Below, piece by piece: positions 1 to 44,292 of a stretch of DNA of 44,292 bases; the first letter of the stretch is position 1, and the number at the start of each line of letters is the position of its first letter. The notes beneath the pieces were generated by a model. The model saw only the letters and a list, made by a program, of their open reading frames with translations, was not told the origin of the DNA and ran no database searches. The stretch comes from Candidatus Geothermincola primus (GTDB lineage: Bacteria; Actinomycetota; Geothermincolia; Geothermincolales; Geothermincolaceae): NCBI GenBank assembly GCA_015711725.1, contig JACVIX010000009.1, positions 1 through 44,292 on the forward strand, written 5' to 3'. The position numbers and the translations under genes are program-made.

Positions 1-28
1 CCGGACAGCAAATCAGGGGACCTTTGGA

Positions 29-84
29 TGGCTAAGGGGGCGGGATTCGAACCCGCGAGCCGTTGCCGGCCAATGGATTTCAAA
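29..84 (-). pseudogene. tRNA-Ser(UGA) 3' half, truncated at the anticodon loop
   Basis: Read on the minus strand, this holds the second half of a class II tRNA. It has a 7-base loop with anticodon TGA (78-84), a long variable arm closed by GCCG/CGGC around GCAA, a perfect T arm (GCGGG-TTCGAAT-CCCGC), a 7-base acceptor 3' strand, G73 and an encoded CCA (29-31). G73 and the long variable arm are serine features. The bases beyond the anticodon loop (85 onward) do not pair with the anticodon stem. No D arm and no 5' acceptor strand (TAAGGGG) follow, so the 5' half is missing. Such fragments are typical leftovers of element integration into tRNA genes. A tRNA split by an intron is the alternative, but no 5' exon was found nearby. 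Confidence 0.75.
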
Positions 85-118
85 TGCCCTCACTCGAAAA
101 TATGGTATATACTGGTAG

Positions 119-210
119 TGGTTCCAACTGAACCCTTCATTTGGACACCTTTCTGCTTCGCTTCTTTTACTATAAAGCAAGTATAGGGGGTGTCCACTAT
201 TTTTCTGAAC
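119..210. repeat. Structured dispersed repeat, copy A
   Basis: About 92 bases that recur in the same orientation at 43181-43271 with most bases identical. The copy can fold into two hairpins: a short one (GGTTC/GAACC) and a long one whose outer stem is TGGACACC (142-149) with GGTGTCCA (189-196) and whose inner stem pairs CTT-GCTT with AAGCAAG. It lies 34 bases from the broken tRNA-Ser. It contains no gene. It may be a MITE-like element, the hairpin end of an insertion sequence (IS200/IS605 elements have such ends), or a small structured RNA. Confidence 0.75.
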
Positions 211-279
211 CTAGGCAATCTCTACGTTCATTCTAAACTCGTCATTCCAAAATAAATTTAATGATTAAGCGTTCCAATC

Positions 280-1443
280 CTACCTTCCGGGGTAAAGAGG
301 GGACATTGCCCTGAGCTTTTCCACGACAACGGGCAAGTTTTCCAATACGTAGTCGATATCCTCTTCCGAATTGTCCCGACCCAAGGTAAAGCGGACAGAA
401 CCATGGGCTTCCTCGGGTGAAACTCCAATAGACAACAACACGTGGGATGGCTCCAGGGATTCGGAACTGCAAGCGGAACCAGTAGAGGCGGCAATTCCTA
501 AGAAGTCCAGGTTCAGACAGATGGACTCGCCTTCGATGTACTTGAACCTCACGTTCACGTTATTGGGTAATCTTAAGGTAGGATGGCCATTGAGAAAACT
601 GTCCGGGACGCGTTCAAGAATTCCCGTGATCAATTTATCCCTTAAAGGAAGCAGGTGTTCCGCACGCTCTTTCCTTTCCAGCCTGGCAAGCTCCATAGCT
701 TTGCCAAACCCTATGATTCCAGGGACATTTTCCGTTCCCGCCCTTCTCTTTCTCTCCTGCGCCCCGCCATGAATGAAGCTGTCCAGCTTGGTGCCTTTTC
801 TCACGTAAAGACAGCCTATCCCCTTAGGACCATAAAGTTTGTGAGCGGACACAGATAACAGATCCACGCCTAGATTGTTCACATCCACGTCCAGCGCACC
901 CACGGTTTGAACCGCGTCCACATGCAGATAGACTCCCGCCTCGCGAGTTATTTTAGATATTTCTTCAATGGGTTGGATGGTCCCGATCTCGTTGTTGGCG
1001 TGCATAACCGACACCAGCGCGGTACGGGGAGTTATGCTCTTTCGCACTTCTTCAGGATCCACTAAACCTTCCCCATCAACACGAAGATAAGTTACCTTGA
1101 AGCCTCGCTTTTCCATATAATGACATACTTCCAGGACAGCGTGATGCTCTATGGAGGTGGTTATGATATGGTCTTTCCCTTGTGGGCTGCCATATAGGAC
1201 TCCCTCGATGGCATGATTGTCTGCCTCTGTCCCCCCGCTGGTGAAGATAATCTCTTCCGGATTGGCGCCGAGAGCGTCGGCGACTTGCTTCCTCGACGTC
1301 TCAACGGCCTCTCTAATTTCCTTGGCAATGGAATAGATTGATGAGGGGTTTCCAAACTTCTCCCTTATATAAGGAATCATCGCCTCCACTACCTCTGGGT
1401 GGGTTGGCGTAGTCGCGGCATGATCAAGATAGATGAATCTCAT
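280..1443 (-). CDS. iscS: Cysteine desulfurase (IscS/NifS family)
   Basis: PLP enzyme that removes sulfur from L-cysteine, giving alanine and an enzyme persulfide used for Fe-S clusters and thio-cofactors; cytosolic. The 387-residue protein has the family start YLDHAATTP, the PLP pocket HVDAVQT (about 174-180), the Schiff-base lysine K202 in SAHKLYGPKG, and the sulfur-carrying cysteine C325 in STGSACSS. The short active-site loop is of the NifS/IscS (group I) type. The ATG has a GGAAGG ribosome site just upstream. It is the last gene of a cysK-rrf2-iscS set on the minus strand, 235 bases after the regulator. No IscU, HscA or HscB gene is in view. A palindrome at 1471-1487 lies just upstream. 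Confidence 0.95.
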   Translation of the reverse strand: MRFIYLDHAATTPTHPEVVEAMIPYIREKFGNPSSIYSIAKEIREAVETSRKQVADALGANPEEIIFTSGGTEADNHAIEGVLYGSPQGKDHIITTSIEHHAVLEVCHYMEKRGFKVTYLRVDGEGLVDPEEVRKSITPRTALVSVMHANNEIGTIQPIEEISKITREAGVYLHVDAVQTVGALDVDVNNLGVDLLSVSAHKLYGPKGIGCLYVRKGTKLDSFIHGGAQERKRRAGTENVPGIIGFGKAMELARLERKERAEHLLPLRDKLITGILERVPDSFLNGHPTLRLPNNVNVRFKYIEGESICLNLDFLGIAASTGSACSSESLEPSHVLLSIGVSPEEAHGSVRFTLGRDNSEEDIDYVLENLPVVVEKLRAMSPLYPGR

Positions 1444-1470
1444 CCTTCCTCATCCTCCAAATCCACATTT

Positions 1471-1487
1471 ACTTATGATTCATAAGT
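1471..1487. promoter_or_regulatory. Palindrome upstream of iscS, candidate operator
   Basis: ACTTATG-ATT-CATAAGT is a perfect palindrome with 7-base arms, 28 bases before the iscS start and in the gap between iscS and the Rrf2 regulator gene. A related half-site ACTTAT occurs at 3165-3170 just downstream of the cysK promoter. Binding by the neighbouring Rrf2 protein is an inference from position only. Confidence 0.4.
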
Positions 1488-1678
1488 TTACAAACATTCA
1501 AGATATAAGATCCTTACAAGCCATTCAGGAGTCAGCTCGCCCAAGAGCCAACTTGATGGTGTCCCCTTCTATTATTCATAACACTCTCCAGCGATATCTA
1601 TCCATCAAAATCAATTTCCCACCTTTCGCAAACTTCGGTTAAGCAGTTAAACATCCTAGAAATTCCATGGATTTCCGT

Positions 1679-2125
1679 TCAGATATAATACATAGACGGT
1701 TGCGCTTTATCCAGTTCCGTCTGTATCTCCATAAGATCTCGCAAAGTTGTCTCCTCCATAACCTTGCGCATGACCTGGTAAAGTCGGTCCCAAAATATGC
1801 GCGACGCGCATTGCTCAGCCCTTACGCATGATTCCGACTGATTCACGCAGATAACCAGCTCCAAAGGCCCGCTAGTGGCATTGAAGACATCTAATATTTT
1901 TATTTGCTCAGGAGGCAAAGCGAGATAGTACCCTCCCTTTGCGCCCCTTACGCTTTTCACTAGACCCGCGTTACGCAGACTGGCCACCACATGCTCCAGG
2001 TAACGCTCGCTTAACCCCTGTCTTTGCGCGATATCCTTCAGCAAAACCGGCTCTCCCTCCCTCTGATGGACGGCAATATCCAGGATGGAACGCAAACCAT
2101 ATCTGGGCTTGGTGGGGACGCGCAA
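1679..2125 (-). CDS. Rrf2/IscR-family transcriptional regulator
   Basis: Winged-helix DNA-binding regulator of about 148 residues. After the start comes the family signature RYGLRSILDIA, then the recognition region LSERYLEHVVASLRNAGLV and wing SVRGAKGGYYLA. Three cysteines follow with spacing C-x6-C-x5-C (CVNQSESC, CVRAEQC), close to the three [2Fe-2S]-binding cysteines of IscR, so a cluster-sensing role is likely. A longer open frame exists, but a TTG at 2123-2125 preceded by AGGAGG at 9 bases gives the expected N-terminus. It sits between cysK and iscS. In Bacillota the Rrf2 protein CymR controls cysteine metabolism together with CysK, so either Fe-S or cysteine control is plausible. Confidence 0.88.
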   Translation of the reverse strand: MRVPTKPRYGLRSILDIAVHQREGEPVLLKDIAQRQGLSERYLEHVVASLRNAGLVKSVRGAKGGYYLALPPEQIKILDVFNATSGPLELVICVNQSESCVRAEQCASRIFWDRLYQVMRKVMEETTLRDLMEIQTELDKAQPSMYYI

Positions 2126-2211
2126 ATCTTTACACCTCCTTTCTAAATTAGTTTCGCCTCCATTATCATTTTCTCGTCCCATCTCCCTTTATGTATGGGG
2201 GAATAAAATTA

Positions 2212-3138
2212 TTATTCTCCCGAAAATAAAGGGGTGGAAAGATAGCGCTCGCCTGTATCAGGGAGAACCACCACGATAGTCTTTCCTCTATTATCCGTTC
2301 TACCCGCTACCTCCACGGCTGCATGTACCGCAGCTCCCGACGATATGCCTGCCAAAACACCCTCTTCCCTTGCTAACTTTCGCGCCATGGCGTAGGCCTC
2401 CGCCGTGCTAACCTTAATTATCTCATCGATAATATTGAGGTTGAGCACTGCAGGAATAAACCCCGCGCCTATACCTTGAATTCCATGGGGATGCGCCTCG
2501 CCCCCCGACAACACCGGGGATTCTGCCGGCTCTACAGCAATCGCCAAGAACCCGGGCTTCCTCTCCTTTAAACGCTCCGCCACCCCCGTGATGGTTCCCC
2601 CCGTACCCACACCAGCAACTAATATATCTACCTCACCCCTGGTACCTTCCCAGATCTCTTCAGCCGTATAGAGTCGATGGGCCTGAGGGTTTGCTGGGTT
2701 CTCAAACTGTTGCGGTTGAAAGTAATGGGGATGGGATTCAAGCAGCTCCCTCGCTTTCTCCACCGCTCCTTTCATTCCTTTCTCTCCCGGTGTAAGCAAG
2801 ACCTCAGCGCCGTAAGCTTTCAAAATGTTCCGCCTTTCCACACTGACGGTATCTGGCATGGTCACCACCAATCGGTAACCTCGGGAGGCGCATATCATTG
2901 CCAAGCCTATTCCGGTATTACCGCTTGTGGGTTCCACGATGGTGCTCTTGCCAGGTTCTATAAGCCCTTCTTTTTCCGCGGACATTATCATGCTTAGAGC
3001 TATCCTATCTTTGACCGATCCCCCCGGGTTGTAATACTCTAACTTGGCTATCAGCTGGATTTCTAAATCTTTGACGATCTTTTTCAAGCGAAGCAGGGGA
3101 GTATTTCCTATGAGCTCGGTTACATCATCATAGATCAT
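2212..3138 (-). CDS. cysK: Cysteine synthase (O-acetylserine sulfhydrylase)
   Basis: PLP enzyme joining O-acetylserine and sulfide to give cysteine. The 308-residue length is typical. The Schiff-base lysine is K43 in PGGSVKDR; the substrate loop is [11 protein letters not shown]; the phosphate-binding loop is GTGGTITGV; the C-terminal SSGAA motif is present. It is the first gene of the cysK-rrf2-iscS set, with a good promoter at 3182-3211. Its partner serine acetyltransferase is encoded about 31 kb away (34399). CysK versus CysM cannot be decided firmly from sequence, but the motifs fit CysK. Confidence 0.94.
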
Positions 3139-3455
3139 GATCCATGCCTTTCATCTCATATTGGACTTATCCGATAGAAATAGTATATATTTCAAATTCT
3201 TTTTCTGTCAAGCTCATTTTTCACACACAAGAATAAAATCCCCCAGAGATATTCACGCCAATAAACCTACTTGCCATCGCTCTATTTCTCGGCGCATACG
3301 AATTCTGTCACTTGCCAGAGCTACAATACAATTGGTGATATGGATGCATGGAATCGATGAAATACTTTTGGAGATGGATAAACTATATCATTCATCCTCC
3401 ACGGCTGAGGAATTCCTACAAAAAATACTGATTTTATGGGAGGAACGAGGCCTCC
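3139..3455. other. Gap between cysK and larA
   Basis: Apart from the cysK promoter, little is recognisable in these 317 bases. A plus-strand frame from ATG 3344 to 3502 (52 codons, beginning MHGIDEILLEMDK) is open and runs over the 3' end of larA on the other strand. It has no convincing ribosome site and I recognise no family. It may be chance or a gene remnant. Confidence 0.4.
3182..3211 (-). promoter_or_regulatory. Sigma-A type promoter of cysK-rrf2-iscS
   Basis: On the minus strand a perfect -35 TTGACA (3206-3211) is followed after 18 bases by -10 TATACT (3182-3187). Transcription would start near 3175, about 37 bases before the cysK ATG. The half-site ACTTAT at 3165-3170 would overlap the start of the transcript. 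Confidence 0.65.
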
Positions 3456-4784
3456 TTAAAGGTGAGTGGTCTTGCGTTGTGGAGAAGCGCGAGGCGGTTT
3501 AGGGTTCTCCAAATATGGTATGGTTTGAGAGGCGTGTGGCATGAGAAGAATCCTTCCTTGTGGAAGGATAGACCTAGCCTCCTTAAGAGCGCTCCCTATC
3601 GTAGAGTGGGGAACTATGCCTATGCGCTTAACTACATCCCCTTCCAAGCCCGACACGAGCATGAGGCGTCGTACTTTCTCCGCCAATAGCGCAGCCCGAT
3701 ATACCACAAATCCCGGGACGGTGAAATTTTCCCTCAGCTTTTTCTCAATCGTCTCCGGAGAACCAAGATCGAACCAGCGGTGGAATTCATAAGGGCCTAG
3801 TCCCTCGGAACATTTGCCCACCATAATAAGAATCCCGTTTTCCCTCAAAGCCGCTTGAGCATTAGCGTTGGACTGAAAAGCCTGGTAAAAAGTTAGATCC
3901 ATAGGATAGCCACCCCTTGAGGCCAAGACTATATCCGCCTTCTCCTCCAGGGGGACTTTGAAAGTTCGCGATACATAATCGCAACCTTCCAGGTGAGCGC
4001 TTATCCAGTGACCAGCAAAAACTTTGAGGAATTCTCCTGACTCACTCACCACGAAATTCACCAGGAAAGTGGGATTTACCCTGGAAGCGATATCCAACAT
4101 GTCCTCGCTTACCGGGTTACCTGAAATCACCCCAGGTTGGGCTCTCTCATCAATCCCACCACCAGGAACTTTACTTAATGCTAACCTATGATTTGCCAGA
4201 ATTGTTTTCATCCCTGCTATCCCTGGGACTATCGATTTTCTCCCTCCTCCATAACCGGCAAAAGCATGGGAAACGATCCCGCCAGTCAAGATAATTTTGT
4301 CCGCGATAAAAACCTGTCGGTTGAGCCAGATTGGCGTCCCTGCTTGACTCTTACCCAGATACATAAGCTGCGCCCGATCGTGGGGGTCGTGCACGACAAC
4401 TTTTACTCTCTTCAACACCACTTCTCCTAATAATTTACGCAACTGCGAGTAATCGGGTTTATGATGGGTACCAGTGGCTATCAAAATGGTGATATCTTTA
4501 TCGGCTATCCCTCCCCGGTTAAGCTCAGAGATTATCTTGGGCATCCATTTATGGACTTGCAGCCAAAGCCGGTGATGATCGGGAGCGATAACCAGGACCC
4601 GGTCCCCTGGGACAAGCAGCTCACTAAGCGGGGGGGAGGCGAGGGGGTTGCTCAAAGCTTCTCCTATCTCCAACTCCAGATTTTCCAAAGGCGGTGGTGG
4701 TGAAACTTCCAATGTACCCAACCAGAGGTGATCGGGCACCTCAAACTCCTGTTCTTCGCGTCCAAATCCCCACTTGAATTTCAT
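3456..4784 (-). CDS. larA: Nickel-pincer lactate racemase-like protein (LarA family)
   Basis: LarA proteins racemise lactate or other 2-hydroxyacids with the nickel-pincer nucleotide cofactor. The 442-residue protein has the catalytic histidines in TGTHHKP (H107/H108), and the cofactor region SHAFAGYGGGRKS with H173 and K183, matching H174 and the cofactor-attached K184 of Lactobacillus LarA. H199 in ANHRLA matches the nickel ligand H200. So the active site looks intact. No LarB, LarC or LarE cofactor-synthesis gene is in the window, so these must be elsewhere. LarA homologues act on several 2-hydroxyacids, so lactate is not certain. A 27-base palindrome lies 19 bases before the start. Confidence 0.88.
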   Translation of the reverse strand: MKFKWGFGREEQEFEVPDHLWLGTLEVSPPPPLENLELEIGEALSNPLASPPLSELLVPGDRVLVIAPDHHRLWLQVHKWMPKIISELNRGGIADKDITILIATGTHHKPDYSQLRKLLGEVVLKRVKVVVHDPHDRAQLMYLGKSQAGTPIWLNRQVFIADKIILTGGIVSHAFAGYGGGRKSIVPGIAGMKTILANHRLALSKVPGGGIDERAQPGVISGNPVSEDMLDIASRVNPTFLVNFVVSESGEFLKVFAGHWISAHLEGCDYVSRTFKVPLEEKADIVLASRGGYPMDLTFYQAFQSNANAQAALRENGILIMVGKCSEGLGPYEFHRWFDLGSPETIEKKLRENFTVPGFVVYRAALLAEKVRRLMLVSGLEGDVVKRIGIVPHSTIGSALKEARSILPQGRILLMPHASQTIPYLENPKPPRASPQRKTTHL

Positions 4785-4802
4785 AACTTCAGAGTATCAT
4801 TT

Positions 4803-4829
4803 ACTTTGGTCATTGTTAATGTCCAAAGT
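4803..4829. promoter_or_regulatory. 27-base imperfect palindrome before larA, candidate operator
   Basis: ACTTTGG-T-CATT, loop GTT, AATG-T-CCAAAGT: 11 of 12 arm positions pair, the exception being a central T/T. It lies 19-45 bases upstream of the larA ATG, where a regulator would act. The TTGGTCA-like core resembles GntR/FadR-type sites in general style, but the regulator is not encoded nearby and the assignment is inference. Confidence 0.5.
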
Positions 4830-4966
4830 CGAAAGGGGACTGAGAGATAATGGGCAAAAAACGGGATTGCCATGTTTTTCCCACCTTTTCTCCTTGCATC
4901 AGTTATTGCAAAATCCTAACCAGCAACGATTTATCGCCTGAGGGTTAATCTTTTTGGGATAATTCA

Positions 4967-7261
4967 TTACGGTTGTCCCATATCCCTATGCAACATTTTC
5001 AGGATTTTTATGGCTGCCTCTTTATCCAGTGGTTCGTTGCCACTGCCGCATTTTGGGGACTGGATGCAGGAGGGACATCCTTCGCTGCAGGGGCAATCCT
5101 CAAGCAACTTTAAAGTGGCGGTTAAATGCTCGAGGCGCAGATCATACCCCTTTAAAGCTATTCCCGTACCGCCTGCATAAGCATCATAAATGAAGACGCT
5201 GGGTTCGCCCGTGTCCTGGTGAAAGGGGGTGGATACACCTCCGATGTCCCAACGATCACACATGGCATAAAGCGGAAGCATGGCGATGGCTGAATGCTCC
5301 AATGCGTGCAGCCCACCCGCCAACCGCTGGGCATCAAGCTCCAACGATTCTATTTTTTTCCTGGGGATCACGTACCAGAATGCGCGCGTTAACAGAGTCA
5401 TCGGTGGAAGGTCTAAATCCACATGGGCTATTACTTGGTGGGTGGGCAGGTGGCGCAGCTGATAAGAATAGACTTGAGTGGACACCTCCACCTCCCCATA
5501 ATGAATGCTGCATCTCCCAAGCCCATAGGGACGTGATGATAAAAACTCCCTCAGAATTTTAATATCCGTTATGTCTCGGGGCTGGGTGTAATAATCCTCA
5601 TCTATCTCCTCCACTAAAGCGACTCTCTTTTCAAGGTCCAATTCCTTAACTTCGTAAGGGTCTCCTTGGTGTATATAAATGGCTCCTGGATGCACATGGA
5701 AGAAGGCATTGCCCTCATCAACCGTGCCCAACAAACTGCCCGTGTTTTTTTCGACAATCCGATAGACCCTATTCGATGCGGAACGAAGGTTAAGGCTTGC
5801 GGCTGGGTTCTGACCCACAGGGATATATCTTCCCTTCACGCTTCTAACCTGTCCTGCTTCATGTAATTCCCTCAAGATTTGGAAGATGTTAGGACCGAAG
5901 AAAGCGGTATCTTTCTCGGTCAAAGGCAATTCATACGCCGCACAAAGTAGATGTGAAGCCAGTATAGAAGGATTGTCTAAGTCGATAATGGCCTCCTCGC
6001 AAGGCTTGGAAAAAATCGCTCCCGGGTTGCGCGCAAGATACTGGTCCAGAGGATCATCCTTGGCCACCATTACAGCGAGAGACTGTCCCTTTCTGCGACC
6101 CGCCCTTCCCACCTGCTGCCAAGTGCTGGAAAGGGTTCCAGGATAACCATTAAGGATGCATGCTTCCAGCTCCCCAATGTCTATCCCTAATTCCAGCGCA
6201 TTGGTGGAGCTCACCGCCAGTAGCTTGCCAGAAAAGAGATCCCGTTCGATCCTCCTGCGTTCCTCGGGTAGATATCCTCCTCGGTAAGAGGCTATCTTGA
6301 GAGCGAGGTTTTCCTCTCCCGAGTCCATGAGAATCCGTCTGGCCTGATGGTAAATCAGCTCGGAGTTTTTACGCGAGCGGGCGAAAGCGATGGTGCGAAT
6401 ACCGTTGCGCACCAATCTTAATAGAAGTTGCACCGTTTCAACATTGGCGTTCCTCCGTTCGGCCCCATCAGCGTCTCTTTTAAGAATCGGGTTCCACAGC
6501 ACAAAGATCTTTTCGCCCCGGGGAGAACTGTCCTCAATAATCTCCTCCACCTGGAGCCCAGTGAGAGCCGCGGCGTGGACCCCCGGGTTACCTATGGTGG
6601 CGGTGGTAAGCACGAAGATGGGATTAGACCCATAATAGGAACAGAGGCGTCTCAACCTGCGTATAACCATAGCCGTATGGGATCCGAAAACGCCTCTAGT
6701 TATATGGGCTTCGTCGATTACTACATAGCGCAGTCTGCTTAAATAGTTAGACCAAAGCTGGTGGTTGGGAAGTATCCCTAGATGCAGCATGTCCGGGTTG
6801 GAGAGCACCACGTGGGCATTTCTGCGTATCCATCCCCGGATATCGCCGGGGGTATCGCCATCATAGGTTTGAGCCACTAAGTCCTTTATTCCCAGCTCGT
6901 GAAGGGAACGCAACTGGTCTTGAGCCAACGCTTTGGTGGGAAACAGATACAAAGCCCGGGAAGAAGGGTCCTGCAAGACCGCATCGATTGCCGGGATATG
7001 ATAGCACATACTTTTTCCGCTGGCGGTTCCAGAAGCAATGATGACATGTTTTCCCTCTAAAATCCGGGCAATCGCTTCGGCCTGATGGGGATAGAGGGAA
7101 GAAATACCCTTCTTTTCAAGCGCTTTCACCAGCTCGGGATGTAGATCTTTAGGTAGATCGACCAGTTCAGGGAGGCGCGAATCAATCACCTCTATATGGG
7201 AGATCTGTCCCTGGTAGAACCTAGAACTCTTTAGATCGGACAAGAACTTTTGAACATCCAT
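4967..7261 (-). CDS. DEAD/DEAH-box helicase with C-terminal DUF1998 zinc domain (MrfA/YprA-like)
   Basis: Superfamily 2 helicase of 764 residues. Walker A is GTASGKS (about 78-84), Walker B IDEAH (about 183), motif III TTATIG, motif V NALELGIDIGE and motif VI QQVGRAGRR. The last 60 residues carry the DUF1998 four-cysteine cluster (CPCSEGCPSC, then SPKCGSG). Bacillus MrfA with this layout is a 3'-5' DNA helicase in mitomycin-damage repair, working with the exonuclease MrfB; no MrfB gene is next to it here. No ribosome site precedes the ATG, and the promoter just upstream would start the transcript at or next to the ATG, so the mRNA is probably leaderless. Confidence 0.9.
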   Translation of the reverse strand: MDVQKFLSDLKSSRFYQGQISHIEVIDSRLPELVDLPKDLHPELVKALEKKGISSLYPHQAEAIARILEGKHVIIASGTASGKSMCYHIPAIDAVLQDPSSRALYLFPTKALAQDQLRSLHELGIKDLVAQTYDGDTPGDIRGWIRRNAHVVLSNPDMLHLGILPNHQLWSNYLSRLRYVVIDEAHITRGVFGSHTAMVIRRLRRLCSYYGSNPIFVLTTATIGNPGVHAAALTGLQVEEIIEDSSPRGEKIFVLWNPILKRDADGAERRNANVETVQLLLRLVRNGIRTIAFARSRKNSELIYHQARRILMDSGEENLALKIASYRGGYLPEERRRIERDLFSGKLLAVSSTNALELGIDIGELEACILNGYPGTLSSTWQQVGRAGRRKGQSLAVMVAKDDPLDQYLARNPGAIFSKPCEEAIIDLDNPSILASHLLCAAYELPLTEKDTAFFGPNIFQILRELHEAGQVRSVKGRYIPVGQNPAASLNLRSASNRVYRIVEKNTGSLLGTVDEGNAFFHVHPGAIYIHQGDPYEVKELDLEKRVALVEEIDEDYYTQPRDITDIKILREFLSSRPYGLGRCSIHYGEVEVSTQVYSYQLRHLPTHQVIAHVDLDLPPMTLLTRAFWYVIPRKKIESLELDAQRLAGGLHALEHSAIAMLPLYAMCDRWDIGGVSTPFHQDTGEPSVFIYDAYAGGTGIALKGYDLRLEHLTATLKLLEDCPCSEGCPSCIQSPKCGSGNEPLDKEAAIKILKMLHRDMGQP

Positions 7262-7267
7262 ATTACA

Positions 7268-7295
7268 GTTATATGATACATCAGATGTATGACAA
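7268..7295 (-). promoter_or_regulatory. Leaderless promoter of the helicase gene with a palindrome in its spacer
   Basis: On the minus strand: -35 TTGTCA (7290-7295), 16-base spacer, -10 TATAAC (7268-7273). The helicase ATG begins at 7261, about 7 bases past the -10, so the transcript should begin at or beside the start codon. The spacer is filled by the perfect palindrome ATACATC-A-GATGTAT (7276-7290), a position where a bound regulator would directly control polymerase. Confidence 0.55.
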
Positions 7296-7363
7296 GACGC
7301 CGGCGGTATTTAGAGAAGAAAAAGGCCAGATCAAAATCCTTATGAAAAAAGTTCGACAAATTA

Positions 7364-8434
7364 TTATCGATCTATCGCCTTCAATAAGGGATATGGATTC
7401 ACCGCCGGACCGTGATTGGGATGGAACTCAAAATGCAGATGGGGGCAACCGCGCGCGTTGCCAGTGTCTCCTACGTATCCTATAACTGTCCCGCCGGCCA
7501 CATGTCCACCAGCGGCGTAGCCCTGCAGATGCATATAATAATAGAGGTGCCCGTTATCCCCATGAAGGAATATATACAGGCCAGCATTACCTCCCGCTCT
7601 TCGCTCCACCGTCCCGCTGGTTATCGCCACACAGGGAGTGCCGTAATTGGCCATGATGTCACAGCCTTTATGGGTCCTTCCTCCAGAGCGGGGAGCTCCC
7701 CAGTCGTTACAGAAACTGTGGGGTCCCGCCACTGGGAAATATAGTCCATCTACCGGTCCCACATTCCAGTAGCCGCCTCCACCTCCTCCCCCGCTAGCCC
7801 TAAGCTGCTGCTGTACCATGGAGGCGATCTCAGAGTTGAGGCTGTTTATGATCCTCTGTTGTTCCGCAAGTTTGGCCTGAACTGCGCTTCTTTGAGAAGC
7901 CAGGCTGCTCAGCTGAGCTTTGTAATTCGCCTTTGCCTCCTCTAAGCTATTCCTTTTTGCCTTAATGTTGGATACAAGCCCTCGGGCATTGGATACCATA
8001 TTGGCGTCGTACTCGCCGATCAACCGCATATAGTCGTATGAATTGAGAAATTCATCGAATGAGCTGCACTCCAGAATGACTTCCAGGGAAGTGGAATTAC
8101 CTTCCTTATACATAGCCACGATACGGTTGCTCAAAATCTGCTGTAGGCGCTTGAGCTCGGCCTCCGCCACCTGCAGCTCTCTTTGATTCTTCTCGATAGA
8201 AGCCTGTAGAGAGGCAATCTGCGCTTGGGTCTGGTTAAGGGCGACGGTGAGACGGTTCAACTCATTCTGGTTCGCCTGAAGTTGTTCCTTGATTCGTTTA
8301 GCCTGTTCCTGTTTTTCGCTGAGGGTGTCTCCGAGAGTACTTCCTGAAGAAGGAATTAGAAAGAGGGAGATTAGCAACACGGAAAAAACTACGATAACGA
8401 AGGGGGCTTCAGGTCTTCGTTTCCATTTAACCAT
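7364..8434 (-). CDS. Exported M23 metallopeptidase with N-terminal coiled coil (EnvC/NlpD-like)
   Basis: Likely cell-wall hydrolase or activator of one. An N-terminal membrane/signal segment (FVIVVFSVLLISLFLIP) is followed by a long coiled coil (about residues 35-225) and a glycine-rich linker. The C-terminal M23 domain has zinc ligands in THKGCD (about 256) and HLHFEFHP (about 332), so it appears catalytically intact. The first possible start is a GTG at 8443, but the ATG at 8434 has GGAGG at 8 bases and is preferred. The family typically works at division or sporulation septa; no FtsE/FtsX genes are adjacent. The gap to the next upstream gene (8435-8835) shows nothing I recognise. Confidence 0.9.
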   Translation of the reverse strand: MVKWKRRPEAPFVIVVFSVLLISLFLIPSSGSTLGDTLSEKQEQAKRIKEQLQANQNELNRLTVALNQTQAQIASLQASIEKNQRELQVAEAELKRLQQILSNRIVAMYKEGNSTSLEVILECSSFDEFLNSYDYMRLIGEYDANMVSNARGLVSNIKAKRNSLEEAKANYKAQLSSLASQRSAVQAKLAEQQRIINSLNSEIASMVQQQLRASGGGGGGGYWNVGPVDGLYFPVAGPHSFCNDWGAPRSGGRTHKGCDIMANYGTPCVAITSGTVERRAGGNAGLYIFLHGDNGHLYYYMHLQGYAAGGHVAGGTVIGYVGDTGNARGCPHLHFEFHPNHGPAVNPYPLLKAIDR

Positions 8435-8835
8435 AGCCTCCACCTCCAGATTCTTAGAGCATCCACGCGTATCCTGAATATTTATTCCACCTTATTATCA
8501 CGGTCTCCTTCAAACGACAACGTCATAAATTTTACATAAATATCTTCCACAGGTCAAATAACCGAAGCTGTGAAGCGGCCTCCGTAAAACCGGGTCTTTG
8601 CAGACATGAATTATCCGACAAGTAATTTCATACCGTTTTCGCCTATATTTGCCTCATCCCTAATGCATTCCTTTGAACCAAAACGATATACGTCACTCCG
8701 GATTCAAATCCTTGCCGGTGAATGTATCTCCACGTATTCACCCGTGCGTAACCAGAAAGGTTAGATTTTCACAATTTCCCATCTCTCTCAATTTGGCCTA
8801 TTCCAGATAAGGTCAGCTGGTTGGATCGCTTTTAT
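8435..8835. other. Intergenic region without recognisable gene
   Basis: About 400 bases between the FAD oxidoreductase and the M23 peptidase, both on the minus strand. I see no open frame of note, no RNA gene and no clear terminator. It presumably carries the peptidase promoter. Confidence 0.4.
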
Positions 8836-10233
8836 TTATTTATAGGAAAGGAGTCTCCATAGGTTTAATGCGCTGTCGGCGGCCATCTCCGTTCCCACGC
8901 CTCTTCCCCCAGCATCCGCTCCTACAAGATAAAGCCCTTCGACTGGGGTTGTGTTCTGCGGCCTTTTCTCTCCAACCTGGAAGCGGTTCTGGGCAACCCC
9001 TATGACTTCCCCGGTCATGCGACCCGATATATCGGCGATATACTTCGAATTGGTGCGAATTTTCCAAACTATATGGTTCTCAATATCCGGGAAGAGACAC
9101 TTCATAGTGTATTCGATGCGATCGAGCACATCCTCGCAGATAGCGTTGGCTTGATCCAGGTTATCCAAGGAAGGCGGAACCAGTGATCCGGCAAGAACAA
9201 TCTGATGACCTGGGGGAGCTAAACCAGGATCCGCCGCTGAAGGCACCGGGACAAAAATACCAGTTTGCCTCTTCGCGATATCAGGGTCTTCCATGTTGGG
9301 GAAGTAATAAATCAGATGGGGTTTCACTACCTCTGCATCAAGAGCGTATTTCACGCTAACCGCCCCAAAGGAAAGGCGGAGACTGTCCACCATCTCCAAA
9401 TAATCCTGAGGAAAGTTCTCCCGCCCCGCGAGCTCAACGGTCTCCTTTACCCCCGTATTACTTATCACCAAATCCGCAGGGATGAATCCATCAGCCTCCA
9501 CCCCCACAGCTTTCCCTCTATCCACCACAATCCTCTCCACCGGCCTGTCATAATATATCTCTCCTCCCATTCTCTCCAGACATTTAAGGTAGTCGATGGG
9601 TATTGCTCGCATCGCTCCTATGGGGTAAGAGAGGTTGTGGTCTCGAATCTGCGCTGAGAGGCAGAGAACGAACTCGCCGGCGGAGGCCTGCCTGGTCGCT
9701 ATTACCAAGCACATGCCGGTGAAGCCCATGATCAATTTGAAAAACTGTTCATCTTGAACGAAACGGCCAACGTAGTCCTCAAGCGACACAGAATCTAGTT
9801 CTTTGAGCTCCTCTAAACTGCGAGGCCTCGTCACGTCTTCGAAGAAAGCCTTGGCGCCTTCCCAATTCTCCGGGAGCACGCCCAGTTCCTCAAATGTTCT
9901 ATTCAGCTCTTTTTCATCACCCATATCCTGACTTAGAATGGTGGACTTATCCCCTACGGTAAACTTCATTCCCGGTTCGAGGGAAACGAACTTGAGATCG
10001 CCACCCACTCTCCTGCTTATCTCGCCCAGTGGGCCCTTATCTCCCCTGGATATCCAATGAACTCCAGTGTCGTAGATATATCCCTCTCTCTCGAAGCTGG
10101 CTGTCTTTCCGCCAGGGAAAGGGTTACGTTCCAAGACGATTACTTTCGCTCCATCCCTAGCTAGCAATGCGGCAATCCCAGAACCTCCCACCCCAGTGCC
10201 TATCACTACTACCCTCTTCCCAGAGATTCCCAT
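8836..10233 (-). CDS. FAD-dependent oxidoreductase, phytoene desaturase/CrtISO type
   Basis: A 465-residue flavoprotein. The N-terminus VVVIGTGVGGSGIAALLARDGAKVIVLERN is split here by the Rossmann dinucleotide motif GTGVGGSG with the acidic end of strand 2 (LERN), then PFPGGKTAS and YDTGVHW as in carotenoid desaturase/isomerase proteins. The C-terminus GLYLVGADAGGRGVGTE closes the FAD site. A GGAGG ribosome site lies 10 bases before the ATG. No carotenoid genes (phytoene synthase, prenyltransferase) are near, so its substrate is unknown; this superfamily also includes retinol saturase-like and other amine or polyene oxidoreductases. It stands alone between two long gaps. Confidence 0.8.
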   Translation of the reverse strand: MGISGKRVVVIGTGVGGSGIAALLARDGAKVIVLERNPFPGGKTASFEREGYIYDTGVHWISRGDKGPLGEISRRVGGDLKFVSLEPGMKFTVGDKSTILSQDMGDEKELNRTFEELGVLPENWEGAKAFFEDVTRPRSLEELKELDSVSLEDYVGRFVQDEQFFKLIMGFTGMCLVIATRQASAGEFVLCLSAQIRDHNLSYPIGAMRAIPIDYLKCLERMGGEIYYDRPVERIVVDRGKAVGVEADGFIPADLVISNTGVKETVELAGRENFPQDYLEMVDSLRLSFGAVSVKYALDAEVVKPHLIYYFPNMEDPDIAKRQTGIFVPVPSAADPGLAPPGHQIVLAGSLVPPSLDNLDQANAICEDVLDRIEYTMKCLFPDIENHIVWKIRTNSKYIADISGRMTGEVIGVAQNRFQVGEKRPQNTTPVEGLYLVGADAGGRGVGTEMAADSALNLWRLLSYK

Positions 10234-11083
10234 TCCTAGGTTGCACCTCCCATATTTTAGCGCCGGTCAAAACCTCACATTCTTACAAGCTTTCTGCATT
10301 ATAAGATTTTTTGATGGATAATAGAAGCCCAAGATACCTTTGGGACCGTTGCATAATCCTATGCAACGTTTTCTACTCAGCACCTTGGGCCTTCTGGGAA
10401 AATAAAGGAAATCTGCACTCTTGTATATGTTCAAACTCCGAGACATTTTAATGTTATCACCCCCTCATTGGCTGTCAATAGGATTGGGCGGAAATTTAAC
10501 AAAATTGGCTTCTGATTACCAAAAATTGGCAATGAAAAACTCCTGGTAAAGCGGTTGACAATATTAATAATTACATTACGTAAAAAATATATTTATTTTC
10601 GCCGTTCTAACCCCGGTCGAAATGAAATATTCGAAATTGGACTCGCCAAATTTTTTCATCCCGTCCTGCCTCTCTAAGGCGTTTGTGATTTTTATGACAT
10701 ATTTGAATTAAACAGTGCTCTACCACGTTCTTAAGAAGAATCGCTATTCGAAATACGATTGATTACGGTGGTTAACTTTAGGCATCCTATAATTCCCATG
10801 TTGAAAACATTTGGAAAACCCATCATGCACTTTCATTACCGAACGCAAAGGAAATTCCAACTGCCGCCCAAAGCAAGTTATGCCAATTATGTCAATCTAA
10901 GAAAAGAAATTCCTCGCTGAAATATATGAAAAACGCTATACGCTACGGGTCGAAGTGGAGATCGACCTTGCGATAAGCGGAATTAGTGGATGGTATTAAT
11001 TGCGGAAGCAAATATTGCAATGTCTCCGAATATATAAGATTATTTATGGATAAATAAGGATTGTTATAAAGGAGCTGGTTTAC
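10234..11083. other. 850-base AT-rich divergent gap
   Basis: Separates the minus-strand FAD gene from plus-strand dapA. It holds the nested palindrome at 10327-10390. A 32-codon open stretch (10901-10999, reading EKKFLAEIYEKRYTLRVEVE and on) has protein-like composition but no start, so it may be a remnant. I find no RNA gene. A TTGACA at about 10555 lacks a good -10 partner. Confidence 0.4.
10327..10390. repeat. Nested inverted repeat
   Basis: Outer arms GCCCAAG (10327-10333) and CTTGGGC (10384-10390) enclose a perfect inner hairpin CGTTGCATA-ATCC-TATGCAACG (10347-10368), which is followed by TTTTCT. The inner part could act as a plus-strand terminator, but no plus-strand gene precedes it. 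A small palindromic element or operator is equally possible. Confidence 0.5.
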
Positions 11084-12001
11084 ATGGTCGCATGGAATGT
11101 GAAGGGCTGTATAATTCCCATAATCACTCCTTTCGATGACAGGGGAGAGATAGACGAACCAGCGTTAAGGAAACTGGTCAACTATCTGATCGAGGAACAA
11201 GCCGCCGATGGTATCATTCCCTGTGGAACTACTGGGGAATCCCCCACCTTAAGCCATGAAGAACACCATAGAGTTATCGAAATTGTCCATGATGAAGTCG
11301 CGGGGAGGGTCCCGGTCATCGCGGGGACAGGCTCCAACTGCACCAGGGAAGCCATTGAGATGACCCAAGCCGCGGAAAAGGTGGGAGTAGCGGCGAGCTT
11401 ACAGGTTGGACCTTACTACAATCGACCCAGCCAGGAGGGGCTCTATCAGCATTTCAAAGCCATAGCGGAGTCCACCTCCCTGCCTTTAATTCTTTACAAC
11501 ATTCCGGCAAGAACTGGGAGGAATATCGAGCCGGAGACGGTGATCAGACTAGCTGAAATCGACAATATAGTAGGCATCAAGGAAGCCTCTGGAAATATTC
11601 TTTCGGCCGGCACCATTATCAAAGGGACCCGGGAGAAAGGACTTGACTTTCATGTCTACTCTGGAGAGGACGCAGTTACCTTCATGATTCTATGTCTGGG
11701 GGGTAGTGGCTGCATCGCGGCGGTCGGACATGTTCTGGGCAAGGAGTTTTCCCAGATGTGCCGGCTGGTATGGGAGGGAAAGGTGGAAGAGGCAAGGGAG
11801 ATTCATTACCGGGTACTGCCGTTGGTAGAGGCGCTCTTCTGCGAACCCAACCCGACCGCCATAAAGCAAGCGTTGAAGTGGATGGGTCAACCTGCTGGTA
11901 CTCTGCGTCTTCCCTTAACCCAACTCTCCCCTAATGGTATGCAAATATTACGCACCGCCATGGTCAGATTGGGCAAAGCCGCTGAGGCGGACTGCGTATG
12001 A
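11084..12001 (+). CDS. dapA: 4-hydroxy-tetrahydrodipicolinate synthase
   Basis: Condenses pyruvate with aspartate semialdehyde, first step to lysine and meso-diaminopimelate for cell wall. The 305-residue barrel has CGTTGES (about 47-53), the catalytic tyrosine Y138 in LYNIPARTG, and the Schiff-base lysine K166 in GIKEASGN. The ATG is preceded by AAAGGAG. No other dap gene is adjacent. Members of this family can instead act on other 2-oxo acids (e.g. N-acetylneuraminate lyase), but the RTG arginine and tyrosine triad favour DapA. A small hairpin AACCC-CACC-GGGTT sits at the stop codon and a second imperfect inverted repeat lies at 12043-12094; neither has a T-run. Confidence 0.92.
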   Translation: MVAWNVKGCIIPIITPFDDRGEIDEPALRKLVNYLIEEQAADGIIPCGTTGESPTLSHEEHHRVIEIVHDEVAGRVPVIAGTGSNCTREAIEMTQAAEKVGVAASLQVGPYYNRPSQEGLYQHFKAIAESTSLPLILYNIPARTGRNIEPETVIRLAEIDNIVGIKEASGNILSAGTIIKGTREKGLDFHVYSGEDAVTFMILCLGGSGCIAAVGHVLGKEFSQMCRLVWEGKVEEAREIHYRVLPLVEALFCEPNPTAIKQALKWMGQPAGTLRLPLTQLSPNGMQILRTAMVRLGKAAEADCV

Positions 12002-12042
12002 ACCCCACCGGGTTAGGAAAAGGCTCCCCTCATACAACGCCA

Positions 12043-12094
12043 AAGGCCGAAGGGCAGATCATATCAAACATATGAAAATTGCCCATCAAGCCTT
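12043..12094. repeat. Imperfect inverted repeat after dapA
   Basis: AAGGC (12043-12047) pairs with GCCTT (12090-12094) and GGGCA (12052-12056) with TGCCC (12080-12084), with CATAT/ATATG closer to the centre. It could fold in the mRNA between dapA and the small His-rich gene. It lacks a T-run, so it is not a classical terminator. Confidence 0.35.
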
Positions 12095-12165
12095 AAAATG
12101 GATGTAGAAGACCGTTTGACCATGTCGTAGCGTTACAAACCGAATAAAATGAGGTGAGAAAGACA

Positions 12166-12444
12166 ATGTGCAGGGAAGGCGTGGACCTTATGACAATCAA
12201 GATATCTCTTAAGCATACGGCGGACAGGCTCATAAAAGAAGAGGAACATCTCCGACATTGGGCTGCTCTAACCGCCAATATCAACCTGGAAAGCGTAGCG
12301 GAAAAGTTACGTCAAAGCCACCACGGAATCGAGGGAATTGTAGGAAAGATCCAATCCGCCATCGATGAACTGGTTGAGTTGCAAACTCACGGTCACCTTC
12401 ACCACCACAGCGAGGGTGGTGGTGTAACCATTACCCCGGTCTAA
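12166..12444 (+). CDS. Small His-rich hypothetical protein
   Basis: About 92 residues, mostly predicted helix (LKHTADRLIKEEEHLRHWAA and onward), ending in a metal-binding looking tail THGHLHHHSEGGG. I do not recognise a family. The frame opens with GTG at 12154; the ATG at 12166 has GAGGTGA about 10 bases upstream and is the better start, while an inner ATG (12190) is also possible. It lies 28 bases before the response-regulator gene, so the two are probably co-transcribed. The codons for the HHH and GGGV tail form a hairpin (CACCACCAC/GTGGTGGTG), which could also influence transcription into the next gene. Confidence 0.6.
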   Translation: MCREGVDLMTIKISLKHTADRLIKEEEHLRHWAALTANINLESVAEKLRQSHHGIEGIVGKIQSAIDELVELQTHGHLHHHSEGGGVTITPV

Positions 12445-12471
12445 CTTTTTTATTTTCTGAGTGAAATATCC

Positions 12472-12843
12472 ATGGCAAGGATTCTCATAATAGAAGATGA
12501 GGAGAAGATTAGAAACATCCTTGCCATTTCTTTGGGCCTTGAGGGTCATGATGTGGAAACCTCGCCAAACGGGGAGGAAGGGCTAAGAAAGATGGGCTCC
12601 TTCGCCCCCCAGATTCTGGTTCTGGATTATAAACTCCCCGATTATGAGGGAAGCGAACTTCTCTCCGAGATAAGGCACTTTTATAAAAGACGAAATCTTC
12701 CAACCATCCCTATAATACTTCTAACGGGATTGGATAAAGATGAACTAGAATTAGGAGAAGAATATTTCCAAGAGGTCTATTTTGTCCCTAAGCCTTTCGA
12801 GAACCAAGCTCTCGTCGAGCTCATAAGAAAAATTTTATCCTAA
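12472..12843 (+). CDS. Single-domain response regulator (CheY-like receiver)
   Basis: A 123-residue receiver domain with no output domain. The acidic pair is IEDEE near residue 8, the phospho-acceptor aspartate is in LVLDYKLPD (about residue 52), the conserved threonine in ILLTG, and the lysine in VPKPF. It must act through protein contact, as CheY or Spo0F do. No histidine kinase is nearby, so its partner is elsewhere. The upstream neighbour is the small His-rich protein. The ribosome site is weak (GAGTGAA). Confidence 0.88.
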   Translation: MARILIIEDEEKIRNILAISLGLEGHDVETSPNGEEGLRKMGSFAPQILVLDYKLPDYEGSELLSEIRHFYKRRNLPTIPIILLTGLDKDELELGEEYFQEVYFVPKPFENQALVELIRKILS

Positions 12844-13003
12844 CAGTTCAACGCTTACATCAGCCTCAAGGAATTAAACGAAAGCCCTTATTCTAGCCGA
12901 TAGAGTAGGCATCATCTGAAATTTAGAGATGCGCTTGAAGGGAAACGCTTCAAGCGGACACGAGGCGATTTATCTTCCTCGCTATACCATTGCGTAGTTC
13001 CAA

Positions 13004-13252
13004 TTATCCCCCCGCCAAAGGTGGAAAAAAGGAGATAACATCTCCTTCCTTTAGCCTCGTCCTTTTGCCCCTCAAATGGGCGATGTTTCTTCCATTTACC
13101 AGGATAGTGCAGTAAGCCATCTCACTTCTTATCTCGGGGCCATACTTCCTGTAGATCTCCTCAAGCACTTCCTGGACGTTGGAGGCTTCCGTTTTAAATC
13201 CCTTTTCGCCAGCAACCTTCCTAATGGTCGCAAATAGTTTTACCTCGACCAT
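13004..13252 (-). CDS. MoaD/ThiS-family ubiquitin-like sulfur carrier
   Basis: An 82-residue beta-grasp protein ending in PPLAGG; the terminal Gly-Gly is the site that receives sulfur as thiocarboxylate. MoaD-type carriers donate sulfur for molybdopterin. It lies 77 bases downstream of the aldehyde ferredoxin oxidoreductase gene on the same strand, and that enzyme needs a tungsto- or molybdopterin, so a MoaD-like role is more likely than ThiS. A longer frame begins at a TTG (13294), but family members start MVEVKLFATIR, i.e. the ATG at 13252, even though its GAGG is very close. Confidence 0.85.
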   Translation of the reverse strand: MVEVKLFATIRKVAGEKGFKTEASNVQEVLEEIYRKYGPEIRSEMAYCTILVNGRNIAHLRGKRTRLKEGDVISFFPPLAGG

Positions 13253-13329
13253 GGCCTCAAATGTATCATTCGTATCCTCCTCTGGCGACCTCAAACGACG
13301 GCAAGAGGTACTTGGTTAACTCACTGAAT

Positions 13330-15234
13330 CTATCTTTCTATCTTCAATCTTTTAAGGGTCTTATCGGTAGGGCGACCTTCCTGGTCCCACCCTCTTATCT
13401 TGTAATAAGTGGGGAGCATCTCCGCGAGACGAACCCGTGAATTTGGCTCCTCCGATCTCTGAAGCTCCTCCGTCAATCTCTCGGGAAGCGAGTCGTCCTT
13501 AGCGGCAAATCCCTCCCTGACATTGAAGAGCTTGTCTATGTTGTAAGATCTCTGACCTAACTCAATGAACTTGCCCATGGTGAAATTGGTTCCGGTGCAC
13601 TGCGCATGGGCTTTTACCTGGGGAAACATCATAAAAGGAGGTTTTACGGGAATAGTCCAGGAGGGCATGGAAAGGGATTTACCCAATAAATTCCCGCTAT
13701 ACAAAAACCCTAGGCTCAACATCTTAGCCACCAAAGCCGAACGAGCATTGAGCTCCAGCAGTTTAGGCATAAGCATGGTGAAAATGGTGAAGTTACAACA
13801 TCCCAGAGTGCTTACGGCTTCCAGCATGGTCTGATTCATCACCACTAAGCCTGGCTTTCCCCTGGTGGTCAAAGGGTCAACAGTAATGGGGCCGTTCGCC
13901 TCTAAATACACCACATAACCTCCTTGGAGGTGACATCCGCCGCGACAAGATACTGCATAGCCCAGGCCATGTCCCACTGCTCCCCGGGGCTCATAAGAAG
14001 GTATCTCCAAACCTTTGGAGTGAATGGCGAATTCTTTCCCCCCGTACTTCTGGGAAAGGAACCTTACCCCTTCAGCCATATCCTCGCCCAGACCTCTGCG
14101 ATACGCAATGTCTTCGATAGCTTGGGGGATGTTATCTATCTTCCCGAAGGCGAGTTCAGTCTTGAGGAGCCCCTTCTCTCCGGCTTCCATAACAAAACCA
14201 AGAACGTTTCCCAAGCTGATAGTGTCCAAGCCCAGCAGATCGGCCTGATAGTTGAACTCGCAAATTGCCTTGAGGTCTGAGTTCAAAATGTTGGGGCCCA
14301 GCATGCCCAACGTCTCATATTCCGGGCCCTTTACTTTCTTCCCTTGAACCTCCACCTGCCGGCCACAAGCGATCACACAACCGTAGCATGCGGTGTTCTT
14401 GACCAGATATTTTTCCGCCAGAGACTCCCCGCTGACCTTTTCGGTCTCTTCCCAAGTGCCATATTTAAAATTTCTGGTGGGCATGGTGAAGGTAGCATTG
14501 CATATATTAATAAAGGACGCGGTACCGTAACTAGGTAACTGCTGACTGGTGGCAGGATGAGCCTTGAGCACCTCCCGCCATGCCTTGCAGGTCTCGCGAT
14601 AGGCTTCTTCATCGGGGATATAGGGCTTCATCTTCCCTCCAGCGATCACCGCTTTAAGGTTTTTACTCCCCATTACCGCTCCTACACCTGCTCTTCCGTT
14701 TACCCGCTCCTGCGAGACTATGCAAGCGAACTTGACTAAATTTTCGCCAGCCGGTCCAATCACCAATTTGCCCATTTCTTTAGGTAGCTTCTCCTGGGTC
14801 TCATGGGTATCCAAACCCCACAGCTCCTTGGCATCCTCGATTGACACCTCATCCTCGGTAATTTTTAAATAAACCGGCTTGGGAGCCTTTCCCCTGACAA
14901 TCAAAGCGTCGTATCCCGCTCTCTTCAGATGTACGCCAAAGTTGCCCCCGCTGTTGGAGTTAACTATGGCCCCCGTTAAAGGAGATTTAGTGGTGATATT
15001 AACCCTATTAGTGCTGGGGGCTCCCGTTCCCGTCATGGGAGCGGTGGTAACGATCATGATGTTATCCGGGCTCAACGGATCCACCCCCGGAGGGAGCAGG
15101 TCGTATAAAAGGCGAGTTCCCAACCCTTTGTTGCCCACATAAAGCTCCCTGATCCTTCTGGAAACCGGATACAGCCTTCTCTCACCGTTGCTGAGATTAA
15201 CCTCTAATACTCTTCCCATATAGCCGCCTAACAT
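13330..15234 (-). CDS. aor: Aldehyde ferredoxin oxidoreductase (tungsten/molybdopterin)
   Basis: Oxidises aldehydes to carboxylic acids and passes electrons to ferredoxin; oxygen-sensitive and typical of anaerobes. The 634 residues begin GGYMGRVLEVNLSNGE as in AOR N-terminal domains and contain GRAGVGAVMGSKNLKA. The [4Fe-4S] ligands are three cysteines in CYGCVIACGR (about 282-290) and a fourth in TLGCCNF (about 478). The cofactor motif is in LGLDTISLG. A strong GGAGG precedes the ATG. Subclass (AOR, FOR, GAPOR) is not settled; length and motifs fit general AOR. It pairs with the downstream MoaD-like gene. Confidence 0.93.
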   Translation of the reverse strand: MLGGYMGRVLEVNLSNGERRLYPVSRRIRELYVGNKGLGTRLLYDLLPPGVDPLSPDNIMIVTTAPMTGTGAPSTNRVNITTKSPLTGAIVNSNSGGNFGVHLKRAGYDALIVRGKAPKPVYLKITEDEVSIEDAKELWGLDTHETQEKLPKEMGKLVIGPAGENLVKFACIVSQERVNGRAGVGAVMGSKNLKAVIAGGKMKPYIPDEEAYRETCKAWREVLKAHPATSQQLPSYGTASFINICNATFTMPTRNFKYGTWEETEKVSGESLAEKYLVKNTACYGCVIACGRQVEVQGKKVKGPEYETLGMLGPNILNSDLKAICEFNYQADLLGLDTISLGNVLGFVMEAGEKGLLKTELAFGKIDNIPQAIEDIAYRRGLGEDMAEGVRFLSQKYGGKEFAIHSKGLEIPSYEPRGAVGHGLGYAVSCRGGCHLQGGYVVYLEANGPITVDPLTTRGKPGLVVMNQTMLEAVSTLGCCNFTIFTMLMPKLLELNARSALVAKMLSLGFLYSGNLLGKSLSMPSWTIPVKPPFMMFPQVKAHAQCTGTNFTMGKFIELGQRSYNIDKLFNVREGFAAKDDSLPERLTEELQRSEEPNSRVRLAEMLPTYYKIRGWDQEGRPTDKTLKRLKIER

Positions 15235-15689
15235 CTCATCCTCCTTCCCTTGTTTATCCGGTTGGTAGTTTGTCGCTTTCTACTTAAATTACCCTGTGTG
15301 CCATCGTCGCGAATACCCCCTAATTTCTTAAGTATTATAACCTTTTTTTCGAAAAATATATAAACACCTATGCAACGTAAACAAGAGATGGATGGGAGTG
15401 ATATCGTACCTTATTATCTAGGTCCAATCTGAGTAGATAATCCAAAGAAATACATAGGATAAAATATTTCTAATCTGTTAGGAATTAAAAAAGAACTGTT
15501 ATTTAAGCGGCGCCAAGCTGGGGAAGTGCGCGGCATTAGGAAGTAGATGACCGATTTTAGTAGAATAATAGTAAAGGCGAGTGAAGGGGAGCGCGCTCGA
15601 ATAGTGGTCCCGCTATGGCTTGCTGGAGGGAATAACGGCCCCTTGTCATTTTTATAAGTGGCAAAATTATGACCTTCTGAGGAGGAGCA
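15235..15689. other. Divergent gap between aor and the HD-GYP gene, with paired repeats
   Basis: Two perfect inverted repeats could fold in a plus-strand leader: ATTATCTA (15413-15420) with TAGATAAT (15434-15441), and AGAAATA (15446-15452) with TATTTCT (15465-15471). I looked for a c-di-GMP riboswitch because the next gene is a likely c-di-GMP phosphodiesterase, but did not see the GEMM core. A short frame lies at 15547-15657. Confidence 0.4.
15547..15657 (+). CDS. Possible 36-residue small protein or leader peptide
   Basis: ATG with AGGAAG just upstream, reading MTDFSRIIVKASEGERARIV and ending 32 bases before the TTG of the HD-GYP gene. The composition looks protein-like, but it is short and has no family I recognise. 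It could be a leader peptide of the following gene or chance. Confidence 0.3.
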   Translation: MTDFSRIIVKASEGERARIVVPLWLAGGNNGPLSFL

Positions 15690-17855
15690 TTGGAATTCAG
15701 GCAGCGCATGCTGTTCATCAGCAGAACGACACGGGCTTTGGCTTGGTTTTATATATTCATTGAATATTGGTTCGTTCGCCAAAACCTCAACAACAAGGCC
15801 TTGGCGCCCCTGGTATTAATAGGGACGCTATTTTTTATCTCGACACAAATTTACCTGAACCGCATCCCGGAGGAACGATTCCACAAACCTCTGCGGATCA
15901 TCACGCTAGGGGAGATCGCACTTATCTGCGCGTTTATCTACTTTACCCCTCTGAAAACGGAATCGAGCACGATCCCCGGGCTCCCCTATCTCTTCTTCCT
16001 TCCCTGTTTTACCATGGCGCTATGGTACGGGGTAAAAGAAGGAATGGTCTACACACTAATCTCCATCGTCTCCTACGCTACCATTATGTTCGCTTCTAAC
16101 AGAATAGGCACTCAGAATCCAGGAGAGCAGCTGATAGCCCCCATGTCCATAACCTTCCTGATCACCTGGATTTCGGGTTTTATGGCGGAGACTCGCGAAT
16201 ATGAACGCAGGGAGAGAAGAAGGAGAACTGTGGAGCTTACCACCCTTTCCGGCTTCGCCACCCTATTCGACTCCACCCTGAAGGAAAAGCACGTATATAA
16301 AAGCCTGGTGGACGCGGTATCCCGCACCATCACCTGCGACGTGGTGACAGTTTTCGCCTTTGAGCCAGGGGGCGAATACCTGAGCGTCGCCTCTTCCTAC
16401 AATATGAACGAACTGGAGGCTTCGATTCGCATCCCCCGCGATTACGGACTGGTAGGCCTGGTTCTTGAAAGTGGAGAAGCAAAGATGATCGAAGACACCG
16501 ATCTGGAGCCGAGGTTCCGCCAAATGTTGGAGACCCGTCGCATCAGATCCGCCATATACGCTCCTATTAAATGGAGGGACGAAGCCTACGGGGTGATAAC
16601 CGTGGGCAGCGTGATAAGAAACAACTTCAACCACTTCGATCTTAACCTTCTAAACTCCCTCGCTGTGCAAGCCGCCGTGGCTATCCACAACGCGCGCCTT
16701 TACGCAGACCTGGAAGATCGTATTGGAGAGCTCCACGCCATCTTCGAGATAGATAAGGCTATCACTTCAGCCATCGAGTTGGAGACGGTGTTACAACAGA
16801 TCGTTCAGATGAGCATCGGGCTTTTCGACGCCAAGATTTCCTCGCTGATGCTCTACGATGAGGAAAGCCAGGAACTAGTTATCGCGGCGGCACATGGTCT
16901 CTCCGAGGAATATATTAAGAAGGGCAATATCAAATATGGGGAAAGCATCGCTGGGAGGGTAATAAAGGAAGGGAGGCCTATAGCGGTATACGACCTTGCC
17001 AGTGACCCCCGTCATATATACGCAGATTACGTGAAGAAGGAAGGGCTCTGCTCATTGCTATCCGTGCCCCTGAGCCTGAAAGACAGAATTATCGGAGTGC
17101 TTAATATCTACACTGACGAGCCCCATATGTTCACAACACATGAGATAAACCTTTTCACCAGTTTGGCCAGCCAGGCAGCCATAGCCATCGAGAACGCCCG
17201 ACTCTTCGAAAGCCTGGAGGAAATCTACCTAGATGTCATCACCGCACTTGCGTCCGCCATCGACGCCAGAGATCCATACACCCATGGTCATTCCCACCGC
17301 GTAAACGAGTACGCGATCATGATCGCCGAGGAAATGGGTATGTCCGCTAGCGAGATAGACATCATTCGCAATGCCAGCATCCTACATGACGTGGGAAAGA
17401 TCGGCATTAGAGAAGAGATTCTGAAAAAACCAGGGAGACTTACGGAAGACGAAAAACTGGAGATGCAGTATCATCCCTATATCGGCACCAAGATTCTTCA
17501 GTCGGTAAAACTCCTGGAACCAGTGTTGCCTCTTGTCTATTATCACCAAGAAAGATATGACGGCAGTGGGTACCCTGAGGGCCTGAAGGGTGAAGAAATT
17601 CCGCTGGGAGCGCGAATCATAGCCGTTTGCGACGCCTTCGAGGCCATGACCTCAGATCGACCCTATAGGAAAGCCTTGCATCCCGCGGAAGCCATAGAGG
17701 AGTTAAAGAGAGAATCAGGCCACCAGTTCGATCCCAAGATCGTAGAGGTCTTCATAAGTTTAGTGGAAAAAGGCGCGATCGACCTCGAATCTATTTATCG
17801 GCAACAAAGGCAGGCGGCGGAAGAACTTTCCAAGGACGCCACTCTGAATATCTAA
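15690..17855 (+). CDS. Membrane GAF-GAF-HD-GYP protein, likely cyclic-di-GMP phosphodiesterase
   Basis: A 721-residue sensor. About six hydrophobic segments fill residues 10-165 (for example LVLIGTLFFISTQIYL and MSITFLITWISGFMA). Two GAF domains follow (about 190-335 and 350-505). The C-terminal HD-GYP domain has ILHDVGKIGI (about 565) and YHQERYDGSGYPEGL (about 620), plus CDAFEAMTSDRPYR. In the usual HHExxDGxGYP signature the second H is Q here; the metal-binding HD pair is intact. HD-GYP proteins hydrolyse c-di-GMP to pGpG or GMP. The start is a TTG with AGGAGG just upstream. A hairpin terminator follows at 18003-18028. Confidence 0.9.
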   Translation: MEFRQRMLFISRTTRALAWFYIFIEYWFVRQNLNNKALAPLVLIGTLFFISTQIYLNRIPEERFHKPLRIITLGEIALICAFIYFTPLKTESSTIPGLPYLFFLPCFTMALWYGVKEGMVYTLISIVSYATIMFASNRIGTQNPGEQLIAPMSITFLITWISGFMAETREYERRERRRRTVELTTLSGFATLFDSTLKEKHVYKSLVDAVSRTITCDVVTVFAFEPGGEYLSVASSYNMNELEASIRIPRDYGLVGLVLESGEAKMIEDTDLEPRFRQMLETRRIRSAIYAPIKWRDEAYGVITVGSVIRNNFNHFDLNLLNSLAVQAAVAIHNARLYADLEDRIGELHAIFEIDKAITSAIELETVLQQIVQMSIGLFDAKISSLMLYDEESQELVIAAAHGLSEEYIKKGNIKYGESIAGRVIKEGRPIAVYDLASDPRHIYADYVKKEGLCSLLSVPLSLKDRIIGVLNIYTDEPHMFTTHEINLFTSLASQAAIAIENARLFESLEEIYLDVITALASAIDARDPYTHGHSHRVNEYAIMIAEEMGMSASEIDIIRNASILHDVGKIGIREEILKKPGRLTEDEKLEMQYHPYIGTKILQSVKLLEPVLPLVYYHQERYDGSGYPEGLKGEEIPLGARIIAVCDAFEAMTSDRPYRKALHPAEAIEELKRESGHQFDPKIVEVFISLVEKGAIDLESIYRQQRQAAEELSKDATLNI

Positions 17856-18002
17856 GTTATTTTCTGTTACGTATATCCAATTCGATGGGGAATAATTTTC
17901 ATCTTGAGCAGGCTCAACCTTGCCGAGGGCTTCGTTTTCAAATCTCTTTTCTCCCTCATCCAGATTAAAATGATTCACTTGGACAAAAAGGTGATGTAGC
18001 AT

Positions 18003-18028
18003 GAGGAGGGCGTGTCCTCCGGTTTTTT
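18003..18028 (+). terminator. Rho-independent terminator after the HD-GYP gene
   Basis: GAGGA (18003-18007) pairs with TCCTC (18015-18019), with GGAGG/CCTCC as an alternative register, followed by GG and six T (18023-18028). It ends the plus-strand unit about 150 bases after the HD-GYP stop. The remaining bases up to the convergent WecA-like gene show nothing recognisable. Confidence 0.65.
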
Positions 18029-18178
18029 GATATGGCTACAAGACATTTACAAGGATGTGCAAATGCTTTGACAATATTAAATCGCTATGCGGGCGAAGAA
18101 ACCCACTAGGTGCCAAAATGGAATTTTCTCGGTAATGAGCTTATAATAAGCGGCGTAAGAATGATAATAGCTTCACGG

Positions 18179-19327
18179 TTACTCTTCATCTATCATTCCC
18201 GACTCCTCCGCTAAGTCCCTGCGGTATTCTTCTTCTTTCCTGGCTCGGAGGATCCTGGGGAAGACGGTGACCACCAAGCTGCCTAAAATGATAACCAGGA
18301 GAATGAAAAACAGTCGCTTAGAACTGGCGAATTCCAAAGTTAAAGCGATGCCTGTGAGCAGAGCGGTCCATAGATAGATGAGCAGCACCGCTTGTTTCTG
18401 GGAGTGGCCCAGAAAAAGTAGGCGATGATGGATATGTTCTTTATCGGCGTGGTGTATAGGCCGGTGTAGCCTAACACGTCTAAATATGGCTAGTATAGTG
18501 TCGACTATGGGGATAGCGAATATTATCAGAGGAGGAAACAGAGTCGCCACTGCCGCCCTCTTTAAGATGCCCTGGATAGAAATGGCTCCAAGGATAAAGC
18601 CGAGGAACATCGATCCCGCATCCCCCATGAAAATGCTCGCGGGGTTGAAGTTGAAAAAAAGAAAACCCAAGGTGGCGCCGCCAATGGCGGCGGAGACGAC
18701 CATCGCCTGGAGAATACTCTGGTCACCTCCTACCTGCTTGCCGTAGATAAAAAAAGCGGCAGCCGAGATAAAGGTTACCCCTGCGGCTAGCCCGTCCAGT
18801 CCGTCTATAAGATTGATGAAGTTAATGAAAGCTACCATCCAGATTAGCGTGAGAAGAATCGAGGCTATGGGGCTTCCGCTTAGGTCAATCACGTTTCCTC
18901 GGATAAAAGATATGCTATTTATTTGAACGCCGAAAGAAATCATCACCAAGACCGCGATAATCTGACCCACCAATTTACTCAATGCTGACAGATCACGGAT
19001 ATCGTCGGCTACTCCTACCAGCAGGATGAGCAAGGAGGATATAAGTATGCCAAAAAAATCCAGAGAGGAGAGAGCCTCCCGCATACCTCTGGGAAAGTGG
19101 TTGGTAGAGACCACGCTTATCACTACCTTGCAAATGAAGAGAGAGAGGATTATGGCGATGAATATGGCGACACCCCCCAAAGAGGGAGTGGGTTCCTCGT
19201 GAATCTTTCGATCGTGGGGCATGACGATAACGCCAAGCCGTTTTGCCAAATACCTAACCAGGGGGGTGAAAATCAGAGTGAAAATTAAAGCACTGCCAAA
19301 CACCAAGATATACGGCAGCAATTGCAA
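18179..19327 (-). CDS. Undecaprenyl-phosphate sugar-1-phosphate transferase (WecA/TagO/MraY family)
   Basis: Polytopic membrane enzyme that transfers a sugar-1-phosphate, usually GlcNAc-1-P, from a UDP-sugar to undecaprenyl phosphate, starting wall polymer or polysaccharide synthesis. The 382 residues are mostly membrane segments with DRKIHEEPTPSLGG, the Asp pair in VGVADDIRDL, NLIDGLDGLAAG, the nucleophile region FNFNPASIFMGDAGS and the sugar-specificity loop HIHHRLL. The HIHHRL loop and missing MraY signatures favour WecA/TagO over MraY. The frame begins at a TTG (19327); the second TTG (19321) is better spaced from AGGAG. Last gene of the long minus-strand set. Confidence 0.9.
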   Translation of the reverse strand: MQLLPYILVFGSALIFTLIFTPLVRYLAKRLGVIVMPHDRKIHEEPTPSLGGVAIFIAIILSLFICKVVISVVSTNHFPRGMREALSSLDFFGILISSLLILLVGVADDIRDLSALSKLVGQIIAVLVMISFGVQINSISFIRGNVIDLSGSPIASILLTLIWMVAFINFINLIDGLDGLAAGVTFISAAAFFIYGKQVGGDQSILQAMVVSAAIGGATLGFLFFNFNPASIFMGDAGSMFLGFILGAISIQGILKRAAVATLFPPLIIFAIPIVDTILAIFRRVRLHRPIHHADKEHIHHRLLFLGHSQKQAVLLIYLWTALLTGIALTLEFASSKRLFFILLVIILGSLVVTVFPRILRARKEEEYRRDLAEESGMIDEE

Positions 19328-19422
19328 CTCCTTCCCGATTCGAGCTTCCCCATTAACCCTCTATATTCGGTAAAGTTATATTTTCTTATTATAAAAAACG
19401 TGGAAATATCTCCGCCCCCCTC

Positions 19423-19884
19423 CTATCCGGCAATTTCGTTTTTCACCCGCTCCATGATTAAGCCGGATTCTTTAACCAAATCTTCCGCCAGTTCATCGGG
19501 ATAACCTTCTATAAAAACAACCCTCTTAATACCGGCATTGATGATCATCTTTGTACATAAAGCGCACGGCCTATGAGTGCAGTAAAGAGTGCCGCCCTCC
19601 AAGGCCACCCCGTAGAGCGCCGCCTGAATAATGGCGTTCTGCTCCGCATGCAAACCTCTGCACAGCTCGTGTCTCTCACCCGAGGGAATACCTTCAGACT
19701 GGCGAAGACATCCAACTTCTTCACAGTGGCGAATTCCGCTGGGAGCACCATTATAACCAGTGGAAACTATCCTTTTGCCCAATACCACAACACATCCCAC
19801 ATTTCTCCTCATGCAAGTGGAACGGGAAGCCACCTGGCGGGCGATGGACATAAAATAGCTATCCCAATCTGGCCTTTTGCTCAT
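19423..19884 (-). CDS. Deoxycytidylate (dCMP) deaminase, ComEB-like
   Basis: Zinc enzyme converting dCMP to dUMP for thymidylate synthesis. About 153 residues with [11 protein letters not shown]-type zinc/proton-shuttle motif (LHAEQNAI) and the PCALCTK cysteine pair; TGYNGAPSG is the typical substrate loop. An open frame extends to a GTG at 19899 through glycines, but the ATG at 19884 preceded by GGGGGA gives the expected [11 protein letters not shown] start. It lies between glyA and the WecA-like gene, an order seen in several Gram-positive lineages. Confidence 0.9.
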
Positions 19885-20011
19885 TCCCCCGCCCCCCAAT
19901 CACAATGATAAGTAACCCGTAGAGAAGCGGTAATTTCTTTACCCCCATCTCCGCTTCTTCGATTCCCGCTTATTTCGTAAGTATTTCATAAGTAAAAGAA
20001 GAAAGAGCATC

Positions 20012-21262
20012 TTATAAATCCGGATAGAGCGGGAATCCTTCTAAAAAGTCTTCCACCTTCCGCCTTAAACTGTCCAGTACCCTCTGTTCGCCGAGGTTAT
20101 CTATAGCTTCGCTAATAAAGTCGGCTATAGTTATCATATCTGCTTCCTTCATGCCCCTAGTGGTTACAGCCGGCGTTCCCAGCCTCAACCCGCTGGTCAC
20201 AGCAGGTGGCTTATCATCGAAGGGTATCTCATTTTTATTGGTGGTGATGCCCACCTTATCCAAAGTATTCTGCACCTCTAAACCAGTAAGTCCTCGTGGG
20301 CGAAGATCCAGAAGTATCAGATGGGTCTCGGTACCTCCGGAGAATAACTTGAAGCCCCGTTCTTCCAGAGCGGAAGCGAGCGCCTGGGCGTTGCTTAATA
20401 CCTGTCTCTGATAAGCCTTGAACTCATCGCTCATTGCCTCCTTCAAAGCCACCGCTTTGGCTGCAATGATATGCATAAGCGGTCCTCCCTGGATTCCTGG
20501 GAAGACGGCATGGTCGACTTCATGGGCATATTGTTTCCGGCAAAGAATCATGCCTCCTCGGGGACCTCGCAGGGTTTTATGGGTGGTGGTTGTTACAAAA
20601 TCCGCATGGGGCACTGGATCGCTGTGCACCCCCGCCGCGACTAATCCAGCGAAGTGAGCCATATCTACCACAAGATAGGCCCCAACCTCATCCGCCACTC
20701 TTTTGAAAAAGAGAAAGTCTATATCGCGAGGGTATGCGCTGGCTCCGGCTATAATCAGTTTGGGCTTGTGAGCATGGGCAATCCTTGCCATCTCCTCGTA
20801 GTCAATACGCTCTGTCTCTCGGTTTACCCCATAATAAAAAGCTTTGTATATTGTGCCGGAAAAGCTCACTTTCGCCCCATGGGTGAGATGGCCTCCGTGA
20901 GCCATATCCATACCCAGGATGACATCACCCGGCTCCAGAGTGGCATAATATACCGCCATATTGGCCTGGGCTCCAGCATGAGGCTGCACGTTTGCGTGTT
21001 CCGCCCCAAAAAGAGCCTTTGCTCTCTCTATGGCCAGCTCCTCCGCCACATCTACCCATTCGCATCCTCCATAATACCTTCGACCCGGATAGCCTTCAGC
21101 GTACTTGTTAGTTAATACGGATGCTGCGACCTGCAGAACCGCCAGTGAGGGGAAATTTTCCGAGGCGATAAGCTCTATCTTCTTCCTCTCTCTCTCAAGT
21201 TCCTTGCGGATAACTTGAGCTATCTCTGGATCCACTCTTTCAACCGCGTCATAGTAACCCAT
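20012..21262 (-). CDS. glyA: Serine hydroxymethyltransferase
   Basis: PLP enzyme interconverting serine and glycine with tetrahydrofolate, the main one-carbon source. 416 residues, normal length. Landmarks are the N-terminal [22 protein letters not shown], and the Schiff-base lysine K229 in [14 protein letters not shown]. An AAGGGAG ribosome site precedes the ATG. It follows rpiB by 34 bases and is surely co-transcribed with it. Confidence 0.97.
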
Positions 21263-21296
21263 TTCGAGCTCCCTTAAAGGACTAATTCCAAATCCG

Positions 21297-21740
21297 TTAT
21301 TGTTCTCGCTCCATAGAGGTGATAAGCTCTATCCTCCTCACGTGTCTGCCCTCTTCGAAATCGGTTTCCAGCCACACATTCACGATTTCAAGCGCCAACC
21401 CCTCGCCAATTACCCTCGCTCCTATACAGAGGATGTTTGCGTCGTTATGTAGCCTGCTATAACGCGCGGTATAGATATCGTTGCACACCGCCGCCCTAAT
21501 TCCCTTCACTTTATTCGCGGCGATAGCCATACCGTTACCAGTGGCGCAAATCAGTATACCCCGCTCGACCCTCCCCTCCACCAGTTCCCGGCACACCTGG
21601 CTTGCGAAAATAGGGTAATCGCAGGAACCATCGGTGAAAGTGCCCATATCTTTTAGCTCATGTCCTTGATCCGCAAGGTATTGAGAGATGGTTTTTTTCA
21701 AATGGAAACCAGCATGATCGGAACCGATCGCAATCTTCAT
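21297..21740 (-). CDS. rpiB: Ribose-5-phosphate isomerase B
   Basis: Interconverts ribose-5-phosphate and ribulose-5-phosphate. The 147-residue protein has [12 protein letters not shown] at the N-terminus, the catalytic C65 in [14 protein letters not shown] and H98 in [13 protein letters not shown]. RpiB/LacAB members lacking these residues are allose or galactose isomerases; here the RpiB set is intact. Its ATG overlaps the TGA of the upstream phosphatase by four bases (ATGA), showing translational coupling. Confidence 0.95.
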
Positions 21741-22348
21741 CGCTGTTCCTCCGCTTCGCCGAACAATATATACATCAAATCTATCACCGCTGAGTTGATC
21801 TCCTCAGCCACGGTAAGGTAGGTCTCTAGAGTTCCTCCGATAGGGTCAATTATATCAGAGGAGGCGTTACCCATAACTCTAAAATCGCCCTCGACACCTA
21901 GGTCTTTTAAAAGGAACTCTTTGACACTGCTTAACCGCGAAAACAATTCTTCCTCTTCTTTCGGAGACTCCAACCCCAGATTACCCATTATTTCCTTCTT
22001 CATTGAGGCAACGTACTTTAGAGGAAAAACCTTACTCATATTTCCGGCGGCAATTCTTTCGATAGAAAGAACGTGCTCCCGCGCCATCGCCAGCACCAGA
22101 TCCGCCTTCTCAAGCATGTTGCTGGTGAGCGCGTGAGCACGATGATTGCTTATGTCAATACCCCATAGATCCATGGTCTGAACGGCGCTCTCCGTGACCC
22201 GGTTGCCCTCGATGGCCGCAGTTCCAGCGGAATGCACTTTTACCAGAGGAAAGAGATGGGGATACCCCTTTATCAGCCTCTCCTCGAATATCGCCTCCGC
22301 CATGGGGCTTCTACAGATATTACCCGTGCAAACGAACAGAATATCCAG
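21737..22348 (-). CDS. Low-molecular-weight protein phosphatase, probable CTG start
   Basis: The P-loop CTGNICRSP, with nucleophile Cys and Arg, lies upstream of the first ATG of the frame (22303), so that ATG cannot be the start. In frame, a CTG at 22346-22348 follows AGGAG at 6 bases and gives DILFVCTGNICRSPMAEAIF, the usual N-terminus; there is no in-frame ATG, GTG or TTG before the upstream stop. Product about 203 residues, with the general-acid loop in DPIGGTLETY. In the same operon position Bacillus has YwlE, a protein-arginine phosphatase. YwlE has Thr where this protein has Ile (CTGNTCRS versus CTGNICRS), and Ile is the tyrosine-phosphatase form, so tyrosine specificity is more likely. 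Confidence 0.85.
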   Translation of the reverse strand: MDILFVCTGNICRSPMAEAIFEERLIKGYPHLFPLVKVHSAGTAAIEGNRVTESAVQTMDLWGIDISNHRAHALTSNMLEKADLVLAMAREHVLSIERIAAGNMSKVFPLKYVASMKKEIMGNLGLESPKEEEELFSRLSSVKEFLLKDLGVEGDFRVMGNASSDIIDPIGGTLETYLTVAEEINSAVIDLMYILFGEAEEQR

Positions 22349-22380
22349 TTCCCTCTCCTTTGATATTATGTCCCTTCATC

Positions 22381-22400
22381 TCACTTGCCTTTTCAAGTGA
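22381..22400. repeat. Perfect hairpin before the phosphatase gene
   Basis: TCACTTG and CAAGTGA, 7-base arms around a 6-base loop, 33-52 bases upstream of the CTG start. It would form in the mRNA leader. Possible roles are an mRNA-stabilising or attenuating hairpin, or an operator. Confidence 0.4.
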
Positions 22401-22458
22401 CTAACGATATTGTGAAAATCATCCCATTCATTATCCTCAGGACACCGATCAAGCAATG

Positions 22459-22488
22459 ATTATCATAAGCCATAAAAGCTTCCTTCAA
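22459..22488 (-). promoter_or_regulatory. Possible internal promoter for phosphatase-rpiB-glyA
   Basis: On the minus strand TTGAAG (22483-22488), 18-base spacer, GATAAT (22459-22464), in the 234-base gap between the Sua5 gene and the phosphatase. It may give the downstream genes separate expression from the acyl-CoA synthetase part of the operon. Confidence 0.4.
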
Positions 22489-22582
22489 TTCTCGGTTTTA
22501 TCCTCGATCTCACGGTGGAAACTTGGGTGCAGGTTGTCTAAACCTTTACCTGCCTGAACACTTACTGAAATGGTCAGTCAAG

Positions 22583-23245
22583 TTATGGATAGCCCTCCTC
22601 TCGGGTGGACAAAGCTATCCCCAGCGCTTCCTCTAAATCCTTTCCGCTGATGCTCCCTTCTCGCAATAATCCCAATCCCTCCCTTTCAATCCTGATAATG
22701 GATGAGGGAATTCCTGTCAAGCCAACATCTCCTTTGACCGCAATATCCACATTACGCAGAATCACCTCTGGAATTTCCTTAAAAGAGCCAGGGCTTTTCC
22801 CCCCGCTCAAATTGGCGCTGGTCACCGCGAGTGGGCCTACTCTTTTTAACACGGCCAAAATTAACGAATGGCCAGGCACCCTTATCCCCAGGGAATCCCG
22901 GTTGGGCGCCAAAACGTGCGCCCATTCGACCTCACTTTTTCGCGCCACCACAGTTAAAGGGCCTGGCCAGAAGGCGGATAGCCTCTCTAGCATCCATCTG
23001 TTTTCCTCATCCACTAAAGCCCTAGCTTCCTCTAAAGTTCCCACCATCACCACTATGGCCTTGGTGGCATCCCTTCCTTTGACCTGGAATATTCTCTCAA
23101 CAGAAGAGCTATGATATACGGAAGCGGCAAGACCATAAACCGTGTCCGTAGGCAGGATGACTAACCCTCCCCGCTCCAGCGTGTTGGCAACCTCATCCGC
23201 TACCTCATCCAAAAGGTCTTGGGTAAAATTAATTATTTTCGCCAT
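22583..23245 (-). CDS. L-threonylcarbamoyladenylate synthase (Sua5/YrdC/TsaC family)
   Basis: Makes threonylcarbamoyl-AMP from threonine, bicarbonate and ATP for the t6A37 modification of ANN-reading tRNAs. 220 residues with PTDTVYGLA, FWPGPLTVV, LGIRVPGH and TSANLSGG, the core YrdC motifs. It lacks the C-terminal Sua5 extension, so it is the short TsaC form. Where many members have KGRP near residue 56, this one reads VKGRDATKAI, so the YciO-like subgroup is an alternative. It sits next to the phosphatase and rpiB as in Gram-positive ywlC-ywlE-rpiB-glyA clusters. No ribosome site is obvious. Confidence 0.88.
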   Translation of the reverse strand: MAKIINFTQDLLDEVADEVANTLERGGLVILPTDTVYGLAASVYHSSSVERIFQVKGRDATKAIVVMVGTLEEARALVDEENRWMLERLSAFWPGPLTVVARKSEVEWAHVLAPNRDSLGIRVPGHSLILAVLKRVGPLAVTSANLSGGKSPGSFKEIPEVILRNVDIAVKGDVGLTGIPSSIIRIEREGLGLLREGSISGKDLEEALGIALSTREEGYP

Positions 23246-23265
23246 GTAAATCTTAATTTAGCTTT

Positions 23266-24333
23266 TTACTGCTTAAGTCCTGCAAGACGGTATAGCCTTT
23301 CGTTATCGACGTAGACATCGATAAGTTCGCTAATCCTCTCGATCTTTTTAGGCTCGTGGGAACGGGCAGTTCTGATTATGATCTCCGCCTTCTCCGCCGC
23401 AGTCAGGGTATCGTCCGGCACCAGAATTACCGGAACACCCATCTCCTCCGCCTTCCCCAAGATGATTGGAGAGGGATAGAGACTCCCCGACAGCACCAAG
23501 CAGGAAGCATTCGCCTCCAGGGCTGCTAGTTGTATGTCAGACCGATCTCCGCCCGTCACCACGCACTGATTTTTTCTCTTGCGGAAGAAGGAGAGGGCGT
23601 GCTCCTGGCTCATGGCACCCACCATTACCCCCTCCACCAACCTACCCAGATGGGCCTCACCGCATAAAAGCTCCCCCTTCATCCCATTAACCAGCTCCTC
23701 TATGCTCACTGATTTGAGCAGCTGGTCTTCCGGGATAATTCCCAACAAAGGAATATCTCTGTTCTCCAGATAGGGTTTCATTGACTCCTCGAGGAAGCTA
23801 TGCCGCAGCGGAGGAACGATGTTGTACATCGCCCCAATCATTCTCTCCCCAAAGATGTGCTTGGCTAAAAGGATGTTATCCGCCAGTAAAGCGTCGTCAT
23901 ACCGCTCCACCAGGACCACCTGGGCATCCAGCTCCTGAGCGATTCTATAAACGGATATGCCTAGGGACTCCCCTTGACGAGAATTCATGGGCGCCTGTAA
24001 TATAACTACATCCTTTCCTTCGGCTATGCGTTTAAACGAACTCTTTATTCTGGACAGATAGTCCCTCCCTTTGCCAGATAAGACTTCGCGCACCAAATGA
24101 GGCGTGAGCACTATGGGACATACATCCTCGAGGGCATCTTCCAACTCTAAATGCTTCCAAATGAAAAAGGCGTCACCGTCGGTTACTTTATCGCCCTCTC
24201 TGAAATAATTGTTTCCCAAGGGTTTCATGTATCCCAACTTGCGACCTTCATTTTTTAAACGGAGAGAGAAGCCAATACAAAGAGTATGTATTCCCGAAAA
24301 TCCGACCTCCGATGCGAAATATAGAATCTTCAT
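23266..24333 (-). CDS. DRTGG-domain protein with degenerate BioD-like NTPase domain
   Basis: About 355 residues. The N-terminal part (1-200) resembles the BioD/CobB-like domain also found at the front of phosphotransacetylases; the middle (about 210-320, around FRKRKNQCVVTGGDRSD) is a DRTGG domain. Homologues that precede ADP-forming or Pta-type acyl-CoA enzymes begin with a P-loop like FSGKS; here the same place reads GFSGIHTLCIG, so the lysine is absent. Nucleotide hydrolysis is therefore doubtful and a sensing or scaffold role likelier. It follows the acyl-CoA synthetase with a near overlap: a GTG at 24342 shares bases with that stop, but the ATG at 24333, with AGGAG 10 bases before, gives the usual MKILYFASE start. 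Confidence 0.8.
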   Translation of the reverse strand: MKILYFASEVGFSGIHTLCIGFSLRLKNEGRKLGYMKPLGNNYFREGDKVTDGDAFFIWKHLELEDALEDVCPIVLTPHLVREVLSGKGRDYLSRIKSSFKRIAEGKDVVILQAPMNSRQGESLGISVYRIAQELDAQVVLVERYDDALLADNILLAKHIFGERMIGAMYNIVPPLRHSFLEESMKPYLENRDIPLLGIIPEDQLLKSVSIEELVNGMKGELLCGEAHLGRLVEGVMVGAMSQEHALSFFRKRKNQCVVTGGDRSDIQLAALEANASCLVLSGSLYPSPIILGKAEEMGVPVILVPDDTLTAAEKAEIIIRTARSHEPKKIERISELIDVYVDNERLYRLAGLKQ

Positions 24334-24338
24334 CCCGC

Positions 24339-26429
24339 TCACTCTCCTAACACTATTCTCGCGTCAGCAGCAATACAGCCCTCCCCCAACCCATAAACCC
24401 TCAATGGGTTGATATCCAACTCTTGAATGTAGGGAAAATCCATCACCATCTGGGATACCCTCATGATCACCTCGACCACCGCGCCGATATCCGAGGGTCT
24501 CTCGCCCCGCACCCCTCTCAACAACCAATAGGACTTAAGTTCTCTAAGCATTAAGTCAGCCTCCCTATTCCCAACTGGAGCTAGCCGAAAGCTTATATCC
24601 TTCAGAGCCTCCACGTATATTCCACCTAATCCAGTCATAATAAGAGGTCCGAACTGAGGATCCCTGTTCATTCCCACGATCAATTCCTTGGAATCAGGAA
24701 GCATCTCCTGCACCGCGACTCCCCAGATTTGCGCGCCAGGCATATACCTTCTCGCGTTAGCGGTAATCTGCTCATAAGCGGAGATCAACTCGTCGGTGTT
24801 CCTGAGATTAATCATGACTCCTCCGACATCGGTTTTATGAAGTATCTGGGGTGAGGCGATTTTAGCCACCAACGGGTACCCTATCTCCCTTCCAGCCCTC
24901 ACGCACTCTTCCAGGTTGGTTGCCAATTTGGTTCTTGCCACTCGGATGCCATATTCTCTGAGAACCTCCCTGGCCTCCAAATCCCCTAGTTGAAATCTCC
25001 TCTCATCCATCACTCGGCTGAAAATCTTTTCCACTTCCTCCCTTTTTACATCGAAAAGGGTTATGGTATCCTCCTCTCGTCGGATGAATTCTCCGTAATC
25101 CACCATGGCTCTCAAGGTGCGCACCGCCTCTTCTGGGAAGCGATAATTTGGAATATTGGCTAGGCGCAGAATATCCTCGGCTTTTTCTGCCTCCTTCCCT
25201 CCCATGAAGACTCCGAGAACGGTCTTCTTACTTTTCGCTACTGCCTCCCCTATCACCCGGGCGGTCTCATCTATCTGGGTCACCGCCTGAGGAGTAAGTA
25301 TACATATGATGGCATCCACTTTCCTGTCTTCCAACAGGGCATCCATAGCTATTCGGTAACGATCCGCCTTGGCGTCGCCGAGAACGTCCACCGGGTTATA
25401 GACATTGGAGGCCGGTGGAAGGCTTTTCTTCAATTTCCCGACAGTTTTCTCCTCCAAGGTAGCCAAGGACAAGCCGCTTCGCTCTAAAGCGTCCGCAGTG
25501 ATGATTCCTGGTCCCCCAGCATTGGTTAAGATCGCCGTGCGGGGTCCCTTGGGGACCGGTTGACGAGCAAATCCTTTGGATATCTGCAGCAGTTCCTCAA
25601 CTGTTTCCGCCCTGATTATCCCGGTTTTTCGAAAAGAAGCCTTGTAAGCGTTTTCCGATCCCGCTAGGGTTCCTGTATGGGAAGAGACCGCCTTCGCCCC
25701 CGCCTGGGTGGTGCCTGCTTTAAAAACCACGATGGGCTTTTTTTTCGCCACTTCATGAGCCTTCTTCAGGAATTGGTCACCTCTATTTATCCCTTCCAGA
25801 TAGACCGAGATTACTTTGGTGTTCCTGTCATTTTTCAAAGCCTGAAAGAGGTCCGCCTCATCGACGTCCATCTTGTTGCCCATGCTTACGAATTTGGAAA
25901 ACCCTACTTTGTTCTCTCTGGACCAGCCTAGAGTTGCGGTGCACAGCGCACCCGACTGGGAAAGAAAGGCGATGTGACCTGTGCTAGGAGAGACTGAGGC
26001 GAAGCTGGCATTGAGAGGCGTGGCGGTATCTATCAATCCCAGGCAGTTGGGACCAAGCACCCTTATGCGGTATCTCTCAGCTATACTGGCTATTTCTTTC
26101 TCAAGACGATAGCCCTCCTTGCCCGATTCCTTGAAGCCAGCGGATATAATTATAGCCGCTTTCACCCTCTTTTTCCCGCATTCTTCCAATACTTGGGGAA
26201 CGCAAGGGGCAGGAATTATTATCACTGCCAAATCGGGGGTATCGGGGATATCTAGAACCGAAGCGAAGGTATGGATGCTAAATATCTTCTTATGTCTTGG
26301 GTTGACTGGATATATTTTTCCTGTATATCCAGATTTGATAAGATTTTCCAGAACGACCCTGCCCACCTTTCCCGATTTTTGGGTAGCGCCTATTACCGCC
26401 ACCGACTGTGGTCGGAAAAAATTTTTCAC
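24339..26429 (-). CDS. ADP-forming acetyl/acyl-CoA synthetase, fused subunits
   Basis: Converts acyl-CoA, ADP and phosphate to acid, CoA and ATP, an energy-saving last step of fermentation in anaerobes. 696 residues: CoA-binding domain (VAVIGATQKSGKVGR near the N-terminus), CoA-ligase domains with the phosphohistidine in SSHTGTLAGS (about 250), and a C-terminal ATP-grasp domain (about 470-696) including LVAKIASPQILHKTDVGGV. So alpha and beta parts are fused in the order alpha-beta. The start is GTG with AGGAG at 6 bases. Protein lysine acetyltransferases (Pat) share this core but add a GNAT domain, which is absent. Head gene of the long minus-strand set; the DRTGG protein is its immediate partner. 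Confidence 0.92.
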   Translation of the reverse strand: MKNFFRPQSVAVIGATQKSGKVGRVVLENLIKSGYTGKIYPVNPRHKKIFSIHTFASVLDIPDTPDLAVIIIPAPCVPQVLEECGKKRVKAAIIISAGFKESGKEGYRLEKEIASIAERYRIRVLGPNCLGLIDTATPLNASFASVSPSTGHIAFLSQSGALCTATLGWSRENKVGFSKFVSMGNKMDVDEADLFQALKNDRNTKVISVYLEGINRGDQFLKKAHEVAKKKPIVVFKAGTTQAGAKAVSSHTGTLAGSENAYKASFRKTGIIRAETVEELLQISKGFARQPVPKGPRTAILTNAGGPGIITADALERSGLSLATLEEKTVGKLKKSLPPASNVYNPVDVLGDAKADRYRIAMDALLEDRKVDAIICILTPQAVTQIDETARVIGEAVAKSKKTVLGVFMGGKEAEKAEDILRLANIPNYRFPEEAVRTLRAMVDYGEFIRREEDTITLFDVKREEVEKIFSRVMDERRFQLGDLEAREVLREYGIRVARTKLATNLEECVRAGREIGYPLVAKIASPQILHKTDVGGVMINLRNTDELISAYEQITANARRYMPGAQIWGVAVQEMLPDSKELIVGMNRDPQFGPLIMTGLGGIYVEALKDISFRLAPVGNREADLMLRELKSYWLLRGVRGERPSDIGAVVEVIMRVSQMVMDFPYIQELDINPLRVYGLGEGCIAADARIVLGE

Positions 26430-26939
26430 CTTTGGCTCCTCGCTCTATCCAGGCTTATGGAATGGTAAAATTGTATCATGGCCATTAAACCCATCTTCAA
26501 CATAGAGATGTCTAACCAATTACAATCACTTTATCCATTATTATAAGATAAGGCGCGCGTATAAGCTTCTCTTCACTTCTCCATAAAATCATATGATTAC
26601 AAACAAAAGGGCATGCAGAAAAGATAAGTTGGAAATAAATGAGGGGCGATCCATTCTATCAATCTGACTCTTCGTTTATCTTGGGCTTGGGATAAATCAT
26701 GGGCCATCGTCTTTTAGTAAAAACATAAGCATCTGCTTTTGTGCGTCGACTTTGCCTTTTTACTCAGAAGCGTAATTTGGTAATAGTCAACGGTAATCCA
26801 TTCTAGTGCCATAAATCTTTAATAACAGTAAAAATAATGTTTATACGCATCAAAATAGGGTTATATACTTAGTAATATTATGGGATATTGCTAACACCTT
26901 CTAACAAATCACCCCCGAAAGGACCAAGGAGGAAATCTT
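26430..26939. other. Divergent intergenic region
   Basis: About 510 AT-rich bases between the acyl-CoA synthetase (minus) and an unknown plus-strand gene. I see no RNA gene or convincing frame. Promoters for both directions must lie here; TTTATA and TATATA near 26840-26872 are weak candidates for the plus strand. Confidence 0.4.
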
Positions 26940-27425
26940 ATGGGCATGTTTAAAAAGTTTAAAAGGTCAATGGAAGAAGCCGCGAGCGTCACAAAAGACC
27001 TGAGTGGGAGAACCGTGGTAGATTTCGAGACGGATAAGAATGTATGGGAGATCACCGACGCTTGGGCGGCACAGTACGGTTGCCAACCAAAGGAGCAAAG
27101 CGATACCCACCGCTTATACAAGATCGACACCGGGATGGAACTTTACCTCGGGGTTGAAATCGACCGCACCGAGTCTGGCTACAGGATGCAGGGGTGGATG
27201 GAGCCACCACAGGTTGGCAATGTATCGACGGGATTTATGAAGATGGCGGGGTTGCCAGGTGGTTTAATCCCCAAAGAGATGAGGTTGGATGCTGCAGCCG
27301 CAGTTCCCGGAGGAATGGTATTGGGCAACACACCAGGGGTAATATTCAATCAACTCCTCCATACACTCGGAGTGGAGCAGCAAATTCAAGCGCTTTCTCC
27401 GCCATTTCAGCCGCCTCAGATGTAA
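26940..27425 (+). CDS. Hypothetical protein, 161 residues
   Basis: I do not recognise the family. The ATG is preceded by AAGGAGG, so translation is well supported. The first 25 residues are basic and amphipathic (MGMFKKFKRSMEEAA); the rest looks globular, with a hydrophobic glycine-rich stretch (MKMAGLPGGLIP, then AAAVPGGMVLG) and a proline-rich end. No signal peptide or cysteine pair is evident. The next gene, an M48-like membrane protease, follows 353 bases later on the same strand; a link is only suggested by order. Confidence 0.65.
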   Translation: MGMFKKFKRSMEEAASVTKDLSGRTVVDFETDKNVWEITDAWAAQYGCQPKEQSDTHRLYKIDTGMELYLGVEIDRTESGYRMQGWMEPPQVGNVSTGFMKMAGLPGGLIPKEMRLDAAAAVPGGMVLGNTPGVIFNQLLHTLGVEQQIQALSPPFQPPQM

Positions 27426-27778
27426 AAGAGGCCTCAGGATTCACTATAACTGGGCATAGAATGCTACTAGAATAATCGATAGTCATATGGAGATTGACGT
27501 CTAAGCGTTTTCGCAGTGGTAGAAACTGTCTTCGCAATCATTAATGATTTATTTTAGTGCTTGATTTCGCTTCCTGACCACTGTCATGATTGTTTTTCCT
27601 GGTTTGGTTCACACTATGCCGTCAAATAGATTTAACTTTTTAAGATTAAAGTACTGGAATACACAACTATTTTCTATATCTATATGGGTTTTCACACCCT
27701 GAGAATGAGGCGTATTTTTATTTACATAAGAGAACCTCAACACTGCCCGACATACTCTAAATTCGCAAGAGGAGTGGC
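27426..27778. other. Intergenic region with one long inverted repeat
   Basis: About 350 bases. CAGTGGT (27514-27520) and ACCACTG (27577-27583) are inverted with 56 bases between. No T-run follows. Nothing else is recognised. Confidence 0.35.
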
Positions 27779-27784
27779 TTGATA

Positions 27785-29044
27785 ATGATTGTTACAAGCG
27801 TGGCAACAACTGAACGGATACGGTTTTACAAGTTTCGCTCAATGTCGCTGATTATGACTATCCTCGCACCTCTTATCTGCGGAAACCTTATGGCTTTGAT
27901 CATGCTACTGGTGGCCATCTCGCAGGGCAGATCGTGGTTATTCACCGCAATTGACGATCTCAACCGCCCTTTAGCTATACTCTCAGCAGTAGTAATGCTT
28001 TTGTTTTTGTTTTGGCTCTCCGCCAACAAAGTACGGTCAAAAATTCGTCGCAACTTGAAGGACCTTTATCGCGAAAAAAGCTACGATCAAGCCGCATATG
28101 AATCATTCGATAATGCCCTTATGACTGTCAGCATAGGCTTAGGGATTAGCAAGCCACCGCTCGACGTTTTGGGCATCCCCACCGTCAACAGCATAACTTT
28201 CCGCGAATCGAAGAGGCCTCATGTTGGAATAACCGCAGAGGCGCTACGTGCCGGGTTCTCCCGATTCGAGAAGGAAGCGTTGATGGCCCATGAGGTCGCG
28301 CATATAGCCCTAGGGGATTATTTTTTAGCCTCAAGGAGCGCCGCATTTGAGTATGCGGGCTACGGGTGTGGACTGCTTCTGCTGCTCCAGGCGGTCTTAC
28401 TGCTTATCGCCGTGAATGTCTACTTGCCCTTGTTCCTGTTACCCCTTTTCTTGCCGCTCATGGTGGTGCTTGCTGATAAGAAATTGATTGGAAAAAAAAG
28501 AGACCTCTATCGTTGTAACGATCTTTTAACTGACACCATAGCGGCTAAACTAGTCTCAGATCCCGGATGCCTGAAAAATATCATTGAAAAGTTATGGACT
28601 TTTTCCGAAACCACTAGCGCCGTTATCCCCAAAACCGCGCACTTCCAAGAGTATCTTTTTTTACGCAGGCCCCTTGCATCCGGGCCGATAAAGATGGTCA
28701 CCTATAAAGACTCGTCTTCCGGAAAAGAGGGAAACAATTTCAAAAAGGGAATGAGCAAGGTCACGAAAATCTATTGGATTCCCGGAAAGGAGAAGAGTGA
28801 AACCTGGATCGCATACGAAACGGTTCAAAGCCGCATCCATAATCTCAAGGCTATCGAGATGGGACAATGGAGCGAACTGGAAAAACCGCTGCGTCGCCAG
28901 AAAACTCATAGCATCATGGTCATGGCCGGTGCCGGACTGTTGATTGCCGCTAGCATCATCTCACTGTTTATCCCCTGGCATGGAAAAACTCTCTGGCACC
29001 ATGCCACCAACAACATAGTATGGAAAATGCTGACAAACTGGTAA
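27785..29044 (+). CDS. M48-like membrane metalloprotease
   Basis: About 419 residues. Two membrane segments near the N-terminus (about 25-80), then the zinc motif MAHEVAHIALGDYF (HExxH, about residue 174), then two more hydrophobic segments around LLLLLQAVLLLIAVNVYLPL and a last one near the C-terminus (MVMAGAGLLIAASIISLF). This is the plan of M48 peptidases such as HtpX/Ste24. The usual third ligand motif ExxAD appears as DLLTD in CNDLLTDTIAAKL, with Asp in place of Glu, so zinc binding may be altered. The frame opens at a TTG (27779), but the ATG at 27785 has GAGGAG at 10 bases. Confidence 0.75.
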   Translation: MIVTSVATTERIRFYKFRSMSLIMTILAPLICGNLMALIMLLVAISQGRSWLFTAIDDLNRPLAILSAVVMLLFLFWLSANKVRSKIRRNLKDLYREKSYDQAAYESFDNALMTVSIGLGISKPPLDVLGIPTVNSITFRESKRPHVGITAEALRAGFSRFEKEALMAHEVAHIALGDYFLASRSAAFEYAGYGCGLLLLLQAVLLLIAVNVYLPLFLLPLFLPLMVVLADKKLIGKKRDLYRCNDLLTDTIAAKLVSDPGCLKNIIEKLWTFSETTSAVIPKTAHFQEYLFLRRPLASGPIKMVTYKDSSSGKEGNNFKKGMSKVTKIYWIPGKEKSETWIAYETVQSRIHNLKAIEMGQWSELEKPLRRQKTHSIMVMAGAGLLIAASIISLFIPWHGKTLWHHATNNIVWKMLTNW

Positions 29045-29299
29045 AAAAGTGGGTGCCCAAACGTCCAATAATTGGTTGCTTCTGGATTTAACGCAAGCGG
29101 AACAGGGATTGAGGAGTGAGCGTAGGACTGCAATCGGATGCAGAATTGAGATGCCTCCCCTGGTTTTTGACCTTGCAGAGGAATTATCATATAATACATC
29201 CTTGTTGGCGAGAACGGCAGGCCGATCCGCGCGATCTCGCATTTTTTTAAAAGTTATTCTCGCGCGAAAAAGCTAAACAATAATATCGAGAGGTAAGTG

Positions 29300-29812
29300 A
29301 TGGCGATGCTCAACGAAGATCAGGGTTATCGTGAGGAAAAGGCAGACGACATAGTACTCACCAGGGAAGGCTATAATAAACTAGTGGAGGAACTGGATTA
29401 TCTTAAGAATGTCAAGCGTTGGGAGGTAGCCAAGCGCTTGGAGCAAGCGCGCTCTTTCGGAGACATCATGGAGAACTCCGAGTTTGAAGACGCCAAACAT
29501 GAGCAGGCTTTCTTGCAGGGGCGCATAGTGGAAATCGAGAATATCCTGGAGAATTCCCGCATCATAAAAGAGAGCGAGATCGATTCGGAAGTGGTAACTC
29601 TTGGAGCGACTGTGGAGCTTAAAGACCTGGAGACCAATGAGATAAAGAAGCTCCGCCTGGTCAGTTCCGCTGAAGCCCGAGGAGACCGCAGCTGCATTTC
29701 CGACCAGTCTCCGGTAGGCAAAGCGATACAGGGACATTCTCGGGGGGAAGTGGTGGACGTTCCAACCCCGGCTGGAAACATCAAGTACGAGATATTAAAT
29801 ATAGAGAAGTAG
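29300..29812 (+). CDS. greA: Transcription elongation factor GreA
   Basis: Rescues backtracked RNA polymerase by stimulating transcript cleavage. 170 residues, slightly longer than the usual 158 because of an N-terminal extension. The coiled-coil holds LTREGYNKLVEELDYLK, the tip GDIMENSEFEDAKHEQAF with the acidic residues needed for cleavage (D and E of the tip), and the C-terminal FKBP-like domain has SPVGKAIQGHSRGEVVDV. GTG at 29297, ATG at 29300 and ATG at 29306 are alternative starts; AGAGG is nearest to the ATG at 29300. lysS follows after 7 bases, so they form an operon. Confidence 0.95.
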   Translation: MAMLNEDQGYREEKADDIVLTREGYNKLVEELDYLKNVKRWEVAKRLEQARSFGDIMENSEFEDAKHEQAFLQGRIVEIENILENSRIIKESEIDSEVVTLGATVELKDLETNEIKKLRLVSSAEARGDRSCISDQSPVGKAIQGHSRGEVVDVPTPAGNIKYEILNIEK

Positions 29813-29819
29813 GTGACAG

Positions 29820-31331
29820 TTGAAGGGGGAGGAGAGGCTGGACCCCTGCGGCGAGGAAGATCTCAATGAACTGATGCGCCAAAGGAGGGTCAAGCTTGAA
29901 AAGCTGAAAGAAAGAAATATCCAACCCTATGCCCTGAAATTCAACCGCACCGATCTGATCGTCAACCTGAGACAGAGATTTCAGAATCTGCAACAGGGAG
30001 AAGAAAGCGACTATTCAACAAGCGTGGCTGGTCGTCTACTCGCTCTAAGGTTGCACGGAAAAGCCTCCTTCGCCGACATTCTCGATTCCAGCGGGAAAAT
30101 CCAACTCTTCGCATCTGCAGATCAGCTGGGGTTAGAAGATTACGAGTTTTTCACTACGCTGGACATCGGAGACTGGATAGGAGCGTCGGGTAAAATTTTT
30201 AAAACCAGGCGCGGCGAGCTTACCGTCAAGGTGGAGAGTTTTCAGCTTTTAAGCAAGGCGCTCCGCCCTCTCCCGGAAAAATGGCACGGCTTGCGGGACG
30301 TGGAGACGCGCTATCGACAGCGTTACGTCGACCTGATCGTTAATCCGGAAGTAAGGGAAAAATTGATGATAAGGGTGGATACTATCCATGCCCTCCGCGA
30401 TTATCTAGACCGCCAGGGCTTCGTTGAGGTGGAAACTCCCATGCTCCAGCTAATCCCTGGAGGAGCGACAGCGCGGCCCTTCGTCACCTATCATAACGCC
30501 CTGGACACCAATCTCTACCTGCGTATAGCGCCGGAGCTCTTCTTGAAGAGATGCATCATCGGGGGCTTGGAGAAGGTGTACGAGATCAATCGCAACTTTC
30601 GAAATGAGGGCGTCTCCTATAAGCACAACCCTGAATTTACCATGCTGGAGTTCTACTGGGCTTACGTTGACTACCTCGACCTCATGGATTTCCTAGAAGA
30701 AATGCTCTCCTCCATAATAGCCGACCTGCGAGGCTCCACGGTCATAGAATACCAAGGGCAAAAGTTGGACTTCACTCCCCCATGGAAAAGAATTACCCTC
30801 CTGAACGCGGTGAGTCAGGCGCTGGGAAGGGAAATCGGCTTTTATATGGAACTGGACGAACTGCGGCGCATCGCTGAGGAAAACGATATTCAACTGGAAA
30901 AGAATTGGGGAAAAGGCAAGATCATCACCGAACTCTTCGAGAGACTGGTGGAGATGAATCTCTGGCAACCCACCTTGGTGATGGACTATCCTAAAGAGGT
31001 GTCGCCATTGGCGCGCACCCATCGCAATGACCCCAACCTCACCGAACGATTTGAGCTAATTGTGGCCAACCGAGAGATTGCCAACGCCTTTTCCGAACTG
31101 ATCGACCCATTGGAGCAGAAGTCCCGCTTCGAGCAACAGGCAGCCCAATGGGAAGCCGGAGACGAAGAAGCGCATAGGATAGATACCGACTTTCTCAGAG
31201 CACTGGAATACGGCATGCCCCCCACGGGGGGACTAGGCCTCGGTGTGGACCGATTGGTGATGCTGCTCACCGATTCCCACTCTATCCGCGAAGTTATCCT
31301 CTTTCCCCATTTAAGGCCCGAGGCTTTCTAG
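29820..31331 (+). CDS. lysS: Lysyl-tRNA synthetase, class II
   Basis: Charges tRNA-Lys. 503 residues: N-terminal OB-fold anticodon domain (about 60-160), then the class II core with motif 2 FRNEGVSYKHNPEFT and motif 3 GLGLGVDRLVMLL near the C-terminus. The start is a TTG with GTAGGTG upstream and reads into KGEERLDPCGEEDLNELMRQ; a short acidic leader before the RxxKLEKL helix is normal. It is translationally close to greA. A GC hairpin (CTTCCCGG/CCGGGAGG, 31339-31356) follows the stop. Confidence 0.96.
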   Translation: MKGEERLDPCGEEDLNELMRQRRVKLEKLKERNIQPYALKFNRTDLIVNLRQRFQNLQQGEESDYSTSVAGRLLALRLHGKASFADILDSSGKIQLFASADQLGLEDYEFFTTLDIGDWIGASGKIFKTRRGELTVKVESFQLLSKALRPLPEKWHGLRDVETRYRQRYVDLIVNPEVREKLMIRVDTIHALRDYLDRQGFVEVETPMLQLIPGGATARPFVTYHNALDTNLYLRIAPELFLKRCIIGGLEKVYEINRNFRNEGVSYKHNPEFTMLEFYWAYVDYLDLMDFLEEMLSSIIADLRGSTVIEYQGQKLDFTPPWKRITLLNAVSQALGREIGFYMELDELRRIAEENDIQLEKNWGKGKIITELFERLVEMNLWQPTLVMDYPKEVSPLARTHRNDPNLTERFELIVANREIANAFSELIDPLEQKSRFEQQAAQWEAGDEEAHRIDTDFLRALEYGMPPTGGLGLGVDRLVMLLTDSHSIREVILFPHLRPEAF

Positions 31332-31338
31332 TGCCCAC

Positions 31339-31356
31339 TTCCCGGCAAACCGGGAG
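31339..31356 (+). terminator. Possible terminator hairpin after lysS
   Basis: CTTCCCGG-CAAA-CCGGGAGG is a strong 8-pair hairpin 8 bases past the lysS stop, but no T-run follows it, so termination is uncertain. The 390 bases up to clpC otherwise show only a TATAAT at 31716-31721 that may be the clpC -10. Confidence 0.4.
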
Positions 31357-31758
31357 GGGAGAAGCGAGCGCTAACTTTCTTTACAAAACTTTTCTATTAT
31401 ATTTCCATTATAAGATTTACGGATGGAGACGAGCTTTTTCATGACATCTCCTGGTCGTAAACATCTTTTAACAGCAACTGGCGAATTGAAATTCAAGAGA
31501 GTCAATGAAAGGGTCGAAATAAGAAATAGAAAACTGACGCAGCATAAAGACCAGTTCGACAAAGTAAAAGTTTTGAATAGATAAAGAAAGGGACTTAGAA
31601 AAAGGGGTCCGTAGAAAGACGAAATTTAAAGGTATAATGGGGAAAGGAGAGAACATAAAAATCGACAGGATGACGAAAGACATGGTATTGATTTCAGAGT
31701 GTTGTGATAATGATATATAATTTAATTGAAACTAATGACAGCATGGAGGGATAGAACA

Positions 31759-34233
31759 GTGTTCCAAAGATTCTCGGACAGAGCAAGAAGAGTGGTTGTG
31801 CTCGCACAGGAAGAAGCGCGCATGCTCAATCATAATTATATAGGTACCGAGCACCTGCTACTGGGTTTGATCCAAGAGGGCGAAGGAGTCGCCGCCAAAG
31901 CTTTAGAATCGATGGGCATTAGCCTGGAAGCGGTAAGGGAACAGGTAGTGGATATCATAGGGAGAGGAAGCTCTCCCCCCACGGGTCATATCCCCTTCAC
32001 CCCCCGAGCGAAGAAGGTTCTGGAGCTTTCACTGCGCGAGGCCCTACAACTGGGGCATAACTATATAGGAACCGAGCATATTCTACTTGGCCTTATCCGC
32101 GAAGGAGAAGGGGTCGCCGCCCAGGTGCTCATGAAGCTAGGGGCCGACCTGGACCGTGTGCGCAATCAGGTGGTTCAGCTGCTCACGGGCATTTCCTCAT
32201 CCTCCAAAGAGGGCGCCCAAGTGGGGGAGGCTACCCCAACGGGGAACTTGGTGTTGGATCAGTTCGGTCGTAACCTCACCCTGCTCGCCGCTCAGAATAA
32301 ACTGGATCCCGTGATCGGGAGGGAAAAAGAGATAGAACGGGTAATGCAGGTGCTTTCTCGACGCACTAAAAACAACCCAGTACTTATAGGGGAACCGGGT
32401 GTGGGAAAGACCGCAGTGGTGGAGGGGCTGGCCCAAGCTATCGTGGCCAACCAAGTGCCGGAGCTGCTCAAGGGCAAACAGGTCTACACCCTGGACCTAG
32501 GAGCATTGGTGGCTGGATCACGTTACCGCGGCGACTTCGAGGAACGTTTGAAAAAAGTGGTGAAGGAGATTCGCAGTCGCGGTGATATCATCCTCTTCAT
32601 CGACGAGCTGCACAATCTGGTAGGAGCGGGAGCGGCGGAAGGAGCCATCGACGCGGCGTCTATCCTAAAGCCCGCATTGGCCCGAGGAGAGCTACAGACG
32701 GTTGGTGCCACTACCCTGGACGAATACCGTAAGTACTTGGAGAAGGACGCGGCGCTGGAGAGAAGGTTCCAGCCTATCCTGGTTCAGGAGCCTACCGTTG
32801 CTCACACCATCGATATACTGAAAGGACTTCGGGACCGCTATGAGGCCCATCATCGGGTAACCATCACTGATGGCGCGCTAGTGGCAGCCGCTAACCTAGC
32901 AAGTAGATACATCACCGACCGGTATCTTCCCGACAAGGCTATCGATCTGGTAGACGAGGCGGCGTCCAGATTGCGCATCCACGCCATGACCGCTCCTCCC
33001 GACTTCAGAGAACTGGAAGAAAAATTACAGCAAGTAAGGCAAGAAAAGCAGGCATCCATTGCGGCTCAGGAATTTGAAAAAGCTGCGGCACTCAGAGATA
33101 AGGAGAGGGCAATTATCGACGAGATAACCGCCCGCGAGAAGGACTGGAAAATGCCCGATGGCTCCCACCAGATTCAGGTGACGGAGGAAGATATCGCCGA
33201 GATCCTTTCTTCCTGGACGGGAATCCCAGTCTACCAGCTAACCGAGGAAGAGAGCACCAAGCTCATGCGCATGGAGGAGGCGCTGCATGAGCGGGTGGTG
33301 GGCCAGGATGAAGCGGTATCGGCGGTCTCCAGAGCCATTCGTAGAACTCGTGCGGGTCTTAAAGATCCTAAACGCCCCAGTGGTTCATTTATCTTCTTGG
33401 GGCCATCCGGAGTGGGCAAGACCGAGCTGGCTCGCACCCTTGCCGAGTTCCTCTTCGGTGACGAATCCGCCCTCATCCAAATAGATATGTCCGAATACAT
33501 GGAAAAGCACGCCGTCTCCAGATTGGTGGGTTCTCCACCTGGATATGTGGGGTATGAGGAAGGTGGACAATTGACCGAGGCGGTGAGGAGAAAGCCATTC
33601 TCGGTGGTTCTCTTGGACGAAATCGAAAAGGCCCACCCTGACGCCTTCAATATGCTCTTGCAAATCCTTGAGGACGGAAGGCTCACCGACTCCCAGGGTC
33701 ACACCGTGGATTTCCGAAATACCATTATCATCATGACCTCTAATATGGGAGCGAGAGATATCACTAAAGCCACCGCCTTGGGCTTCACTGCTCAAACCGA
33801 TACGGCTATCGACTACGACAAGATGAAGGAGCGGGTGCTCTCCGAGTTGAAGCGCACCTTCCGGCCAGAGCTACTCAACCGTATAGACGAGATCATTGTA
33901 TTTCATGAGCTGAAACACAGTGAGATCCTTCAGATCGTTGATTTGCTCATGAAGAGAGTAAAAGAACAGATGCAATCCCAGGATATAGAGTTGATCCTCT
34001 CCGACAGAGCCAAGGAAGTCCTGGCCAAAGAGGGATATGACCCCATATTCGGAGCGAGGCCGCTCCGCCGCGCCATCCAACGCTTGATCGAGGATCCACT
34101 CTCCGAGAAAGTTCTTACCAAAGAGATTCAACCGGGCATGATCATCCGCATAAACGCCGATGATGAGGGAAAGATTATCTTCGAAAAGGTGGAGGTGCCG
34201 GAGAGCGGAGTGGAAATGCTGCCGGTAACCTAA
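31759..34233 (+). CDS. clpC: ATP-dependent Clp protease ATPase subunit ClpC
   Basis: Hexameric AAA+ unfoldase that feeds proteins to ClpP. 824 residues from a GTG at 31759, which has GGAGG at 9 bases and yields the family start [20 protein letters not shown]; a longer frame from 31726 is less likely. Two Clp-N repeats ([12 protein letters not shown] and [12 protein letters not shown]), AAA-1 Walker [10 protein letters not shown], a UVR-type middle segment ([18 protein letters not shown]), AAA-2 Walker [10 protein letters not shown], and a LGF loop (TALGFTAQT) for ClpP docking. CtsR, McsA and McsB genes, its usual neighbours in Bacillota, are not here. Confidence 0.97.
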
Positions 34234-34250
34234 GTATTCTTAGCCATTTC

Positions 34251-34282
34251 AAAAAAGGGCACTTCAACCCGTGCCCTTTTTT
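34251..34282 (+). terminator. Rho-independent terminator after clpC
   Basis: AAAAAAGGGCAC, loop TTCAACCC, GTGCCCTTTTTT: a perfect 12-pair hairpin ending in T, 18 bases after the clpC stop. The symmetric A and T runs mean it could work in both directions. Confidence 0.9.
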
Positions 34283-34334
34283 GTTGATTGTCGCGCTTTC
34301 GCTTGCGCACAATGAGACTCGAGCGAGATTGAAT

Positions 34335-34363
34335 TTCAATTATAAGCGTTTTACCCTTATAAT
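34335..34363 (+). promoter_or_regulatory. Promoter of cysE-cysS
   Basis: -35 TTCAAT (34335-34340), 17-base spacer, perfect -10 TATAAT (34358-34363), just after the clpC terminator and 36 bases before the cysE start. Confidence 0.55.
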
Positions 34364-34398
34364 TCTTACTATAAATACTGGTGTGAGAAGGTGATATC

Positions 34399-35214
34399 TT
34401 GTTCGAGAGGATAAAGGAGGATCTGGAGACCGCGAGGGACCGCGATCCCGCGGCGAAAAGTCTTTTAGAGATGCTTCTCGCCTATCCTGGCCTGCACGCC
34501 ATCTGGTTACACAGACTAGCCCATCGCTTGTGGGAGATGGGCATACCTATAATCCCGCGTTTGATTTCTCACATAAACCGACAGCTCACCGGCATAGAGA
34601 TTCACCCGGGAGCAAAGATCGGTCGGAGGGTTTTCATCGACCACGGTATGGGAGTGGTAATAGGGGAAACCACGGAGATAGGGGATGACGTGACTCTATA
34701 TCAGGGAGTCACTCTAGGGGGTACAGGCAAGGAAAAGGGGAAAAGGCATCCCACCGTGGGAAACAGGGTGGTTATCGCGGCGGGAGCTAAGGTGCTGGGC
34801 CCCATCGAGATAGGGGACAACGCCAGGGTAGGAGCAGGAGCAGTGGTGGTTAAATCGGTTCCTCCTGACTGCACGGTGGTGGGAGTTCCGGGAAGAATCG
34901 TTGCCTGTGCGGGAGAAAGGGTAATTGATTTACATCATGAAAATATTCCTGACCCTGTCTCCGAGATGTTCGAGTGTTTCAACCGCCGCATCGACAGGCT
35001 AGAAAAATACCTCACCGAGACCCAGGAGGAATTGGAAAGAACCCGCTTGGAGTTGGAAAAGGCTGAACGGGAACTGAAACTGGCGGAGGAAGAGCTGGCT
35101 CATGCCGAGGCGGAGATAAAAAAGCAGAAACCCATTATCGCTTCAGGATGCGACCTGAAATTTGACACGGCGATAGAGGAGGTTTACCCCGCTGACAATG
35201 ATCAAGGTACATAA
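34399..35214 (+). CDS. cysE: Serine O-acetyltransferase with C-terminal coiled-coil extension
   Basis: Acetylates serine to O-acetylserine, the substrate of CysK. 271 residues from a TTG with AAGGTG upstream. The N-terminal helices (about 1-65) precede the left-handed beta-helix with hexapeptide repeats ([16 protein letters not shown], then [12 protein letters not shown] and [16 protein letters not shown]). About residues 190-250 form a long charged coiled coil ([20 protein letters not shown] and on). The short bacterial form normally ends soon after the GVPGR motif, so this tail is an addition, and the C-terminal peptide that would insert into CysK is different. It overlaps cysS by 17 bases. 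Confidence 0.93.
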
Positions 35215-36718
35215 CACCCTCACCGGAACAAAAGAGAACTTCACGCCTAGGGAGGAAGGCAAAGTTGGCATGTACGTGTGCGGGCCTACAGTCTACAATT
35301 ACATTCACGTGGGAAACGGAAGGGCATACCTGGTTTTCGATATCATCAAACGCTATCTGCGTTACAAGGGATTCAAGGTAACCCACGTGCAAAACTTCAC
35401 CGATGTAGACGACAAAATTATTAACCGCGCGCAAGAGGAAAACAAAACGGTGGCGGAGATTACCAGGAAATACGAGCAAGCGTTTCTGGACGATATGTTC
35501 GCCCTCAACGTTTTGCCGCCGGATATTACCCCTAGAGCCACTGAACATATACCCCAGATGATTAGGATGATAGAGAAACTGATAGAGAAGGGGCACGCTT
35601 ACCAGGTGGATGGCAACGTATTTTACTCCGTGAGGAGCTTCCCCGAATATGGCAAACTTTCCAAACGAAACCTTGAAGATATGCGCGCGGGAGAGCGAGT
35701 GGAGGTGGACGAGAGAAAGCGCGACCCCATGGACTTCGCCCTCTGGAAATCCGCAAAGCCGGGGGAACCCGCCTGGGATTCTCCCTGGGGCAAGGGCAGG
35801 CCGGGATGGCATATCGAATGCTCGGCGATGTCCCTGGAATATCTGGGAATGGGTTTCGACATCCACGGGGGAGGGCAGGACCTTATCTTCCCTCACCACG
35901 AGAATGAGATTGCCCAAAGCGAGGGGTATTCGGGAGAATCTCCCTTCGTTCGCTATTGGATTCATAACGGCTTTGTCAATATAAATGAGGAAAAGATGTC
36001 CAAATCCATCGGCAATATCATCCTGGTGCGGGATATACTGGAAAAATATCACCCCGACGTGCTGCGTATGTTGGTGCTACAAACCCATTACCGCAATCTA
36101 ATAGACTTCGGGGTGGAGGCTTTGGAAGAAGCGAAGAAAGCGTATGAGCGTCTGGAGAATTGCATATTCGGAGTGTCTGAGTTATTAGAAAAATCCACTC
36201 TAAAAGTAGCGCCCGCAGGGACCCAGAGAGAAATGGAACTTGCAGAATATTATATGGAAACGGAAACCCGTTTTGAGGAAGCCATGGACGATGACTTCAA
36301 CACTCCCAGGGCCCTGGGGATCATCTTCGAACTGGTGAAAGAGCTGAACACCTATGTGAGCGAGCAGAGCGCCTTCCCCACTCCTGCGGGTCCCGCCATC
36401 GCTAAATTGGGACAAGATACCCTGGTAAAACTATGCCAAGTTTTGGGACTGTTCACTTTCCTTCAGGAAGAGGAAGCCTCTGAGCTCGAGGAAGAACAGG
36501 AACCCAGCGAGAGCGGAAAAATTCTCCAGGCTATCGCCCACGGGCACTCCAGAAAGCTCCCTTCCCCTGAAGAACTTATCGATCTCTTACTGGACATTAG
36601 GACCAAGTTCAGAAACCGCAAAGACTGGGAGATGGCGGATTATATTAGAGCCAGACTTGAAGAAATGGGGGTAAAGATAGAGGATCGGCGAGAAGGAGTG
36701 CGCTGGAAGGTGGAATAG
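35198..36718 (+). CDS. cysS: Cysteinyl-tRNA synthetase
   Basis: Charges tRNA-Cys. 506 residues, longer than the usual 460-470. Class I HIGH motif is HVGN in [12 protein letters not shown] (about 37-40); zinc ligands are C28 (YVCGPTVY), the cysteine in WHIECSAMS and the HHENE residues; KMSKS is in [10 protein letters not shown] (about 267). An acidic stretch near residue 430 ([15 protein letters not shown]) accounts for the extra length and precedes the anticodon domain. The start lies inside the 3' end of cysE, so the two are coupled, linking cysteine supply to its use in translation. Confidence 0.95.
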
Positions 36719-36821
36719 AGCGGCCAGAGGGAAAACCCGCTCTCCATGAAGTTCCCCCCAAAGAGCAAGACTGATGCCCTGCTATTAATACTACAACTAA
36801 TTTGATTTGACAAGTAATAGC

Positions 36822-36923
36822 GCGCATGGCCGAAAAATAACATTTATGAAGACAATGCTTATCAAGCTGCATGCAAAGGGTTATGACTGCATTGCGCAAA
36901 GCCAAAAAATAACATTTATAAAG
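36822..36923. repeat. 30-base direct repeat pair between cysS and radA
   Basis: Copies at 36822-36851 and 36894-36923, 72 bases apart and 25 of 30 identical, with shared core AAAAATAACATTTAT (the second copy has one extra-similar A-rich flank). They lie in the 280-base gap where cysS and radA converge. No gene is present here. They could be binding sites or the remains of a small duplication. Confidence 0.6.
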
Positions 36924-36998
36924 GCCTCGTCTTTTACAGCTATTTCGATAAATCGATGCGCGACTAAAAATCGACGAAGAAAACCCACTCGTACGATA

Positions 36999-38375
36999 TC
37001 ATCTTCTCCTTAAACCACATTTATCCAGCGCCTCTACAAGGGTGCTGACCCCAATCAGCTGAAACCCGTCCTCCAAGGACCCAAAGTCATCATGTTCAGG
37101 GAGAAGAGCTGCGGAGAAACCCAACCGCTTGATCTCTCGAATCCTGGTCTCCATCTGTGAAACAGGGCGGATTTCCCCAGCCAGGCTCACCTCCCCGAAG
37201 ACTGCCCAACCCGCGGGCAGTGCCTGGTCCAATTTGGAAGACGCCACCGCTAGACAGACTCCCAGGTCCAGCGCGGGCTCGCTTATATACAAACCGCCCG
37301 CTACCCCCACGAATACGTCCTTTTCTGAGAAACTTATCCCCGCTCGCTTTTCCAGCACGGCCAGGTCTAGGTTGAACCTCTGGCGGTCCAAGCCCGACGC
37401 TACTCTTTTGGGAACAGGTAGGTTGGTGGGCGTGACCAGCGCCTGCACTTCCACCAGCAGTGGCCTTTTTCCTTCCATGGTAAGGACGGGAGACACACCG
37501 GATATGCCTTGGCTGCGATTGCGGAAAAAGAGCGTGGATGGATCGGAAACCTCCCGCAACCCAGAGTCGGACATCTCGAAGATACCCACCTCGCTCACGG
37601 AGCCAAAGCGGTTTTTCGTCGAGCGCAGGACGCGCAAAGAATCGTATCTTTCTCCCTCGAAGTAGAGGACGGTATCCACCAGATGCTCCAGCACCCGGGG
37701 TCCCGCCAGGGACCCATCTTTTGTTACGTGCCCAACCAGAAAAGTTGTTATGTTCATCTCTTTCGCCATGGCCTGGAGGCGTAAAGCGCACTCCCTTACC
37801 TGGCTCACCCCGCCCGGCGGCGAAGAAATCTCCGGGACAAAAAGCGTCTGGATAGAATCAACCACCAATACATGGGGCAGGACTTTCCTCACGCTCTCCA
37901 GTATCACTTCCACATCGGTCTCGCAATACAACAAGAGGTTTTCGGTGAGAGTGCCGAGACGCCTCGCCCTCATCTGGACCTGAGCGGGAGATTCCTCCCC
38001 GCTTACCAAAAGAACTTTCTGTCCCTGGCGTGCCATATGATAACAAGCCTGCAACAACAAGGTGGATTTCCCAATCCCTGGCTCTCCCCCTATGAGCACC
38101 ACCGACCCCTTTACCGATCCACCGCCTAATACTCTGTCGAATTCAGGGATACCCGTAGGGCAATAAACTTCCCCAGTAGCCTCCTGACCCATGAGGGGCA
38201 CGGGATGAGTGTGGGTGGAAAGACGGGGGATTCTATGCTGAGAAGAGATGGAAGAGGGAGCCGCCCTCTCCTCTTGCATAGTTCCGAACTCGCCACACTC
38301 CGGACAACGCCCCATCCATTTGATAGTAGTGCTTCCGCACCGCGAACAGACGAACACGCTTTTTTCCTTCATCAT
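36999..38375 (-). CDS. radA: DNA repair protein RadA
   Basis: RecA-like branch-migration ATPase in recombination repair. 458 residues: N-terminal zinc finger C10-x2-C13 ... C24-x2-C27, Walker A GGEPGIGKST (97-104), the RadA-specific KNRFG motif (RSTKNRFGSVSE) and a C-terminal Lon-protease-like domain (about 290-458). The start has two adjacent ATGs after AGGTG. In Bacillota radA follows clpC and precedes disA; here it stands alone, opposite in direction to cysS and gltX. Confidence 0.96.
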   Translation of the reverse strand: MMKEKSVFVCSRCGSTTIKWMGRCPECGEFGTMQEERAAPSSISSQHRIPRLSTHTHPVPLMGQEATGEVYCPTGIPEFDRVLGGGSVKGSVVLIGGEPGIGKSTLLLQACYHMARQGQKVLLVSGEESPAQVQMRARRLGTLTENLLLYCETDVEVILESVRKVLPHVLVVDSIQTLFVPEISSPPGGVSQVRECALRLQAMAKEMNITTFLVGHVTKDGSLAGPRVLEHLVDTVLYFEGERYDSLRVLRSTKNRFGSVSEVGIFEMSDSGLREVSDPSTLFFRNRSQGISGVSPVLTMEGKRPLLVEVQALVTPTNLPVPKRVASGLDRQRFNLDLAVLEKRAGISFSEKDVFVGVAGGLYISEPALDLGVCLAVASSKLDQALPAGWAVFGEVSLAGEIRPVSQMETRIREIKRLGFSAALLPEHDDFGSLEDGFQLIGVSTLVEALDKCGLRRR

Positions 38376-38736
38376 TACGCACCTGCTCGCCTTTTTATCA
38401 TTTCACTCGACCCATGCAAGCAAAGGAACCCATAAAGCATCCTCATAATCCCAAGTGCCTTCAGTGGCACATCTCATTCCTTCCGCCTTCCTAGCCTAAC
38501 CTATTCTATACCACAGCAGTGTCAAAAAATGGTCATCGCGGTCTCAAAATGACCCGTCAGGAATCGCCCGGACTGAACTTTCTTGAGTTTACAATCGCCG
38601 GTAACCATCACCAATATTTTAATCTTTCAGGTAATGGTAAAATGGGGCTGCCCGGTAGTATATTAAACTTCATGGACATCCTGTAAGATATTTATTTAAA
38701 CGCTTAGGATAATCCGAATCCATAAAGGCGGAGAAT
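38376..38736. other. Divergent gap between radA and gltX
   Basis: About 360 bases with no recognisable gene or RNA. It must hold promoters for radA (minus) and gltX (plus). I could not assign clear -35/-10 pairs. Confidence 0.4.
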
Positions 38737-40170
38737 ATGAACGAGGTAAGGGTAAGATTCGCTCCCTCCCCCACCGGCAACCTTCATCTGGGTTCCGCGC
38801 GCACCGCCCTTTTCAACTGGCTCTTCGCTCGCCATGTGGGGGGGAAGATGATCCTGCGCATCGAAGACACCGATCCGGAGCGCTCCCTCCCCGAGTACGA
38901 GAAGGCCATCATGGAAGACCTGCTCTGGCTGGGTTTGGATTGGGACGAAGGCCCAGACAAGGAAGGACCTTATTCCCCTTATCGTCAGAGCCAGAGGAGA
39001 CATATTTATCTGCAACACGCTCGAAAGCTGGTTGAAAAGGGCATGGCTTACTTTTGTTACTGCGACCCGCAAGAATTGGAGGAGAAGAAGAAAAAGGCTC
39101 TGGCTGAGGGAAAAATGCCCCTCTACGACGGAAAATGCCGCAACCTCACCGGCAAGGAACGGCAGAAGCTGGAGAACGCGGGCAAGAAGCCGGCGCTACG
39201 TTTCCGCGTACCCCCAGGAGCCATCGAATTTCACGATCTCTTACACGGAAAGGTGATCTTTTCTTCCCAGGTAATCGGGGACTTCATCATCTTAAGATCG
39301 GACGGTTCCGCCGGTTTCAATTTCTCAGTGGTGGTGGACGACGCAACCATGGGCATCACCCACGTAATCAGGGGTGAGGACCATCTCACCAACACCGCCA
39401 GGCATGTCCTTCTCTTTCAGGCCCTGGAATACCCGCTGCCGGTTTTCGCCCACCATTCACTCCTGCTGGGAACCGATGGAACCAAAATGAGCAAGCGTCA
39501 CGGAGCCACTTCCGTCAGGGAATACCGGGAGTCCGGTTACCTGCCCGAAGCCCTCACCAACTATCTAGCCCTGCTCTCCTGGTCCCCGCCTAACCAGGGA
39601 GAAGAGGTGCTGAGCCGAGAGGAATTGGTGGAGCAGTTCGAGCTTGCCTCTCTCTCCAGAAGTTCCTCCATATTCGATATAGGGAAGCTCAATTGGCTGA
39701 ACGGACAGCACATCCGAAGGATGGACTTCACCAGACTGGTGGAGATGGCGCGCCCCTTCGCGAGCCACTTGTCCAGCCACCCCCTCTTTGACGAGATGAT
39801 TATGTCCATCCGGGACAACCTGGATAAGTTGGGCGAGATTCCCCATTATTTGGAGGTTTACACCGCGCCTCCCGAGATAACCCCTTACGTGAAGGAGGCC
39901 TTCACCTTTAAAGAAGCGAAAGAAGTGGTCATCGCGACCATCAGTTCTCTGGAGCGGAAATCTTTGGAAAGCGTTGAGGAAGCGAAAGTGCTACTTCAGG
40001 AGATAAGCGAGGAATTTAAGGAAAAGGGCCTGAAGCCAAGGGAAATCTTCAGGCCCCTACGTCTTATTCTAACCGGCAAGCCCTCCGGGCCCCCGCTTCC
40101 CTATATCGTGCATATCCTGGGCAAGGAAGAGAGCATCCGCCGCCTGCGCCAGGGGCTTTCCCAGGTATAA
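38737..40170 (+). CDS. gltX: Glutamyl-tRNA synthetase
   Basis: Charges tRNA-Glu. 477 residues, class I. The HIGH motif is HLGS in PSPTGNLHLGSARTALF (17-20) and the KMSKS motif is KMSKR in GTKMSKRHGATSV (about 250). Catalytic-core motifs RIEDTDPERS and FNFSVVVDD are intact. A GGCGGAG ribosome site precedes the ATG. Whether it also charges tRNA-Gln (non-discriminating) cannot be told from sequence alone. Confidence 0.96.
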   Translation: MNEVRVRFAPSPTGNLHLGSARTALFNWLFARHVGGKMILRIEDTDPERSLPEYEKAIMEDLLWLGLDWDEGPDKEGPYSPYRQSQRRHIYLQHARKLVEKGMAYFCYCDPQELEEKKKKALAEGKMPLYDGKCRNLTGKERQKLENAGKKPALRFRVPPGAIEFHDLLHGKVIFSSQVIGDFIILRSDGSAGFNFSVVVDDATMGITHVIRGEDHLTNTARHVLLFQALEYPLPVFAHHSLLLGTDGTKMSKRHGATSVREYRESGYLPEALTNYLALLSWSPPNQGEEVLSREELVEQFELASLSRSSSIFDIGKLNWLNGQHIRRMDFTRLVEMARPFASHLSSHPLFDEMIMSIRDNLDKLGEIPHYLEVYTAPPEITPYVKEAFTFKEAKEVVIATISSLERKSLESVEEAKVLLQEISEEFKEKGLKPREIFRPLRLILTGKPSGPPLPYIVHILGKEESIRRLRQGLSQV

Positions 40171-40236
40171 TAAACAACGTCCAACCGAAAAATGCAACCC
40201 GAGAATTCGCACCCGATAAAATATATTTACAGTATG

Positions 40237-40644
40237 TCAATAATGTACCTGCATGGCTCGGGGCGGGCAGACGCGCACACAGAGCTCACACGCCACGCAC
40301 TTCTCTTCGTCAAAGCCTACCTCCATGGTATCCCTTTTTAAGTAAAGCGCCTCGGAGGGACATATCCCCGTGCATACCCCACAGTGGGTGCACCTGAGCT
40401 CATCCCGCCGAACGTCCTGGGAGAGGGGTTGAATGGTTATGCCCAAATTCTCCAGATACCGCACCCCTTTCGCGAAATTCTCCTCCTCGCCGCTTAACTC
40501 CAGCACCATTAATCCCTCTTCCCGAGGAGTGATAAAAGCCTTGAGGATGTTGAAGTCGATATCGTAATCCCGCACCAACTTGCTGATTATGGGCTGATCC
40601 ACCTGTTCATGGGGAAAGTGAAGCACTACCTTCCTGCGCACCAT
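40237..40644 (-). CDS. NIL-domain ferredoxin protein of homocysteine biosynthesis
   Basis: 135 residues: an N-terminal NIL domain (about 1-78) and two [4Fe-4S] motifs, C85-x2-C88-x2-C91-x3-C95 in CTHCGVCTGICP and C116-x2-C119-x2-C122-x3-C126 in CVACELCVRVCP. In Methanosarcina the homologous NIL/ferredoxin protein, together with a DUF39 protein, is needed to make homocysteine from aspartate semialdehyde and sulfide. Here it begins immediately after the DUF39 stop (TAAATG), with AAGGGGGTG as ribosome site inside the DUF39 end, so the pair is tightly coupled. Family pairing is known; the activity in this organism is inferred. Confidence 0.92.
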   Translation of the reverse strand: MVRRKVVLHFPHEQVDQPIISKLVRDYDIDFNILKAFITPREEGLMVLELSGEEENFAKGVRYLENLGITIQPLSQDVRRDELRCTHCGVCTGICPSEALYLKRDTMEVGFDEEKCVACELCVRVCPPRAMQVHY

Positions 40645-41832
40645 TTAATCACCCCCTTCTTGATAAGCTTTATCTCTGGCCGGGCAGGGGAGAAGTTGAA
40701 CCGGTTCGGTGAGAAGAAAACTACCCTGCTCAATCAAGGATTTAAGCGTTTGGGCGATCTCCCGAGCCCTCGGATAGCTGGAGAGCGGGGCGGTGGGAAC
40801 CTTTTTGCCCTCAATTTCTATCCAACCGCTCTTCAACTGCGCGTAACTCACCTCTCCGATAACTTTTCCCGTGCCCTGGGGGTAGTCATAGGAATAATCC
40901 ACCACTGGAGCGAAGAGATCCGCATCGCTTACCGCCGCACATCTCACTACTTCCTCGTCCAATACCGGGATGGGGATACCCAGTCCCACGGCAAGGGTCG
41001 CCCCGTAGCCCAGGAAAGAACAACCCACCAGCCATCTGCTGTCCATGCCCTTAAGATCCCCCAACACCGCGAGGGTGCCCGCTGGCAATCGAGGCGCGCC
41101 GGTCTCGGTGCGGGGAACGTCCGGATTATGCTGGGTTCCCTGCCAAACCACATATCCGATCCCGCCCCCAAGAAAGATACGCGTCCCTATCCCGATAGTG
41201 CGGAAGTAAGGGTCGTTGAGGAGCGGCGAGAGTTGGCCAGCGCTGCAATAGTTGGCGTTTCCCAACTCCGGTCGGAGCATTCCCATATAGGTATATAAGA
41301 CGCGATCTGAGCGGTTAACGGCAACGTTGTAGTTCTGATAAGCGTTGCGCGGGTTGAATAGCACCGCTTCTTTTACGTCCTGTAAAGTGATCTCTCGCTC
41401 CCAATGTTTGGAGGGATAACAGTCCGTACCATAGGAGAAAGCCTCCATCCTCACCTTGCGGCCCGCCACCAGATCCTCGATAACGTGGCCTCCCCCGTAC
41501 TTGAACTCCCCTGGAAACACCTCGTTCAACGGATCGTTCACGGCTAACTCGGTCGCTCCGATATAAATATCCACCGCTGCAAGGCCGGCGTAAGCGGGTA
41601 CCCCGTTTAAAAGGACACGGTTTATCTTGATCCTTGGCTTACTGTGACCTAGATTGATATAGGCTCCCGAGGAACACATGGGACCGAAGGTACCGGTGGT
41701 GATCACATCCACCGTGGAAGCCACGTCCTCCAATCCTTTCCGCTCCACTAAATCGATAATCTCCTCGGCGGTCACCACAACCGCTTTCCCCTCTTTAATC
41801 TTCTCGTTTATCTCGGCGATCGTCTTTGCCAT
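40645..41832 (-). CDS. DUF39-family homocysteine biosynthesis protein
   Basis: 395 residues. DUF39 proteins act with a NIL/ferredoxin partner in sulfide transfer to aspartate semialdehyde to give homocysteine, the methionine precursor. Visible landmarks are TFGPMCSSGAYINLGH (about 48-64), with a conserved cysteine likely to carry sulfur, GGGHVIEDLVAGR, LYTYMGMLRPELGNANYCS and GTRIFLGGGIGYV. A frame extends upstream to 41886, but the ATG at 41832 has AGGAGGAGG close by and gives the usual start MAKTIAEINEK. Archaeal members often end in CBS domains; none is seen here. Its transcript carries the T-box leader at 41921-42220, which reads a methionine codon. Confidence 0.92.
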   Translation of the reverse strand: MAKTIAEINEKIKEGKAVVVTAEEIIDLVERKGLEDVASTVDVITTGTFGPMCSSGAYINLGHSKPRIKINRVLLNGVPAYAGLAAVDIYIGATELAVNDPLNEVFPGEFKYGGGHVIEDLVAGRKVRMEAFSYGTDCYPSKHWEREITLQDVKEAVLFNPRNAYQNYNVAVNRSDRVLYTYMGMLRPELGNANYCSAGQLSPLLNDPYFRTIGIGTRIFLGGGIGYVVWQGTQHNPDVPRTETGAPRLPAGTLAVLGDLKGMDSRWLVGCSFLGYGATLAVGLGIPIPVLDEEVVRCAAVSDADLFAPVVDYSYDYPQGTGKVIGEVSYAQLKSGWIEIEGKKVPTAPLSSYPRAREIAQTLKSLIEQGSFLLTEPVQLLPCPARDKAYQEGGD

Positions 41833-41920
41833 GAAAATACCTCCTCCTATATCATCGATAATGAATGGGCGATGGAGAAGGCTCACGCATGATCCATAAC
41901 AACGTCACCACCACCTTCCT

Positions 41921-42220
41921 TAAAAAGATAAAACCCGCCGGCGATGAAGCGAGCCAACGGGTTTTCATACCACTTATGATCAGGTACGGCGTTTTACACG
42001 CGATACCCTAGCCCATGGTAACGGGGGCATCCGTCCTCGCCTACTCGCGGAGACAACTCCCTTTCGACGGGAAGCTCCAGGGCCATCTTCGGCTCGCTCT
42101 CACGCACCGATTCTCAACTTCAGCTCGGCTCTCTGTAGCGTTACCCACGAGCTTACTCCTCCCCTTCATCGCCTTTCTGCCGTTTTTTATTTTTCAAGAT
42201 GAAAATATGATGAAATATTA
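41921..42220 (-). promoter_or_regulatory. T-box leader, probably methionine-specific
   Basis: On the minus strand the leader shows Stem I with GGGGAGGAGTA (AGTA box at about 42154-42157), CAGAGAGCCGAG, GAATCGGTGCGTGAGAGCGAG and GAA-g-ATG-GCCCTGGAGC. The specifier ATG is at 42084-42086. Next come the Stem III region and the T-box core AAGTGGTA (41966-41975), whose TGGT can pair with the tRNA acceptor end. A 13-pair terminator (AAAACCCGTTGGC with GCCGGCGGGTTTT, 41930-41965) and T-run (41921-41929) follow. ATGAA after the TGGT can instead pair with TTCAT in the terminator loop, giving a competing antiterminator. The alternative reading of the specifier is GAT (Asp) one base earlier; methionine fits the downstream homocysteine genes. 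Confidence 0.85.
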
Positions 42221-42224
42221 ACTA

Positions 42225-42254
42225 ATTATCCCCATCATATAATCTTTTTGTCAA
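42225..42254 (-). promoter_or_regulatory. Promoter of the T-box/DUF39 unit
   Basis: Perfect -35 TTGACA (42249-42254), 18-base spacer, -10 GATAAT (42225-42230) on the minus strand. Transcription would start near 42218, just before Stem I of the T-box. Confidence 0.65.
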
Positions 42255-42261
42255 GTTCATC

Positions 42262-43020
42262 TCGCTATCTCCCTTCGGAATGAGTTTGCGAAACCCCAAA
42301 GCGTTGTCGAAATCTCTAAAAATTATTTCCTATTTTAGCCAGTTCATAAAGTTATTTAGCCTTGGGAAATCATCGCCAAGATACTTTTACGAAAAGCCTC
42401 TAGGGGAGCGTGATTTATCTATTCTCGACGCGGAGAGTTTCTTCTGCTACGTCATCGCATCCCTGCTTTTCCTCGACTTTGGGAACGATGCCCTCCACCT
42501 AGTTTCCGAGGGCAATAGAGCGTCGCCCAACACGCTCGCTTTGCTAGGTATAGATTAATCGCTTATAAAACGCTCTTTAAATAGCTTGTTTCCAGCAAAC
42601 ACTCCAACGGAAAGGCGCAAGAACCTATCGATCATCACCCTGGTTTCATCCGGAAATCACAGGTCCCCGCTCCGAGAATTCTGGTATCCCCTCTATGCCA
42701 TATACAAAGCCATCGAGGGAGGGGGTAACCGCAGCGGCGTTATCGATTTCGCTGCCGCACTTTATCGCCTTCTCCGCCGCCTCCACGTAATCACTCGCCT
42801 TTGCACCAAGGTATCCAGCGAATTGAGTATATAGCCAATCACGTATCGGCCCAAGCGCGATCTAGACAGTCCTCCACCTCTTTCATCTTATCAAGGAACG
42901 GCCTTCAACAACGGTTCTTCGCCGAATAAGAATCTTGTATGCCAGATAGCACTATCAAAGGTTTCGCTCTTTTTCTTCCCCCGCTAAAGTATCCGCGCAA
43001 TCACCCTTCGGAGATCGCAG
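42262..43020 (-). pseudogene. Decayed coding sequence, unidentified
   Basis: No intact gene, but minus-strand frames read like protein between stops and frameshifts: FDSAIWHTRFLFGEEPLLKA, FLDKMKEVEDCLDRAWADT, RDWLYTQFAGYLGAKASDYV continuing to EGIPEFSERGPVISG, then KYLGDDFPRLNNFMNWLK and EIIFRDFDNALGFRKLIPKG. The pieces follow one another in the right direction with several stops and at least two frame changes, as expected of a dead gene. I do not recognise the family. A plus-strand frame (42280-42558) is open through the same stretch but lacks a ribosome site, so strand and identity remain uncertain. Confidence 0.4.
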
Positions 43021-43180
43021 CATACTTGGGAGCGAATATGTCCAAGGGTCATCCTAGAAAACTTACGGGGAAAATCTTTCTGTTCCGCAAGAGATACGTT
43101 ATATATTCGGTGTGAAACCGGCAAAGGCGCGTGAGGAGACCTTTTCCGTCCCATCGCTCATCTGCTGGCATGGACTATAA

Positions 43181-43271
43181 TGGTTTCAAATGAACCCTTT
43201 ATTTGGAGAACTCCCTGCTTCGCTTCTTTTGCTACAAAGCAAGTATAGGGGAAGTCCCCATGCTTCTGAAC
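43181..43271. repeat. Structured dispersed repeat, copy B
   Basis: Second copy of the element at 119-210, same orientation. It keeps the two-hairpin fold: the GGTTT/GAACC hairpin uses a G-T pair where copy A has C-G, and the long stem pairs CTCCC and TGG with GGGG and CCA in a different but still paired sequence. Conservation of pairing while sequence changes hints at selection on the fold or a hairpin-ended mobile element. Confidence 0.7.
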
Positions 43272-44135
43272 TTATGCGCGTTTCCAGAGCGCGGAAGGGC
43301 TATAGCCGTCGCATTAGTTACGCCGCAATCGTACACACTTCTCCTGACGCTATCTATCACAAGCCCAGCCATGCGAAAACCGCGCAACTAGGTCATTGTC
43401 ATCAAAGCTTTCTTTTCTCACTGGACTCGTCAGGATGCAATCAACAAGCGTCTCGCTGCCGCTTTATGTTCCCACTGGTCGATTATGTGTACTGTTGCCT
43501 CTCCATTAGGTCTCATCCGTGATCAATTGCAGGAGCACGAGCTTTTTTAGGGACCCCCAGAACGTCTTCCGCCAGATGTCTATAGATGGCGCCATGAATC
43601 TCTTCTATAAACTTATCACTCTCACCTCAAATACGGTTTCTGGAGCTTGATACCACCCTGATCAACCGCAATGCTAATCACAATTTGTTTACGCTTGTCC
43701 ACATGTCCCAAATATAAAGCTAGTATCCACGAAAAACGGGAATTTCAATCGATAAGCCAATTATCGGGAAAAACCACAATTAAGGTTCTGCCATATTCGA
43801 GGCATATTGACACTATTGCTGGCCTTTTATCGGGTTAACATTTCACAAGCAGGAACTTTTCAATGCAGCAGCGGATGAAAAATCGCGACACAACGTGATT
43901 TAAGCTTGTGGCGCATAAGCATAAGGTAAAATTACATGGATAGGAGAGAATACCTTAGGGCGCCAATCCAAAACTAGCGACTTCAACCTATAAAGAACTT
44001 CCCAAAACGCTCATGATAGGCGCTCGCGATCCCAATAGAGCAGATCGTTCCGTCGAACTCCCGATTTCATCGCTCTTTTCTCTGTAGCAACTTTTGTTTC
44101 ACATATCACTTATAAAACCGCTCGAAAAATATGAG
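43272..44135. other. Gene-poor region, possible remnants
   Basis: About 860 bases with no intact gene. A plus-strand frame after copy B reads VIVIKAFFSHWTRQDAINKR and continues through HELF, a stop, then GPPERLPPDVYRWRHESLL and another stop, so it may be an old transposase or other dead gene; I cannot assign a family. No RNA gene, CRISPR or terminator seen. Confidence 0.35.
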
Positions 44136-44292
44136 GTGAGGCTTTTCGGTGCCAAGACTCATCCTTTAGTTGCCAACGATCTATCCCTATCTAACGGGTT
44201 TATCCTTGCCTATAAACAAATTGTCAAAAAATTGGTGGGAAGAAACGAAAACGGCCAAAGCTTGGATGCCATTATAAATAAACAGAATGTTC
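44136..44292 (+). CDS. Possible partial gene running off the window
   Basis: A frame open from about 44088 to the window end. With a GTG start at 44136 it reads MRLFGAKTHPLVANDLSLSN then GFILAYKQIVKKLVGRNENG and continues. Composition is protein-like. No family is recognised and the ribosome site is weak, so it may be a real gene start or part of the decayed region. Confidence 0.3.
   Translation, partial: MRLFGAKTHPLVANDLSLSNGFILAYKQIVKKLVGRNENGQSLDAIINKQNV

Follow-up and report, generated by a model that had tools for sequence, protein, structure and literature searches.

We propose that the HcyBio-NIL operon of Candidatus Geothermincola primus is governed by two methionine-supply sensors in series, a transcriptional T-box and a translational leader peptide, and judging from the sequence we lean towards this arrangement. 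The analyzed DNA, hereafter the window, is a stretch of 44,292 nucleotides (contig JACVIX010000009.1, positions 1 to 44,292). We give roughly even chances to the more specific view that the leader holds an undescribed leader-peptide regulator with the core [LVI]-[W/C]-x-Met, which is common to Actinomycetota, Chloroflexota and Spirochaetota and masks the HcyBio ribosome-binding site, and which in Geothermincolales stands behind a methionine T-box, so that methionine supply would be read twice by two unrelated RNA mechanisms. The leader element is apparently undescribed and apparently absent from Rfam.

The source order, Candidatus Geothermincolales, belongs to Candidatus Geothermincolia of the Actinomycetota, and the organism is an uncultured anaerobe whose family adjoins that of Solincola; contigs of Candidatus Solincola tengchongensis (L061) place it within this order too. 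The leader runs from about 42250 down to 41832 on the minus strand and, as the original prediction had it, precedes a DUF39/NIL homocysteine operon: the homocysteine synthesis gene HcyBio/DUF39 (40645..41832, minus strand, likely ATG start at 41832; PF01837, 514.9 bits) is followed on its 3' side by the gene of a NIL and 4Fe-4S ferredoxin partner (40237..40644, minus strand; PF09383 and PF00037). In Desulfovibrio, genetics showed that homocysteine synthesis requires both DUF39 and the NIL/ferredoxin protein (PMC5764234). The 99.7%-complete genome yielded no enzyme of the MetB/MetC/MetY type (PF01053), so HcyBio is the sole recognised homocysteine route, which is consistent with end-product control. 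The leader also has the consensus promoter of its own that had been predicted, a sigma-70-type TTGACA-18 nt-GATAAT (42225..42254, minus strand) that agrees with the consensus at 11 of 12 positions; the region contains two promoter-like sites, compared with 0.6 expected in shuffles.

The T-box is probably not the sole control of HcyBio, because a second conserved element, made of a short ORF and a helix masking the ribosome-binding site, lies between the terminator and the gene. Its conserved sequence, GGTGGTGACGTTGTTATGGATCATG (41912-41888, minus strand), overlaps the leader ORF MTLLWIMREPSPSPIHYR (41852..41908, minus strand), which starts with GTG, stops with TGA and carries the conserved [LVI]-[W/C]-x-M core. 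A ribosome-binding site, AAGGAAGG (41914..41921, minus strand), identified by its SD score, stands 5 nt before the GTG at 41908, and the core itself reads TTA TGG ATC ATG (L-W-I-M; 41888..41899, minus strand), giving one pattern match in the genome and none with the reversed pattern. For frame 1, 34 of 35 sequences have an in-frame start preceded by a ribosome-binding site (5/35 for frame 3), and none of the 31 non-redundant cores contains a stop; frame 3 was rejected as the coding frame since stops occur in 8/31 cores. Conservation in frame 1 also beats column shuffles (1/300 as high), whereas that in frame 2 does not (102/300), and the members with W-x-M-P-G show synonymous changes (CCC GGC, CCT GGA, CCC GGT). 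The A directly before TGG/TGT is invariant beyond what the peptide alone requires, and for this reason we consider the sequence evidence that the leader ORF is translated to be good but not final; part of the constraint on the core may act at the RNA level, and frame 2 (AUG GAU CAU G) may be an alternative frame of the core. An RNA hairpin of the form UAUG-GRY-CAUG was considered for the core and rejected, as it is broken by members with AAUG or AGAAUG.

Downstream of the core, CCUUCUCC (41874..41881, minus strand) forms the 5' strand of a predicted helix, H1, whose 3' strand is the HcyBio ribosome-binding site itself, GGAGGAGG (41840..41847, minus strand); the two strands can form 8 bp, and in many members the pairing takes in the HcyBio start codon as well. 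When the strands were exchanged among members, with one member taken per group, the duplex energy averaged -18.1 kcal/mol for own partners and -13.8 kcal/mol for swapped ones, and 0/5000 swaps were as low. The advantage of own over swapped partners was also seen separately in Geothermincolales and in Chloroflexota, and there was no such difference in 54 leaders without the element. Compensatory pairs occur at several positions, A-U/U-A/C-G/U-G at one and C-G/A-U or C-G/U-A at others; in locus L193, the pairing strands are CAUGUGUUGCCC and GGGUAACACAUG. H1 is weak or missing in about five members (L191, L197, L198, L203, L112). Because H1 covaries and the core lies inside the ORF, a DNA operator was set aside as an explanation of the core.

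An arrest peptide, or an RNA motif, that senses some other cue (a small molecule, or Trp/Cys) could use the same H1 as its output. The W or C two codons before Met, the invariant A before that codon and the Pro found 3-4 codons past Met in most members are in line with such a sensor, but it is the Met codon that never varies, the gene makes a methionine precursor, and W to C changes arose in more than one lineage; we therefore think another cue unlikely, and methionine supply is the cue assumed below.

The T-box upstream of this element was recovered when the Rfam model proposed for the purpose was run over the leader: RF00230 matched 41875-42178 on the minus strand over its full model length with 82.6 bits (E 1.8e-18) at a permissive threshold, which falls below its gathering cut-off of 93 bits, and a scan of the window at the curated gathering cut-offs gave no match whatsoever. 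At E<=10 the HcyBio leader is the single RF00230 match in the 3.17 Mb genome. Taking the model match and the order alignment together, the T-box (stem I, AG bulge, specifier loop, stem II/III region and UGGU) spans 41969..42178 (minus strand). The predicted sequence hallmarks were all located, among them AGTA (42157-42154), the stem I motif ACAGAGAG (42136-42129) and CTGGAGC (42080-42074), all seen in the sequence on the minus strand, together with UGGU and the terminator; the competing hairpin, on the other hand, is not predicted to be stable. Across 14 sequences of the order, identity averages 80% over the T-box columns, and stem I, stem III and the terminator-like hairpin are conserved. The T-box is present in 13 relatives of the order and lies upstream of HcyBio in 13/13; nearly all related genomes with one T-box carry it just upstream of HcyBio, and the pairing of T-box and HcyBio recurs in family f4 of the class. 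As far as sequence can tell, the HcyBio leader is thus a genuine methionine T-box that has diverged somewhat. Canonical T-boxes scoring above the Rfam cut-off, with a GAAC-AUG specifier, were also observed upstream of HcyBio in two other loci of the same phylum (L031 and L040, of genomes G032 and G049), and further T-boxes of the phylum (L003, L004, L005) lie upstream of genes that we take, by eye, to be TrpB-like, the short fragment giving no Pfam match.

The leader element has a wider distribution. Searching the class with the pattern GGTGRTGN7TATGKRYCATG, and with the reversed pattern as control, we found it in 15 of 31 genomes, all 15 from Geothermincolales, and the control gave 0; there is one match per genome, except for two in G008, and all lie upstream of HcyBio. 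In G008 the element is tandemly duplicated upstream of HcyBio (L043). With a refined pattern, 17 of the 156 genomes of one Chloroflexota order showed 19 matches in all, against a control of zero, and 19/19 precede HcyBio, one of them at a contig end that shows only the start of the gene; a relaxed pattern added one genome, and an unbiased look at 60 more HcyBio leaders of this order added four carriers. Among 30 HcyBio leaders fetched from Spirochaetota, the element is found in L288, L290 (the same as L112) and L296. A broad pattern applied to the 393 genomes of the class of G059 gave mostly chance matches, and these were retained only if they stood before HcyBio. At the gathering threshold, no Rfam family matched the element, either in the window or in 17 loci that bear it. 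On the HcyBio tree, the element appears at three or more positions: in the window's clade, in a clade with G001 (L035) and the Spirochaetota L112, and in Chloroflexota.

Several individual cases were noted on the way. G001, a member of the window's family, carries the element (L035, 2730-2800, minus strand) with no T-box match and an HcyBio of another clade; the gene ahead of its HcyBio presumably is cysK, and the same arrangement is seen in the Spirochaetota L112. Two HcyBio genes each are present in G059, G061, G063, G371, G502, G520, G523 and G488, with the element on both or on one of them. Two members of the order, both with incomplete genomes (L044 and L053, of G014 and G017), have an HcyBio with neither a T-box match nor the element.

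If the operon were regulated by the T-box alone, through antitermination by tRNA-Met, the ORF and helix further down would be incidental, and there are indeed leaders with only a canonical T-box before HcyBio, in f4 (L009, L010, L015, L029) and in L031 and L040. However, the element is conserved as a single copy in each genome, the control giving 0, it recurs in genomes that have no T-box and in other phyla, and H1 covaries, which leaves regulation by the T-box alone rather improbable, slightly more so than a different cue.

The acceptor-sensing half of the T-box is where the methionine T-box of the original prediction holds least well: its Met specificity stood (see below), but this half is atypical, and the second conserved element had been overlooked. 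The leader has a UGGU (41969..41972, minus strand) that is a candidate for pairing with the ACCA at the 3' end of tRNA-Met, but the surrounding T-box consensus is not conserved, and the canonical T-box sequence AGGGUGGNACCGCG is missing from the window leader and from the whole order. T-boxes of family f4 have the canonical GGGUGGUACCGCG or nearly so, whereas the window's order is without it. In the order alignment, the UGGU in the bulge is kept only by the window and G002, the others having GGGUGAU, GGGAGAG or GGGACGA, and in several relatives of family f3 the bulge has no UGGN. For the window leader, an antiterminator that leaves UGGU free in its bulge is not predicted to be stable, reaching only -0.3 kcal/mol when the fold is forced, and a simple fold of the entire leader was uninformative (z -1.9). 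The terminator-like site that follows, AAAACCCGTTGGC..GCCGGCGGGTTTT with a U-tract (41922..41965, minus strand), has a predicted energy of -19.4 kcal/mol, and its arms diverge among relatives yet remain complementary. It seems that the order's T-box is an example of T-boxes losing the canonical acceptor-binding sequence.

RF00230 placed its 3' half further downstream, on a GGUGGU that is the ribosome-binding site of the leader ORF, and we attribute this stretched match to the diverged T-box sequence of the order and the want of a stable antiterminator. The same placement could be taken to mean that the element is the relocated effector of a translational T-box, in which a GGAAGG-UGGU...CCUUC antisequestrator would bind uncharged tRNA-Met and free the HcyBio ribosome-binding site: Rfam put the T-box domain exactly at the element, its own GAAGG can pair with CCUUC, the strand masking the ribosome-binding site, and control of translation has been predicted for the T-boxes of actinobacterial ileS (PMC1262725). 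Yet G003 and G004 have UGAU in that place, the Chloroflexota members lack stem I of a T-box and often UGGN too, and genera g4 and g5 have a 5' arm of only some 3 bp, all of which makes a translational T-box very unlikely.

The specifier was predicted to be ATG, and the alignment agrees. AUG occupies 42084..42086 (minus strand) in GAAG-AUG-G-CCC-UGGAGC, in the specifier columns where the relatives of the class have AUG and the ileS T-boxes have AUC. GAAG-AUG-G is found in 14/14 Geothermincolales leaders of the order alignment, and the relatives of family f4 have GAAC-AUG-G, so AUG is conserved and GAU is not, and GAU cannot be the codon. AUC fills these columns in T-boxes before presumed ileS genes (L017 and L025, recognized by eye from the start of the protein, the short fragment giving no Pfam match) and before an HMGL-like gene (L007), which was confirmed by PF00682 and was the sole Pfam confirmation among the short N-terminal fragments checked; in L002, GUC precedes a protein whose start resembles IlvD. 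Both tRNA-Met genes end in ACCA, to which the leader UGGU is therefore complementary, and bacterial tRNA-Asp normally has G73. An Asp (GAU) or other specifier is thus hardly credible: moving one base upstream does give GAU in the window leader and its order relatives, but the GAAC-AUG-G relatives and the alignment to ileS-type T-boxes of known amino acid, which use the same three columns, rule it out, and UGGU fits ACCA.

We infer the following steps from the sequence and by analogy with T-boxes and translational attenuators already known. When charged Met-tRNA is scarce, uncharged tRNA-Met would bind the AUG-specifier T-box, diverged as it is, and prevent the terminator at 41965-41922, so that transcription proceeds. 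In the resulting RNA, the segment just after the core Met codon would pair with the HcyBio ribosome-binding site (H1) and hold translation low. At low Met-tRNA, a ribosome translating the leader ORF would stall at its Met codon, cover the H1 strand and free the HcyBio ribosome-binding site. Both responses would increase homocysteine synthesis.

The T-box shares AGTA, ACAGAGAG, the specifier loop, stem III, the terminator, UGGU and an AUG specifier with those described by RF00230, but here its target is HcyBio in an actinobacterial class, its score is below the cut-off and a second control element stands behind it. The closest T-boxes are the Met-specifier ones on methionine genes of Lactobacillales and Staphylococcus and those on actinobacterial ileS. 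As in translational attenuators, the leader has a short ORF with a ribosome-binding site upstream and a ribosome-binding site sequestered, by prediction, by the leader RNA. In ermC-type translational attenuators, stalling on a leader ORF releases a sequestered ribosome-binding site, and the cue is an antibiotic; the logic of leader ORF and stalling is alike, whereas the cue of the HcyBio leader is probably the methionine supply of a biosynthetic gene. Unlike classical attenuators, the HcyBio leader has one Met codon only. Its nearest analogue would be the LEU element of actinobacterial leuA (Seliverstov et al. 2005, PMC1262725), where the Shine-Dalgarno box of the gene base-pairs with the leucine codons of a leader-peptide ORF. 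The LEU element combines consecutive leucine codons with a pseudoknot, in contrast to the HcyBio leader, which has a short [LVI]-[W/C]-x-Met core with no codon run and occurs in three phyla. The SAM riboswitch RF00162 is also found on HcyBio, directly upstream of the gene in Bacillota (L063, L064, L069, L071, L083, L099, L103), but it senses SAM, and it has no match in the window. Earlier surveys of Actinobacteria reported ileS as the only gene with T-boxes and methionine operons as having no RNA element (PMC1262725; PMC2494555), and the open-access literature that we searched contained no account of DUF39 under a T-box or leader peptide, which is weak evidence of absence.

Regulation of the sulfide-dependent homocysteine route has hardly been described. 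Our comparison suggests that unrelated RNA sensors act on the same gene depending on the lineage: Bacillota have a SAM riboswitch, Geothermincolia a Met T-box, and three phyla a short leader peptide that contains Met. As a sensor, the leader is compact and testable and, if it is indeed stacked behind the T-box, would allow one amino acid to be read at two levels, which would be unusual.
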